From the NCBI GenBank assembly GCA_031291675.1, contig JARLIO010000059.1, forward strand, positions 1 through 64,000: 64,000 nucleotides of DNA, written 5' to 3'. Source of the stretch: Azospirillaceae bacterium. Its GTDB lineage: Bacteria; Pseudomonadota; Alphaproteobacteria; Azospirillales; Azospirillaceae. This document shows positions 1-64,000 of this stretch, piece by piece (the stretch's first letter is position 1; the number at the start of each line of letters is the position of its first letter). A model generated the notes under the pieces. It saw nothing but the letters and a program-made list of their open reading frames with translations, ran no database searches and had not been told where the DNA came from. The translations under genes were made by a program, and so were the position numbers.

Positions 1-158
1 AGGCCCGCCCCGAGATGGCCACCCGTCACCGAGACCGCGCTGATCACTTCACTGCGTAGCTCATCCGCAAGCTGCTGCAACTGGTCCGGTTCCAGACGGC
101 GCAGATCACTCGGTTGAAGCACCCGATCGAGCAATGGCGTTTTCGTGGCAGGTGTCAC
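1..158 (-). CDS. dxs: 1-deoxy-D-xylulose-5-phosphate synthase, N-terminal fragment
   Basis: This is the first 52 codons of a minus-strand gene cut by the window edge. The translation reads [15 protein letters not shown], then [24 protein letters not shown]. The TPLLD opening and the [12 protein letters not shown] segment are hallmarks of Dxs, the thiamine-diphosphate enzyme that condenses pyruvate and glyceraldehyde 3-phosphate in the first step of the MEP isoprenoid pathway. A GTG start at 158 fits, with GGGAGA six bases upstream. It follows ispA by 40 bp in the familiar xseB-ispA-dxs order, so co-transcription is likely. The thiamine-binding and transketolase domains lie outside the window. 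Confidence 0.93.
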
Positions 159-198
159 CGGTGATCTCCCTTGACCCAACAGTTTGTATTTTTCACAC

Positions 199-1089
199 TC
201 AATTTCGACGCTCGACAACAAATTCGGCAACCTGCTTCAATAAATCAGCGCGATTCCCAAAGATCTCGAGATGGTTGGCCGCTTGCGTCGCCAGCATCAG
301 GGCCTGATCGCGCGCGCGTTCAACGCCGAGCAGCGACACGAACGTGGCCTTGCCGGCCACAACATCCTGCTGCGTCGCCTTGCCGGTTTCTTCCGGTGTC
401 CCTTCGACATCAAGCAAATCATCGACGATCTGGAACGCCAGACCGAGATCATGGGCGAAGGCGCGCAACGCCAGATGCTGGGGCAGCGAGGCACGACCCA
501 GGATCGCTCCGGCTTCGCACGAGAAAGCGATCAGCGCCCCGGTCTTGAGGCGTTGCAGCCGCGTGATCGCGCCCAGGTCCAGGGCTTCATGCTCGGCGAT
601 CAGATCCAGAACCTGACCGCCGACCATGCCGTGGCCACCAGCGGCCTTGGCCAGTTCGGCGACGAGCAGGCAACGGACCTTGGGATCCTCGTGGGTCTCG
701 GGATCGGCCAGGATTTCGAACGCCAGCGTCAGCAGGGCGTCGCCGGCCAGAACCGCGGTCGCATCATCATAAACCTTGTGAACCGTCGGACGGCCACGCC
801 GCAGGTCGCTGTTGTCCATCGCCGGCAGATCATCATGGATCAGCGAATAGCAATGGATGAACTCGACCGCAGCCGCGGCGCGCAGGGCGCAAGCCTGGTT
901 GACGGCAAACAGTTTGGACGATTCCAACAGCAGGAACGGACGTAACCGCTTGCCGCCGCCGAGGCAAGCGTAACGCATCGCCTCGAACAGGGAGGCTTCG
1001 GGCAGCGCCGTCGTCGGCAGGAGATGGTCGATCTCGACCTCAACCGCTTCCACGGTCTCGGCCATCGCGTTCTTGAGCGGAGTATTCAA
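199..1089 (-). CDS. ispA: Farnesyl diphosphate synthase (polyprenyl synthetase)
   Basis: A 296-residue trans-isoprenyl diphosphate synthase that elongates DMAPP/GPP with IPP to make farnesyl diphosphate in the cytoplasm. Both aspartate-rich Mg-diphosphate motifs are visible: the first in [15 protein letters not shown] near residue 85 and the second in FQIVDDLLD near residue 220. The GGGKRLRP segment near residue 45 binds IPP. Length is typical. The start directly abutting xseB is TTG (1089), immediately after the xseB TAA; an ATG lies eight codons further in, so translation may be coupled to xseB or start internally. It lies between xseB and dxs, as is common in proteobacteria. Confidence 0.95.
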
Positions 1090-1347
1090 TTAATCGATCC
1101 GTGCCGGTTCGCGGCCGACGCTGCCATCGGCGGTTATCGTGATCCGTTCCACCTTGGCCTGGGCTTCACGAAGTTTGGCCTCGCAATGGCGACGCAGCGC
1201 CGTTCCCCTCTCGTAAGAGGAAATCGCCTCGTCAAGCTTGCCGCGCCCTTCTTCCAACTGGCGGACGATCCGCTCCAGTTCGGCGAGGGCATCTTCGAAG
1301 CCCAGCGCGGCAATGTCGGCGAAGCCGGGTTCGGGTTGCTCAGCCAT
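1090..1347 (-). CDS. xseB: Exodeoxyribonuclease VII small subunit
   Basis: An 85-residue protein with the compact XseB helical hairpin: FEDALAELERIVRQLEEG, then LDEAISSYERGTALRRHCEAKLREAQAKVE. XseB binds the large subunit XseA and activates degradation of single-stranded DNA to acid-soluble oligonucleotides. Length matches the family (about 80 residues). Its TAA stop is followed without a gap by the TTG start of ispA, so the two are translationally linked. XseA is not in the window. Confidence 0.95.
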   Translation of the reverse strand: MAEQPEPGFADIAALGFEDALAELERIVRQLEEGRGKLDEAISSYERGTALRRHCEAKLREAQAKVERITITADGSVGREPARID

Positions 1348-1506
1348 CGTTGTGATACGCTTATTCCAGAGTGGGACGACGGGTGTGGCGTTGATATGAA
1401 AGCGAGGACACTAGGCGCGCCGGGGGTTTGCCGCAAGAGGAGCGAACACACGCCCGTAAATTTTGCCGCGACCGTGGTCACACGGCCGCGCCTGCGCGAG
1501 CGCCGG

Positions 1507-2436
1507 TCACGGCGCCGCCAGGGCGCGAACATGGGCAACACAGCATGACGCCAACGCGGCGACATCATAACCGCCTTCCAGTGTCGACACGATTCGTCCC
1601 CGGCAATACAGACGGGCCAATTCGACCAGCTTGCGGGTCACCCAGCGGAAATCATCCTCGACCAGATTGAGATCGGCCAGCGGGTCGCGCCAATGGGCAT
1701 CAAAGCCGGCCGAGATCATGATCAGGTCGGGCGGAAAACGGGCAAGGGCCGGCGCCAGGCGCGCCGTGACCGCCCGGCGGAATTCCGGCGACCCCGACCC
1801 TGCCGCCAGGGGTATATTGATGACATTGGCGTGATCGCCGACCTGATCCGCGGCACCCGTGCCGGGATAAAGCGGAGATTGATGGGTCGACAGCAGCATC
1901 AGGGCGGGATCGGGGTCAACCACGACCTGGGTCCCGTTGCCGTGGTGCACATCGAAATCGATGATCGCAACCCGGCGCACATCCCCCCGGGACAGGGCAT
2001 AACGCGCCCCGATCGCGACATTGTTGAACAGGCAGAAGCCCATCGCCCGGTTCGGCTCCGCGTGATGACCGGGTGGCCGCACCGCACAGAACGCCGTTTG
2101 GACCGCGCCATCCAGCACCGCCTCGACCGCACCACACACCGCGCCGACGGCGAGCAGGGCCGCGGCGACCGAGCCTGGCGAGATCATGGTCCCGTCACCG
2201 AGATCGAGCAGTCCCCGGCCCGGTGCCGCGGCCATGATCGCAGCGACATAATCGCGATCATGGACAAGGCTGATCTGGTCGCGCGTCGCCGGGATTGCCA
2301 ACCGGTGGTCGAGCCGCTCGGCCTGCAGAGCGTCGAGCGCCGCCAGAACCGCCCGGAGCCGCTCCGGACTCTCGGGATGATCGTCGCCGGTCACATGCTC
2401 CAGGCACTGCGGGTGATAATAGAGCGCGGTCGTCAT
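1507..2436 (-). CDS. Histone deacetylase family protein (acetylpolyamine amidohydrolase-like)
   Basis: A 309-residue zinc-dependent deacetylase of the arginase/HDAC fold. Visible motifs are HPESPERLRAV near the N-terminus, RPPGHHAEPNRAMGFC with the catalytic His pair, IIDFDVHHGNGTQ with zinc ligands Asp and His, SAGFDAHWRDPL with the third ligand Asp, and the C-terminal LEGGYD. In bacteria the physiological substrates are usually acetylated polyamines or other small amides; the substrate here cannot be read from sequence. The frame is open upstream to 2547, but homology begins at the ATG at 2436 (TTALYYHP). The gene lies upstream of xseB on the same strand with a 159-bp gap, so it may head that transcript or be separate. 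Confidence 0.9.
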   Translation of the reverse strand: MTTALYYHPQCLEHVTGDDHPESPERLRAVLAALDALQAERLDHRLAIPATRDQISLVHDRDYVAAIMAAAPGRGLLDLGDGTMISPGSVAAALLAVGAVCGAVEAVLDGAVQTAFCAVRPPGHHAEPNRAMGFCLFNNVAIGARYALSRGDVRRVAIIDFDVHHGNGTQVVVDPDPALMLLSTHQSPLYPGTGAADQVGDHANVINIPLAAGSGSPEFRRAVTARLAPALARFPPDLIMISAGFDAHWRDPLADLNLVEDDFRWVTRKLVELARLYCRGRIVSTLEGGYDVAALASCCVAHVRALAAP

Positions 2437-2814
2437 CGTTAAACCACCGACTGCAAGAGGAGCAGGGGTCTCATCGATCGTGACGCCATTGTTACAGATC
2501 AGGGATCGGAAGCCGAGCCGAATTCGAGGAAATCGCCCCGATCGCACGCCCGGAAAGCGGGAACCTCCTCGTGGACATCCCGTTGCGCCGCATCGTCAAA
2601 AAAACGCGGCGCACCATAGGCGTCGCCGCTTGGTTGATGATACAAATCGACGCGGAAGGACCAGCAGGAACATATCCCGCCCCCTGCCTGGGCGTAACAC
2701 TGTCAACCATGAGCACAAGCTTTTGGAGTCGCTTTGCCCCTTCGCTCTCGCGGGAATAAATCTCGCCGTGTCGGCTCCGCATCGCCACGAAGACGGGCCT
2801 TGCGCGTCACAGGC
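2437..2814. other. Intergenic region without a supported gene
   Basis: This 378-base stretch separates the deacetylase gene from the TusA-like gene. Short open frames cross it on both strands, but their translations look like compositional noise and none has a ribosome binding site or a recognisable domain. It should carry the promoter of the deacetylase gene near its left edge. I see no RNA gene and no clear terminator. Confidence 0.5.
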
Positions 2815-3048
2815 TCAGTTTTGCTTTCCGATGGTAAAAACCAGGATATCACCCTCGCGGCGACTCTCGACCAGGCAATGGCCTGTCGCGGCACAGAACG
2901 CCGGAAAATCGGTGATCGCTCCCGGGTCGGTGGCCTCAACCACCAGAACGTCACCAACCGCCATCTGTTTCATCATTCGGCGGGCGCGCAAGACCGGCAA
3001 CGGGCAACGCAACCCTTTGGCATCCAGACGTCGGCTCTCGGCCATCAT
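2815..3048 (-). CDS. tusA: TusA/SirA-family sulfur carrier protein
   Basis: A 77-residue single-domain protein. The signature LDAKGLRCPLPVLRARRMM near residues 8-26 contains the Cys-Pro-x-Pro motif, whose cysteine carries the persulfide. The rest, VGDVLVVEATDPGAITDFPAFCAATGH then ILVFTIGK, fits the two-layer alpha/beta sandwich. TusA proteins pass sulfur from cysteine desulfurase towards tRNA 2-thiouridine, molybdopterin or other sulfur acceptors. Two tandem ATG codons (3048 and 3045) are possible starts after a GAGGA. It is a stand-alone gene; no tusBCD or desulfurase is nearby, so the pathway it serves is not shown. Confidence 0.9.
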   Translation of the reverse strand: MMAESRRLDAKGLRCPLPVLRARRMMKQMAVGDVLVVEATDPGAITDFPAFCAATGHCLVESRREGDILVFTIGKQN

Positions 3049-3475
3049 TCCTCATTTGCCAGGTGCGACCCCCGTCACCACGACCGACCCTGCCATCGGT
3101 CGCGCGGAGGACCCGGCGGGCTCAACCCTACAAGCTGGCGCTCCCAGCCGCAACGCGGTCGCGCACCGGCGCCCCTGGCGGGAAGGCGGCGGGCGCCTCC
3201 CCTCTCAAGGCCAGACAGCAAAGGACCGCTGACTTCGAGTCATTCTAATTTCACGAGAAGCCTGGCGCAACCATCCGATGACCGAGGCATTTTAGTGCGG
3301 CACGTGGTCGCAAGGTTGCGGCCTCGCCTAATACCGCTAACATGCCGGAAAGTCAGACCACGCCATCCCACCGGCCGCCACGCCGAAGAACGACGCATAA
3401 ACTAGAAAATGTTCATATAAAGATGCTGGATGCGAGAAATACTGGGCCTGTCGCGTCATTTTCGGAGACAGCGCA
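3049..3475. other. Intergenic region, divergent promoters expected
   Basis: A 427-base non-coding stretch between the divergently transcribed tusA-like gene and the diguanylate cyclase gene. Small open frames here are short and have no domain signature. The right 150 bases are more AT-rich and probably hold the cyclase promoter. No tRNA-like cloverleaf or strong terminator hairpin was seen. Confidence 0.5.
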
Positions 3476-5098
3476 ATGATTTTGAACCTTCGTGGTTTCT
3501 GGCCTCGATACTCACTGCGGAGTGTCACCGTCAGGATCAACATCATTGCGATCGCTCTGGTATTGGCCGGCCTGATTGGCCGCATCATCTTTCTGACGCC
3601 GGAACTGGAAAAGCAGGTCCTGACCCTGTCAGCGTCCCACGAGCTGTCGATCGGCCGCTATGTCGCGCGTGACCTCGGCACCAAGATGATGGCACGAACC
3701 GAACTGCTGGTGCATCTCGCGGCGCACCTGCCGCGACCTCTGTTGACCGATCCCGAGGGCCTGACCGCCTGGCTGGTCGAATGGGGTGATCTCAACCCGT
3801 TATTCTCACACGGCTTTGCGGTTCTGGCCTTGAAGGACCATGCCGTGATCACCGAATACCCGACCCTGCCCGGCAACAGCGAAATCGATCTTTCGCAACC
3901 GGACTGGCTGTTTGAGGCCGCCCGCTCCCGGCGCACCACGATTGCCAGACCGACTCGAGGCAAGGCGACCGGCGAACCGATCATCCTGATTGCAGCCCCC
4001 ATCCTGGACCCCGACGGCAAACCCCTCGCCATTCTGGTCGGCATGACGGCGATCGCGGCCCCCGATTTTCTGGGCGTGCTGCAGGAGGCCAGGATCGGTG
4101 ACACCGGAAGCTTCCTGGTGATCTCACCCAAAGACGGCGTGTTTGTCGCAGGCACCGATCCGGCGCGGATCCTGGCCCCCCTGCCGAAGCCGGGGGTCAA
4201 TGCCCTCCATGACCGGGCGATGGCCGGCTTCCGCGGCACCGGCATGGCAATCAACAACCTGGGCGAGGAGGAGCTGTCGGCCGTCGTCTCGGTCCCGGCG
4301 ACGGACTGGTTCCTGGTCGCCCGCCTCCCGGCCTCGGAGATTTTCCGGGGCGTGACCGAAATCCGCCATTTCATGATGCGCAACAGCGTGGTCATTGCAA
4401 CGGTCGCGATCACGTTCCTGATGGTGGCCGTACCCCGCTTCCTCCGCCCGCTGACCCGCGCGTCACAGGCCATCCACCGCATGGCGACAGGCGAAACCCC
4501 GCTGGCGGCCCTGCCGACCGGAAATGCCGACGAGGTCGGCGAACTGGTCAGGGGCTTCAATTTTCTGGTTGCCCGATTACAGGAGAATGAGGCGCGCCTC
4601 GCCCATATCGCGCATCACGACACCCTGACCGGATTACCCAACCGAACCCTGTTCGACGCCCAGGTGGATCAGGCGATCACCCACGCCCAACAGTCCGGCA
4701 CATCCTTCGCCTTGCTGTTCATTGATCTTGATGGTTTCAAGCCGATCAACGACAGCCACGGCCACGAAATCGGCGATAGCATTCTGTGTCAGATTGCCGA
4801 CCGCCTGCGCCAGCATATCCGTCAATCCGACAGTATCGCGCGCTATGGTGGCGACGAATTCCTGGTCCTGTTGAACGACCTCGACGATCCGCAAGCCAAC
4901 GCCCCCATCGCGGCGGCGGCGCTGCAGGATGTGATCAGCAAGCCGTTCGAAATCGGAACCTTGACGCTTCGCGTCGGGCTCTCCATCGGGATCGCGATAT
5001 TCCCCGATCACGGCACCGATGCCCAAACCCTGTGCAGCCATGCCGATCAGGCGATGTATCGGGCCAAGAAAAGCGGGGCAAACCGCATCGTCATGTGA
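3476..5098 (+). CDS. Membrane sensor diguanylate cyclase (Cache-like, HAMP, GGDEF)
   Basis: A 540-residue inner-membrane protein that should make cyclic di-GMP from two GTP. A transmembrane helix near residues 22-42 is followed by a periplasmic Cache-like sensor domain, with LLVHLAAHLP, DTGSFLVISPKDG and TDWFLVARLPASEIF. A second transmembrane helix lies near 302-320, followed by a HAMP region and a GGDEF domain (about 375-540). The catalytic signature is an intact GGDEF in RYGGDEFLVLL, with an RQSD inhibitory-site motif five residues before it, so product feedback is expected. No EAL domain is present. The start is supported by GGAGACAGCGCA before ATG. It is monocistronic; the ligand is unknown. 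Confidence 0.93.
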   Translation: MILNLRGFWPRYSLRSVTVRINIIAIALVLAGLIGRIIFLTPELEKQVLTLSASHELSIGRYVARDLGTKMMARTELLVHLAAHLPRPLLTDPEGLTAWLVEWGDLNPLFSHGFAVLALKDHAVITEYPTLPGNSEIDLSQPDWLFEAARSRRTTIARPTRGKATGEPIILIAAPILDPDGKPLAILVGMTAIAAPDFLGVLQEARIGDTGSFLVISPKDGVFVAGTDPARILAPLPKPGVNALHDRAMAGFRGTGMAINNLGEEELSAVVSVPATDWFLVARLPASEIFRGVTEIRHFMMRNSVVIATVAITFLMVAVPRFLRPLTRASQAIHRMATGETPLAALPTGNADEVGELVRGFNFLVARLQENEARLAHIAHHDTLTGLPNRTLFDAQVDQAITHAQQSGTSFALLFIDLDGFKPINDSHGHEIGDSILCQIADRLRQHIRQSDSIARYGGDEFLVLLNDLDDPQANAPIAAAALQDVISKPFEIGTLTLRVGLSIGIAIFPDHGTDAQTLCSHADQAMYRAKKSGANRIVM

Positions 5099-5139
5099 CG
5101 GCAACGCCCTGTCACGGCATCACCGCCCGATGCGTCCGC

Positions 5140-5451
5140 TCAGATCGAAACGTCGACCTGCTGCCCCCGGCCGCGCCGACCTTGCCCCGACGTCGCATTG
5201 CTCCGGGCATTCAACACCGCCGCGGAGCGGTCACCGACGCGGGCACGGTCGCCATTCTGACCGCTGGTGGCACTTTTTTCGCTCTTGCCCGCCGGAATAG
5301 CGCCATAGGCCGAAAGGCCCTGCACCGGCGCAGCCGTGGCCGCGACCGCGGCGTAGGCGCCCGCCACGATCTGACCACCACCCGGATTGACAATCTGGCG
5401 CGCATCCGGGGGGATCTGCGCGACCACGACGGGCATTGGACCGATCTGCAT
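5140..5451 (-). CDS. Small hypothetical protein (uncertain)
   Basis: A 103-codon frame with no recognised domain. The N-terminal third is hydrophobic and proline-rich (PMPVVVAQIPPDARQIV), the middle is Ala/Gly-rich, and the basic C-terminus ends in GRGQQVDVSI. The composition looks more protein-like than the overlapping frames, but there is no convincing ribosome binding site. A neighbouring frame (about 5450-5540) also looks plausible, so a frameshifted remnant of a longer protein is possible. It lies between the cyclase and the DUF2336 gene, on the strand of the latter. Confidence 0.35.
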   Translation of the reverse strand: MQIGPMPVVVAQIPPDARQIVNPGGGQIVAGAYAAVAATAAPVQGLSAYGAIPAGKSEKSATSGQNGDRARVGDRSAAVLNARSNATSGQGRRGRGQQVDVSI

Positions 5452-5558
5452 AATAGAGCAGAATACGCCCGCGGCGACGCGATTGCCAGATTTCCGCGCC
5501 CCCGCTCAGCAGGCCGCGGGCGTCGCGCCACGCCGTCCCCGGCACCCCACGGTATCCC

Positions 5559-6830
5559 TCAGTCCATCTCGGAAAACAGCGCCAGCGACCGATTCAAGTC
5601 CGCAGCCGGCAGCGGGTAATCAACCCCCATCCGGGCATTCAGCACGTTCTTGGGCTCGATTTTCGCGACTCGCAACTGGAGCTGCAGGGCACAGCGCATG
5701 CTCAGCCCGGCCTTCCACGCCAAAGCGGTGACCGCCTTGGCGCTCCCCGAGCCGAGGATGCTGTTGACGGTATCCAGCGGCAATTGCGACAAGAGCACCA
5801 GGGCCACCTTGACGAACGTGACATCAGCCCAGGCCAAGGCATCGCTGATCGTCCGCTCATCAAGCATCCCGGCATTATACAGGCGCACCGCGTGCTGCTG
5901 CGGTCCTTCGCCCTGATCTTGGTGAATGTTGAAGTCGAGGCGACGACGCACCACCGATCTGATCTCCTGAACCGTCTCGGCGTCGAAATCGCGCCGGCGG
6001 CTGAGCAGGGTCAGCACCTGCTCATCAACGACTTCGGCGAGGCGCAACGCCACAGCCGGCGGCAGGTGCGCCCGCCGGGCCAGCGGTTCCTGCCACGCGC
6101 CCTTGCGCGCCGAATCGTCCGCCATGTCCCGCAGCGTATCGGGCGACAGCACCGCGCCAGGATTTTCAATCAGCGCCTTGGTCGCCGGATCGTGATGGGC
6201 ATGATAAACGGCATCGACCACCGACGATCCGACCTGATCACGTTGCGCGATCGCCTCCAGTCGCCAGTCAGCCGGACTATCGGCGATGATCGCCAACAGA
6301 TCATCATCGGTCAGACCGATCCAATAGCGCAGGATCGGTTCCCCGACCGCCTGAGCGATATCCTGCGCCAGATGCACACAGATCGAATGGGGCGCACAGG
6401 CGACATCCTTGAGGGCGGACGCGACCGCCTGGCGCACGCTGGAGGCCTCATCCCGCGCCAGCTGGTCGAGCAGGTCAACCGCCAGCTTCATCGTCGTCCC
6501 CGATCCGGACAGGACCGTGGCCAGCCGCTGCGCCAGGATGACGCGGACATCGGGATCCCGGTCCGCGGCCAGCAGGCGCCGCGCCTTCGCCGGCGTTGCC
6601 GCGTTTGCCGCCACGGTTCGCCGCACGGCCGCCGAGGGATCGCTGGCCAGCAGGAACAGGAACTCCGGCGCGATGTCGGGGCGGGCCGCCAGGGACTCGC
6701 GAACCGCCGGATCGGGATGAAGCGCCTGATGGCGTGCTTCGCGATGCGTCGGACCGACGGACGGTTCCATCGGCGAATTTTCGGCCGGCGGTTGGCCGGA
6801 TTGCGGTGGCGTTCCCCGGAAGCGGCTCAT
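5559..6830 (-). CDS. DUF2336 domain-containing protein
   Basis: A helical-repeat protein of about 423 residues matching the DUF2336 family found mainly in alphaproteobacteria. HEAT-like repeats are visible: VRESLAARPDIAPEFLFLLASD, then AVRRTVAANAATPAKARRLLA and DVRVILAQRLA, and the family continues to the C-terminus. Its function is unknown; the repeats suggest a protein-binding scaffold. The frame is open to 6944; in-frame ATGs at 6830 and 6770 are likelier starts because the first part is low-complexity and not conserved in style, and I chose 6830. No operon partner is evident. Confidence 0.8.
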   Translation of the reverse strand: MSRFRGTPPQSGQPPAENSPMEPSVGPTHREARHQALHPDPAVRESLAARPDIAPEFLFLLASDPSAAVRRTVAANAATPAKARRLLAADRDPDVRVILAQRLATVLSGSGTTMKLAVDLLDQLARDEASSVRQAVASALKDVACAPHSICVHLAQDIAQAVGEPILRYWIGLTDDDLLAIIADSPADWRLEAIAQRDQVGSSVVDAVYHAHHDPATKALIENPGAVLSPDTLRDMADDSARKGAWQEPLARRAHLPPAVALRLAEVVDEQVLTLLSRRRDFDAETVQEIRSVVRRRLDFNIHQDQGEGPQQHAVRLYNAGMLDERTISDALAWADVTFVKVALVLLSQLPLDTVNSILGSGSAKAVTALAWKAGLSMRCALQLQLRVAKIEPKNVLNARMGVDYPLPAADLNRSLALFSEMD

Positions 6831-7078
6831 CCCGCCCCGCGATGGAACCGGCCGGGCCATTGGCATCCTCGACAACGCATGCGACGGCTCACAACAAAAA
6901 AACAGCAGCGGCGATTCGCGCCAAAGACGGAACCGACACCTCACGGCTCCTCAATAGCACCGTTCGCGCCCTGGAACCAATCGCGATCATAACGGAAAGA
7001 CTGCCCGGCCGAAGCCAGGCAACCCTTCACCAACAAACCGGCCCCGACGAACCGGCCCCGATGAACCGGCCCGGGGCA

Positions 7079-8533
7079 TCAACGGCCGCGGGCCGCCTTC
7101 ATGGCGACATGGACCTCGTCGGCGACCTGATCGGCAATCGGGCCGATCACAACCTGGACCGAATTGGCCCCGACCTTGACGACGCCCCGGGCACCCAGCG
7201 CCTTCAGAGCCGCCTGATCGACGCGACTGCTGTCCGCGACCTCGACCCGCAACCGGGTGGTGCAGGATTCACAGGTCCGAACATTGGCGATGCCGCCCAT
7301 TGCCGCCAGATAGGACGAACCGCGATTCCCGGCAGCAGCCGTCGCCGGTTCCTCCAGCATCTCATCGTCCTGGCCCGCGTCACCTTCGCGCCCCATGGTC
7401 TTCAGATCGAAGCGGGCAATCACGACCCGGAACAGGACATAATAGACCACAAAATAGACCGCACCGACGGGCAGCAACAGCCAGGGGTTCGTGGCCTTCT
7501 TGAAGTTGATGACATAGTCGAACAGGCCCGCCGAGAAACCAAAGCCCAGCTTGACATTCAGTACATCCATGATGACCAGCGACAGGCCGGTCAACACGGC
7601 ATGAACCGCATACAGCGCCGGGGCCAGGAACATGAAGGCGAATTCCACCGGCTCGGTCACACCGGTCAGGAACGCCGTCAGCGCCATCGACAGCAGGACA
7701 CCGCCGACCCGGGCGCGATGGGCGCTGGGCGCCGCGTGATACATCGCCAGACAGGCGGCCGGCAGACCAAACATCATGACCGGGAAGAAACCCGCCATGA
7801 AGGCGCCGGCGGTCGGGTCACCGGCGAAGAACCGGTTCAGATCACCCGTCGTGCCGTTGTAGTTGCCCAGAATGAACCAGGCCAGGCTGTTGAGAATATG
7901 ATGCAGGCCGGTGACGATCAGCAGACGGTTGAACACGCCGTAGAAGAACAGGCCCAGGTCACCCATCGCAAACACGGTGCGGGCCAGGCCATCAAGCCCG
8001 CTTTCGATCGAGGGCATGCCCCAGCCAAACGCCGCCGCCAGGAACAGACAGGCAAAGCCGGTGATGATCGGCACAAAGCGCCGGCCGCCGAAGAACGCCA
8101 GATAATCGGGAAGCTTGATATCTTTGAAATGATTGTACATCCAGCCGCCGATCAGGCCGCACAGGATGCCCACCGGAATGCTGATATGCTTGGCCATGCC
8201 AGCCTTGAACGCCGCAGCCTTGAGCGCATCAGCAACGATGTCGGGCGGAACCGTGACGATCGACTGGGCGCCAACGATCGTGATGAAATAACCCACGACA
8301 CCGGCCAGTCCGGCGGCGCCATGATTCTCTTTGGCAAAACCAACCGCGACACCGATGGCAAACAGAATGCCGAGATTGGTAAAAATCGCATCGCCGGCGG
8401 CGGCGACAAACGGCAGGTTCAACAGATCCGGTTGACCGATGCGCAGCAGAAGACCGGCAATGGGCAACACAGCAATGGGGAGCATCAAAGCCCGCCCCAA
8501 CTGCTGGACGCCGTTAAATTTAATCGCGCTCAT
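7079..8533 (-). CDS. nagE: PTS N-acetylglucosamine-type permease, EIIC-EIIB domains
   Basis: A 484-residue phosphotransferase permease that imports and phosphorylates an amino sugar. The N-terminal EIIC domain (about residues 1-375) has the glucose/GlcNAc family pattern: LGRALMLPIAVLPIAGLLLRIG, then HHILNSLAWFILG and GVTEPVEFAFMFLAP. The C-terminal EIIB domain carries the phospho-cysteine in CTTRLR (Cys424). No EIIA domain is fused, unlike E. coli NagE, so an external EIIA must supply phosphate; none is in the window. Order IIC then IIB argues for NagE rather than MurP, which is IIB then IIC, although murQ lies just upstream (gap about 66 bp). GGAGGGAATAAGCAA precedes the ATG. Confidence 0.9.
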   Translation of the reverse strand: MSAIKFNGVQQLGRALMLPIAVLPIAGLLLRIGQPDLLNLPFVAAAGDAIFTNLGILFAIGVAVGFAKENHGAAGLAGVVGYFITIVGAQSIVTVPPDIVADALKAAAFKAGMAKHISIPVGILCGLIGGWMYNHFKDIKLPDYLAFFGGRRFVPIITGFACLFLAAAFGWGMPSIESGLDGLARTVFAMGDLGLFFYGVFNRLLIVTGLHHILNSLAWFILGNYNGTTGDLNRFFAGDPTAGAFMAGFFPVMMFGLPAACLAMYHAAPSAHRARVGGVLLSMALTAFLTGVTEPVEFAFMFLAPALYAVHAVLTGLSLVIMDVLNVKLGFGFSAGLFDYVINFKKATNPWLLLPVGAVYFVVYYVLFRVVIARFDLKTMGREGDAGQDDEMLEEPATAAAGNRGSSYLAAMGGIANVRTCESCTTRLRVEVADSSRVDQAALKALGARGVVKVGANSVQVVIGPIADQVADEVHVAMKAARGR

Positions 8534-8599
8534 TTGCTTATTCCCTCCAACGCTTAATCATGACACAGGAACGGCCGGGACCGACGCGACGGCTGCCAC

Positions 8600-9517
8600 T
8601 CAACCCGGATCGATGACCGCAGCCCCAACGGTCAGCCCGGCCGCGGCCAGGGCGTGGCGCAGATTTCCCCCGGCGCGGGCCAGAAGGCCGGGAATGTCCT
8701 CCGCCGGGGCTCCGGCCAGGCCAAGAACCGCATTCTTGACCGCGCCGTGGCGGGCCAGAGCCGCGGAAGCCCGGGCCTCATCGACGCCGGCGATCTGGGC
8801 TACGATCGCCGCACAGCGACGCCGCAACTTGGCATTGCGCGGGCGGACATTGACCATCAAATTGTCATAGACGCGGCCCAGACCGATCATCACGGCCGTC
8901 GAAAACAGATTCAGGACGATCTTCTGAGCGGTGCCGGCCCCCATCCGCGTCGATCCGGCGATGACCTCGGCACCCGTCGCGACCACGATCGGGTGCAGGA
9001 CCGCCCCGGTCAAGGGGGAGCCGGCAATACTGGTCACGCCGATTGTCGAGGCGCCACGCCGCCGTGCCGCCTCGACAATCGCCACCGTGAAGGCACTGCG
9101 GCCGCTGGCCGAAACCCCGATGACAACATCATCGGGCCCCACGGCAAGATCACCCAGCCGCGCCCGTCCGGAACCGGCATCATCCTCGATCTCCGCGGCC
9201 AATCCGCGGGCCAGGTCAAGCCCACCCGCCAGCAGGATCGAAAGCCGGTCATCGGGCCAATCAAAGGTGTCACCCAGATCAAGGGCATCCAGAACCGCGA
9301 CCAGGCCGGCCGACCCCGCCCCGGCATAGATCAGGCGACCGGCGGTCCCGGTCAATCGCCGGGTCGCATCCTCAACCGCCGCGGTGAGCACCGGCAGAAC
9401 GGCCAGGCATGCCGCCGCGGCCGTCATCTGACCGGCCCACAGTGCCGTCACGGTGTCGTGAACCGGCCAGCCATCCATGCCGCGATAGCGGGGGGCCGCG
9501 CTTTCCGTCGGGTCCAT
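8600..9517 (-). CDS. murQ: N-acetylmuramic acid 6-phosphate etherase (SIS domain)
   Basis: A 305-residue SIS-domain enzyme that cleaves the lactyl ether of MurNAc 6-phosphate to give GlcNAc 6-phosphate. Family marks are GRLIYAGAGSAGLVAVLDALD (phosphosugar loop), VIGVSASGRSAF, and the MurQ-specific stretch EVIAGSTRMGAGTAQK, followed by LNLFSTAVMIGLGRVYDNLM. An ATG at 9517 is preferred over the one at 9535 because GGAG sits at the right distance before it. It is the first gene of a murQ-nagE transcript divergent from the nag regulator, and its product feeds NagA across the divergent promoter. One candidate operator lies 40 bp upstream. Confidence 0.93.
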   Translation of the reverse strand: MDPTESAAPRYRGMDGWPVHDTVTALWAGQMTAAAACLAVLPVLTAAVEDATRRLTGTAGRLIYAGAGSAGLVAVLDALDLGDTFDWPDDRLSILLAGGLDLARGLAAEIEDDAGSGRARLGDLAVGPDDVVIGVSASGRSAFTVAIVEAARRRGASTIGVTSIAGSPLTGAVLHPIVVATGAEVIAGSTRMGAGTAQKIVLNLFSTAVMIGLGRVYDNLMVNVRPRNAKLRRRCAAIVAQIAGVDEARASAALARHGAVKNAVLGLAGAPAEDIPGLLARAGGNLRHALAAAGLTVGAAVIDPG

Positions 9518-9556
9518 TCCGTCACTCCGTCGCATCCGGGGCCATCACTTTGGCAG

Positions 9557-9580
9557 TGGCATTACATTGGACTTATTCGG
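9557..9580 (+). promoter_or_regulatory. Candidate operator, copy 1 of a direct repeat (murQ side)
   Basis: The sequence TGGCATTACATTGGACTTAT begins here and matches the copy at 9817 in 15 of its first 19 bases (TGGCAT-ACATTGG core identical). It lies just upstream of murQ. Pairs of such sites in a divergent amino-sugar promoter are most simply explained as binding sites for the adjacent GntR/HutC regulator. Binding itself is inferred. Confidence 0.55.
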
Positions 9581-9816
9581 AGCTTAGCAGACTGACTCGA
9601 AGCTGCAACAAAAATTGAGGAGAACGCGCCGCTGCGACATTTAACCCGCAGCAATCGACCCCACGACCGCCCGTCATTCGCGCAATCATTTCAAAACGAC
9701 CCCCATCATCGTCGCACCGCGGCGAAACATGGTGAGAATCGAGCCAGCTCGGGTGCAGTGCCGCAAAATTGATCAAAGCGGCGCCATCGTGAGCGAAGGC
9801 CATCAGCCTTGCTTTA

Positions 9817-9840
9817 TGGCATCACATTGGTATCATAGTG
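9817..9840 (+). promoter_or_regulatory. Candidate operator, copy 2 of a direct repeat (regulator side)
   Basis: The sequence TGGCATCACATTGGTATCAT matches copy 1 at 9557 and ends 30 bp before the preferred ATG of the GntR gene. This position suggests autoregulation. It also argues against the GTG at 9838 as the regulator start, because that codon would lie inside the repeat. Confidence 0.55.
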
Positions 9841-9870
9841 ACCGATCACGATGCGGTGGAGCCTGTCTTG

Positions 9871-10644
9871 ATGTTCAGCCAAGACACACATGTCGGTCCG
9901 TTCGATAAAAGCGCCCTGTCAAGCGACTCACCGTTGCCGCTATACCTGCAATTGGCGCGCCACCTTCGCCGACTGATGCAAGGCGGCCAACTCGATGCCG
10001 TCGGGGCTCTGCCCGGCGAACGGGATCTCGCCGAAAGTTTCGGGGTGTCGCGGGTCACGGTGCGCAAAGCCCTGCATGAGTTGACGAATGAGGGGTTGCT
10101 GAGCCAACGCCAGGGTGCGGGCACCTTCATCAATCCCGCGCCTCATGTCGAACAGCGACTGTCAACCCTGACCAGCTTCACCGACGACATGGTGTCGCGC
10201 GGGCTGACCGCCGGCTCGAGCTGGCTGGAACACACGATCTCCGCCGCGACCCCGGAAGAGGCCCTGGCCCTCGACCTGTCGCCCGGCGCCACGGTCAGCC
10301 GGTTGCGCCGCCAAAGGCTGGCCGACGGCATTCCCGTCGCGATCGAACTCGCGATCGTGCCGACCCGGTTCCTGCCCGACCCGACCGAGGTCCAGGGATC
10401 GCTTTACGAAAAACTCCGGGTGCTCGGCTATCCGCCGTTTCGCGCGCTGCAGCGTCTGCGTGCCGTCAAGATGCCCGCCGACGTCGCCCCGCTGCTCGAT
10501 GCCAGGGAGGGCGATGCCGCACTCTATATCGAGCGGCGGACCTTGCTGGAAAATGGCTGCCCCATCGAATTCGTCCGCTCGCATTACCGCGGCGACATCT
10601 ATGACTTCCTGGTTGAACTGAGCCTCGCCGGCTGGTCCCGGTAA
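9871..10644 (+). CDS. nagR: GntR/HutC-family regulator of amino-sugar genes (NagR-like)
   Basis: A 257-residue repressor-type regulator. The winged helix (about residues 20-90) shows [19 protein letters not shown], then [21 protein letters not shown] and [11 protein letters not shown]; a UTRA ligand-binding domain (about 100-250) follows. HutC/NagR regulators typically sense GlcNAc 6-phosphate or GlcN 6-phosphate. Start: the frame is open from GTG 9838, but ATG 9871 has GGTGGAG nine bases upstream and clears the operator repeat. nagB-II starts 14 bp after its stop, so the regulator leads the nagR-nagB-nagA operon and probably also controls divergent murQ-nagE. The effector assignment is inference from context. 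Confidence 0.9.
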
Positions 10645-10658
10645 CGGCAGGAGAAACA

Positions 10659-11720
10659 ATGATGACCGAATCCCCCGCGAACATCACCACCGACACGCGC
10701 GCCGTTCCCGCCCTGACCCGCGAAGCCGGGGAGACGCCGGAGGCCGCCCGCCGCCAGATCGCGCGCCATGCCGAGGCCTTCGCCGCCCTGGGCGCCCGGC
10801 TGCGCCGTGCCCCGCCGCGCTATGTCGTCACCTGCGCCCGCGGCAGTTCCGATCACGCCGCCACCTATGGCAAATTCCTGATCGAAACCACGCTGGGCAT
10901 GCCGGTGACTTCCGTCGGACCCGGCATCGCCTCGGTCTATGACGCGCCGCTCGACCTGCGCGACGCGTTGTTCATCACCGTATCGCAGTCGGGCCGCAGC
11001 CCCGACCTGCTGAGCCTGACCGAAAAGGCCCGTGCCGGCGGGGCGCTGGTGCTCGGCTTCGTCAATGACGAAACCTCCCCCCTGGCGGCGCTGTGCGACA
11101 TCAGCCTGCCGCTGACCGCCGGTCCCGAGGTCAGCGTCGCCGCGACCAAATCCCATATTCTCTCGGCGCTGGCCTTCCTCAGCCTGACCGCGCACTGGTC
11201 GCAATCGGCCCCGCTGAAGGCCGCGATCGACGCCCTGCCCGACGCCCTGACCGCGTCGCGCGCCCTGGACTGGAGCCCGGCGCTGCAATCCCTGCTGCTG
11301 GCCCCGGGCCTGTTTGTCGTCGGCCGCGGCCCCGGCCTGGGCATCGCCCAGGAAATCGCCCTGAAATTCAAGGAAACCTGCTGCCTGCATGGCGAGGCCT
11401 TCAGCATCGCCGAAGTCATCCACGGCCCCCTGACCATGATCGGCCCGCGCCTGCCGGTGCTGGCGCTGGGACAGGAGGATGCCTCCGCGGAATCGACCCG
11501 CCGCGCGGTGGCCCGGATCGCGGGCCAGGGCGGACTGGTCTGGTCGGTGCTCAATGCCCCCGGCGCCCGCCCGCTGCCGATCGTGCCCGGCCTGCCGCCG
11601 GAAATCGCCCCGCTGTGCCAGATCCAGAGCTTCTATATGGCGGTTGCCGGCCTGGCCCAGGCGCGCGGCTTCAACCCGGATGTCCCGAACCACTTGGCCA
11701 AAGTCACGGAAACCGTGTGA
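10659..11720 (+). CDS. nagB-II: Glucosamine-6-phosphate deaminase, SIS type (NagB-II)
   Basis: A 353-residue double-SIS protein resembling the isomerase half of GlmS without the glutaminase domain. Motifs include CARGSSDHAATYGKFLIE and ITVSQSGRSPDLL (phosphosugar binding), TAGPEVSVAATKSHI, and GRGPGLGIAQEIALKFKETC followed by HGEAFSIAEVIHGP. NagB-II converts GlcN 6-phosphate to fructose 6-phosphate and ammonia, replacing classical NagB in many proteobacteria. GGCAGGAGAAACA precedes ATG. It is followed by nagA with an ATGA overlap, so the two are translationally coupled. An aga-type sugar specificity is possible, but nagA and murQ neighbours favour glucosamine. Confidence 0.9.
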   Translation: MMTESPANITTDTRAVPALTREAGETPEAARRQIARHAEAFAALGARLRRAPPRYVVTCARGSSDHAATYGKFLIETTLGMPVTSVGPGIASVYDAPLDLRDALFITVSQSGRSPDLLSLTEKARAGGALVLGFVNDETSPLAALCDISLPLTAGPEVSVAATKSHILSALAFLSLTAHWSQSAPLKAAIDALPDALTASRALDWSPALQSLLLAPGLFVVGRGPGLGIAQEIALKFKETCCLHGEAFSIAEVIHGPLTMIGPRLPVLALGQEDASAESTRRAVARIAGQGGLVWSVLNAPGARPLPIVPGLPPEIAPLCQIQSFYMAVAGLAQARGFNPDVPNHLAKVTETV

Positions 11721-12886
11721 TGACAACGCTTCTGACCGGGGCCCGGCTGTTCACCGGGACCCGCATCCTCGACGATCACGCCCTGCTGCTGGACCGGGCG
11801 CGGATCCTCGATCTGGTACCGGCCGATGCCCCCCGCCCCGACGCCACAACGGTCAAGCTGCCCCCGGGCAGCCTGCTGGTGCCAGGCTTCATCGACGCCC
11901 AGGTCAATGGCGCCGGCGGCGTGCTGTTCAACGATCGTCCGACAGCCGAGGCGGTGCGGCAGATCGCCGCCGCGGTCCGCCGCCTGGGCACCACCGGAAT
12001 ACTGCCGACCTTCATCACCGATGACCGTGACAAGATGCGGCAGGCGTGCCAGGCCGCCGTGGCCGCGGTGGCGCAGCCGGGATCCGGGGTTCTCGGCCTG
12101 CATCTGGAGGGGCCGTTCATCAGCCCGCAACGCAAGGGGATCCACGCGGCGCGCTTCATCCGGACGCCGGACGAAACCGATATCGCCGAACTGTCGCGGC
12201 TGTGCCCGCAACTGACGGCGAACCACGGCCGGCTGCTGCTGACCTTGGCCCCGGAGCAGATCGAGGATGCGACCATCGCCCGCCTGGCCGCGGCCGGGAT
12301 CATCCTGGCCGCGGGTCACACCGCGGCCAGCGCGGCCCGGGTGCGCGCGGCGCTGACGCATGGCATCAGGGGCTTCACCCACCTGTCCAACGCGATGCCG
12401 CCGATCGTCAACCGCGACCCGGGCCCGGTGATCGCGGCGCTCGACGACGGCGACAGTTGGTGCGGCATTATCGTCGACGGCCACCATGTCGACCCGACGC
12501 TGCTGCGCGTCATGATCGCCGCCAAACGACCGGGCAAGCTGTTCCTGGTCACGGATGCGATGTCACCGGTCGGCACCGACGCCGAACGCTTCGTCCTGCT
12601 GGGCCAGACCGTGCTGCGCCGCGACGGTCGGCTGGTCAGCGAGGACGGCGTGCTGGCCGGGGCCGATATCGACATGGCACAGGCGGTGCGCAATTGCGTG
12701 TCGCTGCTGGGACTGCCGGTGACCGAGGCGCTGCGCATGGCCTCGCTGTATCCGGCGGAATTTCTCGGGCTCGACCACCGGCTGGGGCGATTGGCCCCCG
12801 GATTTCAGGCCGACCTGACGCTGCTGGATGGCGATCTGTCGGTGCTGGCGACCTGGGTCGGCGGCGACGGGCAATGGCTGGGGTGA
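11720..12886 (+). CDS. nagA: N-acetylglucosamine-6-phosphate deacetylase
   Basis: A 388-residue amidohydrolase that removes acetate from GlcNAc 6-phosphate, giving the substrate of NagB. Features: LVPGFIDAQVNGAGG near residue 55, LHLEGPFISPQRKGIH with the metal-ligand Glu, AAGHTAASAARVR and FTHLSNAMPPI with His ligands, and LVTDAMSPVG with the catalytic Asp. The start overlaps the nagB-II stop (ATGA), which fixes it. It is the last gene of the nagR operon, with a palindromic hairpin about 50 bp after the stop. Together with MurQ it allows recovery of both peptidoglycan amino sugars. Confidence 0.95.
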   Translation: MTTLLTGARLFTGTRILDDHALLLDRARILDLVPADAPRPDATTVKLPPGSLLVPGFIDAQVNGAGGVLFNDRPTAEAVRQIAAAVRRLGTTGILPTFITDDRDKMRQACQAAVAAVAQPGSGVLGLHLEGPFISPQRKGIHAARFIRTPDETDIAELSRLCPQLTANHGRLLLTLAPEQIEDATIARLAAAGIILAAGHTAASAARVRAALTHGIRGFTHLSNAMPPIVNRDPGPVIAALDDGDSWCGIIVDGHHVDPTLLRVMIAAKRPGKLFLVTDAMSPVGTDAERFVLLGQTVLRRDGRLVSEDGVLAGADIDMAQAVRNCVSLLGLPVTEALRMASLYPAEFLGLDHRLGRLAPGFQADLTLLDGDLSVLATWVGGDGQWLG

Positions 12887-12937
12887 TCGGGCGGTCAACG
12901 GGGTTGCCCGGGTAAACCGGAAGAGGCCCCGGCATCG

Positions 12938-12968
12938 CCGTCATGCCCCGCGAACGCGGGGGTGACGG
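12938..12968. repeat. Palindromic GC-rich hairpin after nagA
   Basis: Arms CCGTCA and CCCCGCG pair with CGCGGGG and TGACGG around a two-base AA loop, interrupted only by short bulges. It resembles the dispersed GTCAT-CCCGCG palindromic elements common between genes in many proteobacteria, but only this copy was seen here. It could act as a transcription or RNA-stability barrier for the nag operon; no T-run follows, so it is not a classical terminator. Confidence 0.55.
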
Positions 12969-13114
12969 GAGCAAATTCAATGTAATTGGCCCTGGCTGCC
13001 TTGAGGATGGGTAACCGTCCCATCCACCGCGGAGCGGGGCGCTCCGAGATGTGTGCATGCCCAAGCGCGTGACCGGGGGCAACGGCGAAACAGGACGTTA
13101 AGTGAGCGCCGATG

Positions 13115-13376
13115 TGATCAGCCAGGGCGGCGCATCGTTCTTCACTTCGTTCCCGCCTATTGCCCGAATTTCAACCCGATCGAGCGATTATGAGGCGCGA
13201 TGCGCAAGGCCATCACCCACAACCAATGCCACCAGACGCGCGAGGGTTTCTGCCAGGCCGTTCCCCGACTTCCTGTGTAACGATATCCCAGCCCCATGGA
13301 ACGACTCTTCGCGATACTGTTATCGACAATTTTCGCGTTATAAATCCGACCGAATTTCGGGCCGTGGCGTAGACTG
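13115..13376 (+). pseudogene. IS630-family transposase C-terminal remnant, frame-disrupted
   Basis: This stretch is a degenerate copy of the sequence at 14406-14665, sharing runs such as TGATCAGCCAGGGCGGCGCA and the end GGCGTAGACTG. In the matching frame the HF-PAYCP-FNPIER motif of IS630 transposases is recognisable, but frame changes and stop codons break it. Only the last third of a transposase is left. It lies upstream of vapBC in the same orientation as the second copy, so the toxin-antitoxin pair is bracketed by direct repeats. Confidence 0.8.
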
Positions 13377-13456
13377 ACTATAACTGGAACAAATTGCGAA
13401 TATGCAGTCCTGGCTGTGGCCGAACACGACCGCCGCAAACTTGACTTTAGCTTGCA

Positions 13457-13481
13457 TGATATATATCTTTAATCTATATCA
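13457..13481. promoter_or_regulatory. Candidate VapB operator (inverted repeat)
   Basis: Perfect seven-base arms TGATATA and TATATCA are separated by eleven bases, ending 18 bp before the vapB ATG. The surrounding DNA is AT-rich and suits a promoter. AbrB-type antitoxins usually bind such inverted repeats to repress their own operon; binding here is inferred. Confidence 0.55.
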
Positions 13482-13499
13482 CCGTCTCAGGGGCTTGCC

Positions 13500-13742
13500 A
13501 TGGAAACCGCGAAGATCTTCATGAACGGCCGATCCCAAGCCGTTCGTTTGCCGAAAGGGTTTCGGTTCGATGCGACCGAGGTTCGCATCCGCCGGCATGG
13601 GAATTCCGTCATCCTGGAGCCAATCCCCAACGATTGGGCGTGGCTCGACCACGTTGTCGGCGCCGTTGATGAGGACTTCGCGCGCGCGGTGACCGAGCAG
13701 CCACCGGCCCCGGATCTCCCCGAATTGGATTTTTTCGGTTGA
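13500..13742 (+). CDS. vapB: VapB-type antitoxin (SpoVT/AbrB swapped-hairpin domain)
   Basis: An 80-residue antitoxin. The N-terminal DNA-binding half reads METAKIFMNGRSQAVRLPKG, then FRFDATEVRIRRHGNSVILEP, the standard VagC/VapB pattern. The acidic C-terminal tail (about 50-80) should wrap the toxin. Its stop overlaps the vapC start by four bases (TTGA), indicating coupled translation. An inverted repeat just upstream is the likely autoregulatory site. The module sits between two IS630 remnants, in keeping with mobility. Confidence 0.92.
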   Translation: METAKIFMNGRSQAVRLPKGFRFDATEVRIRRHGNSVILEPIPNDWAWLDHVVGAVDEDFARAVTEQPPAPDLPELDFFG

Positions 13743-14131
13743 GATACCTCCTCGACAGCGACGCCGTAATAGCCGTCCTGAAGGGTCATCCGGGGTTCAT
13801 TGCCCGCCTGCGGCAACACCAACCGTTTGACTTCGGGGTCCCCGCGATCGTCGCACATGAGTTGTTTTACGGAGCCTGCAAGAGTCAGCATCGGACAGAA
13901 AATGTTGCACGGGTCGAGGCTTTGCAATTTGAAGTTCTCGACTTCGATCGCGAAGACGCCCGCCAGGCCGGGGAGATCCGGGCGACCCTGGCCGCCGCCG
14001 GCACGCCGATCGGCCTCTATGACGTCCTGATCGCCGGCCAGGCTGTGGCACGCTCGTTCATCCTGATCACGCATAACACCCGAGAATTTGAGCGGGTGGC
14101 AGGGCTTTGCGTGGAGGATTGGGAGCTGTGA
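13739..14131 (+). CDS. vapC: VapC-type PIN-domain ribonuclease toxin
   Basis: A 130-residue PIN-domain protein. The acidic residues that bind Mg are visible: Asp in LLDSDAVIAVL, Glu in IVAHELFYGA, Asp in GLYDVLIAGQA, and the distal NTREFERV. VapC toxins cut specific tRNAs or rRNA when released from VapB. Translation appears to begin with TTG at 13739, overlapping the vapB stop; there is no later start that keeps the first Asp. Length is normal for the family, so the toxin looks intact. Confidence 0.92.
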   Translation: MRYLLDSDAVIAVLKGHPGFIARLRQHQPFDFGVPAIVAHELFYGACKSQHRTENVARVEALQFEVLDFDREDARQAGEIRATLAAAGTPIGLYDVLIAGQAVARSFILITHNTREFERVAGLCVEDWEL

Positions 14132-14262
14132 GCGGTGCGGCTGATGCCCTTGGGGGCCTCGGGGGTTATCGTGATCTTTATATCGATGCGTAAGTGCGCA
14201 TCATGATCACATGCGTGTTTTGAGCTGTTAATTGATATGGCGTAGCGACCGGCCGGACCCGC

Positions 14263-14665
14263 ATGATCGACGTGCTGACCGCCGACGCCGTCAGCACCAT
14301 CGCCCTGCTGGCCAGCATTGAAGCCATGGACCCGGCGATGCGGCTGAGCCATGTCTTCCTCGACACCGCCCGTTATCACCACGCCAAGAGGGTGCGGGAA
14401 TGGCTTGATCAGCCAGGGCGGCGCATCGTTCTTCACTTCTTCCCCGCCTATTGCCCGCATTTCAACCCAATCGAGCGATTCTGGGGCGCGATGCACAAGG
14501 CCATCACCCACAACCAGTGCTACCCAACATACGAGGGCTTCTGTCAGGTCATCCTCGGCTTCCTGCACGACGACGTCCCCCCCCGATGGAACACTCTCCG
14601 CGATACTGTTAGCGATCATTTTCGCGTCAAAAATCCGAACGAATTTCGGGTCATGGCGTAGACTG
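14263..14665 (+). pseudogene. IS630-family transposase C-terminal fragment (132 codons open)
   Basis: A 132-codon open frame covering only the last part of an IS630 transposase. It has the second catalytic Asp in HVFLDTARYHHAKRV and the catalytic Glu in FNPIERFWGAMHKAITHNQC, ending with FRVKNPNEFRVMA. The first catalytic Asp and the N-terminal helix-turn-helix region are absent, so it cannot transpose. Its last 260 bp are repeated in degraded form at 13115-13376. It follows vapC by about 130 bp. Confidence 0.85.
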
Positions 14666-14875
14666 TATGCCCAGAGAGAGCACGGCTACAGGCTTCATCG
14701 GATCGAGACCAGCGTCACCGGAATGCGATGGGATGCGGCGATCGACGCCGAATCGATTTCGCACTTTGAGGCGCAACTGGGCCGGTTCGGCGAGGAAATC
14801 ACCCGGATCAACGCCGCCTTGATCTCGTGGAGTAGCAGACGCCGCCCCGGCGAGACTCACCCCCCTCTGTTCTGC

Positions 14876-16271
14876 GGAGCTATGCGGGAATTTGGGTGAC
14901 GGCGGTTTCAGGCGGCGTGCTGTGATGTTGGCTCGATGACTTCGACACCGTCGACGAATTTGACGCCGCGGATGACCTTGGGCAACTGATTTTCGCCCTT
15001 CAGCCGCCGCCAGTTTTTCGCTGCGGCGGTGACGAGCTTGAAAACCATCAGCCTGGCGGTAGTGGGCGATAGTGCGCCTTTGGTGCGTACGGTGCGATGG
15101 CGGACAGTGGCGAAGACGCTTTCGATGGGGTTGGTGGTGCGCAGATGCACCCAATGCTCGGCAGGAAAGTCAAAGAAGGCCAGCAGAGCGTCGCGGTCCT
15201 TTTCCAGGCACTCGACTGCCTTGGGGTATTTGGCGCCATACTTCTCGGCGAAAACATCCATGGCCTTTCCCGCGTCCGCCCGGTCGGGTGACATCCATAT
15301 CTCGGCGATATCCTTCTTCATGCTGGGCTGAACGGACTTGGCGGCCTTGTTCAAGATGTTGGCGGTCTTATGCAACCAGCAGCGCTGGTGCCTGGTGCCG
15401 GGGAACAACTCGTCCACGGCCTTCCAGAAACCAAGCGCGCCATCGCCGACGGCCAGTTCAGGCCCAACGCCCAGGCCACGCGCCTTCAGATCGACCAGCA
15501 ACTCCCGCCAACTCTGGGCGCTTTCGCGCACCCCCACCTGAAAACCGATCAGTTCCTTGCGGCCTTCTGGCGTGGCGCCGATCAGCACCAGCATGCATTC
15601 GGCGTTGTCCTCCATGCGGGCCTGCAGATAGACGCCATCGGCCCACACATACACATAGCGCCGCGCCGACAGGTCGCGTTTTTGCCAACGCTCGTACTCG
15701 GCCGACCACTCGGCCGTCAGGCGGGAAATCACGGCGGGCGACAGGCAGGGGGCATCCTTGCCGAGCAGCGCCGACAAAGCCTCCTGAAAATCGCCGGTCG
15801 AGATGCCGCGCAGGTAAAGTGCGGGCAGAAGCGAATCCAGGCTCTTGGTCCGCCGCGCCCACAGCGGCACAATCGCCGATGTGAAGCGGATCCGGTCTTC
15901 CCCGGACGCCCCCCGATCCCGGATTTTCACCCGTGACACCGCCACCCGGCCGATGCCGGTCTGAATTTCCCGTTCCGGTCCATGACCGTGGCGCACCAGC
16001 CGGGCGCGCCCATCGCCGAGCGTCTTGTCCTTCATCTCGGCGAGAAAGGCTTCCGCCTCCTGCTCAACCGCCTGCGCCAGCAGACTCCGCGCACCTCGGC
16101 GCAAGATGTCGCTCAGCGGATCGTCAAGCTCCTCGGGCTGACGCAGCCGAACAACGGTGCTATCTTCCTTCATGGCGTATCGCTCCCTTCAGGAGGTTCT
16201 GACAGGCTGGTTACCCGTCTCGATACGCCGCCTGCTTCATCCCGTCATCACCCATTTCCCCGCATAGCTCG
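14876..16271 (-). mobile_element. Complete IS256-family insertion sequence with 8-bp target duplication
   Basis: A 1396-bp element. The left end carries GAGCTATGCGGG-A--TGGGTGA (from 14877), and its imperfect inverted copy ends the element at 16241-16270. The eight bases TGTTCTGC flank both sides (14868-14875 and 16272-16279), as expected for the 8-9 bp duplication of IS256 elements. One transposase gene fills it. Intact ends, duplication and reading frame suggest a recent insertion into already fragmentary DNA. The first base after the duplication differs at the two ends, so the boundary could shift by one base. Confidence 0.88.
14908..16173 (-). CDS. IS256-family transposase
   Basis: A 421-residue, apparently full-length DDE transposase. 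N-terminal DNA-binding region: ILRRGARSLLAQAVEQEAEAFL. Catalytic core: the first Asp in YVYVWADGVYLQAR near residue 178, the second Asp in ELAVGDGALGFWKAV near 242, the HQRCWLHKTANILNK signature near 265, and the final Glu in RTTNPIESVFATVRHRT near 350. It moves the element through a circular intermediate, as known for the family. It fills the IS, with about 30 bases to the left inverted repeat. No frameshift is seen. Confidence 0.96.
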   Translation of the reverse strand: MKEDSTVVRLRQPEELDDPLSDILRRGARSLLAQAVEQEAEAFLAEMKDKTLGDGRARLVRHGHGPEREIQTGIGRVAVSRVKIRDRGASGEDRIRFTSAIVPLWARRTKSLDSLLPALYLRGISTGDFQEALSALLGKDAPCLSPAVISRLTAEWSAEYERWQKRDLSARRYVYVWADGVYLQARMEDNAECMLVLIGATPEGRKELIGFQVGVRESAQSWRELLVDLKARGLGVGPELAVGDGALGFWKAVDELFPGTRHQRCWLHKTANILNKAAKSVQPSMKKDIAEIWMSPDRADAGKAMDVFAEKYGAKYPKAVECLEKDRDALLAFFDFPAEHWVHLRTTNPIESVFATVRHRTVRTKGALSPTTARLMVFKLVTAAAKNWRRLKGENQLPKVIRGVKFVDGVEVIEPTSQHAA

Positions 16272-16333
16272 TGTTCTGCGTCGGCTCATTGTCCCGGGAC
16301 CTTGGCAGGACGCTTCCGGTTGCGACATCAGCA

Positions 16334-16735
16334 TCATTGTGACGCGCGCCGACGGCGCGCTTGGATGCCACATCCCAATAGACCCAGCGCCCCGATCAGG
16401 CTCGCGACCCAGCCGAAGCGAACGAAGGGCGGCCTGAAGTGAAAGTGGACTTGGCTGTGTCCCGACGGCAGAACCACACCCTCGAAGATCTCGCCATCCG
16501 GGCCGACAGCGGTCGCGGTATCATTGATGCTGGCCCGCCATCCCGGCATGAACAGTTCGCGGCGGCGGAGGCGCGCCGGTGCGGTGCAATCGGCGGTGAC
16601 ATCCTCGCGCAGCGGCGTTGACAAGGTGCAAGGGCCGCCGCCGACCACCTCATAGTACGGTGCCGGATCGTCCAGCTCCCAGATGTCCATAACAGCGTCG
16701 CCGAAGACCTTGTTAAAATGTGAACCCGCTGCACC
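16334..16735 (-). pseudogene. C-terminal remnant of a YfhO-like membrane protein
   Basis: An open frame of about 134 codons without its own N-terminus. The translation has RRRELFMPGWRASINDTATAV, GEIFEGVVLPSGHSQVHFHF and a closing membrane helix VRFGWVASLIGALGLLG before a basic tail. This layout matches the C-terminal end of large YfhO-type membrane proteins, which are linked to glycosylation of surface polymers. The upstream part is replaced by an IS630 fragment at about 16740, so the gene was cut by that element. The family link is from pattern memory and moderately sure. Confidence 0.6.
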
Positions 16736-16744
16736 AGCGTTGAA

Positions 16745-16993
16745 GTCCTCCAATGACCATGCGGTATCGGATCAACCAAGCGAAGGCCGCGCGCACAGCG
16801 GCCATGGGTTCTGGTCATCTTGCTGCTCGCGGCGGTCTCATCGAGAAAGATCAATTTCTCAGGATCGAGCGATGGTTGCCGGCGAATAAAATCGTGACGG
16901 GCCGCTGCTACAGCGAGACGTCCCTGCTCCGAGGCGTGCAAGCTCTTTTTTTAGCGTGATATTGTGGCGCGTGAAGAACCGACAGATTGTGCC
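16745..16993 (-). pseudogene. IS630-family transposase N-terminal/central remnant, frameshifted
   Basis: Two adjoining frames together give an IS630 transposase segment: ICRFFTRHNITLKK in one, then after a shift near 16945 HASEQGRLAVAAARHDF and LDPEKLIFLDETAASSKMTR-THGR in the next. The DET is the first catalytic Asp. The C-terminal half is missing. It is fused upstream to an ISL3 remnant and downstream to a truncated membrane protein, and it is opposite in direction to the other two IS630 pieces. Confidence 0.78.
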
Positions 16994-17424
16994 CGAGCGG
17001 GCTTCCTCGACATAGTGATGGAGAACCCGCCACAGCTTGGTGTCGCGCTCGGCGACCAGACGACCGACGGTAGCCACCGGCATGGCGGTCATCATCGTCA
17101 TCAGCAATGCCTCGAACAACAGGGTGAAACCACTGCCGTCGCGCGCTCACGGCACGCCCACCCGCTTAACACCGCAGGTGACCAATGGCACCGCGCATGG
17201 AGGTACGCCTCGTGCTGGAAGAAGTTGAGGCGCCGCCAGGTCATCTCGTCGGTGTCGTAGGTCGGGCCGTCGGCTCCGCCGCATTCTGGACAGGCAAAGC
17301 GGCTGCCTCTCGGGAAGTCCAGGTAGATGGCCAGACGTTTGGCGCCATCGTCGAAAGCACAGCGCGCCACCTGCCACGGCAGCGTCAGCCCCAACGCCAT
17401 CTGAAGTAACTGTGTGTCGCACAT
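16994..17424 (-). pseudogene. ISL3-family transposase N-terminal remnant, frameshifted
   Basis: From an ATG at 17424 with GGGAGA upstream, the frame reads MCDTQLLQMALGLTLPWQV, FPRGSRFACPECGG (zinc-finger half) and TWRRLNFFQHEAYLHARC. It then loses frame; GVKRVGVP appears in a second frame and LLMTMMTAMPVATVGRLVAE followed by DTKLWRVLHHYV in a third. This order is that of ISL3 transposases. About 145 residues are represented; the catalytic core is gone, replaced by the IS630 piece. Confidence 0.8.
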
Positions 17425-17609
17425 CGCGGTCTCCCTCGTCCTGACTGCGGCAAGTGCGCAGCCGTGCTCGCGACGGTCAAGGGCAAGTCGCCGCGGACGC
17501 GGCGGTGGCCTGCGGCCAGCCTTGACCGCCACTGCGCTCGGCTGCCTACCGCAAGCCCAGGTCGGGACGTAGGGATGGCCGCAGGCGGACTCAATCGATG
17601 GTCACGCCG

Positions 17610-19493
17610 CTACCCACGCAGAATAGCGAGGAAGCGCGAAGTTTGTCGCAGAACCATCAACACAACTTCGGTCAATTCGCGGATAATTCCTAATATGGCA
17701 GTCGCCCCAAAAAGCAATAGAGCGGGATAGGCCGGTGACAGGTAGAGCGAGTTAACGCTTGGGATCGCCGTTACGTCGAGAAACGCCAACAACAAAATTC
17801 GGCAAACCGCAACAAGGGCAGCAATGCTTGCACACACAAACAACGGTTCGACGCGGCGACGGCGCAAGGAAGCAAACCCCATCCAGATGAAAGCCGCTGA
17901 CGCGCCCCCCATGACCCAAGGCATCGCTAAACGGTAAATTGCGATAATGCCTTCCAGGCATCGGGCAACCATCTCTCTGCGACGCTGAAACGGCAATGGA
18001 TTGTTCATCGTACTCCGCCGCTGCACCGCCTCCGTATCGGGCAACCACGGTGCATGAATAAACACAGACGATTGGACGAGGTCGAGAAACAGCGGCCATT
18101 GAGATTGCGTTGCATGACCACAGTCATCGACAATGCAGGACATCGGGCCTCGTGGGACACCCATTGCTTGCAGGGTAACCGCAAAGTGCAATACCTTCCC
18201 CGCAGTTTGCATAGTCGACCAGAGATAGTCCCAACGGAACGGTGGCACCATCGTCGCCCGCGGTGACAAACAGGAAAGCCTCCCGTCATCACAGGCAGCC
18301 GCGATTTCTTGGGTGAGGCGCCCATAGAACGCCCGTGCCTCGACGGCGGATTGATAGTGCCCCGCCTGGGCGACAGCATCGCGCAAAGCCCACATGAACC
18401 AACCTGCGCGAATTTCTTTGTCACAGGGTGCAATGTTATAGGTCGCACAGCCGACTTGCTCAAAGCCATTCGTGCCAGGGCCGTCAAAGTACGGCCGAAG
18501 TTCCGCGGCGGCAGGGCTGACGACATAGGCCCTTTCCAGAACCTCACGGGGAATCACAACGTAAGGAGTCCATGGTTGCTCGTGACGGATGCGCGACAAT
18601 GAACCATATGCGGAAACAAACTCTCTTTGATTGAACTCGACAACATCTTTAACACCGTACCTCATCAAGTTCATCGCGCTAAAGCCACTAACGACGAGGA
18701 AGGCACTGCCAATTGCCACCATAATTAAGGCGACTTCTCGTACCAATGCCGGGCGTACAGTGGAAAACCGAGCAAAAAGCGGTCCAGACTCCTGATCCAA
18801 GCACCGTAAAAGAAGAATGACAAAGATGATCGCAAATGACGGCACAATCCACACGCCTTCTTCCCGCGTACACCAGTACAGCCCGACCACTACACCAAGA
18901 CCGAGCGCCAAACCAGAGCGCCGCAACAGAGAGCAGGCATGCCAACGGAACCACCAAGCGAACAATGCAAAAATCAGTACCGTCATCGGCACATAGATGC
19001 CTTCGCGCATGACACGGAGTTGACCCATGCTATACGAAGCCGGATTGAACAGAAGAATCAAGAATACAGCGAACGCTGTTATTTCTGAAGGCAGCCACGG
19101 CTTCAAACCGCGGATGAGTATTAATACAGACAATGCATATACGATCGCCTGTGTTACCAATATCGGCAAGCCGGTGATCCAACTCAGCGCTATCCAAACG
19201 GAATAAAAAGGGCCTTTCGCTAGAGTTAGATTATCATACGGTCCAAGCCAATGCCCGCCTAACAAAAAACCAGCATGTCTAACAAAAAGTGCGTCATCAT
19301 ATCCAGCTTCCGGAATTGCAACCAATGTCACATTTGCCATTAACCATACATACAAAATAATGGATATTCCGTATAGTGCATTGAGATATGGCAGCAATTG
19401 ATGTTTATCGTTATGTGGTAATTTCACAATACGAGACTCCACGACAATAATATTTGATGATAGCGGCAATTCAGGCAAGTCATCAACGATCAT
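17610..19493 (-). CDS. Polytopic membrane protein of unknown function (GT-C-like layout)
   Basis: A 627-residue protein with about ten hydrophobic segments (for example ILYVWLMANVTLVAI, ITAFAVFLILLFNPASY, ALGLGVVVGLYWC, EVALIMVAIGSAFLVVSGF) and a large hydrophilic loop (about 330-530) with several cysteines, ending with three more helices. The early charged loop after helix 1 and the membrane layout recall GT-C glycosyltransferases, but no signature is certain. The frame stays open to 20063, but only because it runs opposite the next gene; ATG 19493 is the first start after that overlap. Base composition is visibly more AT-rich in 18.6-19.5 kb than in neighbours, suggesting transfer. Confidence 0.65.
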   Translation of the reverse strand: MIVDDLPELPLSSNIIVVESRIVKLPHNDKHQLLPYLNALYGISIILYVWLMANVTLVAIPEAGYDDALFVRHAGFLLGGHWLGPYDNLTLAKGPFYSVWIALSWITGLPILVTQAIVYALSVLILIRGLKPWLPSEITAFAVFLILLFNPASYSMGQLRVMREGIYVPMTVLIFALFAWWFRWHACSLLRRSGLALGLGVVVGLYWCTREEGVWIVPSFAIIFVILLLRCLDQESGPLFARFSTVRPALVREVALIMVAIGSAFLVVSGFSAMNLMRYGVKDVVEFNQREFVSAYGSLSRIRHEQPWTPYVVIPREVLERAYVVSPAAAELRPYFDGPGTNGFEQVGCATYNIAPCDKEIRAGWFMWALRDAVAQAGHYQSAVEARAFYGRLTQEIAAACDDGRLSCLSPRATMVPPFRWDYLWSTMQTAGKVLHFAVTLQAMGVPRGPMSCIVDDCGHATQSQWPLFLDLVQSSVFIHAPWLPDTEAVQRRSTMNNPLPFQRRREMVARCLEGIIAIYRLAMPWVMGGASAAFIWMGFASLRRRRVEPLFVCASIAALVAVCRILLLAFLDVTAIPSVNSLYLSPAYPALLLFGATAILGIIRELTEVVLMVLRQTSRFLAILRG

Positions 19494-19531
19494 ACGGGTT
19501 CCGCGTCGGCCGCCCCATGGATCCCTCCCCC

Positions 19532-20218
19532 CTAAATGCTTTTCGCACTGGCTTTCATCGCAAGCTGTCCGATCCGCAGGCACAAGGCGAGGGTCGCGAT
19601 CCCGCCAATGGCCAAAAGACAGAAACTCCAGGGATTCTGCGATGATGTCAAGGAGGTGACGCCGGCTTGCGCCAACGTTCCGGCGAAGACATAAAGCCCG
19701 AGCGCCGGAAGTGAAGCACAGGTGCCGATCAGGTAATCCCGGAGGCGAATCGAAGACAGGCCCAGCGTATAGCTTGCGATCGCGAACGGCATGATCGGCG
19801 ACAAGCGGATCAGGCAAACGAAACGCCAGCCATCCCTGGCGATCGCCCGGTCGAAATTGTGCCATCCCGCCCTTCGGAGCAGATAATGCGTGATCCGGGG
19901 ACGAAAGATCGAACGGCTGAGCAGAAAGGCTGCGAGTGCCCCGGCGACCACGCCCGTCGCGGAAACCGCGAAGCCCACGGCCATCCCATAGGCCGCACCG
20001 GCCGCGATACCGAGGATTGATGCCGGGATGATCCCGCTTGTCGCGATCAGGAATTGCACGCAAACGGTTGCGACAAGTCCGCCCGTCCCCAGGCCGCGTA
20101 AATATTGAAGGGCGGTCTCAACGGCACCCGCAATCTCCTGGCTCCATTGATGCTGCGCCAGCAAACCGATGCCGATCAGGACCACAACGATCGCGATGAA
20201 AATACGCTGTTTGGTCAT
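19532..20218 (-). CDS. TVP38/TMEM64-family membrane protein (VTT domain)
   Basis: A 228-residue inner-membrane protein with the VTT (SNARE-associated) domain: FLIATSGIIPASILGIAAGA, then VVAGALAAFLLSRSIF, RFVCLIRLSPIMPFAIASY and DYLIGTCASLPALGLYVFAG. The F-RLSPI-PF motif is diagnostic. Members are linked to lipid scrambling or membrane homeostasis; the exact role is not known. The ATG at 20218 overlaps the stop of the preceding glycosyltransferase by four bases (ATGA), giving a clear start and coupling. The frame is open further upstream, but that part belongs to the overlapping gene. Confidence 0.88.
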   Translation of the reverse strand: MTKQRIFIAIVVVLIGIGLLAQHQWSQEIAGAVETALQYLRGLGTGGLVATVCVQFLIATSGIIPASILGIAAGAAYGMAVGFAVSATGVVAGALAAFLLSRSIFRPRITHYLLRRAGWHNFDRAIARDGWRFVCLIRLSPIMPFAIASYTLGLSSIRLRDYLIGTCASLPALGLYVFAGTLAQAGVTSLTSSQNPWSFCLLAIGGIATLALCLRIGQLAMKASAKSI

Positions 20219-20985
20219 GAGTTCCCCAATCTCGTCTGCGATGATTGGCCGCCGAAGAATTGCCCACCGGGCAGCCCCAGCCGTGCGAGGCGAAATTGGC
20301 ATGCCGTGGCGAGAACACCCAGACCGTAGGTCACGCGGCGTCGAAAATTAATCGACGAGGCTTCGGCGAAATATTTTGTCGGACATGAGATTTCGCCGAT
20401 TCTGAAACCGTGTTGAACGGCAAGCAAAAGCATCTGATTATCGAACACGAAATCATCGGAACAGGTATCCAAGGGCAACGCTTCGATGACTTTCCGGCTC
20501 CAGGCGCGATAGCCTGAATGATATTCAGAGAGTTTCTGTCCGATCAGGATGTTTTCAATGAAGGTGAGGATGCGGTTGGCGACGTATTTGTAAAACGGCA
20601 TGCCGCCCACAAGCGCGCCCTTGCCAAGAATACGGGAAGCGAGGACGACATCATATTGCTCCGACGCGATCATCGCCGCCATGGCCGCGACCAGTTTAGG
20701 CGTATATTGGTAATCGGGATGAAGCATGATGATGATGTCGGCGTCCCCTTCCAGGGCCGCGCCGTAGCAGGTTTTCTCGTTGCCCCCATAGCCGCGGTTG
20801 TGGGGGTGACGCAGCGTGTGGATGCCGAGTTCCTGAGACAGCGCGACCGTATTGTCGGCGCTGGCATCATCGGTCAGGATCACCTTATCGACGATGTCGA
20901 GAGGGATCTCGGCATAGGTCTGGCGGATCGTGGCCGCGGCATTATAAGCCGGAAGAATCACGGTTATTCGTTTTCCAAGAAGCAT
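20215..20985 (-). CDS. Glycosyltransferase family 2 (dolichyl/polyprenyl-phosphate sugar transferase-like)
   Basis: A 256-residue GT-A fold enzyme. It has ITVILPAYNAAATIRQTYAEI at the N-terminus, ILTDDASADNT (nucleotide-sugar binding Asp pair), RGYGGNEKTCYGAAL, and the metal-binding DXD-like stretch IIMLHPDYQYTP. SEYHSGYRAWSR near residue 155 is typical of DPM1/GtrB-like transferases that load a sugar onto a polyprenyl phosphate. No C-terminal membrane helices are present. It is coupled to the VTT-family gene by an ATGA overlap and forms a surface-glycan group with the two large membrane proteins around it. Confidence 0.9.
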   Translation of the reverse strand: MLLGKRITVILPAYNAAATIRQTYAEIPLDIVDKVILTDDASADNTVALSQELGIHTLRHPHNRGYGGNEKTCYGAALEGDADIIIMLHPDYQYTPKLVAAMAAMIASEQYDVVLASRILGKGALVGGMPFYKYVANRILTFIENILIGQKLSEYHSGYRAWSRKVIEALPLDTCSDDFVFDNQMLLLAVQHGFRIGEISCPTKYFAEASSINFRRRVTYGLGVLATACQFRLARLGLPGGQFFGGQSSQTRLGNS

Positions 20986-21112
20986 TTTTCAACTCGATTC
21001 GCAGAATGATGGTCTCGTTCGAGGAGTCGCCCGCGACAAGCGAGGGGTCGCCCGCGACAAGGCAAAATGTTTGTGGCCGGGAGCCGAGGTGTCCTGCAAG
21101 GGGCACCGGATA

Positions 21113-22390
21113 TCAGGCCGGCGGCAGGGGCATTGGAATCAGCCACCCGCCTGGCCATATCAGCGGTGAATAGGCTGGGTCGCGATGCCATTTGGCGGCC
21201 TCTTCCCGCCAATTCGGCTCCGCCGAGAAAGACGAGCCGGGGTGGAGGTAGCAACCGACGCCGGTAACAATAAGCCAGACGACCAGCGCCGATCCGATCC
21301 AGTTGCGCAGCCCATGCCCTGACGTCGCAACCACAATCAACGCCCAGGCAAACAGAACCTGGGGCACGAAGGCGTAGCGACCACCGAGATGTGGCTCGAC
21401 TTGGGCGGGTGAGGCGTTCAGTGCGCCATAATAAGATATCGCCGCAATCATTCCGAAGGCCAGACCAAGCCACCAGCTTGCGGCTTGCGCGCGGAACATC
21501 AACAGCAGCAACGTCAAAACAGTCAGAAGCACCACCACAGCGACCGCAATCGGCAGATATCCCTGGTCGAGCGCCGTGTGCAGCCACGAAATAATCGGCG
21601 CTGAGGCATCGAAGCCCAGGAACGGCAAGACGACGTTCTTGGCGAAGAACGTGCCAAGAATCAGTTTGAAATCGAAATGTTGTCGTCCTGGAAAGACCTG
21701 GTAGAACAACGACAATTGGATTGCCGAACCCGACGCCAGGATCAAGGCCTGGATCAAACGGGCGCGGGAACGATCAATCACCGCGCGCAGGATGAACAGC
21801 GGGAGCACGACAATCGCAACCATGCCATAGAGCGGCCCGAGGAACAGGAGAGCACGGCGAAAAATCTCCCGGATTCCCGGCTGAATATCAAGCGCGAGGA
21901 TCAGCGCGGCGCAGAGTGCAAGTTGGAATTGGCTGTGCAGGCTGTTGAGCCAGACCTCTTCGGCCGACGGCGCCGCAACCAAAATCAACAGAGCGGCGGC
22001 GAGTGAAACTCTCGACCGCAGCCACGGCGCGTTGCTGGTGACAAGCAGTATGGCGGGGCAGATCTGCGCGAGCAGTGCGAAGACAAAAGTCACCCGCGGG
22101 GCATCGTCAAATGAGACAAAATGCCGAGCGGCAACGGCAGCCATGTTGGCGCCAAGGTTCATATAACCGGCATATGAAAAGAAGACGGCTTGCAGCCACG
22201 GTGTGGTTGCCGCATGAACATAAAATAATTTTCCCTCTTCGGCCCAAAAACGACCATCGATCGCGATCGCGGGCATACGCAAGATCGTAAACAATAAAAA
22301 TAGACCCAATAATATCAAACGGTCATGAAATTGAACCGCGGAAAGAACGGGCTGAAGAAAACGCATCGGACGAGTCGCCGAGCCACGCAT
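21113..22390 (-). CDS. Polytopic membrane protein, likely surface polysaccharide related
   Basis: A 425-residue protein with about ten membrane helices, starting LILLGLFLLFTILRMP and containing FVFALLAQICPAILLV, ALILALDIQPG, LPIAVAVVVLLTVLTLLLLMF and WIGSALVVWLIVTGVG. Near residue 45, DGRFWAEEGKLFY is an acidic loop after the first helix, as in GT-C type transferases. The last third has a soluble tail. No named family is certain. ATG 22390 has GGAG seven bases upstream. It lies 127 bp upstream of the GT2 gene on the same strand, so it probably heads that transcript. Confidence 0.7.
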   Translation of the reverse strand: MRGSATRPMRFLQPVLSAVQFHDRLILLGLFLLFTILRMPAIAIDGRFWAEEGKLFYVHAATTPWLQAVFFSYAGYMNLGANMAAVAARHFVSFDDAPRVTFVFALLAQICPAILLVTSNAPWLRSRVSLAAALLILVAAPSAEEVWLNSLHSQFQLALCAALILALDIQPGIREIFRRALLFLGPLYGMVAIVVLPLFILRAVIDRSRARLIQALILASGSAIQLSLFYQVFPGRQHFDFKLILGTFFAKNVVLPFLGFDASAPIISWLHTALDQGYLPIAVAVVVLLTVLTLLLLMFRAQAASWWLGLAFGMIAAISYYGALNASPAQVEPHLGGRYAFVPQVLFAWALIVVATSGHGLRNWIGSALVVWLIVTGVGCYLHPGSSFSAEPNWREEAAKWHRDPAYSPLIWPGGWLIPMPLPPA

Positions 22391-23028
22391 GGCTTGGCTC
22401 CATTGCTCTATCGGCCATAACCGCTATGCTCCATCATTGGAATTGTTCCCTTGGCAAGCCGGCACATTGAACGCGACCCGGACAGGTCATCCACAAATTT
22501 TTCCGGGGCGCCGCGTGTCGAAAACCGATCTCCCGGCTGCAACTCCCGTGCGGCGCTCATTCTCTGTTTAGGGCGGCATGGGACTCAACGTCAACGAAAT
22601 TTGGCACCGATCAAATGCCTTCAGGGGCCTGCCGCCAACGCCGCCGAATGCGGCGCCTTCACGCCGAATTGCCCCTGCATCTCGCCTCGCATCACCGGCT
22701 GAGCCTTCATGACGCCGCCTGTCGGCAACTGCCGAAGACGGATTGCTTCCCGCGCGCATCCGGGCTTGACGACATCATTGTCACGCGGAAGTGCCCCCCA
22801 ACGCGCAGCCGCCTGAACATCGGCCATCCCCCGCGAACCTCAAATACCGGCACCGTGGCGCACCGCTCGCGTTTCGCGTACAAATTTCCTGCTGCAAGTC
22901 GACCCAAGGATTTGGTGAGTATTGTCCGAATCCTTGTCGCTGATTTTCTATCATTTAAGGCTATGACACCGGGGACGGAATTTTCACCACCATCGCGGCA
23001 GGGCGGATTTTCCAATATTCATGGTGTG
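22391..23028. other. Long intergenic region without a supported gene
   Basis: These 638 bases hold only short open frames with erratic translations and no ribosome binding sites or domains. The left part should contain the promoter for the glycan group. The right part (22.9-23.0 kb) is more AT-rich and follows the end of the toxin gene that reads towards it. I found no tRNA, hairpin terminator or repeat. Confidence 0.5.
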
Positions 23029-23421
23029 TTACGGCACGTGATCAGCGTTATCGGGTAACGTGGAAAGTTTCTGTCGTCGGAGATCATCCGTAAGGTTTTC
23101 GGCTATCGCCTGGGCGATCAACAGATGATCGAACGGGTCGCGGTGATCCTCAACAACGGGCAGGGACGCCAGTCGCGACAGGTGCGGCTGGGCGATTTCC
23201 AGGAATTGGAGACCACTCCGCCGGCAACCGTCAATGATTTTCACCAAGTCGGCATCGATCTTGCCGATACGCTGTTTGACGGTGATTTCCCAGAGTGATG
23301 CAAAGCTGACAAACACGTCGTTTGCCGGGTCCGTCACCAGGTCGGCGGCGGCGGCGCTTTCGAGGCGGAGGTTTTCGGTGAGCAGCCAAAGCAAGGCGTG
23401 GGTATCGAGCAACATTCTCAT
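23029..23421 (-). CDS. vapC: PIN-domain toxin (VapC-like), partner of a Phd/YefM antitoxin
   Basis: A 130-residue PIN protein of the kind found with Phd-type antitoxins. It has LLDTHALLWLL with the first Asp, FVSFASLWEITVKQRIGK with the conserved Glu, and DHRDPFDHLLIAQAI with the last Asp cluster; the HRDPFDR-LIAQA pattern is diagnostic for this subgroup. It is an expected Mg-dependent ribonuclease. The ATG overlaps the antitoxin stop by four bases (ATGA). It is intact and lies 177 bp from a second toxin-antitoxin module. Confidence 0.92.
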   Translation of the reverse strand: MRMLLDTHALLWLLTENLRLESAAAADLVTDPANDVFVSFASLWEITVKQRIGKIDADLVKIIDGCRRSGLQFLEIAQPHLSRLASLPVVEDHRDPFDHLLIAQAIAENLTDDLRRQKLSTLPDNADHVP

Positions 23422-23663
23422 CCTTCGCCGCCTTCCAGGACGTCGATGATTTCGACCGGCGTCACGTCAAAGTCGTCGGCAACGTGGATTTGTCCTTTCA
23501 AGAGCCCAATCGGCCGTCGTACCGGTTCTGCCGGTGGGACTATTCGAGCGACGATCTCGCCGCGTGAGGTAATGACGAATTCCTCACCCCGCCGCGCCTG
23601 ACGGAGGTATCCGGCGAGATTCTTCCGAAGTTCGCGGAAATTCACGGTGTTGCTGGTCGGCAT
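23418..23663 (-). CDS. Phd/YefM-family antitoxin
   Basis: An 81-residue antitoxin. The N-terminal Phd/YefM fold reads NTVNFRELRKNLAGYLRQAR, then GEEFVITSRGEIVARIVPP. The C-terminal part (IGLLKGQIHVADDFDVTP) fits the toxin-binding tail of PIN-associated Phd proteins. The frame is open upstream to 23756, but ATG 23663 has GGAGGTG at a good distance and begins at the conserved domain. It is coupled to the downstream PIN toxin by an ATGA overlap. A TGTAC inverted repeat 18 bp upstream is the likely autoregulatory operator. Confidence 0.9.
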   Translation of the reverse strand: MPTSNTVNFRELRKNLAGYLRQARRGEEFVITSRGEIVARIVPPAEPVRRPIGLLKGQIHVADDFDVTPVEIIDVLEGGEG

Positions 23664-23680
23664 GATGGCACCTCCGCCTG

Positions 23681-23700
23681 TGTACGCAGAAGAGTGTACA
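23681..23700. promoter_or_regulatory. Candidate antitoxin operator, TGTAC(N10)GTACA
   Basis: The 20 bases TGTACGCAGAAGAGTGTACA have perfect five-base inverted arms and end just before the Shine-Dalgarno of the Phd antitoxin gene. TGTACA hexamers are the known core of YefM-YoeB operators in E. coli. The neighbouring yefM gene has the same core at a slightly different spacing. Confidence 0.6.
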
Positions 23701-23840
23701 TCAAATCGATCGGCATAACGCCAGCAATGTCGGGGACGACTCAACAGTCGTGTCACCAGGGGCCATTTTCCACCGAATCGATGCGCAAGCGTCGGGCGGC
23801 AACTTTCTGAAACGGATCCAAAGCCGAAGCAGAGGCGGTT

Positions 23841-24107
23841 TTAATAGTGGAAACGACACTGCGCTATTTCGAGGGCTTCAATGTCGACCTCCCCCGTGAC
23901 GCGATACACCAACCGATGTTCCCCGGTGATCCGGCGCGACCACCACCCTTGGAAAGCACCCTTCAGCGGTTCCGGCTTTCCGAGGCCGCGAAAAGGATCG
24001 CGGCGCACGTCCTTGATCAGGGCATTGATTTTCCGTACCATTTCCGGCCTTTCCTCCTGCCAGGACAGGTAGTCGTCCCACGCCAGGTCGGACCAGACAA
24101 GTTTCAT
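23841..24107 (-). CDS. yoeB: YoeB-type mRNA interferase toxin
   Basis: An 88-residue RelE-superfamily toxin. Family marks are WSDLAWDDYLSWQ, INALIKDVRRDPFRGLGKPE, PLKGAFQGWWSRRITGEHRLVY and the C-terminal CRFHY, which contains catalytic His and Tyr; Glu46-, Arg65- and His83-equivalent residues all appear to be present. YoeB binds the ribosome A site and cleaves mRNA during initiation. Its start overlaps the antitoxin stop by four bases. Length equals the E. coli protein within a few residues, so it looks functional. Confidence 0.94.
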   Translation of the reverse strand: MKLVWSDLAWDDYLSWQEERPEMVRKINALIKDVRRDPFRGLGKPEPLKGAFQGWWSRRITGEHRLVYRVTGEVDIEALEIAQCRFHY

Positions 24108-24370
24108 TCGATCAGATCGCGCTCCGTGCCTTTGCCAGCGTCCAGTTGAGATATCGCCCTGACCAAGCGGTCCGCGTTTATCGGGCTTTTGATCAGGTGA
24201 AGCGTTTCCAACAGGCTGTCATATTCTTCCTCGGAAATCACGACGACCGAGCGGCCCGTCTGGCGTGTCACCGTGAGCGGTGCCCGCTCATCGCACACGC
24301 GGTCCATATAGCCGGCCAAAGATCTTCGGAAATCCGTGTAGGTGGCATGTCCCACGGCCAATCTCCTCAT
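24104..24370 (-). CDS. yefM: YefM-type antitoxin
   Basis: An 88-residue antitoxin of the YefM/Phd family: YTDFRRSLAGYMDRVCDE for the dimerisation/DNA-binding part, PLTVTRQTGRSVVVISEEEYDSLLE with the typical strand-helix, and an acidic C-terminal segment that occupies the YoeB active site. It is directly upstream of yoeB with a four-base overlap. Two TGTAC sites lie 8-25 bp before its ATG, which matches the known promoter-operator arrangement for this family. Confidence 0.93.
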   Translation of the reverse strand: MRRLAVGHATYTDFRRSLAGYMDRVCDERAPLTVTRQTGRSVVVISEEEYDSLLETLHLIKSPINADRLVRAISQLDAGKGTERDLIE

Positions 24371-24377
24371 GATGATA

Positions 24378-24395
24378 TGTACTTATATCTGTACA
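24378..24395. promoter_or_regulatory. Candidate YefM operator with two TGTAC cores
   Basis: TGTACTTATATCTGTACA contains a TGTAC and a TGTACA twelve bases apart, ending eight bases before the yefM ATG (which is on the opposite strand). The hexamer TGTACA is the recognised YefM-binding core in E. coli; that it works here is inferred. Confidence 0.6.
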
Positions 24396-24601
24396 ACTAC
24401 GAAATTGCAAACCCTTTGGGCCAAAGGCTTCTCCGGCATCGCGCCAGCCCTTGCTGGCTGACACGGTATGATGCCCCGTATGGCGGAGGGGCAAAGCGGC
24501 GCGGGCTGACCAGCCCCCCTCGCCGCTATTGATACATTATATCATTTGTGCTTTAGTCCCGGGGTCAACCCGTCGCAGCCGGTAGAGGTCGCTTCCGATG
24601 T

Positions 24602-24615
24602 TATGTTATAACATA
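24602..24615. promoter_or_regulatory. Zur-like box (14-bp perfect palindrome)
   Basis: TATGTTATAACATA is a perfect palindrome 27 bp upstream of the micropeptide start and 125 bp upstream of the transporter ATPase gene. It matches the ATGTTATAACAT core described for alphaproteobacterial Zur sites upstream of zinc uptake genes. It implies zinc-dependent repression of the whole operon. Zur itself is not in the window. Confidence 0.75.
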
Positions 24616-24641
24616 TCTTGCTCCAGCGCGGAGGGCAGGCC

Positions 24642-24743
24642 GTGATCTCCCCGTTCGGCATGAGGGCCGGCCAGCGCGTGGCCTTGGGACTCGGCGTCCT
24701 GGCCGTGCTCTGGGCGGCCATTCTGTGGGCGGTGAATTCGTGA
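24642..24743 (+). CDS. 33-residue single-pass membrane micropeptide leading the zinc transporter operon
   Basis: A short frame starting GTG at 24642 with GGAGGG seven bases upstream. It opens MISPFGMRAGQRVALGLGVL and continues with AVLWAAILWAVNS, a short polar N-terminus followed by one membrane helix. Its TGA overlaps the GTG start of the transporter ATPase by four bases, so the two are translationally coupled. Its position between a Zur-like box and the transporter suggests a role in, or regulation of, zinc uptake. I know no named family. A leader peptide without protein function is the main alternative. Confidence 0.55.
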   Translation: MISPFGMRAGQRVALGLGVLAVLWAAILWAVNS

Positions 24744-25498
24744 GCCCGGTTCCCGCGATCCGCCTGGAAAACCTGACCGTCGCCTATGACCGCCACCCGG
24801 CGGTTCACCATGTCGACGGCCATTTCGCCCCGGGCAGCCTGACCGCGATCGTCGGTCCCAACGGCGCCGGCAAAAGCACCCTGCTGAAGACCATCGTCGG
24901 CCTGCTGACCCCGACCGAGGGCCGTGTTCAGTGTGACAGTGCCAATCTGCGGCGTCAGCTCGCCTACCTGCCGCAGCAGGCCGAGATCGATCGCAGCTTC
25001 CCGATCACCGTTGGCGACACCGTCGCCGCCGGGGCGTGGCGCGACATCGGCGCCCTGGGCGGTGTCAGTGCCGCGATCCGCCGCTCGATCACCGAGGCCC
25101 TGGCCGCGGTCGGTCTTGACGGCTTCGCACGCCGCTCGATCGGCAGCCTGTCGGCCGGCCAGTTCCAGCGCGTGCTGTTCGCGCGGCTGCTGCTGCAATC
25201 GGCGCCGGTCATCCTGCTCGACGAACCTTTCACCGCGATCGATGCCCGGACCACCGCGGATCTGCTGGCGCTGGTGCAACGCTGGCATGGCGAATCCAAA
25301 ACCATCATCGCGGTGCTGCACGATTTCGATCAGGTCCGGCAGTATTTCCCGCAAACCCTGCTGCTGGCCCGCCAACTGATCGGCTGGGGACCCACCGCCC
25401 AGGTCCTGACCCCGGCCAATCTGCTGGTGATGCGCCGCATGTCCGAAGCCTGGGACGAAGAGGCCCCGTTCTGCCCCCCGCAGGGACGACGCGCATGA
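24740..25498 (+). CDS. aztA: Zinc ABC transporter ATP-binding protein (AztA/ZnuC type)
   Basis: A 252-residue ABC ATPase powering metal import. Visible: LTVAYDRHPAVHHVDGHF, Walker A VGPNGAGKSTLLKTIVGLL, the Q-loop in LAYLPQQAEIDRSFP, signature LSAGQFQRVLFARLLLQ, Walker B VILLDEPFTAID and H-loop VLHDFDQV. The AYDRHPAVHH opening and the ATPase-permease-binding protein order fit AztABC better than ZnuABC; that subfamily call is moderate. The GTG start at 24740 overlaps the micropeptide stop; an in-frame GTG at 24725 is an alternative. The stop overlaps the permease ATG by four bases. Confidence 0.88.
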   Translation: MSPVPAIRLENLTVAYDRHPAVHHVDGHFAPGSLTAIVGPNGAGKSTLLKTIVGLLTPTEGRVQCDSANLRRQLAYLPQQAEIDRSFPITVGDTVAAGAWRDIGALGGVSAAIRRSITEALAAVGLDGFARRSIGSLSAGQFQRVLFARLLLQSAPVILLDEPFTAIDARTTADLLALVQRWHGESKTIIAVLHDFDQVRQYFPQTLLLARQLIGWGPTAQVLTPANLLVMRRMSEAWDEEAPFCPPQGRRA

Positions 25499-26370
25499 CC
25501 GGCCTGTATTCCACCCTGATCGGTCCCTTTGCCGATTACACCTTCATGCGCCGCGCCCTGGTCGCCTGCCTCGCGCTGTCGATCGGCTCCGGACCGGTCG
25601 GTGTGCTGCTGCTGCTGCGGCGCATGAGCCTGGTTGGCGACGCCATGTCCCACGCCGTGTTGCCGGGCGCCGCGGTCGGTTTCCTGGTGGGCGGCCTGTC
25701 GCTGTGGGGCATGACCGCGGGCGGGTTCGTCGCCGGCCTGACCGTCGCCCTGCTGGCCGGCGCCGTCAGCCGCAACACCGCGCTGCGCGAGGACGCCAGC
25801 TTCGCCGGCTTCTACCTGGCCTCGCTGGCGCTCGGGGTCCTGCTGGTCTCGACCCATGGCAGCAATATCGATCTGTTGCACATTCTGTTTGGCACGATCC
25901 TCGCGGTCGATAATCCTGCGCTGTATCTGGTCGGGGGCATCACCTCCGTCAGCACGCTGACGCTGCTGCTGATCTATCGGCCGCTGATCCTGGAATGCTT
26001 CGATCCCGGGTTCCTGCGCGCCGTCGGGGGACGTGGCTCCCTGTATCATCTGATCTTCCAGGTCCTGGTCGTGCTCAATCTGGTGGCCGGGTTCCAGGCG
26101 CTGGGCACCCTGATGGCCGTCGGCCTGATGATGCTGCCGGCAACCGCATCGCGGTTCTGGGCCGATGAGGTGTGGAGCATGGCCCTGCTCGCGATCGGCT
26201 TCGGCTTTCTGTCGGGCTTCATCGGCCTGCTGGGGTCCTACCATTATGGCCTGCCCTCCGGGCCGGCGATCGTCCTGACCGCCAGCCTGTTCTATGTCGT
26301 CTCCATCCTGTTCGGACGCCGCGGCGGGGTGATCCGCCGGCTGTGGCCGCTGCGGCATCGTATCGCATAG
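25495..26370 (+). CDS. aztB: Zinc ABC transporter permease (AztB/ZnuB type)
   Basis: A 291-residue ABC-3 family inner-membrane permease with about nine helices. It has FMRRALVACLALSIGSGPVG, RRMSLVGDAMSHAVLPGAAV with the conserved coupling-helix pattern, LYHLIFQVLVVLNLVAGFQAL, and LMAVGLMMLPATASRFW with the second family signature. It forms the channel for the metal delivered by the binding protein. It is coupled to the ATPase by an ATGA overlap. After it comes a 108-bp gap with a strong hairpin before the binding-protein gene. Confidence 0.92.
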   Translation: MTGLYSTLIGPFADYTFMRRALVACLALSIGSGPVGVLLLLRRMSLVGDAMSHAVLPGAAVGFLVGGLSLWGMTAGGFVAGLTVALLAGAVSRNTALREDASFAGFYLASLALGVLLVSTHGSNIDLLHILFGTILAVDNPALYLVGGITSVSTLTLLLIYRPLILECFDPGFLRAVGGRGSLYHLIFQVLVVLNLVAGFQALGTLMAVGLMMLPATASRFWADEVWSMALLAIGFGFLSGFIGLLGSYHYGLPSGPAIVLTASLFYVVSILFGRRGGVIRRLWPLRHRIA

Positions 26371-26402
26371 AATTCAACTATTGGTTTCGTTTGTTGGTGC
26401 CG

Positions 26403-26424
26403 ACGCCGGGCGATCGCCCGGCGT
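26403..26424. terminator. Intercistronic hairpin between zinc permease and binding-protein genes
   Basis: A 22-base perfect palindrome with stem ACGCCGGGC / GCCCGGCGT and a GATC loop. No T-run follows, so it is more likely an RNA stabiliser or attenuator than a full terminator. Such hairpins often raise the level of binding protein relative to the membrane subunits. Confidence 0.5.
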
Positions 26425-26478
26425 GCGCCCCGACTCGCGCCCGCGTTCTCCCTCCTGTGCTGTAAAGGAACCTGCCTG

Positions 26479-27372
26479 ATGAGAAAATTGACAAGCACGC
26501 TGATCCTGCTGCCCGCGTTGCTCGGGATCGCCGCCGCTCCCGCCGCCGCCAAGGAGCTGGCGGTGGTCACCAGCTTCACCGTCCTGGCCGACATGGTCAA
26601 ACAGGTGGGCGGCGATCACGTCCAGGTCCACACGCTGGTCGGCCCCAATGGCGACCCCCATGTCTATGAACCGACACCGCAGGACGCCGAAGCCCTGGCC
26701 AAAGCCGATCTGGTGTTCGTCAGCGGCCTGGGCCTCGAAGGCTGGATGACCCGGCTGGTCACGGCATCGGGCTACAAGGGCCCGATCATCATCGCCACCA
26801 AAGGCGTCAAGACCCGCCACATGGAAGAGGACGGCAAGGAGATCACCGACCCCCATGCCTGGAACAGCGCCGCCAACGCCGTGATCTTCGCGCGCAACAT
26901 CACCGAGGCTCTGGTCAAGGCCGACCCGGATGACGCCGCGGCGTTCAGCGCCAGCGGGGCGCAATACCAGGCCCGGCTGGCGGCCCTTGATGCCTGGGCC
27001 CGTGCGCAGGTTGCCACGGTGCCTGCCGGCAAACGCAAGATCATCACCAGCCACGACGCCTTTGGATATCTCGGTGCCGCTTATGGCATCACCTTTCGCG
27101 CGCCGGCCGGCTTTTCCACCGAATCCGAGGCCTCGGCCGCCGATGTCGGCGCCCTGATCGACCAGATCAAGCGTGACAAGATCAAGGCGGTGTTCCTGGA
27201 AAATTCCAACGATCCCCGCCTGGTCGAACAGATCGCTTCGGCCACCGGCGCGACGCTCGGCGGGACCCTCTATGCCGAAGCCCTGTCAACGCCGGACGGC
27301 CCCGCGCCAACCTATGAAGCGATGTTCCACTACGATCTCGACCTGCTGGTCAAGGGCATGGCGGCAAACTGA
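26479..27372 (+). CDS. aztC: Zinc ABC transporter periplasmic binding protein (AztC/ZnuA type)
   Basis: A 297-residue cluster A-I metal-binding protein with a Sec signal peptide ending near AAPAAAK. Metal-site motifs: NGDPHVYEPTPQDAEAL (first His), ITDPHAWNSAANAVIF (second His), ITSHDAFGYLGAAYGI (third His) and LENSNDPRLVEQIA with a C-terminal acidic ligand. There is no His-rich loop, unlike E. coli ZnuA, which again fits AztC. A manganese protein of the same fold cannot be excluded, but the Zur-like box upstream argues for zinc. AztD, the usual fourth gene, is not found downstream; a strong terminator ends the operon. Confidence 0.88.
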   Translation: MRKLTSTLILLPALLGIAAAPAAAKELAVVTSFTVLADMVKQVGGDHVQVHTLVGPNGDPHVYEPTPQDAEALAKADLVFVSGLGLEGWMTRLVTASGYKGPIIIATKGVKTRHMEEDGKEITDPHAWNSAANAVIFARNITEALVKADPDDAAAFSASGAQYQARLAALDAWARAQVATVPAGKRKIITSHDAFGYLGAAYGITFRAPAGFSTESEASAADVGALIDQIKRDKIKAVFLENSNDPRLVEQIASATGATLGGTLYAEALSTPDGPAPTYEAMFHYDLDLLVKGMAAN

Positions 27373-27428
27373 GAGGACCAGAACCGGGCGGCTCCGCGCC
27401 AGGAGCCTCCTGTCTCCGACAAAAAAAA

Positions 27429-27449
27429 GGCCGCACCATGGGTGCGGCC
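27429..27449 (+). terminator. Rho-independent terminator of the zinc transporter operon
   Basis: A perfect nine-base stem GGCCGCACC / GGTGCGGCC with an ATG loop is preceded by a run of A and followed by AAGTTTT. The A-run makes it potentially bidirectional. It lies 57 bases after the binding-protein stop. Confidence 0.88.
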
Positions 27450-28067
27450 AAGTTTTAAGGAGGAAACGCTTCAATAGAGGCGCATCACAATTTCTAGGCC
27501 GAAAACCTTAAACGTTGGTAAATGAGGGGGAAGACGATTCCGTTTGCTCAACATTTTTTCCGCCCTCAACCTATGCTTTGTCAAAGCTCGCTTCGCCATG
27601 ACAATATCGCCGAAACATTACATCACCGTCACGGCAGCATTATCACCGCTTGGGTCGAACGACCGCGGGTGACGGGGCGGGATACAACCGGCGACATCGC
27701 GTCGCAACATGTTCCACCGAACGGGCGGGGTTACGCGCGCCCTACCCGCGGACTTTGCCCCCTATTTCAGCAGGATGGCGCTCATTCAGGCGGCCCGCGC
27801 CATCGGGCCGGCGTTGAAGACCGCGGCGCATCAATATTCGGCGCGATCTGCCTATGGCATAGGCTTTGCTCTGCGATATTGCCGTTTGTCGGTTTCGTTG
27901 AATCGGTTACGCTTCGCGCCACGGGGGTCGGGAGTTTGATCAGGACGCGCGGAACATGATTGCCATGACCGCATCGGAACGGACAAACTCCCGGGCACCG
28001 GGAAGCTTTGCCATTTCCCGCTTTCGTGCCCGATTCGGTTACAACGAAAAACAACCAGGAGATTGTC
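27450..28067. other. Intergenic region before the amino acid transporter
   Basis: Over 600 bases with no supported gene. An AAGGAGG just after the terminator is not followed by a start codon. Short frames across 27.5-27.95 kb lack domains. The promoter of the downstream binding-protein gene should lie near 27.9-28.05 kb; no operator could be named. Confidence 0.5.
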
Positions 28068-28832
28068 ATGAAGAAATGGATTGTGGCTGCCGTTGCCGGT
28101 CTCGGCATGCTGACCGCCGCCAATGTTCAGGCCAAACCGGTCCGCATTGGCACCGAGGCGGCTTACGCGCCGTTTGAATTCAAGGATGCCAGCGGGGAGC
28201 TGAAAGGCCTGGAAATCGAACTTGGCAACGCGATGTGCAAGAGCGCCAAGATCGAGTGTGTCTGGGTCAATATGGACTTCGACAGCCTGATCGCCGCGCT
28301 CAACGCCAAAAAGATCGACGCGGTTTTCTCGCAGATGTCGATCACCGACGAACGCAAGCAGAGCGTCGCTTTCACCGACATGATCACCAAGGCCCCGGCG
28401 CAGTTGATCGCCAAGGTCGGCTCCGGCCTGACCGACGATCCGGCGACCCTCAAGGGCAAGACGATCGGCGTGCAGAGCGGCACGACGCATGAGCGTTATG
28501 CCAACGAAAAGCTGAAGAGCGTCGCGACCATCAAGGTGTATCAGAGCCAGGACGAAGCCTATCTGGAACTTCAATCGGGCCGGATCGATGCGACTTTGTG
28601 CGACCAGACCCTGGGCTTTGACTGGCTGTCGAAAGAAGGCAAGAAGGACGGCTTCGACTTCGCCGGCAAGGTGATTGACGATCCGGCGATCTTTGGCGAA
28701 GGCACGGGCATCGCGGTCCGCAAGGATGACGCCGCCCTGCGGGGGCAGTTCAACAAGGCCCTGGCCGCTGTGCTCAAGGACGGAACCTTCAAGAAGATCA
28801 ACGACGCCTATTTCCCCTTCAGCCTGCGCTGA
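28068..28832 (+). CDS. Polar amino acid ABC transporter binding protein (Lys/Arg/Orn/His family)
   Basis: A 254-residue SBP_bac_3 protein with a signal peptide (MKKWIVAAVAGLGMLTAANV, cleavage near VQA-KP). The ligand-binding start VRIGTEAAYAPFEFKDASGE is the family hallmark for basic amino acids; DFDSLIAALNAKKIDAVFSQMSIT and QSGRIDATLCDQ follow. CAGGAGATTGTC precedes ATG 28068; the frame is open earlier, but without a signal peptide in the right place. It binds ligand in the periplasm and delivers it to the two permeases downstream. The precise amino acid is not determinable. Confidence 0.92.
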   Translation: MKKWIVAAVAGLGMLTAANVQAKPVRIGTEAAYAPFEFKDASGELKGLEIELGNAMCKSAKIECVWVNMDFDSLIAALNAKKIDAVFSQMSITDERKQSVAFTDMITKAPAQLIAKVGSGLTDDPATLKGKTIGVQSGTTHERYANEKLKSVATIKVYQSQDEAYLELQSGRIDATLCDQTLGFDWLSKEGKKDGFDFAGKVIDDPAIFGEGTGIAVRKDDAALRGQFNKALAAVLKDGTFKKINDAYFPFSLR

Positions 28833-28849
28833 ATGACCGCGCCATCGTG

Positions 28850-28877
28850 CCAGGCGTTCGGCGATCGCCGGACCCTG
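28850..28877. terminator. Intercistronic hairpin after the amino acid binding-protein gene
   Basis: CCAGG and CCTGG flank the 12-base palindrome CGGCGATCGCCG, forming an extended imperfect hairpin 18 bases after the stop. Without a T-run it probably works as a partial terminator or RNA stabiliser, favouring binding protein over permease synthesis. Confidence 0.45.
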
Positions 28878-28965
28878 GCCGATGGCCGATCCGGGCACCG
28901 GGTTTCGCGGGGTGAGATCTCCGGCGAAATCCGCGAAGCCGGGTGATGATCGACGGAATGTCACG

Positions 28966-29640
28966 ATGCTGAATTTGCACGGTTATGGCGCTCAGTTGGC
29001 GCAGGGAGCCGCGACCACGCTGATGGTCGCGTTCACGACGCTGGCGGTCGGCTTGGTCCTGGGCCTGCTGGGGGCCGCGGCCAAATTGTCGCCACGGTTC
29101 TGGCTGCGCGAGCCGGTGTCGCTGATCACCAACCTGCTGCGCGGCGTGCCCGAATTCGTGATCCTGCTGATCTGCTATTTCGGCCTGACGAATTTCCTCA
29201 GCGACGAACTGGACAGCGATATCGAAATCAGCCCTTTCGTCGGGGGCGTGATTGCGTTGTCGCTGGTGTTCGGCGCCTATGCGTCCGAGGCATTCCGCGG
29301 CGCCTTCCTGGCCGTTCCCAAGGGCCAGATCGAGGCCGCCCGCGCGTTCGGCATGCCCCGGGTGCGGATCTTTTTCCGGATCCACCTGCCGCAGGCCTGG
29401 CGGTTTGCGCTGCCCAGTCTCAACAATCAGTGGCAAACCCTGTTGAAGGATACGTGTCTGGTCTCGGTGATCGGCCTGGAGGAGATCATGCGCAAGGCCA
29501 ATATCGCCGCGCAGGTCACCAAGGCCCCGTTCAATTTCTATCTCGCCGTCGCGCTGATTTATCTGGTGTTCCTGGGGGGCTCGGTGCCGGTGTTCCGGGC
29601 GCTGGAGCGCCGGGCCAACCGCGGCGTGCGGCCGGCATGA
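28966..29640 (+). CDS. Polar amino acid ABC transporter permease (HisQ-like)
   Basis: A 224-residue permease of the His/Glu/Gln/Arg/opine family. It has GAATTLMVAFTTLAVGLVLGLL, LLRGVPEFVILLICYFGLTN, and the EAA coupling motif around EAFRGAFLAVPKGQIEAARA followed by FGMPRVRIFFRIHLPQAWR. It has about five membrane helices. ATG 28966 is chosen because membrane homology starts there; the frame is open from 28882. Its stop overlaps the next permease ATG (ATGA). It forms a heterodimer with that product. Confidence 0.92.
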   Translation: MLNLHGYGAQLAQGAATTLMVAFTTLAVGLVLGLLGAAAKLSPRFWLREPVSLITNLLRGVPEFVILLICYFGLTNFLSDELDSDIEISPFVGGVIALSLVFGAYASEAFRGAFLAVPKGQIEAARAFGMPRVRIFFRIHLPQAWRFALPSLNNQWQTLLKDTCLVSVIGLEEIMRKANIAAQVTKAPFNFYLAVALIYLVFLGGSVPVFRALERRANRGVRPA

Positions 29641-30332
29641 CCATGATGACCTGGATCGACAGTCTCACCAACGCAATAGGAAGCTGGACCCCGCTGTTCC
29701 TGCAAGGAACCTGGGTCACGGCGAAGCTGCTGGCGCTGTCCTCGCTGGCCGGCACGATCCTGGCGGTGCCGCTGGCGCTGTGCCGCAACGCCCGCTCCCC
29801 AGCACTCCGCGCCTCGGCGCAGAGCTATTCCGTGTTCTTCCGCGGGACGCCGCTGCTGGTGCAGATCTTCCTGCTCTATTACGGGTTGGCGCAGTTCAGC
29901 TTCATCCGCGATTCGTTGTTATGGCCGCTGGTGCGCGACGCCTTTCCCTGCGCCCTGATCGCCCTGACGCTGAACATGGCCGCCTATGTCGGCGAGGTCA
30001 TCAATGGCGGCATCCGGGCGGTCCCGCTCGGCGAACGCGAGGCGGCCATGGCGATGGGCATGAGCACCGCGCTGATGTATCGCCGCATCATCCTGCCCCG
30101 CGCCTTTCGCATCATGCTGCCGGCCTTGAGCAACGAGGTGGTGATCCAGCTCAAATCCACCGCCCTGGCCAGTACGGTGACGGTGATGGACTTGACCGGC
30201 ATCGGCCGGCGCCTCGCGGACCGCACCTATTCAACGGAGCCCCTGCTGATTGCCGGCGCGATCTATGTCCTGTTCGCCTATGGCATCGCCCGGCTGTTCC
30301 GCGGCCTGGAATACCGCTACGTCCGCCGGTAG
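29637..30332 (+). CDS. Polar amino acid ABC transporter permease (HisM/ArtM-like)
   Basis: A 231-residue second permease: FLQGTWVTAKLLALSSLAGT, YSVFFRGTPLLVQIFLLYYG, EVINGGIRAVPLGEREAAMA then MGMSTALMYRRIILPRAFR (EAA motif), and VVIQLKSTALASTVTVMDLTG. It starts in an ATGA overlap with the first permease. After its stop there is no ATP-binding protein gene; the next gene is on the opposite strand. The importer must therefore borrow an ATPase encoded elsewhere, or the gene was lost here. Confidence 0.92.
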   Translation: MTMMTWIDSLTNAIGSWTPLFLQGTWVTAKLLALSSLAGTILAVPLALCRNARSPALRASAQSYSVFFRGTPLLVQIFLLYYGLAQFSFIRDSLLWPLVRDAFPCALIALTLNMAAYVGEVINGGIRAVPLGEREAAMAMGMSTALMYRRIILPRAFRIMLPALSNEVVIQLKSTALASTVTVMDLTGIGRRLADRTYSTEPLLIAGAIYVLFAYGIARLFRGLEYRYVRR

Positions 30333-30559
30333 ATCATGGTCCTTGGACCGCTGTGGCCCTGTGCTCCCGATAATGGGGCACGGTGCGGAGGTCCCCGGAC
30401 GCGGGACGGCAAGGTCGGTGCTTGCCGTGATCGACAGCCGGGCAATCCGAAAAGCCAGAGCAAACCTGTCACGGTGCGGGGGGCGGTTCTGCTAACGCGA
30501 TCTCGGAGCCCAAACCAAGACAGCGAGCCGAATCGTCCATTGAGCGAGGAGGTTTCACC

Positions 30560-31069
30560 CTATCCACACAAAGGAAACCCAGAGAAAACCGTATCTGCCA
30601 AGAGATAAATGTCTTGGAAATCATACCTATTACCAACATTCCAGTGACGCCCGTGGGCAATCCAATGCCTAAACCTAAATGCACTGCGTAGCTGGCTGAT
30701 GATCACTCTCACCGATGGATCACTTTTCTCACACCACATGTTCCAAATATCCTCGTCTAATCGAGCTTTCTCTCCGCTATTCTTAAATAATTTTCTGAAT
30801 TCTATCGATATATCGTCAGACATTTTCCGCATGCAGCGCTCTTTATAATCGATCCGGAACGCTGCCTCGATGCGGGCCATAACGACGAGCGCAGACCGTA
30901 TATCTGTTTCACTGATTCTTTCGGCCAACTCCTCATTCACCTCAGACGGCAGATATGTCGCAAAGCGGGCGGCATAGTCAGGATTCGTCTGGGAGAAATA
31001 CAGTCGTAGGGAGGCTTCCGCATCCCTATGGTAATCTGCAATATCGACAAGCGAAATCTGATTAGGCAT
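30560..31069 (-). CDS. Uncharacterised HEPN-like protein, second gene of a two-gene unit
   Basis: A 169-residue, mostly helical protein of unknown family. Near the C-terminus, LRSAFRFRHWIAHGRHW contains an R-x4-H pattern like the catalytic motif of HEPN ribonucleases, followed by YDFQDIYLLADTVFSG. Earlier helices include EELAERISETDIRSALVVMA and RIEAAFRIDYKERCMRKMSDD. ATG 31069 lies inside the end of the upstream gene (eight-base overlap), giving tight coupling. Base composition is lower in GC than the surroundings. A toxin or defence role is only inference from motif and context; Apea-like or other HEPN subgroups are alternatives. Confidence 0.6.
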   Translation of the reverse strand: MPNQISLVDIADYHRDAEASLRLYFSQTNPDYAARFATYLPSEVNEELAERISETDIRSALVVMARIEAAFRIDYKERCMRKMSDDISIEFRKLFKNSGEKARLDEDIWNMWCEKSDPSVRVIISQLRSAFRFRHWIAHGRHWNVGNRYDFQDIYLLADTVFSGFPLCG

Positions 31070-31616
31070 CAGCAACCGACAAGACCATGTCGAAAAATGC
31101 ATCTGGCGTCAGGTCAATAAACTGCATTTGTGGAGCGGGCGTGACTATTTTCCAGGCCCATTCGATATTCTCGATCTCTTTTCGGGATAGTGAGGTAGGT
31201 GTCGGGTCACCTGACCGCAATACCGTCACCCGAACAAGCTCACGGGCGGAAGTCACCTGCTTGTTGACTAGGCTAAGCCGCGCACTTCCGCGCGGTCCTT
31301 GAACATCGACACGCCCTTTTGTACCGATCACCATTGTGCCAATAGGCTTAAAAGTGATCGTGGAGAGACCAATTTTCAGGATCAGTTCCTGGACGGCGTA
31401 CGGACCAATGAAATCTTCATTGATTATGACATCACGATACGTGATTGTTGCGGCTCCGTTCGTGATATACTTTTCCAGGTATCCGTTTATTTGCTTGTAG
31501 AGAGTATCAAGATACTCGAGCCACTTCTGAAGCTGCTTCTTGTGATCGAAAGCTGCTTCCTCCTGCTGTTTAGCCTGCTGACGCTCTACAAATTTGTCGA
31601 AGTCGGTTTTGGTCAT
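31062..31616 (-). CDS. Uncharacterised protein, first gene of the HEPN-like two-gene unit
   Basis: A 184-residue protein with no recognised family. Residues 1-50 are highly charged and Gln/Lys-rich (KFVERQQAKQQEEAAFDHKK), predicted helical or coiled coil. The middle is beta-rich: AATITYRDVIINEDFIGPYA, FKPIGTMVIGTKGRVDVQGP and ARLSLVNKQV. The C-terminus has IENIEWAWKIVTPAPQMQFI. It overlaps the downstream HEPN-like gene by eight bases, so the proteins are probably made in fixed ratio and may interact. It is less GC-rich than neighbouring genes, which suggests horizontal origin. Confidence 0.6.
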   Translation of the reverse strand: MTKTDFDKFVERQQAKQQEEAAFDHKKQLQKWLEYLDTLYKQINGYLEKYITNGAATITYRDVIINEDFIGPYAVQELILKIGLSTITFKPIGTMVIGTKGRVDVQGPRGSARLSLVNKQVTSARELVRVTVLRSGDPTPTSLSRKEIENIEWAWKIVTPAPQMQFIDLTPDAFFDMVLSVADA

Positions 31617-31971
31617 ATGTCAGCCCTGCACAGGGTATTCCGATGGGCAGTCTATCACGGCGTAGCGGGGTTTGGGATAGCCCGTCCGGTTTTGGCTCGC
31701 GGTGTCACAATCACAAATGATGGAAAATTCAGGGCCTAATTCCCGGCCGGTCGCCACGAAGTCTCCGGCGACCGCCCCGCAGATCGGCAGCGAGGACTGG
31801 CGGCAGCCAGTAAATCCGATCCGGCGGATCGTCGCCTGGTGCGGGTGAATACTATGGCGGCAACGGGCAGAGCATCAGGACCAGAGCCGAAACTGGAGGG
31901 CTGCGTGTAGAGCGGCCCCGACTCAGGGCGTGCCGGTCCGCGCCGGGAAACCTCAACAAAACAGCCCGGGA
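31617..31971. other. Intergenic region upstream of the HEPN-like unit
   Basis: 355 bases between the start of the two-gene unit and the end of the GT2 gene, both on the minus strand. The left part should hold the promoter of the two-gene unit. Open frames here are shadows without ribosome binding sites. No clear terminator for the GT2 gene was seen. Confidence 0.45.
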
Positions 31972-32727
31972 TTACTCGGTTTCCAGCCGCGCCTTGAGAT
32001 AGGACAGGATCGGATAAAGCGCGGCACAGAGCGCGATCGCAAAGCCATAGGGCCCCTCGCGATAGCCCCGGCCATAAATATAGCACTTGTAGAAGCGCGA
32101 GAAGATCCGCCGGATATTGGCGCTGTAGGAACCGATATCACCGGACGCCCGCAGATCGATCGCCCGCGCCGTGGTGTAGCGGTCGAGCCGCTGGATCATG
32201 TCCGACAGGTTCCGGTCGACATAGTGGTCGAGCCGGGCGGACAACATCGGTCCAGGCTTTCCCGACAGTTCCAGCTTGGGATGAACCCGTTGCGGGCCCC
32301 AGACCTTGGCTCCCTTGCGAAACAGGCCGATATAGGCCGCCTTGCCGAACGACGCCCCCCAGCCCCAGCGCACCAGCCGGCTGCCGATATAGTTGTCGAC
32401 CGGGATCTTGTGCCAGTCATCGGTTGACGAGGCCGCAACGGCGCGGATCTCCGCGGCCAGGGCCGGGGGCACCCGCTCGTCGGCGTCGACCTCGAACACC
32501 CACGGCCCGCGGCATTGGGCGATGCCGAAATTGCGCCGGTCGCCTTCGACGTCCCAGGCGCCTTCATGCAGGTCCGCGGTGAAGCGCGCCGCAATGGCGC
32601 GCGAATCATCGGTGCAACGATCGAGCACGACAACAATCTGGTCGGCAAACCCCAAACGCTCAAGGCAGGCCGCTAGTTGGTCCGCCTCATTGTGAACCAC
32701 CAGCAACGCCGAAACGGTCGCGGTCAT
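31972..32727 (-). CDS. Glycosyltransferase family 2 (lipopolysaccharide core WaaE/KdtX-like)
   Basis: A 251-residue GT2 enzyme: VSALLVVHNEADQLAACLERL, IVVVLDRCTDDSRAIA (first Asp), EGDRRNFGIAQCRGPWVFEVDADERV with the metal-binding DAD, and a basic C-terminal membrane-associating helix GFAIALCAALYPILSYL. The DADERVP pattern is typical of WaaE-like beta-glucosyltransferases of the LPS core. Start: AGGAAAACAGCC precedes ATG 32727; the frame is open further upstream through a 12-bp tandem repeat. It follows asnB by 73 bp on the same strand. Confidence 0.88.
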   Translation of the reverse strand: MTATVSALLVVHNEADQLAACLERLGFADQIVVVLDRCTDDSRAIAARFTADLHEGAWDVEGDRRNFGIAQCRGPWVFEVDADERVPPALAAEIRAVAASSTDDWHKIPVDNYIGSRLVRWGWGASFGKAAYIGLFRKGAKVWGPQRVHPKLELSGKPGPMLSARLDHYVDRNLSDMIQRLDRYTTARAIDLRASGDIGSYSANIRRIFSRFYKCYIYGRGYREGPYGFAIALCAALYPILSYLKARLETE

Positions 32728-32740
32728 GGCTGTTTTCCTT

Positions 32741-32776
32741 TCCTGATCCTGGTCCTGATCCGGGTCCTGATCCGGG
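32741..32776. repeat. Three tandem 12-bp repeats next to the GT2 ribosome binding site
   Basis: TCCTGATCC(T/G)GG occurs three times in a row. Read on the coding strand of the GT2 gene each unit contains TCAGGA, and the last unit abuts the true Shine-Dalgarno region about ten bases before ATG 32727. Copy-number change would shift upstream spacing in 12-base steps. Confidence 0.8.
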
Positions 32777-32800
32777 CGCAACGCCCTAAATTCAGAGGAC

Positions 32801-34567
32801 TCATCCCTGCGGCGCCGACAGGCAATGCAGCACGTCTCCGTCCGGCGCCAACCCGCGAATATGGCGGCGCCCCCACAGCGCCAGGAACAACAGCCGCCAT
32901 TGCAGCTCGCGCTGTTTCCGGTCGCCCCCGGCAAACACCGCGCGAACCGTCTCCGGCCGGCACCATGCCGCAATTCCCGGGTCGGCGGCGACCAGATCGC
33001 CCAGGCGCGGATTCGCCTGCGCCAGCCACTCGCCGATCGGCACGGTAAAGCCCTTCTTGGGCGCGAACGGCTCGGCCGCCGGGAAATTCTGCTCCAACCA
33101 ACGCCGCATCAGATATTTGCAGGACGATCCCTGGATCTTCAACCTGTCGGGGAGCCGGTAGGCAAAGGCCGCAACCACCGGGTCCAGAAACGGCGTGCGG
33201 CCCTCGACACCCCAGGCCATCAGGCACCGGTCCAGCTTGGTCAACAGCGCATGCGGCAACCAATCGACGAAATCCAGCGCCTGGGCTGCCTGCAACCGGC
33301 TGCGGCCCTCGCCGCGGCTGGCGATTTCGGCAGCGCCCAGGCCGTCGCGCCAGCCCGCGCTGCCGTGCCGCAGCAGGTCGAGCCCGTCACACGGTCCGCG
33401 GCGGCGGCGGGTTCGGCCCCCCAGCCACCAGGGCCGCATCTGACGGCGATAGCGGCCGTAACCGCCGAACATTTCGTCGCCGCCCTCGCCTGACAGCACG
33501 ACCCGGACCTCGCGGCGCGCCTCGCGCGCCAGCATGAAGGTCGGGACGATGGCGGGATCGGCGACCGGGTCGTCGACGACGGCACAGATCTGCGGCAGCA
33601 GCGACCAGAAATCCTGGTCGCTGACCGGGACCTCGTGATACCGGGCGCCGACCGCCTGGGCCAGCCGTTCGGCGGCGCCGCGCTCGTCATGGACGCGCCG
33701 GCCGGGAAAGCCCGCGGTGAAGGTCAGCACCGGCCGGTCATTGGTCCGCGCCATGCACGCCAGGACGGCGGCGCTGTCGATGCCGCTGGACAGGAACAGG
33801 CCATAGGGCACGTCGGCGCGCTGGTGGATGGTGATCGTGTCGCTCAACAGCGCGGCCAGGGTGCCCAGGGCCTCGGTCTCGGTTTGCGGGCGGATCGCCG
33901 CCGGCGGCAAGGCGGCGCGACGCTGGCGCGCCACGATGACCCCGTCCTCGACGATGATCATCTCACCCGGCAGCACGCGGGTGATGCCGCCAAACACCGT
34001 CCGGGCCCCGGTGGTGAACTGCAATTGCAGCAGCTCGGTGATCGGCAGCGCCTGAGGATCCGGCGTCACCAGGCCGGCCGCGATCAGCGCCTGGGGTTCC
34101 GAGGCAAAAGCCAGACCCAGAGCGGTTTCGGCAATATAGAGGGGTTTGATGCCGAACGGATCGCGGGCCAGGATCAGACGGCCGGCGGCCGGATCATGCA
34201 GCGCCAGCGCATACATGCCACGGGTATCGTCCAGGAAATCCAGGCCGTGGCGATCATAGAGGTGCAGCAGCGGTTCGCAATCCGAACCGGTCTTGAAGGC
34301 CGCATCGGGCATCGCCGCCCGCAGCTCGATATAGTTGTAAATCTCGCCATTGACGACGATCGCCGTGTCGCCGGGCCCATAGAGCGGCTGGCCCCCTGTC
34401 GGCAAATCGATGATCGACAGGCGGGTATGGACCAGGGTGACGTTGCCGTTGCGGTAACAACCGTCACCATCGGGGCCGCGGTGCCGCAACGCCGCGATCA
34501 ACGCCGCTGGCACCGTCTCGTCCAGCGTGACCCCGGGCCGGGTCATCAAGCCTGCCAAACCACACAT
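32801..34567 (-). CDS. asnB: Asparagine synthase, glutamine-hydrolysing (AsnB type)
   Basis: A 588-residue two-domain enzyme. The N-terminal class II glutaminase begins MCGLAGLMTR with the catalytic Cys2, with RHRGPDGDG, HTRLSIIDLPTGGQPL and NGEIYNYIELR. The synthetase domain has the PP-loop FLSSGIDSAAVLACMA near residue 265 and VRVVLSGEGGDEMFGGYGRY. It makes Asn from Asp with Gln and ATP. AsnB-like genes beside glycosyltransferases often serve surface-polymer modification, so a house-keeping role is not assured here. It is followed by the GT2 gene. Confidence 0.93.
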   Translation of the reverse strand: MCGLAGLMTRPGVTLDETVPAALIAALRHRGPDGDGCYRNGNVTLVHTRLSIIDLPTGGQPLYGPGDTAIVVNGEIYNYIELRAAMPDAAFKTGSDCEPLLHLYDRHGLDFLDDTRGMYALALHDPAAGRLILARDPFGIKPLYIAETALGLAFASEPQALIAAGLVTPDPQALPITELLQLQFTTGARTVFGGITRVLPGEMIIVEDGVIVARQRRAALPPAAIRPQTETEALGTLAALLSDTITIHQRADVPYGLFLSSGIDSAAVLACMARTNDRPVLTFTAGFPGRRVHDERGAAERLAQAVGARYHEVPVSDQDFWSLLPQICAVVDDPVADPAIVPTFMLAREARREVRVVLSGEGGDEMFGGYGRYRRQMRPWWLGGRTRRRRGPCDGLDLLRHGSAGWRDGLGAAEIASRGEGRSRLQAAQALDFVDWLPHALLTKLDRCLMAWGVEGRTPFLDPVVAAFAYRLPDRLKIQGSSCKYLMRRWLEQNFPAAEPFAPKKGFTVPIGEWLAQANPRLGDLVAADPGIAAWCRPETVRAVFAGGDRKQRELQWRLLFLALWGRRHIRGLAPDGDVLHCLSAPQG

Positions 34568-34679
34568 ATCGTTCGAATTCCAACCGGACCGGCGAGGATC
34601 GGCCCTCGCAATGCCATGGCCATTGCCATAGCCATGCGCCGATGGAATGTCCAGCCCGTCGCGTCCCCGCCGGCCGCGC

Positions 34680-35048
34680 TCAGGCGGCGCTGTCGGCGTT
34701 CAGCGCCGCCTGTTCCGCTTCGCTGAAGACCCGTGACCGGGTGTGAAAGGCCTGGCCCTCCGGCCCCTCCAGGGAAAAAGTGCCCCCGGTCCCCTTGATG
34801 ACGTCGATGATCAGCTGCGTATGCTTCCAATATTCGTATTGGGATTTCCCGATATAGAAAGGGCAACCCCCGATATCGCCAAGATAGACGTCGCCGGCGC
34901 CGATGGTGATTTCGCCCGGCAGGAAACAGTTGGCGGCGCTGTTGTCGCAACAGCCACCCGACTGGTGAAACATCAGCGCGCCGTGCTTTTGTTTCAGCCG
35001 CTCGATCAGCGCCAGAGCCGCCGCGGTGGCGATCACTTTTTCGACCAT
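34680..35048 (-). CDS. DUF779 protein, acetaldehyde dehydrogenase partner
   Basis: A 122-residue cytoplasmic protein of the DUF779 family. Visible: HGALMFHQSGGCCDNSAANC with a cysteine-rich cluster, FLPGEITIGAGDVYLGDI and FYIGKSQYEYWKHTQLIIDV. Family members are nearly always encoded beside an aldehyde dehydrogenase, as here (71 bp downstream of exaC, same strand); the biochemical role is not established. GGAGGCGGAA precedes ATG 35048. The cysteines may bind a metal or protect the enzyme from oxidation, which is speculation. Confidence 0.9.
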   Translation of the reverse strand: MVEKVIATAAALALIERLKQKHGALMFHQSGGCCDNSAANCFLPGEITIGAGDVYLGDIGGCPFYIGKSQYEYWKHTQLIIDVIKGTGGTFSLEGPEGQAFHTRSRVFSEAEQAALNADSAA

Positions 35049-35119
35049 TTCCGCCTCCGGAGAAAGAGAGGGCGGTCGCCCGCCCTCCCACGGACCTTCT
35101 GTCCGCAGCGAACCCGGGC

Positions 35120-36640
35120 TCAGAAGAAGCCGAGCTTCTGTTCGCTGTAGCTGACCAGCAGATTCTTGGTCTGCTGATAATGATCCAACATCACCTTGTG
35201 GGTTTCCCGCCCGATCCCGGATTCCTTGTAGCCGCCAAAACTGGCATGGGCCGGATAGGCATGGTAGCAATTGGTCCAGACCCGTCCGGCCTTGATGGCC
35301 CGCCCCATGCGATAGGCGACATTGCCATCGCGGCTCCAGACCCCGGCACCGAGGCCATAGAGCGTGTCATTGGCGATGGCCAGCGCCTCGGCCTCGTCCT
35401 TGAAAGTGGTGACGGCCAGCACCGGACCGAAAATCTCCTCCTGGAAGATCCGCATCTTGTTGTGGCCCTTGAACAGGGTCGGCTGGACATAATAGCCGTC
35501 ATCAAGACCACCGCCGGGATAGGCCCGTTCGCCACCGATCAACAGCCGGGCCCCTTCCTGGCGGCCCAGGTCGAGATAGGACATGATCTTGGTGAGCTGC
35601 TCCTGCGACGCCTGTGCCCCCATCATGGTCTCGGTGTCGAGTGGATTGCCCTGCTTGATCGCAGCGACGCGTCCCAACACCCGCTCCATGAAATGATCAT
35701 AGATCGATTCATGGATCAGCGCCCGCGACGGGCAGGTGCACACCTCGCCCTGATTGAAGGCGAACAACACCAGGCCTTCGACAGCCTTGTCGAAGAAGCT
35801 GTCATCGGCCCGGGCGACATCGGCGAAAAAGATGTTCGGCGATTTGCCGCCCAGTTCCAGGGTCGCCGGGATCAGGTTGTTGGCCGCCGCCTGGGCGATC
35901 ACACGGCCGGTCGTGGTTGAGCCGGTGAAAGCAATCTTGGCGATACGGCGGCTGGTCGCCAGCGGCAGACCGGCTTCGCGGCCATAGCCGTTGACGATGT
36001 TGAGCACGCCGGGCGGGAGCAGATCGGCGATCAGCTCGGCCATGACCAGGATGCTGACCGGGGTCGACTCGGCGGGTTTGAGCACGACACAGTTCCCGGC
36101 ACCGATCGCCGGCGCCAGTTTCCACGCCGCCATCAGGATCGGGAAGTTCCACGGAATGATCTGGCCGACAACGCCGAGCGGTTCGTGAATGTGATAGGCG
36201 ACCGTGGTTTCATCGATTTCGCTGACCCCGCCTTCCTGGGCCCGCAGGCAGCCGGCGAAGTAGCGAAAATGGTCGATGGTTAGCGGGATGTCGGCGTTCA
36301 GGGTCTCGCGAATCGGCTTGCCGTTGTCGACGGTTTCGGCATAGGCGAGCAATTCGAGATTGGCCTCCAGCCGATCGGCGATGCGCAGGAGAAGATTGGC
36401 GCGATCCGCGGCCGCGGTGCGGCCCCATTTGTCCGCGGCAGCATGGGCGGCGTCGAGCGCGAGCTCAATATCCTCGGCGCTGGACCGGGCCGCCTTGGTG
36501 TAAGCATGGCCATTAATGGGCGTGATGACATCGAAATACTGTCCTTTCACCGGGGGCACCCAGGTCCCGCCGATGAAATTGTCATAGTGCTTCTTATAGT
36601 CGACAAGGGCACCCGCGCTGCCCGGAGCGGCGTAGATCAT
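35120..36640 (-). CDS. exaC: NAD-dependent acetaldehyde dehydrogenase (ExaC/AldA type)
   Basis: A 506-residue aldehyde dehydrogenase oxidising acetaldehyde to acetate. Motifs: [20 protein letters not shown] and [14 protein letters not shown] (NAD binding), [12 protein letters not shown] with the general-base Glu, and [15 protein letters not shown] with the catalytic Cys. The CTCPSRALI form is typical of the ExaC/AcoD group. Ethanol, acetoin or related carbon sources are the likely inputs. It is divergent from an AcoR-type sigma-54 activator, and a sigma-54 promoter candidate lies 81 bp upstream of its ATG. DUF779 follows it. Confidence 0.94.
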
Positions 36641-36720
36641 TTTGTTTCCTCCCTGTTTCTTGTGGACCGGTTTTTGTCGGCTTTTGGTTTCGACAACCGT
36701 CTGTACGGCTCATGCCTTCA

Positions 36721-36735
36721 TCAAGAACCGTGCCA
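36721..36735 (-). promoter_or_regulatory. Candidate sigma-54 promoter of exaC
   Basis: On the minus strand the sequence TGGCACGGTTCTTGA matches the -24 element TGGCACG perfectly and the -12 element TTGC in three of four bases (TTGA). Spacing is correct. It would start transcription near 36709, about 70 bases before exaC. The imperfect -12 lowers certainty. Confidence 0.5.
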
Positions 36736-36937
36736 GGTCGGGGGATCGACCCATGCCGTTGATTTTGAAGAATTCCAGGAAAGCGATGACGCCGGGCGCC
36801 GGGGTGTCCGGCGTTCCAGATCGCAACACCCGTCACGAAATCATCCAGGGGCGCGTTTTCCGACGGTCGTTGCGTCACAACGCCGCTGCGCTATATTGAA
36901 GCAAATATGCCGGCTAACGCCGCAGGGAGGAAACAAA

Positions 36938-38860
36938 ATGCGCCAACCGCAAGTTCCGGCGTTGCATCAGGCCCGGGCCTATTGGCTCGAGCACGGCCAT
37001 TTCCCGCCCGGACTCGTCGATGAACGGCTCGACCGGTCGTGGCGCCGCAGCCTGGCCGCCGGCCTGATCCCCACGGGTAGCCGCGCCACGGGCGCCCATA
37101 TCGCGGGCACCGACCTGGGCCGCATTCTGGAGCGCGATCACGATCTGCTGTCCCATGCGCAGCCGGTGATGGAATTCCTGTTCGAACAAATCCGCCGCAG
37201 CGGCAGCCTGATCGTCCTGGCCGATCATCATGGCATCCTGATGCAGACCCTGGGCGACAGCGACTTTCTCGACAAGGCCGAGCGGGTGGCCCTAACCGCG
37301 GGCGCGTCCTGGCACGAACAGCATCGCGGTACCAATGCCATTGGCACGGCGCTGGCGGAGGCCGGCGCGGTCGAAATCAACGGCCCGGAACATTTCCTCG
37401 AGCGCAATGCCTTCCTGACCTGCTCGGCGAGCCCGATCCTGTCGGCGACCGGTACGTTACTGGGCATTCTCGATATTTCCGGCGATCGGCGCGGCCGCCA
37501 TCCCCACACCGGGGCGCTGGTCCGCGTCGCGGCACGCATGATCGAAAACCGCCTCATCGCCGCGGGGAGCCACCATCCGCTGCGGCTGCACCTGCATGCC
37601 CGCCCCGGGGGACTGGGTACCGTGGCCGAAGGGATCATCGCCCTGTCCGCCGATGGCTGGATCGTCGGCGCCAACCCGGCCGGCCTTGCGCTGCTTCAGC
37701 TCAGCCCCGCCGATCTCGGCACCACCAGCCTGGGCCAGATCCTCGACATCCGCCTCGACCAGCTCCGCGAACAGCTGATGCGCCCGGCCGACCGGCCCTT
37801 CACCACGCGGCGACACGACGGCCTGCCGCTGTTCGCCCGGATCCATGGCGCGCACGCCAGCCGGACGGTACCCGCCGGCGCGGTGTACCCGGCCGCGGCA
37901 CGGCCCGATGATGCGCTGACGCGGCTCGATACCGGCGACCCGATCTGGCGCGCCGCGGCGGACAAGGCCCGGCGGGTCGCGGCCAAACAGATCGCCCTGC
38001 TGATCCAGGGCGAATCCGGCGTCGGCAAGGAGCTGTTTGCCAAGGCGACCCATGACAGCGGCCCCCGCCGTGGCAGCCGCTTCGTCGCCATCAACTGCGC
38101 CGCCCTGCCGGAAAGTCTGATTGAATCCGAGCTGTTCGGTTATGTTCCGGGGGCCTTCACCGGATCGCGTCGCGACGGCAACCCGGGGCGCCTGCGCGAG
38201 GCCCATCGCGGGACCCTGTTCCTCGACGAAATCGGCGACATGCCGCTGGCGACACAGACCCGCCTGCTGCGGGTGCTGCAGGAACGCCAGGTCACCCCGT
38301 TGGGCGGCAGCGAGGCCATCGATGTCGATTTCGCCCTGATCTGCGCGACCCACCGGAACCTGCGCCAGGACTCGGAACAGGGCCGGTTCCGCAGTGATTT
38401 GTATTACCGAATCAATGGCCTGACCCTGCATCTGCCGGCTTTGCGAGAACGCACCGATTTTGCGGCGCTGACCGAACGCCTGCTGGACAGCTTCAATCCG
38501 GGCCATCCGGTCCGCCTGGCACCGGGCTTGATCGAAAAGTTGAGCACCTATCCCTGGCCCGGCAATCTGCGCCAATACGCCAATGTCCTGCGTACCGCGA
38601 GCGCCATGCTGGAGACCGACGAAGACGTCATCGATTGGCATCATCTGTCCGACGATCTTGCCGACGAACTCAGCGCCGCACCCGGCACGGCGCCAAAGCT
38701 GGCGACGCCGCCAACGACCGGTGCAGCCGCACCCAATCTGCTGGAACTCACCCGCTCGGCGATCGATGCCGCCCTGCAGGCGACGGACGGCAACATTGCC
38801 GAGGCCGCGCGCCGGCTCGGCATCAGTCGCCAGACGCTCTACCGCAAGATCAAGCGCTGA
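36938..38860 (+). CDS. acoR: Sigma-54-dependent transcriptional activator, AcoR family
   Basis: A 640-residue enhancer-binding protein. The N-terminal GAF-type sensor region (about 80-200) includes GASWHEQHRGTNAIGTALAE, followed by a PAS-like segment. The AAA+ domain has Walker A GESGVGKE at 358-365, the sigma-54 contact loop GAFTGS at 405-410 (usual form GAFTGA), and Walker B TLFLDEIGDMP. A Fis-type helix-turn-helix closes it: NIAEAARRLGISRQTLYRKI. GGGAGGAAACAAA precedes ATG 36938. It is divergent from exaC and probably activates it in response to acetaldehyde, acetoin or a similar inducer. Confidence 0.93.
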   Translation: MRQPQVPALHQARAYWLEHGHFPPGLVDERLDRSWRRSLAAGLIPTGSRATGAHIAGTDLGRILERDHDLLSHAQPVMEFLFEQIRRSGSLIVLADHHGILMQTLGDSDFLDKAERVALTAGASWHEQHRGTNAIGTALAEAGAVEINGPEHFLERNAFLTCSASPILSATGTLLGILDISGDRRGRHPHTGALVRVAARMIENRLIAAGSHHPLRLHLHARPGGLGTVAEGIIALSADGWIVGANPAGLALLQLSPADLGTTSLGQILDIRLDQLREQLMRPADRPFTTRRHDGLPLFARIHGAHASRTVPAGAVYPAAARPDDALTRLDTGDPIWRAAADKARRVAAKQIALLIQGESGVGKELFAKATHDSGPRRGSRFVAINCAALPESLIESELFGYVPGAFTGSRRDGNPGRLREAHRGTLFLDEIGDMPLATQTRLLRVLQERQVTPLGGSEAIDVDFALICATHRNLRQDSEQGRFRSDLYYRINGLTLHLPALRERTDFAALTERLLDSFNPGHPVRLAPGLIEKLSTYPWPGNLRQYANVLRTASAMLETDEDVIDWHHLSDDLADELSAAPGTAPKLATPPTTGAAAPNLLELTRSAIDAALQATDGNIAEAARRLGISRQTLYRKIKR

Positions 38861-39425
38861 TATCCAGCGGTTCTCACTTTGGCGACGAAGCGTTGGGCTT
38901 TCGCCTAAACCCAACCGGGGCAATGGCCCAGACCCCTTTGTTCTTGTCAAAATAGAGGGGGATTCGGGGTTCACCCCGAGCGGGTGCGGGCGGCAACCCG
39001 CGGGCCGACGCCCAAATTGAGAACGGCTGGGCTTTATCGGCGTGCTTGTCTGGCATCGAGCAATCAGGACCAGAAGGGTGGAGCGGCGGAAGGCACCCTG
39101 TGCCTGTGTCATGACGGGCTTGGGGACGGCGTGCGACGGACGACAGCGTGTCGTCGCCGTGCGGTGAGTGGGCATCGTCCCCAAGCGGGATTCTGGTTCG
39201 GGATTCCGATTGTTCCATCGCAAGAGCATTCGGAAAGCCGATCGGCGCGTTCCTTCCGGGACAAAATTATCATTAATATCATTGGGTTATGGCATGTCCA
39301 CCCGTGGCGGGGGGCGGCATGCGCGTTGCAGTCGCATGCGCGTTGCACTCAAAGCACGGCCCGGTCCGGTCGGCCCCATCGCAGAAGGGATCGCGCCCGG
39401 CCCGGGAAATAATAATGGAGGAAAC
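38861..39425. other. Intergenic region upstream of the asparaginase gene
   Basis: 565 bases. The right part holds a sigma-54 promoter candidate (39315) and a near copy of it 17 bases further on. The left part (38.9-39.1 kb) contains GC-rich segments with no open frame of quality. No terminator for the acoR gene was recognised. Confidence 0.5.
39315..39330 (+). promoter_or_regulatory. Candidate sigma-54 promoter of the asparaginase gene
   Basis: CGGCATGCGCGTTGCA has GG and GC dinucleotides exactly ten bases apart and matches GGCAYG-N4-TTGCA. The expected start is near 39341, 85 bases before the asparaginase ATG. The 14-mer GCATGCGCGTTGCA recurs at 39334-39347, but that copy has CG instead of GG at -24, so only the first should be active. 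Confidence 0.65.
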
Positions 39426-40517
39426 ATGCCCAACAATTCGATGTTTGCGCGCCTTGCGATCGCGTTCGCATTCATGGGCGCGCTGATCTGGAGCTGTGCG
39501 CCCAGCGAAGCCCGTGAACCCGGAACATTGCCCAATGTCATAATCGTCGCGACCGGCGGCACCATTGCCGGGACCGGAGTCAGCAGCACGACAACGGTTG
39601 GCTATACCGCGGCAAAAGTCGGTGTCGAAGCCCTGATCGCCGCCGTCCCGGAATTGAAGAACGTCGCCAACGTCAAAGGCGAGCAGATTTTCCAGGTCGC
39701 CAGCGAAAGCATGAACAATGACTACTGGCTGAAGCTGGCAAAAAGAGTCAATACTTTACTCGCACAAAGTGATGTCGATGGAATCGTGATTACCCACGGC
39801 ACCGATACCCTCGAAGAAACCGCCTATTTCCTGGATCTCGTCGTCAAGAGCACCAAGCCGGTGGTCCTGGTTGGCGCCATGCGGCCGTCCACCGCGATCA
39901 GCGCCGACGGACCGATCAATATCTACAACGCGGTCATTTTGGCTGGCAGCGAAGAAGCGATCGGCAAAGGCGTTCTGGTCAGCATGAATGACCAGATCAG
40001 CGCGGCGCGCGACGTCACCAAGACCAGCACCGCGACCCTGGATACCTTCAAGTCCCCCGAATTGGGATTTGTCGGCTACATGCAGGACAGCAAGCCGTAT
40101 TTCTATCGCCAATCGACCCGAAAGAACACGGCGGATTCCGAGTTCGACATCATGAAGCTCGACAGCCTGCCGCGGGTCGAAATCGTTTATGGCTACGCCA
40201 ATATGGACCCGACCGCGCTGGATGCCTTCGTTGCCGCCGGTGCCAAAGGCATCATCCATGCCGGAGTCGGCGACGGCAGCCTGGCCGCTGCGGTCAAACC
40301 GGCCCTGATCGACGCGCGCAAAAAAGGTGTCGTGATCGTTCGCAGCTCGCGCGTCGGCAACGGCATCGTTGCCCGGAACGGCGAAGCCAATGACGATACG
40401 CTGGACTTCGTCGTGTCGGACAGTTTGAACCCGCAAAAAGCCCGGATTCTGCTCATGTTGGCCCTGACCAGGACCGATGACACCAAGGCGATTCAGAAGA
40501 TGTTCTACACCTACTGA
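39426..40517 (+). CDS. ansB: Type II (periplasmic) L-asparaginase / glutaminase-asparaginase
   Basis: A 363-residue enzyme hydrolysing Asn (and perhaps Gln) to Asp and ammonia. A signal peptide (hydrophobic LAIAFAFMGALIWSCAPSEA) sends it to the periplasm. Catalytic elements: VIIVATGGTIAGTG with the nucleophilic Thr, VITHGTDTLEETAYFLDL with the second Thr-Asp, and ARDVTKTSTATLDTFKSPE with the Lys. GGAGGAAAC precedes ATG 39426; the frame is open upstream without meaning. It leads a cluster with aspartase and an acidic amino acid symporter, and carries its own sigma-54 promoter candidate. Confidence 0.94.
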   Translation: MPNNSMFARLAIAFAFMGALIWSCAPSEAREPGTLPNVIIVATGGTIAGTGVSSTTTVGYTAAKVGVEALIAAVPELKNVANVKGEQIFQVASESMNNDYWLKLAKRVNTLLAQSDVDGIVITHGTDTLEETAYFLDLVVKSTKPVVLVGAMRPSTAISADGPINIYNAVILAGSEEAIGKGVLVSMNDQISAARDVTKTSTATLDTFKSPELGFVGYMQDSKPYFYRQSTRKNTADSEFDIMKLDSLPRVEIVYGYANMDPTALDAFVAAGAKGIIHAGVGDGSLAAAVKPALIDARKKGVVIVRSSRVGNGIVARNGEANDDTLDFVVSDSLNPQKARILLMLALTRTDDTKAIQKMFYTY

Positions 40518-40780
40518 GCCCACCCGACCGGGTACGGTCTGTCGGCATCGGAACGCTGGTTACCCAAACCGTTCGGCCGGAGGGAGTCGCCACTCCCCCC
40601 GTGTCCCCCCGGGGACAATCCTGCGTCCGTCAGCCCGGCACCAACGACCAATCCGGCCCCCATTCGGCATTCCGATCATTGCGGATCGCGAACCGCCCGG
40701 AAAGCCGAATAGGATCCGCGCGAAAAGACAATCGAAGCCGACCTCAATGGCTGACAGCGCGGTTGCCGAATGTGCGGCGC

Positions 40781-40795
40781 TGGCGTGCGCATTGC
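40781..40795 (+). promoter_or_regulatory. Candidate sigma-54 promoter of the aspartase gene
   Basis: TGGCGTGCGCATTGC places GG and GC exactly ten bases apart and agrees with TGGC--G-N4-TTGC. Predicted transcription starts near 40806, about 85 bases before the aspartase ATG, nearly the same distance as for the asparaginase promoter. The 373-base gap it lies in (40518-40890) contains no supported gene. Confidence 0.6.
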
Positions 40796-40890
40796 CGACA
40801 GATGCCGCTTCGTCCATCGGTCCCGAATACCGGCCCGTCTTCAAGACCGGAATGAAATACACCCCAAGGAACAGGGAGCATGAAACGCTG

Positions 40891-42306
40891 ATGAACGACT
40901 TTCGCACCGAACACGACCTGCTGGGTGACCGGCAGGTTCCCCGTGACGTCTATTTTGGCGTGCATACGATGCGCGCCCAGGAAAATTTCCCCGTCACCGG
41001 AACCACCATCGCAATCTATCCGGATCTGATCCGCGCTCTGGCCCAAATCAAGCAAGCCGCGGCGCGCGCCAACCAGGAGCTGGGACTTCTTGATTCCGTA
41101 CGGGCGGACGCCATCGTCGCCGCCTGCAAGGAGATTCAGGCGGGCAAGCTGCACGACCAGTTCGTCGTCGACGTTATCCAGGGCGGCGCCGGAACCTCGA
41201 CCAACATGAACGCCAATGAGGTCGTTGCCAATCGGGCCTTGGAAATCCTGGGCCATCAGCGCGGTGACTACGCCCAGCTGCATCCCAACCAGCACGTCAA
41301 TATGGGCCAGTCGACCAACGACGTGTATCCGACGGCCCTCAAGCTTGCCACCTATGTCGGGATTTTCCGTCTGGTCGAAGCCATGTCCTATCTGCGGCGG
41401 GCATTCGAACACAAAGCCGATGAATTCCGGGATATTCTGAAGATGGGCCGTACCCAGCTTCAGGATGCGGTACCGATGACCCTGGGCCAGGAATTCTCGA
41501 CCTATGCCGTCATGCTGGGCGAGGATGAGGAGCGGCTGAAAGAATCCGCGCTGCTGATCCGCGAGATCAATCTGGGTGCCACCGCCATCGGCACGGGAAT
41601 CAACGCGCATCCAGACTATACCGCCTCGGTCTGTCGCCTGCTGGCCGAGGTCAGCGGCATACCGGTGATCACCTCGCCCAATCTAGTGGAAGCAACGCAG
41701 GATTGTGGCAGCTTTGTCCAGCTGTCGGGCGTTCTGAAGCGGGTCGCCGTGAAATTGTCGAAGACCTGCAACGATTTGCGGCTTCTTTCGAGCGGCCCGC
41801 GCACCGGGTTGGGCGAAATCAACCTGCCGCCCCAACAGGCGGGTTCGTCGATCATGCCGGGCAAGGTCAACCCCGTGATTCCCGAAGTGGTCAACCAGAT
41901 TGCCTTCGAAGTGATCGGCAACGACCTTACCGTCACCTTCGCCGCCGAGGCCGGGCAGCTTCAACTGAACGCCTTCGAGCCGATCATCGCGCACAGCCTG
42001 TTCAAGAGTGTCAACCATCTGCGGCAGGGCTGCATGATCCTGGCCGATCGCTGCGTCAGCGGCATCACCGCCAACCGCGAGCGGTTACGGGCAACCGTCG
42101 AGAATTCCATTGGCATTGTCACGGCGCTCGTCCCCTATATCGGCTACGCGCCATCCACCGACGTCGCCATGGAAGCGCTGAGAAGCGGGCGAAGCGTCTA
42201 CGACCTGGTCCTTGAAATGAAGCTGATGACCAAAGATGCCCTGGATGAGGTGTTGCAGCCGGACGTGCTCACCCGGCCCCACCCGATGCTCAAAAACCAT
42301 CTTTAA
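40891..42306 (+). CDS. aspA: Aspartate ammonia-lyase (aspartase)
   Basis: A 471-residue fumarase/aspartase superfamily enzyme that converts aspartate to fumarate and ammonia in the cytoplasm. Motifs: FRTEHDLLGDRQVPRDVYFG at the N-terminus, VIQGGAGTSTNMNANEVVAN (substrate carboxylate binding), HPNQHVNMGQSTNDVYPT, and the flexible-loop signature GSSIMPGKVNPVIPE with the catalytic serine. Fumarase C is excluded by the DRQVP start and by context. ATG 40891 begins the conserved region; the open frame extends upstream to 40477 without homology. The symporter gene follows 53 bp later. Confidence 0.94.
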   Translation: MNDFRTEHDLLGDRQVPRDVYFGVHTMRAQENFPVTGTTIAIYPDLIRALAQIKQAAARANQELGLLDSVRADAIVAACKEIQAGKLHDQFVVDVIQGGAGTSTNMNANEVVANRALEILGHQRGDYAQLHPNQHVNMGQSTNDVYPTALKLATYVGIFRLVEAMSYLRRAFEHKADEFRDILKMGRTQLQDAVPMTLGQEFSTYAVMLGEDEERLKESALLIREINLGATAIGTGINAHPDYTASVCRLLAEVSGIPVITSPNLVEATQDCGSFVQLSGVLKRVAVKLSKTCNDLRLLSSGPRTGLGEINLPPQQAGSSIMPGKVNPVIPEVVNQIAFEVIGNDLTVTFAAEAGQLQLNAFEPIIAHSLFKSVNHLRQGCMILADRCVSGITANRERLRATVENSIGIVTALVPYIGYAPSTDVAMEALRSGRSVYDLVLEMKLMTKDALDEVLQPDVLTRPHPMLKNHL

Positions 42307-42359
42307 GCCCCAAACGATGACTTTACCGTCGTCGAAAAAGTTCTGAACGGAGATCGCCC

Positions 42360-43658
42360 ATGTCAAAACATGCAGCATTCTACAACAGCCTCATCTTCAA
42401 GATGATCATCGCCGTCGTCCTTGGGGCCATCGTCGGGTATGAATTCCCCAAATTCGGAGAATCATTAAATCCGTTAGCCGGCGGTTTCATTAAATTGATC
42501 AAGATGATTGTCGTGCTGTTGATTTTCACGACGGTCACTGTCGGCGTCGCCAAATTGGGCGACGTTAAAAAGGTTGGCCGTATCGGCATCAAATCATTGG
42601 TCTATTTCGAAATCGTCAGCACGATCGCCCTGGGATTCGGGCTGTTGATGGTCAATCTGTTCAAGCCCGGCGTGGGCATGAACATCAATCCGGCCCAGCT
42701 GGATGCCAATCTGGTTTCCGGCTATGCCACCAATGCCAAGGCGCTCAACGCGGTCGATTTTATCCTTAACATCATCCCGTCGAGCGCGGTGAATGCTTTT
42801 GCGCAAGGCAACATTCTCCAGGTCCTGCTGTTTGCCTTGTTTGTCGGCTTTGCGCTGCTGCATATGGGCAAACGGGCCGAACCGCTTCTCGATACCATCG
42901 AGCGCTGGTCGGAGGTCATCTTCGTTATTGTCGGTGCCATCATGAAGCTGGCTCCGTTGGCGGTCTTCGGCGCGGTCGGCTACACCATCGGCAAGTTCGG
43001 CGTTGCCTCGCTGATTTCACTCGGCAAACTCGTTGCGCTGTTCTACCTGACCAATGTCCTCTTCATCGTCGCGATCCTGGGCCTGATCGCCTACGCCTCT
43101 GGCTTCAATCTGTGGCGCTTCACCAAATATCTCAGCGAAGAACTGATCCTGGTCTTTTGCACGGCCTCGTCCGAAGCCGCGTTGCCCCGTCTGATCCGCA
43201 AGCTGGAGAATATCGGCTGTTCGGTGCCCGTGGTCGGCTTCGTCGTTCCCACGGGGTATTCATTCAATCTCGACGGTTCGTATATCTACCTGTCGATGGG
43301 GGCGATTTTCATCGCCCAGGCAACCAACGTCGATTTGTCGATGAGCCAGGAACTGGCGCTGCTGGGCATCTTCCTGCTGACATCGAAAGGCGTGGCCGGG
43401 GTCACCGCCGGTGGTTTCGTTGTTCTGGCCGGTACCCTGACGATTTTCCCCGATATCCCGCTGGTCGGTCTGGGCTTGTTGCTGGGGATTGAACGCTTCA
43501 TGGATTCGATGCGGACGGCAACCAATCTGCTGGGCAATGGCGTCGCCACCATGGTCATCGCCAAATGGGAAGGACAGCGTGACGATCGCCGGATGACTCT
43601 GGTTCTTGACGGCAACACCCGTGAACCGATCCCCACCGGCACAGTGGTTAATCTCTGA
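42360..43658 (+). CDS. Dicarboxylate/amino acid:cation symporter (DctA/GltP family)
   Basis: A 432-residue DAACS family transporter with eight helices and two re-entrant loops. Visible: FIKLIKMIVVLLIFTTVTVG near residue 45, the serine-rich loop LILVFCTASSEAALPRLIRK near 265, PTGYSFNLDGSYIYLSMGAIFIAQ near 305, and GVTAGGFVVLAGTL then the substrate-site region MDSMRTATNLLGNGVATMVIAKWEG. It imports C4-dicarboxylates or Asp/Glu with cations. Position after asparaginase and aspartase, and before a DctB/DctD-like pair, fits aspartate or fumarate. It is probably co-transcribed with aspA. Confidence 0.92.
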   Translation: MSKHAAFYNSLIFKMIIAVVLGAIVGYEFPKFGESLNPLAGGFIKLIKMIVVLLIFTTVTVGVAKLGDVKKVGRIGIKSLVYFEIVSTIALGFGLLMVNLFKPGVGMNINPAQLDANLVSGYATNAKALNAVDFILNIIPSSAVNAFAQGNILQVLLFALFVGFALLHMGKRAEPLLDTIERWSEVIFVIVGAIMKLAPLAVFGAVGYTIGKFGVASLISLGKLVALFYLTNVLFIVAILGLIAYASGFNLWRFTKYLSEELILVFCTASSEAALPRLIRKLENIGCSVPVVGFVVPTGYSFNLDGSYIYLSMGAIFIAQATNVDLSMSQELALLGIFLLTSKGVAGVTAGGFVVLAGTLTIFPDIPLVGLGLLLGIERFMDSMRTATNLLGNGVATMVIAKWEGQRDDRRMTLVLDGNTREPIPTGTVVNL

Positions 43659-43824
43659 TACGCGTGGCTTTGGTCTTTTCCCCGTCAGGAAACCTTTTGC
43701 CTGCCGCGAGGGAAAGGCCGGAGCGGGCAAGGGGAAAGATCGGCAAAGCCCGGCTTCGTATGGCTTGTCCTTCTGTTATCATGGCTTCCGGTTCTCCCCT
43801 GTGACCAAACGATTCTCTGGAATC

Positions 43825-45705
43825 ATGTCCCCGATCCGCCGAGTTCGCACCCTTGCCCCGCTGCTGATTGGCCTGTTCATTCTCGCGGCGGCGGCGGGCT
43901 CTGCGGGCTATCATCTGAGCCTGTCGATGGGATTGGCCGCATTGCAAGCGACCGGTCGCCATCGGCTGGATCTTTATACCACAAGCCTTGAACGTGAAAT
44001 CGACAAATACGCTTATTTTCCGGCCACTCTGGGGCTGGAACGGGATGTCATCAAACTTCTGAGCGGACCCGGTACGGTTGCCATGGTCGAACCGGTCAAC
44101 AGCTACCTGGAACAACTCAATCAACGCGCCGGGACCCTGGCGATCTATGTTCTGGATCGGCGCGGGGTGGTCCTGGCTTCCAGCAACTGGCGGCAATCCG
44201 ACAGCTTCATGGGCGAAGATCTGTCCTATCGGCCCTATTTCAAGGACGCCGTCAACCGAGGTTCCGGACGATTCTTCGGCATCGGCACAACGCGGGGTGA
44301 GCCCGGCTATTATCTGTCCTCGGCCCTTATCAGCGGCAGTGATCTGGTGGGCGTCGCCGTCGTCAAGGTCAGTCTGGAGCAACTGGAAAAATCGTGGGAT
44401 CTCGTCGAGGCGCCGGCGCTGGTTGCGGACGAAAACGGTGTGGTGATCCTGGCCTCGGTCCCGACGTGGAAATTTACCACAGTCCGGCGGCTCGACGACA
44501 AGACCCGCCGTCTTTTTGACCAGACTCAACAATATAACCGGCGCGCTTTGTTGCCACTGGAGGTCCAGCAAAACCGCCGTCTCAGCGATACCGCCAGTCT
44601 GGTGCATCTGTCAGGCAGCGGAGCCGACCCGGCATCCGTGTTTCCGGTCTCCGGCCAGTTTCTCGCCCAAACCCAGCCTCTGCCGGGAATGATGTGGAAT
44701 CTGACCGTGTTTTCCCATCGGGAACAGATCGACAGCATGGCCTGGAGCCACGCCGCCCTGGCCGCGATCGGCAGCGCATTTCTGGCGATCCTGCTGGTCC
44801 TGGTGAACCAGCGAAATCGCCATCAGCGTGATCAGCTGGCCGCGCGCGAAGCCTTGCAACGGGCCCATGATGACCTGGAACGCAAGGTGGAAGAACGCAC
44901 CGCCGACCTGTCAGCCACCAATGCCCGCCTTCAGGAAGAGGTGATCGAGCGAATTCGCGCGGAACGCACCTTGCGGGCCGCGCAGGACGAGCTGGTGCAA
45001 GCGGGCAAGCTGGCGGTGATCGGCCAGTTGTTGGCCGGCATCGCGCACGAGTTGAACCAGCCTTTGGCCGCGATGCGGACCTTATCCGGCAACACGGTGA
45101 AATTCCTTCAACGCGGCGACGTCGAAACGGCCCGCCTGAATCTGGGCCGGATCGACCAATTGGTCGATAGCATGGGAACCTTGACCGGCCAGCTCAAATC
45201 TTTCTCGCGAAAGTCGTCGGGCCGGCCGCGCCCGGTCCCGGTGCGTCGCGCTATTGACAATGCGCTGGCGTTGCTCAATCAAAGAATGCACCGTGCGAAC
45301 ATCAAAGCGCGTATCGAGATGCCCGATGCCGGGCTTTGGGCCTTGTGCGATCCCAATCGTCTGGAACAGGTGCTGGTCAATCTGATTGCCAACGCCCTTG
45401 ACGCCATGGAGGGCTGTTCGGATCCGGCGCTGGAACTGCGCGGCGAACGCGATGGCGAACGGGTTCGCATCAAGGTGCGCGATCATGGTCCCGGTCTGGC
45501 CGATGATGTCAGAAGCCACCTGTTTGAACCCTTTTTCACCACCAAGGACGCCGGCGGCCTCGGGCTCGGACTTGTCATCTCGTCAGGGATCGTCCGCGAT
45601 TTCGGCGGCACGCTCGCCGGCGACAACGATCCTCAGGGCGGCGCGGTGTTCACCCTGGACATTCCGCTCTCGCCGGATGGAGAAGACGAATGCCGGAAGA
45701 GATGA
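43825..45705 (+). CDS. DctB-like sensor histidine kinase
   Basis: A 626-residue membrane kinase. Two helices (about 12-35 and 310-330) enclose a periplasmic tandem-Cache domain with GTLAIYVLDRRGVVLASSNW, SYRPYFKDAVNRGSGRFFGI, GEPGYYLSSAL and LVADENGVVILAS, as in DctB. A coiled-coil linker follows, then the phospho-acceptor His408 in GQLLAGIAHELNQPLAAMRT, and the ATPase motifs LIANALDAME, DHGPGLADDV and FEPFFTTKDAGGLGLGL. The ligand is probably aspartate, asparagine or a C4-dicarboxylate. ATG 43825 is preferred; GTG 43801 is possible. It overlaps the regulator gene by 16 bases. Confidence 0.92.
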   Translation: MSPIRRVRTLAPLLIGLFILAAAAGSAGYHLSLSMGLAALQATGRHRLDLYTTSLEREIDKYAYFPATLGLERDVIKLLSGPGTVAMVEPVNSYLEQLNQRAGTLAIYVLDRRGVVLASSNWRQSDSFMGEDLSYRPYFKDAVNRGSGRFFGIGTTRGEPGYYLSSALISGSDLVGVAVVKVSLEQLEKSWDLVEAPALVADENGVVILASVPTWKFTTVRRLDDKTRRLFDQTQQYNRRALLPLEVQQNRRLSDTASLVHLSGSGADPASVFPVSGQFLAQTQPLPGMMWNLTVFSHREQIDSMAWSHAALAAIGSAFLAILLVLVNQRNRHQRDQLAAREALQRAHDDLERKVEERTADLSATNARLQEEVIERIRAERTLRAAQDELVQAGKLAVIGQLLAGIAHELNQPLAAMRTLSGNTVKFLQRGDVETARLNLGRIDQLVDSMGTLTGQLKSFSRKSSGRPRPVPVRRAIDNALALLNQRMHRANIKARIEMPDAGLWALCDPNRLEQVLVNLIANALDAMEGCSDPALELRGERDGERVRIKVRDHGPGLADDVRSHLFEPFFTTKDAGGLGLGLVISSGIVRDFGGTLAGDNDPQGGAVFTLDIPLSPDGEDECRKR

Positions 45706-47033
45706 AGGTCCTGATCGTCGAGGACGATCCCAACGTTCTCTTTGGCTGCGAGCAGGCGCTTCAGTTGGAGGGGATCCTCACCAAAGGCGTCGACACGGCC
45801 GAAAAGGCCCGCCGTCTGGTGTCGGTGAATTTTCCCGGCATCGTCGTCAGTGACATTTGCCTGCCCGGCGTTGACGGCATGGTCCTGCTGGGTCAATTGC
45901 GGGCCATGGACCCCGATTTGCCGGTGGTCCTGATCACCGGGCATGGCGATATATCGCTGGCGGTCCAGGCGATGAAGAGCGGCGCTCATGACTTCATCGA
46001 AAAGCCGTTCGATCCCGACTATCTGGTCGAGGTGGTACGCCGCGCGCTCGACAAACGCAGACTGATTCTGGAAGTCCGCGATCTGCGTGAAAAGCTGCTC
46101 AACCGCCAGAGCATCGACGCGCGAATTCTCGGCAACTCCCCGGCGATCGAGCGGGTCCGCCGGCTGATCGTCGATCTGGGCAGTTCGGCCGTCGATGTCC
46201 TGATCCAGGGCGAGACCGGCGCCGGCAAAGAACTGGCGGCCCGCTGCCTGCACGACGCCAGCCCGCGGCGCAACGGAAACTTTGTGGCGATCAATTGCGG
46301 CGGCCTGCCCGAAACCTTGTTTGACAGCGAAATCTTCGGCCATGAGGCCGGGGCTTTCACCGGTGCCGGCAAACGCCGGATCGGCAAGTTCGAGCATGCC
46401 AGCGGCGGTACGCTGTTTCTCGATGAAATCGAATCCATGCCCCTGGCGATGCAGGTCAAGATGCTGCGGGTCCTGCAGGAAAGAACGCTGGAGCGGCTGG
46501 GCTCCAACACCCCGATTGCGGTGGATTGCCGGGTCGTTGCCGCCACCAAGGTCGATCTGCGCGAATTGATCGATCGCGGGCAATTCCGCGCCGATCTCTA
46601 TTACCGGCTGAACGTCGTCACGCTTCCGTTGCCGCCGCTGCGCGACCGGCGGGAGGATACGCCGCTGCTGTTCGAGCATTTTTGCATGCTGGCCGCCGCC
46701 CGTCACCAGCGGGAAATCCCGAGTGCCGACGCCGGACGGATCCGGCAGTTGATGGCCTATGACTGGCCCGGCAATGTGCGGGAGCTGCGCAATGTCGCCG
46801 ATCGCTGCGTCCTCGGCATCGAAAGTGGCTTTCCGCCCTTCGGCACACCGGCCCTGCCCGGACCGCGCCCATTTGCCGAGACCGTCGAAACCTTCGAGCG
46901 GTCACTGATCGCTGATGCCTTGCGGCGAAGCCGCGGCAACCTGACACGGACCAGCGAGGATCTGCAATTGGCGAAAACCACGCTCTACGACAAGATTCGT
47001 AAATACGATCTGTTGGCCGAGGTCGCCCGATAG
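45690..47033 (+). CDS. NtrC-family response regulator (DctD/AauR-like), sigma-54 activator
   Basis: A 447-residue regulator: receiver domain (1-120) with KVLIVEDDPN and phospho-acceptor Asp55 in VVSDICLPGVDGM; AAA+ domain with Walker A QGETGAGKEL near residue 171, an intact sigma-54 contact loop in GHEAGAFTGAGKRR, and TLFLDEIESMP; a C-terminal Fis-type helix-turn-helix NLTRTSEDLQLAKTTLYDKI. ATG 45690 has GGAG seven bases upstream; ATG 45702 (ATGA overlap with the kinase stop) is the alternative. With the upstream kinase it should drive the sigma-54 promoters before ansB and aspA, as AauRS does in Pseudomonas. Confidence 0.93.
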   Translation: MPEEMKVLIVEDDPNVLFGCEQALQLEGILTKGVDTAEKARRLVSVNFPGIVVSDICLPGVDGMVLLGQLRAMDPDLPVVLITGHGDISLAVQAMKSGAHDFIEKPFDPDYLVEVVRRALDKRRLILEVRDLREKLLNRQSIDARILGNSPAIERVRRLIVDLGSSAVDVLIQGETGAGKELAARCLHDASPRRNGNFVAINCGGLPETLFDSEIFGHEAGAFTGAGKRRIGKFEHASGGTLFLDEIESMPLAMQVKMLRVLQERTLERLGSNTPIAVDCRVVAATKVDLRELIDRGQFRADLYYRLNVVTLPLPPLRDRREDTPLLFEHFCMLAAARHQREIPSADAGRIRQLMAYDWPGNVRELRNVADRCVLGIESGFPPFGTPALPGPRPFAETVETFERSLIADALRRSRGNLTRTSEDLQLAKTTLYDKIRKYDLLAEVAR

Positions 47034-47040
47034 CGGCCGG

Positions 47041-47117
47041 ATCGAAAAGCTGAGTGCCTATCCCGGGTCCGGCAATCTGCGCCCGTACGCCAAGGCCCAG
47101 CGCACCGCCAGCGCCAT
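47041..47117 (+). pseudogene. Short duplicated remnant of an acoR-like gene
   Basis: These 77 bases match 38531-38607 inside the acoR gene at 65 positions (about 84%). The implied peptide IEKLSAYPGSGNLRPYAKAQ corresponds to IEKLSTYPWPGNLRQYANVL of the activator. It has no start, no Walker motifs and no downstream helix-turn-helix, so it is a fragment left from a duplication or a lost paralogue next to the response-regulator gene. Confidence 0.75.
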
Positions 47118-47277
47118 CTGCAGGACCTCACCCGGCCGGTAATCAACGCCGCAGGGAAGCTGACCCGCGCCCCACGGCAAAAGCCCGCGACACGGCGCTG
47201 CAAATTCCGCTGGCCCTTCCGTTATGTTTGTCCGAATATAGCGATATTCGACAGCAATCGGGGGAAGGAGCCGCGCC

Positions 47278-48567
47278 GTGGCATTATCGGGATTGGTACG
47301 GGTCCAGCAACGATCCACCGACGAAGCGCCCTTCGTGCCATCCTTCGGTGCCGGCCCCAGCGCCGAGGAACTGACCGCTTTGCTCGAGGCCCCGGCGCGC
47401 CGGCGCACAAGGCTGTGCGATTTGTCCCCTAACCTGCACTGCTCGATCGTCGGCACCTGCCTGTCGACCGGGGAACTGCGTTCGATCGTGGCCAAGGCCA
47501 TGGGCCGGGATGTCAAGACCCTGACCGACCACGAGATCCATGGCGAAGGCGTGCTGCTGGCCCAGCGGCGCGATCCGATGGGCAAGCTGTTGCACAAGGC
47601 GCTCGACAAGCGTCACCAGCTAGCCATCAACCAGTTTGCCCGGGCGACCACCGCCGACGCGGTCGCCGCACTCTGGGCCGCGGCCAAGCGCGCCGGCGAG
47701 ATTCCCGGCGGCTATTGGGCCGTACTCAGCCACCCGGCGACGACCGAGGCGGTTGCGCAGGCGGCTTTCGCCGATGTGCACATGCTGTCGCATCTGGTCG
47801 GCGCCGCCAACCGCGCCGATATCCGCCGCCTCGCCGCGCTGGAACAGGAACGGGCGGCACTGGAACAAAGGCTCGAGGCGGCCCAAAGCGAGCTGCAAAC
47901 CGCCCGGACCACGATCCGGGCGCTGGAGACCACGCTGGCCGAAGCCGCAGCGGGCCGCGCGACCAAGGCGACCCAAGCGACGCCGGACGCCGCCGAGACC
48001 GGTTTGCTGCGTCAACGGATCCTTGAGCTGGAGGATCGATTGCGCGTGGAAACGGCGCGCCGCTGCCGCGCCGAGGATCTGGCCGGGCCGATCCGCCAAA
48101 GCGAAGCCGCGGCGGAGGAAGCGCGCAAGGCCGCGGAGGATCGCGCCGCCGCCCTGGCCCAGGAACTGGCCGCGCTGGAGGCGCAATGGCACAGCGACGC
48201 CGACGCCCCCGGGGCACAGGTCGAGACCCGATGCCTGCCCGTCGGGGTGTCCACCCTGCTCTATGTCGGCGGCCGGCCCAATCAGGTCCATCGGCTGCGC
48301 GATTTCGCCGCGCGGGCCGGGATGACCCTGCTGCATCATGATGGCGGTTTCGAGGACCGCCCGGGATTGCTCGCCGGCCTGGTCAGCCGTGCCGATGTCG
48401 CCTGCTTTCCCGTCGACTGCGTCAGTCATGATGCCGTCGCCGCCGTCAAGCGCTTCTGTCGTCAGGCCGCCAAGCCCTATCTGCCGCTGCGCAGCGTCGG
48501 CCTGGGCTCGTTCATGGCCGGTTTGGCCCGGCTGGCGACGCGGCCGCCGGACGGGCCCGAAAGCTGA
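47278..48567 (+). CDS. DUF2325 domain protein with central coiled coil
   Basis: A 429-residue protein. The N-terminal half is helical with three cysteines near residues 47-60 (LCDLSPNLHCSIVGTC). A long Ala/Glu/Arg-rich coiled coil covers about 175-310 (ALEQERAALEQRLEAAQSEL and following). The C-terminal DUF2325 domain reads STLLYVGGRPNQVHRLRDFA, DRPGLLAGLVSRADVACFPV and SVGLGSFMAGL. DUF2325 is uncharacterised; it has a Rossmann-like pattern. GTG 47278 has AAGGAG eight bases upstream. The stop overlaps the next ATG, so it is translationally coupled to a radical-SAM-like protein. Confidence 0.85.
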   Translation: MALSGLVRVQQRSTDEAPFVPSFGAGPSAEELTALLEAPARRRTRLCDLSPNLHCSIVGTCLSTGELRSIVAKAMGRDVKTLTDHEIHGEGVLLAQRRDPMGKLLHKALDKRHQLAINQFARATTADAVAALWAAAKRAGEIPGGYWAVLSHPATTEAVAQAAFADVHMLSHLVGAANRADIRRLAALEQERAALEQRLEAAQSELQTARTTIRALETTLAEAAAGRATKATQATPDAAETGLLRQRILELEDRLRVETARRCRAEDLAGPIRQSEAAAEEARKAAEDRAAALAQELAALEAQWHSDADAPGAQVETRCLPVGVSTLLYVGGRPNQVHRLRDFAARAGMTLLHHDGGFEDRPGLLAGLVSRADVACFPVDCVSHDAVAAVKRFCRQAAKPYLPLRSVGLGSFMAGLARLATRPPDGPES

Positions 48568-49403
48568 TGACCGCGCTCCGGTCCCGGCCACTTGGCGACG
48601 CGCGGATACCACGGTCCGCGCCGGTGATCCCTCTTGACCGGCTGCGGACCCTGTGGGTCGACACCGGGACGGCGCCCGCCGATACCGATGACGCGGCCAC
48701 CGACGCCGATGATGGCCTGGCCTATTTCCGACTGCGGGATCTCGAACCCTATCTCACGGAAATCGAACAGGAACAGCTCGGCACCGAGGAGGTGCGCTTT
48801 GTCGGCGGCGCCCCCTTCCGCAACCCCCAACTGCTGCCGATGCTGGCGGCCTGCATCGACCGCGACTTGCAGGTCACGGTCAGCCTGGACGATATCGGTA
48901 CCCTCACCCGGCACGCCGGATCACTTCTCGAATTCGGCCTGTGGCACGCCGACGCCCTGACGATCACGCTCAGCCTGCCGCACTATTCGCAGGCGGGATA
49001 CGAGGCCCGCCGGGGGCCCGGAAGCTGGCAACCCCTGCTGGACGCCCTGACCTGGCTGGCCTGTCACGGCTTTCGGCTGAGCATCACCGGTGATCGGTGG
49101 CAGGAGACACGGGAGGTCGCGCGGCGCGGCTTCGCCGCCTTGTTCCGGGCGCTCGACGTCCCGGTCGATGTCGAAGATCCGCAGCAGTTCCTGTGGGCAC
49201 CGGATCGCCACAGCCGCGGCCCGGTTCCGACCTGCCGCTGTGGCCGCGCCGTCGCCCGGCGCTGGGACAGCGGCCAGCGCGTCGTCCGCGCCTGCCCGTT
49301 CCTGCCGACCGGCCAGGCGGTGGAATTCGGCGCCGGACTGCGCAGCGCCCAGGCACCGGTAAGGCTGGACCGGCCGGGCTGCGCCGGCTGTTTCCCGCCC
49401 TGA
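48567..49403 (+). CDS. Radical-SAM-like protein lacking the [4Fe-4S] cysteine motif (pseudoenzyme)
   Basis: A 278-residue protein resembling radical SAM enzymes of the LRTLWVNTGT-type. It keeps PLDRLRTLWVDTGT (22-35), a GG-x-P-F loop as VRFVGGAPFRNPQLLPML (76-93), and the repeated beta/alpha pattern. The region where CxxxCxxC should stand (36-50) is APADTDDAATDADDG, without any cysteine, and the conserved Glu of GGEPF is Ala. C-terminal cysteines TCRCG, RACPF and GCAGC remain and may bind metal. So classical radical chemistry is not expected. ATG overlaps the DUF2325 stop (TGATG). Confidence 0.72.
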   Translation: MTALRSRPLGDARIPRSAPVIPLDRLRTLWVDTGTAPADTDDAATDADDGLAYFRLRDLEPYLTEIEQEQLGTEEVRFVGGAPFRNPQLLPMLAACIDRDLQVTVSLDDIGTLTRHAGSLLEFGLWHADALTITLSLPHYSQAGYEARRGPGSWQPLLDALTWLACHGFRLSITGDRWQETREVARRGFAALFRALDVPVDVEDPQQFLWAPDRHSRGPVPTCRCGRAVARRWDSGQRVVRACPFLPTGQAVEFGAGLRSAQAPVRLDRPGCAGCFPP

Positions 49404-49419
49404 CCGCCCGCGCCGGACC

Positions 49420-50625
49420 TCAGACCACCGCCGCCGGCTGGGTCCGCGGCAGGGTCAGGCTGAACAGCAGCGCCACGATCAGCATGGTCCCCGACCACCA
49501 AGTCTGCCAGATGCCGTAGCTGGTCCAGACCATGCCCAGGAACCCGGCGATCACCGCGACACCGCACTCCCGCTGTGGCGACGGCAGGCGGCCGACGCGA
49601 TACCAGACCAGCAGACTGAACCCCAGGGCCAGGGCGGCGCCGACGGCACCGAGTTCGAGCCACACCTGCAAATAGGCATCGTGGGGATGGACCGGCATGA
49701 CCTGCGCCTGTTCCCAGGGCAGCAGCGTCACGACCTCGTGAACCCCCGGCAATGTCCGCGAACCGTCGAGCCCCCAGCCCAGCCAGGGCCGTTCCAGGGC
49801 GCGATGCGCGGCAAAGCTCCAGATCTCGGCCCGATGACGCATCGACATCGTGATATCGGGATCGGTGCGCAGCCCCAGCGCCTGAAACGACAGCGCGATG
49901 GGCAGAGCGGCAACGAAGACGATGACGATCACCGCCCCCAGCCCACGCCAGGCCAGCCGCGGCCGCACCAGCATCGCCGCGCACGCCGCCAGCGCCAATG
50001 TCGAGCCCAGCTTGGCTGATTTGCTCTCGGCGCCGATCTGCACCAGCCACAGCGCCACCGGCAACACCGCCGCCAGCCAGCGCCAGCCCCGGTGCCACGC
50101 CAGCGCCACCGCAACCCACACCAGGGCCGAGAGCACGACCATGTTGCGGTCGATCAGCACCAGATTATCGAAATCATTGGCTTTGAGCCGGAGCGCGTAA
50201 TGCACCAGCAGATGGTCGTAGACATTGAGCGCGGTCACCAGGGCCGCGACCCCGACCCCGGCCAGGAACGCGCTGCCGACCATCCGGCGCTGCCAATCGC
50301 TGGTGTCACGGGCCACCCCGAGAAACCACACCGCCGGGATGAAGGTGTAGCTGAGCTGCCAGGCCTGGGTCCAGGCGCCGCGCGGCGTCGCCGCCCACAA
50401 GGTCGAGGCCCAGCCCCAGCCCAGGAACACCAGCATCAGCCCCATCAGCACGGGATCGGGCCGGGACCAGTAGCCATCACGCCAGCGCGCCACCGCGATC
50501 CCCAGCACCGAGGCCACGATCAACAGCGGCGCCTCGCCCACCGGGGCCGTCGCGGCGATCACCGGGGCCAGAAAGGCGAAAGCCGCCAGCACATCATCGA
50601 GCAGCCGATCAGGCGTAACACGCAT
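49420..50625 (-). CDS. O-antigen ligase family membrane protein
   Basis: A 401-residue polytopic membrane protein with about ten helices. The Wzy_C/O-antigen-ligase region includes RPWLGWGLDGSRTLPGVHEV, PVHPHDAYLQVWLELGAVGAA with the conserved His in the large periplasmic loop, and membrane segments such as LAWRGLGAVIVIVFVAALPI. Members join polysaccharide chains to lipid A core or polymerise them in the periplasm; which applies here is unclear. It is a single gene, convergent with the radical-SAM-like gene and 96 bp from aguA. ATG 50625 is the first start with membrane homology. Confidence 0.85.
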   Translation of the reverse strand: MRVTPDRLLDDVLAAFAFLAPVIAATAPVGEAPLLIVASVLGIAVARWRDGYWSRPDPVLMGLMLVFLGWGWASTLWAATPRGAWTQAWQLSYTFIPAVWFLGVARDTSDWQRRMVGSAFLAGVGVAALVTALNVYDHLLVHYALRLKANDFDNLVLIDRNMVVLSALVWVAVALAWHRGWRWLAAVLPVALWLVQIGAESKSAKLGSTLALAACAAMLVRPRLAWRGLGAVIVIVFVAALPIALSFQALGLRTDPDITMSMRHRAEIWSFAAHRALERPWLGWGLDGSRTLPGVHEVVTLLPWEQAQVMPVHPHDAYLQVWLELGAVGAALALGFSLLVWYRVGRLPSPQRECGVAVIAGFLGMVWTSYGIWQTWWSGTMLIVALLFSLTLPRTQPAAVV

Positions 50626-50721
50626 TACCAGGACCCTTCACCGACACCGCCACCATCAACCGCCGGCATCAATAGCCAATTCGCACCCCGGCAACCACTG
50701 AAACCGGCATCCGGGTGCCGG

Positions 50722-51744
50722 TCAAGCGCCGACGGTCCGGGGTTGCTGCTGGGTGATGCAATGGATCCCGCCACCGCCGCGGACGATGTCCAGGGCGTCG
50801 ACCTGGACCACCCTTCGGTCGGGGAACACCCGGCTCAGCGTTTGAAAGGCGGCGTGGTCGGCGGGATCGCCGAAGGCCGGCATCACGATCCCCCCGTTCG
50901 CCGGATAAAAATTGGTGTAGGACAAGGTCAGACGGGTCCCGTTGAAATCCTGGCGCGCCGGCTGGCGCACCGGGATCACCTCGAAGGCGCGGCCCTGCGC
51001 GTCGCGCGCGGCCTCAAGCCGGTCGAGATTGTCCTGAAGGATCGCGAAATTGGCATCGCCCGGATCGTCACAGACCAGGGCCAGCACGACGCCGGGTCGC
51101 ACGAAGCAGGCGATTTCGTCGATATGGCCGTCGGTCTCGTCGTCCTCATAGCCCTGGCCCAGCCACACGACGGACCGGATCCCCAGATGGTCGCGCAGCA
51201 ACGCCTCGATCTCCGGCTTCGACAGTCCGGGATTGCGGTTGGGGTTCAGCAGGCATTGCTCGGTGGTCAGCAGCGTGCCCTCGCCATCGACATGGAAGGC
51301 CCCGCCTTCAAGCACGAACGGCGCCTCGTAGCAGGGCAGACCGAGATGATCGAGAATGCCGCGGCCAGCCCGCGCATCGGCGGCGTGGTCGGGATAATTG
51401 TTGCCCCAGGCATTGAAGCGCCAATGGACTCCGGCGATCCTTCCGTCCCCGGCGGTGACGAAGGTCGGGCCGTTATCGCGGATCCAGCTGTCGCTGATCG
51501 CCAGGGGCAGCACATCGATCCCGGCGCCACAGGCCAGCGACGCCGCGGCGACATCGCCGGGATTGCAGACCATCGTCAGCGGCTCGAACGCGGCAATGGC
51601 TTGCGCAACCTGGGCGTAGGCCGTGGTCGCGGCGGTCACGCTGCCCCCGAACGTGGCGGGCCGGCACGGCCACGCCATCCAGCAGCGCGTGTGCGGCATG
51701 GCTTCGGCCGGCATGGTGAAGCCAGCGGCGGCGGGTGTCGTCAT
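50722..51744 (-). CDS. aguA: Agmatine deiminase
   Basis: A 340-residue guanidine-modifying enzyme converting agmatine to N-carbamoylputrescine and ammonia. Motifs: MPAEAMPHTRCWMAWPCRPA at the N-terminus, WIRDNGPTFV, FNAWGNNYP, LEGGAFHVDGEGTLLTTEQC, WLGQGYEDDETDGHIDEIAC with catalytic Asp/His, and RGGGGIHCITQQQP with the catalytic Cys near the end. Length is typical. AguB (carbamoylputrescine amidase) is not adjacent, so the second step is encoded elsewhere. It is possibly in one transcript with the ligase gene downstream. Confidence 0.95.
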   Translation of the reverse strand: MTTPAAAGFTMPAEAMPHTRCWMAWPCRPATFGGSVTAATTAYAQVAQAIAAFEPLTMVCNPGDVAAASLACGAGIDVLPLAISDSWIRDNGPTFVTAGDGRIAGVHWRFNAWGNNYPDHAADARAGRGILDHLGLPCYEAPFVLEGGAFHVDGEGTLLTTEQCLLNPNRNPGLSKPEIEALLRDHLGIRSVVWLGQGYEDDETDGHIDEIACFVRPGVVLALVCDDPGDANFAILQDNLDRLEAARDAQGRAFEVIPVRQPARQDFNGTRLTLSYTNFYPANGGIVMPAFGDPADHAAFQTLSRVFPDRRVVQVDALDIVRGGGGIHCITQQQPRTVGA

Positions 51745-51950
51745 CGGTCGGGTTCCCTGGCGGATCGGAGGACTTTGGCGGCAATGCTACCCGATCTTTC
51801 CGCTTTCGACCCCGAATTTTATGCGGCGGCGCCGGCGGGCCAATGCGTGCCCGGGCGCGTGGCTGTGTCCAGATAGACGTTGTCGCAAGGTTGCCTGCTA
51901 TCGCTGGTGGCCGTATCCTATGCGGGTCATCACCGCGCGGCGAGGTCCCG

Positions 51951-54374
51951 ATGTCCCGCAACCTCATTCCCTTGGCGACGCTGGCCGTTTCGGCGGCGCT
52001 GACGGCGACGGGCAATCCGCTCGCGGGAGCCGTCGCCGGCGGGCTCGCCGGGAATCTCGCGACCGATTTATTCAAGTTTCTGCATCGGCGAGTCGGCGAA
52101 CGCTTCTTCGATGGCTGGTCGGGTGTCGACGAAAATCACCATGTCACCCGGGCTTTGCGCCTGGCCCAGATCAACGCGCTGCGCGCGGTCCTGACGGACT
52201 TCACCGCCGCAACCGCGGGCGACCCGGATATCGCGCGCCAGCACGAAGCGCGGCGCTTCACCGAGGTCCTCACGGATTTCCTCGATCGCGAGACCAAGGC
52301 GGCGCAGGCCGGCGCATTCACCGCGGATGAGGATCGCGCCCAGGCGATTCGCTATGAGGTGCTGCAGGCCTTGCCGGATGCCTTCGACCAGGGTCTCGCG
52401 GCACGACGGACGGCGCAGGATCGTCCGGCCATCCTCGATAGCCTGAAACAGGTTCAGACGGTGGTCGAGGCCGGCGTCCTGGCCGAGATCCGGCTCCAGA
52501 CGCTGGGCCCGGATGGCGCGACGCACGATCGCTTTGCCGGGTTTCCGCCCATGTTCGGGGCGTGCTTTGCCGGCACGGATGACCGTGATGGCTGGTTCGG
52601 CCTGTTCGTCCGCGATGCCGCGGCCAAGATCAAGGACGATGGCGAATTCGAGCGCATCTGGAATGCCGAGCAGGTCGCACTGGTCAAGGCGATTGTCCAG
52701 GCCGACACGGAGGTGCTGCAAGAGATCGCGGCACGGGTTCAGCGGATCGAGACCATCCTGGGCGCGCCGCTGCGTTCGGGCGTGACCCCGGTCGCCCGGA
52801 ACGCGGCCTCGATTCGCAATCGCCCCACCGATCTGCTGGTCGCGCGCTATCGGGTGATTCCCTACATCGATCGCGGCGGCGTGTTGCAAGAGGCGCTGGC
52901 CTGGGCGCGGTCTCCTGAAACGCCGTTGCCACAAGGCCGGCTCTATGTCGCGCCCGGCGGTTTCGGCAAAACGCGCTTTGCCATCGAGATGCTGCGGACG
53001 CTGGTCGACGAGCACTGGACCGGCACCTTTCTGTCACCGAACAATACCGCCAATCTTGGGCCGGGCGCGCTGGCCAGCGTAATGGCCGAGCCCGGGGTGA
53101 CCGGCTGCCTGATCATTGTCGACTACGCCGAAAGCCAGATCGCGCTGTTGCAACAACTCGCCGCGGCCGCGGCGGCCGCGGAGACGGCAACGCCGATCCG
53201 CATCCTGGCGCTGGCGCGCTCGGCCGAAGGCTGGTGGCAGGGCCTCCAGACCCATGAGGGTATCGCCACGGTGTTTGTCGGTCCGGACCCGATCGCGTTG
53301 ATTGACCGGCCCCTGGACGCGGCGGAACGGACCCTCTTCCTTGACACCGCGATTGCCGCCTTCCAGAACGCGTTCGCCGCGGTCGGGCTGACGACACCGC
53401 CGGCCGCGCCGCTGCCGATCATTGGCCGGGACGATGACCGGCCGCTGACCGTGGCGATGGCGGCTTTCCTGGCGGCCCGCGGCAACGCCCCAACCCCGGG
53501 CCTCAGCGTCTTCGAACGGATTTTCATCGAGGAACGCAACAATTGGAAGCGCGTGTTGCACGCGCAACGGGACAACGAGCCGGCGGTGGACTCACTGCAT
53601 CGCGCCGCGGCCCAGATCACCCTGGTTCAGGGCGCAACCCGCGCCGGGGCCGCGGCCTTGATCGACGCGGACCCGCACCATCGTGGATACGATGCGGCGG
53701 CGCGGGATCAATCCCTGGCCAGCCTCGAAATCCTTTTTGGCGCCGACAACGGGGAAAGCCTGTTCCTGCGGCCGATCGAACCGGACCTGCTCGGCGAACA
53801 TGTGGCCATGGCCGCGCTGGGGCCAAAGAACAACGGATTGATCGAGGCCACCCTGACCACGGCACTGTCCGAACCATCCCTGTTCCCTCAAGCCGTCGCG
53901 GCGATCTTCACCGTCCTGACGCGCGCCACCTATGACGGGCACGATGCCCGGACGGTTGCCACAGCAAAAGCGGCGATCGACCGGACCTGCCCGGTGATAT
54001 CGGGTTTGGATGGCGCCCAAGTTCGGCGGGTCGAAGCGTCGCTGCCGCGGTTTGCCGTGCCGCTGACGCGCCTTGCACTTGCCGTGGCCCATCGGGTCGT
54101 TGACACCTGTGAGAATGAACCCGAACTGGCGCGCGCGCTCAGCAACCTTGCCGTTTGCTTGAGCGAGACCGGGGATCGCTCCGGGGCGTTGACGCCGGCC
54201 CGCCGCGCCGCCGAGATCTACCAGGCGCTGGCGCAGGACAACCCGGCGGCCTTTCTGCCCAGTCTGGCCGGCAGCCTCGGCAACCTCGCCTATTTCCTGA
54301 ACGAGACAGGGGATCAATCAGGAGCCGCGGCGGTAGCCCAGCGCGCCGCGGAGATCAGAGAGAAGCTGGTGTAG
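51951..54374 (+). CDS. STAND-type P-loop NTPase with short C-terminal TPR repeats
   Basis: An 807-residue protein. N-terminus: a Gly/Ala-rich hydrophobic stretch (LAGAVAGGLAGNLATDLFKF) and a helical domain of unknown family. The NTPase core has Walker A GGFGKT at 336-341 and Walker B LIIVDYAES starting at 387, followed by a helical region rich in Ala/Leu. Residues 721-807 form about two TPR-like units (ALSNLAVCLSETGDRSGALT and GNLAYFLNETGDQSGAAAVA), much fewer than usual, so the array may be truncated. GGCGAGG precedes ATG 51951. STAND NTPases act in signalling, including phage defence (Avs) and cell death; which applies here is unknown. Confidence 0.78.
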   Translation: MSRNLIPLATLAVSAALTATGNPLAGAVAGGLAGNLATDLFKFLHRRVGERFFDGWSGVDENHHVTRALRLAQINALRAVLTDFTAATAGDPDIARQHEARRFTEVLTDFLDRETKAAQAGAFTADEDRAQAIRYEVLQALPDAFDQGLAARRTAQDRPAILDSLKQVQTVVEAGVLAEIRLQTLGPDGATHDRFAGFPPMFGACFAGTDDRDGWFGLFVRDAAAKIKDDGEFERIWNAEQVALVKAIVQADTEVLQEIAARVQRIETILGAPLRSGVTPVARNAASIRNRPTDLLVARYRVIPYIDRGGVLQEALAWARSPETPLPQGRLYVAPGGFGKTRFAIEMLRTLVDEHWTGTFLSPNNTANLGPGALASVMAEPGVTGCLIIVDYAESQIALLQQLAAAAAAAETATPIRILALARSAEGWWQGLQTHEGIATVFVGPDPIALIDRPLDAAERTLFLDTAIAAFQNAFAAVGLTTPPAAPLPIIGRDDDRPLTVAMAAFLAARGNAPTPGLSVFERIFIEERNNWKRVLHAQRDNEPAVDSLHRAAAQITLVQGATRAGAAALIDADPHHRGYDAAARDQSLASLEILFGADNGESLFLRPIEPDLLGEHVAMAALGPKNNGLIEATLTTALSEPSLFPQAVAAIFTVLTRATYDGHDARTVATAKAAIDRTCPVISGLDGAQVRRVEASLPRFAVPLTRLALAVAHRVVDTCENEPELARALSNLAVCLSETGDRSGALTPARRAAEIYQALAQDNPAAFLPSLAGSLGNLAYFLNETGDQSGAAAVAQRAAEIREKLV

Positions 54375-54450
54375 AAACGCCCAATGGCGTCAAGGCCGTG
54401 CGAAGGGCGTGGTCAGTATCAGATCATCGAACGTCGCCAGGGACAGCGCT

Positions 54451-54513
54451 CTACAGAAGGGATCGAATACGCAGGATCAGCGACACAAGGAAGCTGGGAT
54501 CGAAGTAAAGCAT
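54451..54513 (-). pseudogene. Truncated PIN-domain toxin remnant downstream of an orphan antitoxin
   Basis: A 20-codon frame MLYFDPSFLVSLILRIRSLL stops at TAG. Its opening matches the first strand and Asp of VapC-type PIN toxins (M-YFD-SFLV). It starts 14 bases after the stop of the Phd-type antitoxin gene, exactly where the toxin of that pair should be. The rest of the toxin is gone, so the pair is decayed. Confidence 0.65.
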
Positions 54514-54527
54514 CCGCCGTGCCCGCC

Positions 54528-54767
54528 TCACATCCCCTCATCCCGCGCCTCGCGCAGCAGTTCTGTGCTCGGCCGGCTCAGACTTGGCATGGTGGCGCGG
54601 AATGCGGCCAGATCGTCCCATCGCAGCGAATGCTTCGGGCGCAGGGCGGAACGGATAGGAGCGACAGCACGACCGCGGCGGGTAATGATCACCTCTTCAC
54701 CCGCCGCCACCTTGTCCAGCAACGCGCTCAGCTGTGCCTTCGCCTGGGTCCGACTGACCGTCACCAT
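54528..54767 (-). CDS. Phd/YefM-type antitoxin without an intact toxin
   Basis: A 79-residue antitoxin: VTVSRTQAKAQLSALLDKVA, then GEEVIITRRGRAVAPI (Phd/YefM fold), and a toxin-binding tail with LRPKHSLRWDDLAAFRATMP. ATG 54767 opens the conserved domain; the frame is open to 54851 without homology. The toxin gene that should follow is reduced to a 20-codon remnant. It is on the same strand and 88 bp downstream of the vapBC pair, and may still influence related modules by DNA binding or as an anti-addiction factor. Confidence 0.85.
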   Translation of the reverse strand: MVTVSRTQAKAQLSALLDKVAAGEEVIITRRGRAVAPIRSALRPKHSLRWDDLAAFRATMPSLSRPSTELLREARDEGM

Positions 54768-54854
54768 GGCAGCCGCAGCGATGGCCACGAAATTGGTCAC
54801 AACATAGCGGAAAGCCATCGCCATGGCGATGAACCCGCGGACGCGCGCCACTGC

Positions 54855-55259
54855 CTACGCCTCGGGGGCGATCAGCTTGAGGGAGGGGAAATAGGTCCGA
54901 TAACGTCGGACGTCGCGGGTCAGCAGCGGCATATCGGCAACGACCGCATGCGCACCGATGAAGAAGTCAGGAAGCACACCGTTGCGCGCGCCGCCGGCCG
55001 CGCGGTAACGCTGGAACACTTTGCCTGCCAGGAACAGGGCCGGGCGCGGCATCAGCGCCAGCGTGATCCCGGCCTCGTCGAGGGTGTCGTCGAGATCCTC
55101 GATGCGGTCGAAACGAACCGACAGCTCGGCATAGACGACGTCATTGATGATCAGCGGCCCCTGGAGCGACGCGGCATCCAATTGCCGGATCGACCACGCC
55201 ACCCAGACCGGATCGTCGGTCACCAGATCCAGCAGCACGTTGGTATCGATCAGGGTCAC
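54855..55259 (-). CDS. vapC: VapC-type PIN-domain toxin
   Basis: A 134-residue PIN protein with LIDTNVLLDLV (first Asp), INDVVYAELSVRFDRIEDLD (conserved Glu), GVLPDFFIGAHAVV (third acidic group) and LLTRDVRRYRTYFP. The LPDF-IGAHA form is typical of VapC paired with AbrB antitoxins. The start is GTG at 55259, one base after the antitoxin stop. The four acidic residues appear intact, so it is probably an active Mg-dependent RNase. Confidence 0.92.
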   Translation of the reverse strand: MTLIDTNVLLDLVTDDPVWVAWSIRQLDAASLQGPLIINDVVYAELSVRFDRIEDLDDTLDEAGITLALMPRPALFLAGKVFQRYRAAGGARNGVLPDFFIGAHAVVADMPLLTRDVRRYRTYFPSLKLIAPEA

Positions 55260-55260
55260 A

Positions 55261-55494
55261 TCACCCCTCGCCGCGGGTCAGCGCCATGATCTCGTCGGTG
55301 CTGAGCCCCTTGCCCGCGCGCCCGCGCAATGCCGCGAAGCGGTTCGTCGGACGGTCGCCATCAACCTTGACCAGAACGACGCGGCCATCCGCCGCCAGTT
55401 CGAATTCGACGGCGCTGCCCGTCTCGATCCCAAGCCGCTCGCGCACCGGCTTGGGAATGGTGACCTGACCCTTGCTGGTAACCGTGTTGGCCAT
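55261..55494 (-). CDS. vapB: AbrB/MazE-type antitoxin (VapB)
   Basis: A 77-residue antitoxin with the classical AbrB swapped-hairpin sequence NTVTSKGQVTIPKPVRERLG, followed by VEFELAADGRVVLVKV, and a C-terminal toxin-binding tail (PTNRFAALRGRAGKGLSTDE). It lies one base upstream of the vapC start, so translation is coupled. An inverted repeat TACCGA/TCGGTA 15 bp upstream is a likely operator. The module lies just beside the STAND NTPase region. Confidence 0.93.
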   Translation of the reverse strand: MANTVTSKGQVTIPKPVRERLGIETGSAVEFELAADGRVVLVKVDGDRPTNRFAALRGRAGKGLSTDEIMALTRGEG

Positions 55495-55508
55495 TTCAGC
55501 CTCAGTAA

Positions 55509-55527
55509 TACCGATTCATTTTCGGTA
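55509..55527. promoter_or_regulatory. Candidate VapB operator (inverted and direct repeats)
   Basis: TACCGA and TCGGTA form an inverted repeat with a seven-base spacer, and GTAATAC occurs as a direct repeat spanning it. It lies immediately upstream of the AbrB-type antitoxin gene. Autorepression is inferred from the family. Confidence 0.5.
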
Positions 55528-55606
55528 ATACATAGCGCATCCAGCATGATTTTGCCAGGGCTTGCCCGCCACGCCCCCAACCAGCCGCGCCGCCCCAAAA
55601 CAGCGG

Positions 55607-56620
55607 TCAGAACCCTTCGAGCACCAGCTTGCCGATCGACCGGCCGCTTTCCAGCAGCGCATGGGCACGGCGCAGATTGGCGGCGTTGATCGCCCCCGCC
55701 GTGTCGTGCAGCGTGGTGCGCAGGACGCCGGCATCGACCAGATCCGCGACCTCGGTGAGCAGCTTGTGCTGGGCGATCATGTCCGGGGTCTGGAACAGCG
55801 AGCGGGTGAACATCATCTCCCAGTGGACCGACAGGCTCTTGCGTTTGAAAGGCTCGATATCGAGCGATTTCGGGTCATCGATCAGGGCCAGTTTGCCCTG
55901 GGGCGCCAGGGCCGCGACGATCGCGCCCAGTTGCCGGTCCGTGCCGGTCAGGCCGGCGACATACTGGACCTCGGGAATGCCGATCGCCTTCAGGCCTTCG
56001 TCGAGCGGCTGGTGGTGATCGATGACATGATGGGCCCCCAGGCCCTCAACCCAGGCGATCGTTTCGGGACGCGATGCCGTCGCGATCACGGTGAGGCCGG
56101 TCAGGCGCCGGGCCAACTGGATCAGGATCGAACCGACGCCCCCCGCGCCATTGATGATCAGCAGCGCGCCACCCTGGGTCTTGACGCCATAGGGCACGCC
56201 CAGCCGCTCGAACAACAATTCCCAGGCGGTGATCGCGGTCAGCGGCAGCGCCGCGGCCTGCGCGAACGACAGCGAAGCCGGCTTGCGGCCGACAAGGCGC
56301 TCATCGACGGCGTGAAGCTCGCTGTTGGTGCCGGGACGGTCCAGGGCGCCGGCGTAGAACACCGTGTCACCGGGCTTGAACAGGCTCACCGCACTGCCCA
56401 CCGCCTCGACGGTCCCGGCGGCATCCCAGCCCAGCACCCGGGCCTCACCGGCGGGCGGCACGGCGCCGGCACGGACCTTGGTGTCGACCGGATTGACCGA
56501 AACCGCGGCGACCTGAACCCGAAGATCATGGGGCCGCAACGACGGCGGCGGCAGGGTCAGATCGATCAGCGAGTCGTGATCGGTGATCGGCAATGGCGTA
56601 TGATAACCGACGGCTTTCAT
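55607..56620 (-). CDS. Zinc-type alcohol dehydrogenase-like / quinone oxidoreductase family protein
   Basis: A 337-residue MDR superfamily NADPH oxidoreductase of the YogA/ZADH1 group. Visible: VAAVSVNPVDTKVRAG near residue 40, LGWDAAGTVEAVG, FYAGALDRPGTNSELHAVDE, ALPLTAITAWELLFERLGV, and the Rossmann motif LLIINGAGGVGSILIQLAR near 155. Zinc ligands of true alcohol dehydrogenases are not evident, so reduction of quinones or activated aldehydes is likelier. It is divergent from the LysR gene with a 281-bp gap, which may place it under that regulator. Confidence 0.9.
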   Translation of the reverse strand: MKAVGYHTPLPITDHDSLIDLTLPPPSLRPHDLRVQVAAVSVNPVDTKVRAGAVPPAGEARVLGWDAAGTVEAVGSAVSLFKPGDTVFYAGALDRPGTNSELHAVDERLVGRKPASLSFAQAAALPLTAITAWELLFERLGVPYGVKTQGGALLIINGAGGVGSILIQLARRLTGLTVIATASRPETIAWVEGLGAHHVIDHHQPLDEGLKAIGIPEVQYVAGLTGTDRQLGAIVAALAPQGKLALIDDPKSLDIEPFKRKSLSVHWEMMFTRSLFQTPDMIAQHKLLTEVADLVDAGVLRTTLHDTAGAINAANLRRAHALLESGRSIGKLVLEGF

Positions 56621-56901
56621 GGTGTCGTTCTCCCTGATGGATCCAGATCCCCCGCCGGCGATCGCAACGCGTGGCCGGCAGGGCGGCGAACCTCAATCTG
56701 GGCGATCGCAATCCAAAAACAAAACGCATTATTCCACTGCTTATCATTAGCATTTCTTCTGAGCGGGGCCGCACCCCATGGGCTTCTATCGCATGCCTCG
56801 TACGTCTTGAGGATGCCACCGATAAATTCGGTGTCGAGAACACATCGACAAACGCGCCCAGATCAGGGAAAACGGATCTTCTCAACGAGTAGTCGCCAAA
56901 C

Positions 56902-57816
56902 ATGCAGTTTCGACAAATAGACGCGTTCCGCGCCGTCATGGTCTCCGGCACCGCAACACAGGCAGCCCACCTGCTTCGGACCTCGCAGCCCGCGATCAGC
57001 CGCCTGATCGCCGAGCTCGAGGCCTCGATCCGGATCACCCTGTTCCGTCGGGCCCACGGCCGGCTTCTGCCGACCGAGGAAGCCAAAATGTTGTTCATCG
57101 AGGTCGAAAAAACCTATCTCAGCCTCGATCACCTGCGCCGTTTTTCGACGTCATTGCGCCGTCACGACACGGCCTATCTGCAAATCGGCAGCATCATGTC
57201 GTTCGCGCTCGATTTCGTGCCCCGTGTCGTCATCGATTTCGCCCAGGCGGCACCGGACATCCATGTCTCCCTGGCCACCTCGGCGTCCGAGCCGATCCGC
57301 GACCGCGTCGCGTCGCATCAGTTCGACATCGGCCTGACCAGTGACATCGTCGATGTCACTGGCGTCGAGGCGCGATCCTTTTCCAAGGACGCCCTGATCG
57401 TGGTGCTGCCCGCGAGCCATCGCCTCGCGGCCAGGAAGATCCTTGCGCCCGCCGACCTGGTCGATGAGCGCCTGGTGTCGTTCGGGCCCGAGACCCTGAT
57501 GCGCTGCGGAATTGCCGAAGCCTTCGAGATGGAGGGAGTCGACCTCCAAATCGCGGTCGATTCGCCCTACGCCGCTTTATTGTGCAATCTGGTCCGGCAC
57601 GGCGGCGGTATCGGCATCGTCCATCCTTTCGCCGCGCTCGATTTTCTTGAGCGTGGTCTGGTGATGCGCCGGCTGACCGTCACCTGCGAGCAGCACACGC
57701 TGCTGCTGACGCCACCACGGACGCCCCAGCCGCCCCACATTGAAGCGTTCATCGACCTGTTGGACGAGATGCGGCGCGTCGATACCGAGCGAGTCGAGGC
57801 GGCCCTCGCGGGCTGA
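56902..57816 (+). CDS. LysR-family transcriptional regulator
   Basis: A 304-residue regulator. The N-terminal winged helix reads MQFRQIDAFRAVMVSGTATQ, then AAHLLRTSQPAISRLIAELE and FRRAHGRLLPTEEA. The C-terminal periplasmic-binding-like effector domain (about 92-300) has LQIGSIMSFALDFVPRVVID and VRHGGGIGIVHPFAAL. The sequence style is close to regulators of opine or amino acid catabolism (NocR/OccR-like). It is divergent from the oxidoreductase gene and convergent with the isoaspartyl peptidase gene; the peptide-use cluster to its right is its most likely target, by inference. Confidence 0.9.
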   Translation: MQFRQIDAFRAVMVSGTATQAAHLLRTSQPAISRLIAELEASIRITLFRRAHGRLLPTEEAKMLFIEVEKTYLSLDHLRRFSTSLRRHDTAYLQIGSIMSFALDFVPRVVIDFAQAAPDIHVSLATSASEPIRDRVASHQFDIGLTSDIVDVTGVEARSFSKDALIVVLPASHRLAARKILAPADLVDERLVSFGPETLMRCGIAEAFEMEGVDLQIAVDSPYAALLCNLVRHGGGIGIVHPFAALDFLERGLVMRRLTVTCEQHTLLLTPPRTPQPPHIEAFIDLLDEMRRVDTERVEAALAG

Positions 57817-57838
57817 CGCGCCGCTGGGGTGCGCCCGC

Positions 57839-58792
57839 TCAGGACAACTGTTCGAGGAACGAGAAATCATCGCGATAGACGCCGACCGACAGGCGCGCGT
57901 CCGCGGTCACGACGCCGCGATACATGCCATCGGTATTGAACGGCATCGAGAAATTGCCATCGGCATCGACCGCGACCAACCCGGCGCCACAGCCATGCGG
58001 CGTCAGATCCTCGAAGATCGCCGCGTTGGTGGCCGTCTCCAGCAACTGCCCGCGATACGCCATCCGCGCCACGATGTCATGAGCGGTGGCGTGGCGCATG
58101 AAGAACTCGCCTTGACCCGTGCATGAGACGGCACACCAGTCATTGCGCGCATAGGTGCCGGCGCCGATGCACGGCGTATCGCCAACGCGACCGACCCGCT
58201 TATTGGTATAGCCCCCGGTCGAGGTCGCGGCCGCAAGATTGCCGGCCGCGTCCAGGGCGACCGCGCCGACCGTGCCATGCTTTTCGGCCTCGCTGCGGGT
58301 CGGCGTCGCCAGACCCGACTCGATTGCCTTCGCCCGCTGCAGAAAATGCGCCCGCATCGGCGTCGAGAAATAGTCGGGCGCCACCGGTTCCAATCCGGCG
58401 TCGCGGGCGAAGGCGTCAGCCCCGGCCCCGACCAGCATCACGCAGTCCGAGCGATCCATCACCAGCCGGGCCGCATGGACCGGGTTGCGAATCGTCCGGG
58501 TCGCCGCGACCGCGCCCGCGGCCAGGGTTGCCCCATCCATGATCGCGGCATCAAGCTCGTGATCGCCGGCAGCATTGAACACCGCGCCCCGTCCGGCGTT
58601 GAAGCTGGGATCATCCTCCAGGGCCGCGACCGCGCATTCGACGGCATCGAGCGCAGAGCCACCCCGGGCCAGGATCGACCAGGCCGCGGCCAGGGCGTGG
58701 CGCAGACCGTGCCGCGCCGCCTGATAGCCCGCCTCGCCGATTTCGGCGCGGGGAATTGTCCCCGCCCCGCCATGGACTGCGATTACCGCCAT
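57839..58792 (-). CDS. iaaA: Isoaspartyl peptidase / plant-type L-asparaginase (Ntn hydrolase)
   Basis: A 317-residue N-terminal nucleophile hydrolase. Motifs: AVIAVHGGAGTIPRAEI at the start, SALDAVECAVAALEDDPSFN AGRG, and the self-cleavage site EKHGTVGAVALDAAGNLAAA in which the Thr becomes the nucleophile; GDTPCIGAGTYA and GCGAGLVAVD follow. It removes beta-linked aspartyl residues from dipeptides and hydrolyses Asn. ATG 58792 begins the conserved domain; an upstream ATG at 58816 adds eight residues. It is divergent from a creatininase-family gene next to a peptide importer. Confidence 0.94.
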   Translation of the reverse strand: MAVIAVHGGAGTIPRAEIGEAGYQAARHGLRHALAAAWSILARGGSALDAVECAVAALEDDPSFNAGRGAVFNAAGDHELDAAIMDGATLAAGAVAATRTIRNPVHAARLVMDRSDCVMLVGAGADAFARDAGLEPVAPDYFSTPMRAHFLQRAKAIESGLATPTRSEAEKHGTVGAVALDAAGNLAAATSTGGYTNKRVGRVGDTPCIGAGTYARNDWCAVSCTGQGEFFMRHATAHDIVARMAYRGQLLETATNAAIFEDLTPHGCGAGLVAVDADGNFSMPFNTDGMYRGVVTADARLSVGVYRDDFSFLEQLS

Positions 58793-59058
58793 CGCCCAAC
58801 GCCCCTTTCGGCCCACGGCCTTCAGCCTGTTATCTGTCCCGGATCTATATCAACTTCACATGTTTCAATCCATCTCCCTATCGTGACGATAGGCAAAGGG
58901 ATCCGGCCTCCTCTCTGATAACGGCAAATTCTGGTTCCCTCACCCGCAATGTTGCTGGCACTATCGGTCTTGATGACCAACGGCGCCGCCTGCCGTCCGG
59001 GCCTGCGGTCTGTTTGCCGGCTGTCCTGTCCGCCACCGATGAACAGCGAGGAGAGAAC

Positions 59059-59772
59059 GTGCGCATCGCTGATATGAACTGGATGCAAGTCGAGGCCTAT
59101 CTGAGAAACGACGATCGCTGCGTCGTCCCGCTTGGCTCGGTCGAGCAACATGGCTACCAGAGCCTCGCGGTCGACCTGCTTCATGCCGAACGGATTTCGG
59201 TCGAAGCGGCGGCGCCACTGGGCGTACCGGTATTCCCGGTGATCGGCTATGGCTTCACCCCGGCCTTCACCGCCTATCCCGGTACCGTGACGCTGCGCAG
59301 CGCGACCCTGGCCGCGGTCATCACGGACATCCTCGACAGTCTGGTCCGGACTGGATTCCGGCGAATCGTTATCGTCAATGGCCATGGCGGCAACACCCCA
59401 GCGGCGGCGGCGGCGCTGGAATGGATGGACCGTGATCGCCGGGCCACGGTGAAATTCCACAATTGGTGGAACGCGCCACGTACCTGGGAAAAGGTCCTGG
59501 AAATCGATCCGGTCGCCGGCCATGCGTCGTGGATGGAGAGCTTTGCCTGGACCCGGATCAACGACGCTCCGGTCCCCGAGACCCAAAAGCCGATAGCGGA
59601 CGTCGCGAGGCTGCGAACCCTTAATCCGGCGCAGCTCCGCGACGCTTTGGGCGACGGCAATTTCGGCGGTGCCTATCAAAAACCCGATGAGATCATGATG
59701 GCACTCTGGGCGGTCGCCGTCGCCGAGACCCGTGATATCATCGCGACAAATTGGCCCACAGGCACCGCGTAA
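59059..59772 (+). CDS. Creatininase family amidohydrolase
   Basis: A 237-residue member of the creatininase superfamily. Metal-binding motifs: VVPLGSVEQHGYQSLAVDLL (Glu and His and Asp), VFPVIGYGFTPAFTAYPGTV, and IVIVNGHGGNTPAAAAALEW with the second His/Gly-rich loop; GHASWMESFAWTRI (Glu) closes the site. The family acts on creatinine, formamidopyrimidines, mycofactocin precursors and other cyclic amides; the substrate here is unknown. GTG 59059 has GAGGAG six bases upstream. It precedes a dipeptide importer on the same strand. Confidence 0.9.
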   Translation: MRIADMNWMQVEAYLRNDDRCVVPLGSVEQHGYQSLAVDLLHAERISVEAAAPLGVPVFPVIGYGFTPAFTAYPGTVTLRSATLAAVITDILDSLVRTGFRRIVIVNGHGGNTPAAAAALEWMDRDRRATVKFHNWWNAPRTWEKVLEIDPVAGHASWMESFAWTRINDAPVPETQKPIADVARLRTLNPAQLRDALGDGNFGGAYQKPDEIMMALWAVAVAETRDIIATNWPTGTA

Positions 59773-59873
59773 ATCGGCCCCTGCCCGTTCGTCATACACC
59801 TCTGGTATTATAGCGCCTCAACTGCATCCTTTCCTTGTCGATGATAGTCCCGTGGATCAGGAGTTCCGTTGCC

Positions 59874-61454
59874 ATGAAGCGAATCATTAAGGCATCGATA
59901 CTGGCCGCCCTGTTCGCCAGCGCCAGCAGCACCGCAATGGCCGTCGAGCGGGGCGGCATCCTCCATTATGGGCGTTACGCCGACAGCATCTTCCTGGACC
60001 CGGTGTTCGCGGATTCCAATGTCGACATCTGGATCCTGACCAACCTCTACGACACGCTGTTGCTGCCCACCGACGACGGCAAGGGCGTCCGCCCGGGTCT
60101 GGCTTCGGCCTGGCAGCTTTCCCCCGACAGCAAGACCGTCACCCTGACGCTGCGCGACGGCCTGTTCTTTTCCGACGGCTCGCCGATCACCGCCGAAGAC
60201 GTGAAATGGTCGCTCGATCGGGCCCGCAAGCCGGGCAACGGCCTCTGGGGCCCTGACGTCGAATCGATCGACACGATCACGATCGCCGACCCCAAGACCA
60301 TCGTGCTGGCGCTGAAGCATCCCGACCCGGCGATCCTCGCCAGCTTGACGGTGTACAATACCGCTGTCGTGCCGGAAAAGATCCTGGAGGCGCTGCCCGG
60401 TGCCAATGACGAGGAAAAGGCCAAAGTCTTTTCCCGGCATCCGGTGGTATCCGGACCGTTCATGCTGGACTCCTGGAGCCGCGGCACCGTGATGAAGCTG
60501 GTCGCCAACCCCCATTATTGGCAGAAAGGCAGCGACGGCAAGCCCTTGCCCTATCTGGACGGCATCGATTTCGAGATCATTCCTGACGACGCGACCCGGA
60601 TCCTGAAGCTGCAGGCCGGCGAACTTGACGGCGCCGAACTCATTCCCTTTCCGCGCGTTGCCGAGCTGCAGGCCGACCCGAAACTGGATCTCAAGCTGTT
60701 TCCATCGACCCGCACCTCATACATCACGGTCAGTGTGCGACCACAGCTGAGCGTCGGCAGTCCCAATCCGTTGTCCAACGACAAGGTGCGCCAGGCCCTC
60801 AATTTCGCCGTCGACAAGGACGCGCTCGTCCAGATCGTCACCCACGGCATCGGCACGCCGACCAGCTCGTTCCTGTCGTCAGCGACCGCGTTGCATGTCG
60901 GCAAGGGCGCGGTGTTCCCGTTCGACCTGGCCAAGGCCAAGACGTTGTTGACCGAGGCCGGTTACCCCAACGGTTTTGCCACCAGCATCTTCGTGCTGGC
61001 CGGCAGCCAGGACGAAAACACGATCGCCGCGGCCCTGCAGCAGATGTGGGCCGCGATCGGGGTCAAGCTCGATATCCAACAGGTCGATAACGCAACGCGG
61101 GTCGCTCACTACAACAAGGGCGATTTCAGCATGCGGGTCGGTTTCTGGACCGATGACACGCCCGATCCCAGTGAAGCGGCCTCCTATATGGCCTATTACC
61201 CGCACATCCAATCGCTGCACACCGGCTGGAAGAACGACGAGGTCGATCGCCTGTTCACCCAGTCACAGAGCGAAATCGACCCGGTGGCCCGCGCCGCGGA
61301 ATATGCGCAGATCCAAAAGATCTATAACGCGACCGCGCCGCTTATTTTTCTCTATGAAACCCCCTATGCCGTCGCCTTGCGCAAACCGGTCAAGGGTTTC
61401 AATCAGATCCCGCTCGGCATCAACATCTTCGTCGGCGTTTCGCTTGAGAAATAG
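59874..61454 (+). CDS. Dipeptide/oligopeptide ABC transporter binding protein (family 5)
   Basis: A 526-residue SBP_bac_5 protein with a signal peptide (MKRIIKASILAALFASASSTA, cleavage before VERGG). It has the family architecture: LYDTLLLPTDDGKGVRPGLA, TVTLTLRDGLFFSDGSPITAEDVKWSLDRA, NPHYWQKGSDGKPLPYLDGI and VRQALNFAVDKDALVQIV. Ligands are probably peptides; isoaspartyl peptides would fit the neighbours. ATG 59874 follows AGGAGTTCC; the frame is open from 59835. A long perfect hairpin follows the stop before the permease genes. Confidence 0.92.
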   Translation: MKRIIKASILAALFASASSTAMAVERGGILHYGRYADSIFLDPVFADSNVDIWILTNLYDTLLLPTDDGKGVRPGLASAWQLSPDSKTVTLTLRDGLFFSDGSPITAEDVKWSLDRARKPGNGLWGPDVESIDTITIADPKTIVLALKHPDPAILASLTVYNTAVVPEKILEALPGANDEEKAKVFSRHPVVSGPFMLDSWSRGTVMKLVANPHYWQKGSDGKPLPYLDGIDFEIIPDDATRILKLQAGELDGAELIPFPRVAELQADPKLDLKLFPSTRTSYITVSVRPQLSVGSPNPLSNDKVRQALNFAVDKDALVQIVTHGIGTPTSSFLSSATALHVGKGAVFPFDLAKAKTLLTEAGYPNGFATSIFVLAGSQDENTIAAALQQMWAAIGVKLDIQQVDNATRVAHYNKGDFSMRVGFWTDDTPDPSEAASYMAYYPHIQSLHTGWKNDEVDRLFTQSQSEIDPVARAAEYAQIQKIYNATAPLIFLYETPYAVALRKPVKGFNQIPLGINIFVGVSLEK

Positions 61455-61458
61455 CCGG

Positions 61459-61490
61459 AACCGGGCGGAAGGCCAGCCTTCCGCCCGGTT
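61459..61490. terminator. Strong intercistronic hairpin after the peptide-binding protein gene
   Basis: A perfect 14-base stem AACCGGGCGGAAGG / CCTTCCGCCCGGTT with a CCAG loop starts five bases after the stop. There is no T-run, so it is likely a partial terminator or a 3' stabilising structure raising binding-protein output over permeases. Confidence 0.65.
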
Positions 61491-61535
61491 GCCCGCGTCA
61501 CCCCGGCCTCCTGCCAACCGCCCTAGAGATTTTCG

Positions 61536-62474
61536 TTGCTGAGCCTGCGCGACCTCCTCAATCGGATGCTGCAGATCATCCCGACATTGATCATGATCAT
61601 GGCGGCGGTGTTCATCATTGTCCGCCTGCTTCCCGGCGATCCGGCCAGCGCGATCCTGGGGGACCGCGGTTCGGCCGAGGACGTCGCGCGGATCAACACC
61701 CAGCTCGGGCTCGACCAGCCGATCCCGGTGCAGTTCCTCTATTTCGTCGACCGCGTCCTCCATGGCGATCTCGGCACCTCGATCACCTTGGGGGTTCCGG
61801 TCGCCCAGTTGATCCTGGAGCGCCTGCCGGTGACGCTGCTGCTGACCGCGATGGCGGCATTGCTCGCGGTCGTCGCGGCGATTCCCCTAGCCTTTCTGGC
61901 GGCGATCCGGCGCGGCCGCGGCGTCGATCTGACGATCGGCGCCTTCTTCCAGGTCGGTCTGTCGATGCCGGTGTTCTATACCGGCATCGTCTTCCTGACG
62001 ATTTTCGGCGCCGGGCTGCGCTGGTTCCCGATCGGCGGCTATGGCGATGGTCTGGGCGAACATCTGTACCATCTGTTCCTGCCCGCCCTGACCCTGGCCT
62101 TCAGCCTGTCCGCGGTGCTGATGCGCAATCTCCGCGCCTCGATCATTGATGTCCTCAACGCCGACTATGTCGACTTCGCCCGATCCAAGGGGCTGGCGCC
62201 GCGGCTGGTGCTGCTGCGTCACGTGCTGCGCAACGCCCTGGTCTCGACGGTCACGCTGTTTGGCCTGTCGGTCGGAACCCTGGTCGGTGGCGCCGTGATC
62301 ACCGAAACCGTCTTCGCGGTTCCCGGCGTCGGCCGGCTGATGATCGAGAGCATTTATGGCCGCGATTATCCGGTGGTCCAGGGTCTGGCGATGACGCTCG
62401 CCGTCGTGGTTTCGCTGGTCTTCCTGCTGGTCGATATCGTCCAGGCGATGCTGGACCCCAGAGTGTCGCGATGA
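61536..62474 (+). CDS. Peptide ABC transporter permease (DppB-like)
   Basis: A 312-residue permease with six helices. The N-terminal family signature IVRLLPGDPASAILGDRGSA is followed by LGLDQPIPVQFLYFVDRVLH and DLGTSITLGVPVAQLI. The coupling (EAA) region is DYVDFARSKGLAPRLVLLRH, then VLRNALVSTVTLFGLSVGTL. The start appears to be TTG at 61536; an ATG ten codons later is possible. Its stop overlaps the DppC-like start by four bases. It forms the channel with that protein. Confidence 0.93.
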   Translation: MLSLRDLLNRMLQIIPTLIMIMAAVFIIVRLLPGDPASAILGDRGSAEDVARINTQLGLDQPIPVQFLYFVDRVLHGDLGTSITLGVPVAQLILERLPVTLLLTAMAALLAVVAAIPLAFLAAIRRGRGVDLTIGAFFQVGLSMPVFYTGIVFLTIFGAGLRWFPIGGYGDGLGEHLYHLFLPALTLAFSLSAVLMRNLRASIIDVLNADYVDFARSKGLAPRLVLLRHVLRNALVSTVTLFGLSVGTLVGGAVITETVFAVPGVGRLMIESIYGRDYPVVQGLAMTLAVVVSLVFLLVDIVQAMLDPRVSR

Positions 62475-63319
62475 CCGCCGTGCCCACCTCCGGCGCGGCC
62501 GCGGACCCGCGTCGGCGCCGCCCGGCGATCGGCCTGATCGCCGGGCTGGTGATCCTGGGCCTCAGCCTGCTGACCGCTTTCCTGCCCGGCCTCGTCGCCC
62601 CTCATGACCCGCTGAGCTTCGATTACAAGGCGATCCTGCACGGCCCCAGCCTGGTCCACCCGTTCGGCACCGATAATTTCGGCCGCGATATGCTGTCCCG
62701 GGTGATCTGGGCCTATCGCATCGACATGCAGATCGCGGTGTTCACCACGCTGTTTCCCATCCTGTTCGGCACCATGGTCGGCGCCCTGGTCGGGTTCTAT
62801 GACGGCATCGCCGCGCAGATCTTCGGCCGGATCGTCGACGCGGTGATCACCTTCCCCTTCATCGTGCTGGTGATCGCGATCGTGGCCGTGCTCGGTCCCG
62901 GGCTGGGCAACATGTATATCGCGGTCGGCATGGTCGGATGGGTGTTCTATGCCCGCCTGATCGCCGCCGAAATGCGGGTGCAGATGCGGCTCGATTACGC
63001 CGCCGCCGGCCGCGTCCTGGGCTATGGCGATGTGCGAATTATTGTGCGTCACCTGCTGCCCAACGCCATCGGCCCGGTGCTGGTCTATTGGATGACCGAC
63101 ATGGCGCTGTCGATCCTGCTGGGCTCGGCGCTCGGCTATCTCGGGCTCGGCGCCCGCCCGCCCGCGGCCGAATGGGGTGTCCTGATCGCCGACGGCAAGA
63201 ATTTCATGACGACGGCCTGGTGGATGACGATCTTCCCCGGCGTGGCGATCGTGCTGACCGGGCTGGGCTTCAGCCTGCTGGGCGACGCCGTCGCCGAGCT
63301 GTTGCGCCCCCGGCGATGA
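62471..63319 (+). CDS. Peptide ABC transporter permease (DppC-like)
   Basis: A 282-residue permease starting ATG 62471 in an ATGA overlap. It has the OppC_N region (LVAPHDPLSFDYKAILHGPS and HPFGTDNFGRDMLSRVIW), membrane segments LFPILFGTMVGALVGFYDG and FPFIVLVIAIVAVLGPGLG, and the EAA motif DYAAAGRVLGYGDVRIIVRH. The C-terminus has the SLLGDAVAELLRPR ending typical of the family. It overlaps the ATPase gene by four bases. Confidence 0.94.
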   Translation: MTAVPTSGAAADPRRRRPAIGLIAGLVILGLSLLTAFLPGLVAPHDPLSFDYKAILHGPSLVHPFGTDNFGRDMLSRVIWAYRIDMQIAVFTTLFPILFGTMVGALVGFYDGIAAQIFGRIVDAVITFPFIVLVIAIVAVLGPGLGNMYIAVGMVGWVFYARLIAAEMRVQMRLDYAAAGRVLGYGDVRIIVRHLLPNAIGPVLVYWMTDMALSILLGSALGYLGLGARPPAAEWGVLIADGKNFMTTAWWMTIFPGVAIVLTGLGFSLLGDAVAELLRPRR

Positions 63320-64000
63320 GCGCCGTGCCCGGCATGACACCGCCGCTGCTGTCGGTCCGCGACCTGGTCACCGAGGTCGCAACTGCGCGGGGCCCGATGC
63401 GCGCCGTCGACCAGGTCAGCTTCGATCTGGCGGATGGCGAGATCCTGGGCCTGGTCGGCGAATCCGGATCGGGCAAAACCGTCACGCTGCGCTCGATCCT
63501 GCGCCTGGTGGCGCCGCCGGCACGCGTCGCGGGAACGATCCTGTGGCGCGGCCGGAACCTGGTCGCACTGCCGGAACGCGAACTGCGCGCCATCCGCGGC
63601 CGCGAAATCGCCGCGGTGTTCCAGGAACCGATGACGGCGCTCAATCCGGTGCTGACGATCGGCCTGCAGATCGAAGAGAATCTTCAGGCCCATACCATGC
63701 TGACGGCCCGGGAGCGGCGCCGCCGCGCCATCGAGCTGCTCGACATCGTCGGGATCCCGGCCGCAGCCAGCCGCCTCGACGGCTATCCGCACCAGTTCTC
63801 CGGCGGCATGCGCCAACGCGCCATGATCGCGATCGCGATCGCCAGCAATCCCCGGCTGCTGCTGGCCGACGAACCGACCACGGCCCTCGACGTCACGATC
63901 CAGGACCAGATCCTCAAGCTGATCCTGACCCTGCGCCAGCAGCTCGGCATGAGCGTGATCTTCGTGACCCACGATCTGGGCGTCGTCGCCGAAACCTGCG
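63316..64000 (+). CDS. Peptide ABC transporter ATP-binding protein (DppD-like), C-terminally cut by the window
   Basis: The first 228 codons of an ABC ATPase, starting ATG 63316 in an ATGA overlap with the DppC-like gene. Walker A is [16 protein letters not shown], the Q-loop is in [15 protein letters not shown], the signature is [16 protein letters not shown], and Walker B is [20 protein letters not shown], followed by the H-loop [10 protein letters not shown]. In E. coli-type systems a second ATPase, DppF, would follow; the window ends before this can be seen. Confidence 0.95.

Follow-up and report, generated by a model that had tools for sequence, protein, structure and literature searches.

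A candidate radical-SAM-derived pseudoenzyme encoded in overlap with a DUF2325 gene in an alphaproteobacterial genome

Introduction

In a 64,000-nt stretch of an alphaproteobacterial genome (hereafter the window), a gene for a DUF2325 protein is followed by one for a 278-aa radical-SAM-like protein that lacks the cysteines of the cluster site. The question raised by this locus is whether the second protein is a remnant in decay or has been kept for a use other than radical SAM chemistry. Radical SAM pseudoenzymes are hardly described; a full-text literature search gave incidental mentions only and nothing for wordings of the "pseudo-rSAM" type, and no description of this 278-aa protein was found in the literature. 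A protein that has lost the complete catalytic apparatus and kept its hydrophobic core would help to show what a half-barrel can be used for without a cluster, and it would represent a new kind of radical-SAM-derived adaptor if an adaptor role is true. DUF2325 itself, a domain of unknown function, is widespread, and the molybdenum and iron genes often found near it provide a separate testable lead. The case has the limited value of a single example from one genome only.

Organization of the Locus

The source genome (5.87 Mb in 99 contigs) is the sole representative of its genus among those searched and contains NifQ (found by Pfam) and nifDKEN-like genes (recognized by eye). The two-gene unit described in an earlier sequence-only reading was recovered as two intact, overlapping frames on the forward strand. 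ORF1 (47278..48567; 429 aa) starts with GTG at 47278 and ends with TGA at 48565-48567, and ORF2 (48567..49403; 278 aa, without internal stop) starts with the ATG inside a TGATG overlap (48565..48569). This overlap, which is of the type associated with termination-reinitiation, and the AAGGAG ribosome-binding site of ORF1 (47265..47270; 7-nt spacing to the GTG) were both read directly on the same strand. Given the TGATG, translational coupling of ORF2 to the DUF2325 gene is highly probable, as had been proposed. Upstream of ORF1 is a two-component pair (43825-47033), and a convergent gene ending at 49420 lies downstream of ORF2. No promoter or terminator was found in a consensus scan of the locus. 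The GC3 values are 0.82 for ORF1 and 0.83 for ORF2, compared with 0.72-0.88 for the other genes and an intergenic G+C of 0.58 in the window. Elsewhere in the window, the product of positions 51951-54374 (807 aa) has a P-loop-like region and seeming C-terminal repeats; by eye it is NTPase-TPR-like and could act in defence or signalling. Small gene pairs that resemble antitoxin/PIN-type toxin modules by eye (13500-14131 and 54528-55494) are present on both sides of the locus.

The ORF1 product consists of a His/Cys-rich N-terminal domain, a coiled coil, and a C-terminal DUF2325 domain. The conserved N-terminal domain (approximately residues 43-180; 47404..47817) was delimited in an alignment of 20 homologues and had no match in the Pfam search, and the coiled coil (approximately residues 184-306; 47827..48195) has weak matches to filament and SMC coiled-coil models only. 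The DUF2325 domain (PF10087; residues 327-417; 48256..48528, all on the forward strand) was found by Pfam with an E value of 8.7e-14 and a score of 51.9 bits, above the gathering cut-off of 33.6, which places the protein in the family and bears out its earlier description as a DUF2325 protein. It is fairly well kept, with 68 of the 98 positions conserved among 20 homologues retained. Every His conserved in these homologues and all but two of the conserved Cys are present (H54, C55, C61, H88, H168, H172, H353, H354, C381, H384, and C394). Of 82 genomes of the order, 36 contain a homologue of this protein; homologues also occur elsewhere, and the closest orthologue, in genome G432, is 64% identical. 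In another genome of the genus of G432 (G355; loci L295/L292), the DUF2325 gene is apparently broken by a stop codon. The source genome has a second, short DUF2325 protein (a 143-aa frame; G000:C87:1882-2160, loci L278 and L281), the domain score of which is above that of the window copy.

Homology and Loss of Radical SAM Motifs

The Pfam Radical_SAM model matches the ORF2 product weakly (E = 0.0014, under the cut-off). Full-length homologues were found in ~30% of the class genomes sampled (115 of 385), in 15 of 59 relatives, and, within the order, in 15 of 82 genomes, all three counts including the source genome itself. The best matches have E values of 3e-43 to 2e-44 with identities of at most 40%, and the homology to an intact radical SAM family spans residues 8-275. 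By these comparisons the radical SAM resemblance is real homology, with chance ruled out, and the ancestry proposed earlier is upheld by these full-length homologues. The best NCBIfam models of this family are NF049973 (Rv1681-family) and TIGR04167 (ArsS), both below cut-off. The intact family is widespread in Proteobacteria (loci L198-L277 and L098-L117), with no NCBIfam model above cut-off. A search for closer relatives of the 278-aa protein in the order, in the samples of the class and the phylum, in the orders of the nearest matches, and in GTDB contigs found none; a plasmid search gave nothing closer, with one 33% match, and a PDB sequence search gave chance ETS-type matches only. No intact or active paralogue was found in the source genome. 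The placement of the window copy in a tree is uninformative, as its end branch has 8.4 changes per column.

The segment LRTLWVDTGT, the Asp/Ala-rich run at residues 36-50 without cysteine, and the cysteine pairs CRCG (223-226) and CAGC (272-275) are all present as first described. Residues 36-50 (APADTDDAATDADDG; 48672..48716, forward strand) replace the cluster loop CNxxCxxCYIESSPxND, are four residues shorter, and are predicted to be disordered (pLDDT ~51). None of the three cluster cysteines remains. The pentapeptide at residues 80-84 (48804..48818, forward strand) is GGAPF, and every other family member has GGEPF. Among members gathered without motif selection, TGGEPF is found in 129 of 129 other sequences (one or two genes being entered twice) and CxxxCxxC likewise in all. 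Three rows in this motif count read "none", namely, the window copy and two longer-frame readings of one gene that has the motif further along. Sixteen further members have intact motifs, bringing the total to about 143 other genes, all with CxxxCxxC and GGEPF; a set of 80 loci chosen by motif patterns was excluded as evidence on motif conservation. The loss of the cysteines and of GGEPF is as originally stated. The conservation of the cysteine-free form, which the same reading had proposed to survey, was not found, and the window copy stands alone among approximately 144 family members.

The motif loss is wider than the cysteines noted earlier. Residues 136-140 (48972..48986, forward strand) read SLPHY, in which the Asp of the family SxDHY is lost, and the LTNAM strand and the AGR motif are gone as well. 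Two C-terminal deletions remove 17 and 8 residues. Of the 98 family positions with conservation of 90% or more, 37 survive in the window copy, compared with 96 in the median member. The C-terminal region (49233..49391, forward strand) retains four of the six family cysteines (C223, C243, C272, and C275) and has a new one (C225), and the remaining family cysteines lie in the deletions. This retention contrasts with the zero of three at the cluster site, and four of six alone is not significant. With CxxxCxxC (or a known variant of it) and the GGEP-type SAM amino-group motif both absent, the window protein lacks what defines the radical SAM enzyme class and cannot be a canonical member of that class. 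As for the homologous fold that defines the superfamily, sequence homology is present, and so is a partial (beta/alpha)6 barrel in a model that leans on the alignment.

Two other readings bear on these losses. One is that the protein is still an enzyme by unusual chemistry, in which a cluster or metal bound by the C-terminal cysteines has taken on a new reaction on the old barrel. The five cysteines C223, C225, C243, C272, and C275 do remain and the barrel is predicted to persist, but the SAM-binding GGEP, the Asp of SxDHY, AGR, and LTNAM are gone and no known radical SAM active site is left, so we consider this highly improbable. The other is an assembly or sequencing artefact, given the low complexity of loop 36-50, a run of Asp, Ala, and Thr, and the reliance on a single assembly. 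However, the substitutions extend across the whole gene, the frame is intact, and the contig is at least 64 kb long, which makes an artefact barely credible. A frameshifted cysteine loop was also considered; the other frames, inspected by eye, have no cysteine motif.

Predicted Structure

AlphaFold2 with 61 homologues predicted a partial TIM barrel for the 278-aa protein (pLDDT 85, pTM 0.84), in which residues 41-46 of the former cluster loop fall below 50 in pLDDT. The non-barrel fold that would have told against a radical SAM origin thus did not clearly appear in the proposed structure-prediction check. The best structural match of this model in the PDB is BlsE (Z 16.2 over 226 residues), and the further matches, namely, SuiB, SkfB, PqqE, MoaA, and viperin, are all radical SAM proteins. 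The high confidence leans on an alignment that consists of intact enzymes, and for this reason the sequence was also folded alone as a weak control. This prediction had a pLDDT of 43 and placed the strands and helices of residues 75-196 in the same order and register, with low confidence. Taken with the homology, it is supported that the window protein descends from a radical SAM enzyme with its frame intact and most of the fold kept.

Retention or Decay

Because there is no sister genome, a neutral simulation was used in place of dN/dS, in which intact genes were evolved neutrally to comparable divergence (150 runs per setting for stop codons). In 1-5% of the runs, the frame still had no stop codon. 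The family has 67 core columns with an almost invariably hydrophobic residue, and 57 of these (0.85) are hydrophobic in the window copy. The neutral value was 0.61 +/- 0.05 with a maximum of 0.76 (n = 300), and a control with realignment to the family gave 0.675 +/- 0.047 with a maximum of 0.82 (n = 144), so that none of the 444 neutral runs matched the window copy. In addition, all three indels of the window copy are in frame.

These results bear on the possibility that ORF2 is a decaying radical SAM remnant that is still open by chance in a G+C-rich genome. Such openness does arise in the 1-5% of neutral runs mentioned above, all homologues are intact enzymes, and the cysteine-free form is known from one copy. 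Against this, the core hydrophobicity is above all 444 runs, no indel breaks the frame, and GC3 shows no relaxation toward the intergenic G+C of 0.58. Simple decay is disfavoured on these grounds, and we regard it as unlikely. The earlier reading had held that close homologues with an intact motif would point to simple decay; the homologues are indeed all intact, but their identity does not exceed 40%, and the window copy appears constrained beyond neutral decay. Together, the open frame, GC3, core hydrophobicity, and in-frame indels favour retention of the protein on account of its fold once its chemistry had been lost, although they do not replace dN/dS and are no proof. The retained pseudoenzyme proposed originally is likewise favoured, short of proof, by homology, motif loss, frame, and constraint.

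Genomic Context of DUF2325 and Proposed Role

A radical-SAM-like neighbour was found at none of approximately 40 other DUF2325 loci inspected, with a family HMM included in the search, and no DUF2325 gene was found within 4 kb of any of 80 intact radical SAM loci. At the closest DUF2325 orthologue (G432), the downstream gene is an unrelated one. The pairing is therefore not conserved at the approximately 40 other DUF2325 loci, and on these counts it appears particular to the lineage of the window. This pattern would be expected of a retained pseudoenzyme unrelated in function to DUF2325, placed behind the DUF2325 gene by accidental insertion. However, the 1-nt TGATG overlap and the GC3 values of 0.82 and 0.83 suggest co-translation and long co-residence, and we hold accidental insertion to be a less probable account, if a serious one. 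We infer a DUF2325 partnership from the coupled overlap, which is its sole basis.

The neighbours of other DUF2325 genes suggest, without proving, a role of the long DUF2325 proteins in molybdenum or iron handling. One long-DUF2325 locus contains NifQ, DUF2478, a ModE-type TOBE regulator, and a SBP_bac_11 (ModA-type) binding protein, and at other such loci MoeA, SBP_bac_11, Mo-hydroxylase, or CoxG genes adjoin. Molybdenum-linked neighbours recur at the long-form loci L086, L308, L310, L312, and L313. In four genomes (loci L030, L032, L033, and L034), a FUR-type regulator lies at most 20 nt downstream of the long DUF2325 gene, with its identity confirmed by Pfam in one of the four, and at least one of them has a DUF2218 gene upstream; these neighbours suggest iron regulation.

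The intact radical SAM family has other neighbours. Glycosyltransferase genes are nearby in many family loci (TIGR04283-like in 24 of 100 and TIGR04282-like in 19 of 100), and both models are named by NCBIfam for arsenosugar biosynthesis. Other neighbours include folE, apaG, and metZ, with folE/apaG near about a fifth of the loci. None of these partner genes adjoins the window locus, and for this reason the ancestral reaction is little guide to the present role.

On balance, we lean toward a retained pseudoenzyme derived from a proteobacterial radical SAM enzyme, most likely a non-catalytic partner of the DUF2325 protein. The ancestor would have belonged to a family nearest the Rv1681 and ArsS models and would have lost the [4Fe-4S] cluster site, the SAM-binding motif, and most active-site residues while keeping the half-barrel fold and the C-terminal cysteine site. 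Through the TGATG overlap, the 278-aa protein would be made in step with the DUF2325 protein, and its barrel may serve as the binding surface in a putative physical partnership. The regulatory or scaffold role first suggested is hypothetical. The remaining C-terminal cysteines may bind a metal, either Zn or a single Fe-S cluster, or form a structural cross-link, and the pair may have a place in molybdenum or iron handling. Since molybdenum or iron genes often lie beside DUF2325 relatives and the C-terminus has kept four of its six cysteines, a metal-binding partner is our best guess for the role. The fuller proposal, a radical SAM enzyme turned into a dedicated non-catalytic and possibly metal-binding subunit of the long DUF2325 protein in a molybdenum/iron homeostasis complex, is speculative and unlikely.

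Comparison with Known Systems

BlsE, SuiB, PqqE, MoaA, and viperin share the partial TIM barrel with the model of the window protein (Z 13-16 over ~200-226 residues), but they are active [4Fe-4S]/SAM enzymes, unlike the window protein, and their identity to it is below 20%. The intact alphaproteobacterial radical SAM family has the same predicted fold and the four retained C-terminal cysteines, and differs in having CxxxCxxC, GGEPF, and SxDHY, in lacking the two C-terminal deletions, and in its operon. The window DUF2325 protein has its domain in common with Campylobacter Cj1384, which has been tied to oxidative stress and for which metal or redox binding is suspected (PMC9426514); it differs from Cj1384 as a long form, in which a His/Cys-rich N-terminal domain and a coiled coil are also present. 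A precedent for a protein of the kind encoded by ORF2 is provided by TIGR04347 (pseudo-SAM/SPASM), a NCBIfam model named for radical-SAM-derived pseudo-SAM proteins. The window protein has no match to this model and its intact relatives match weakly, so that the window protein has an origin separate from that of TIGR04347.
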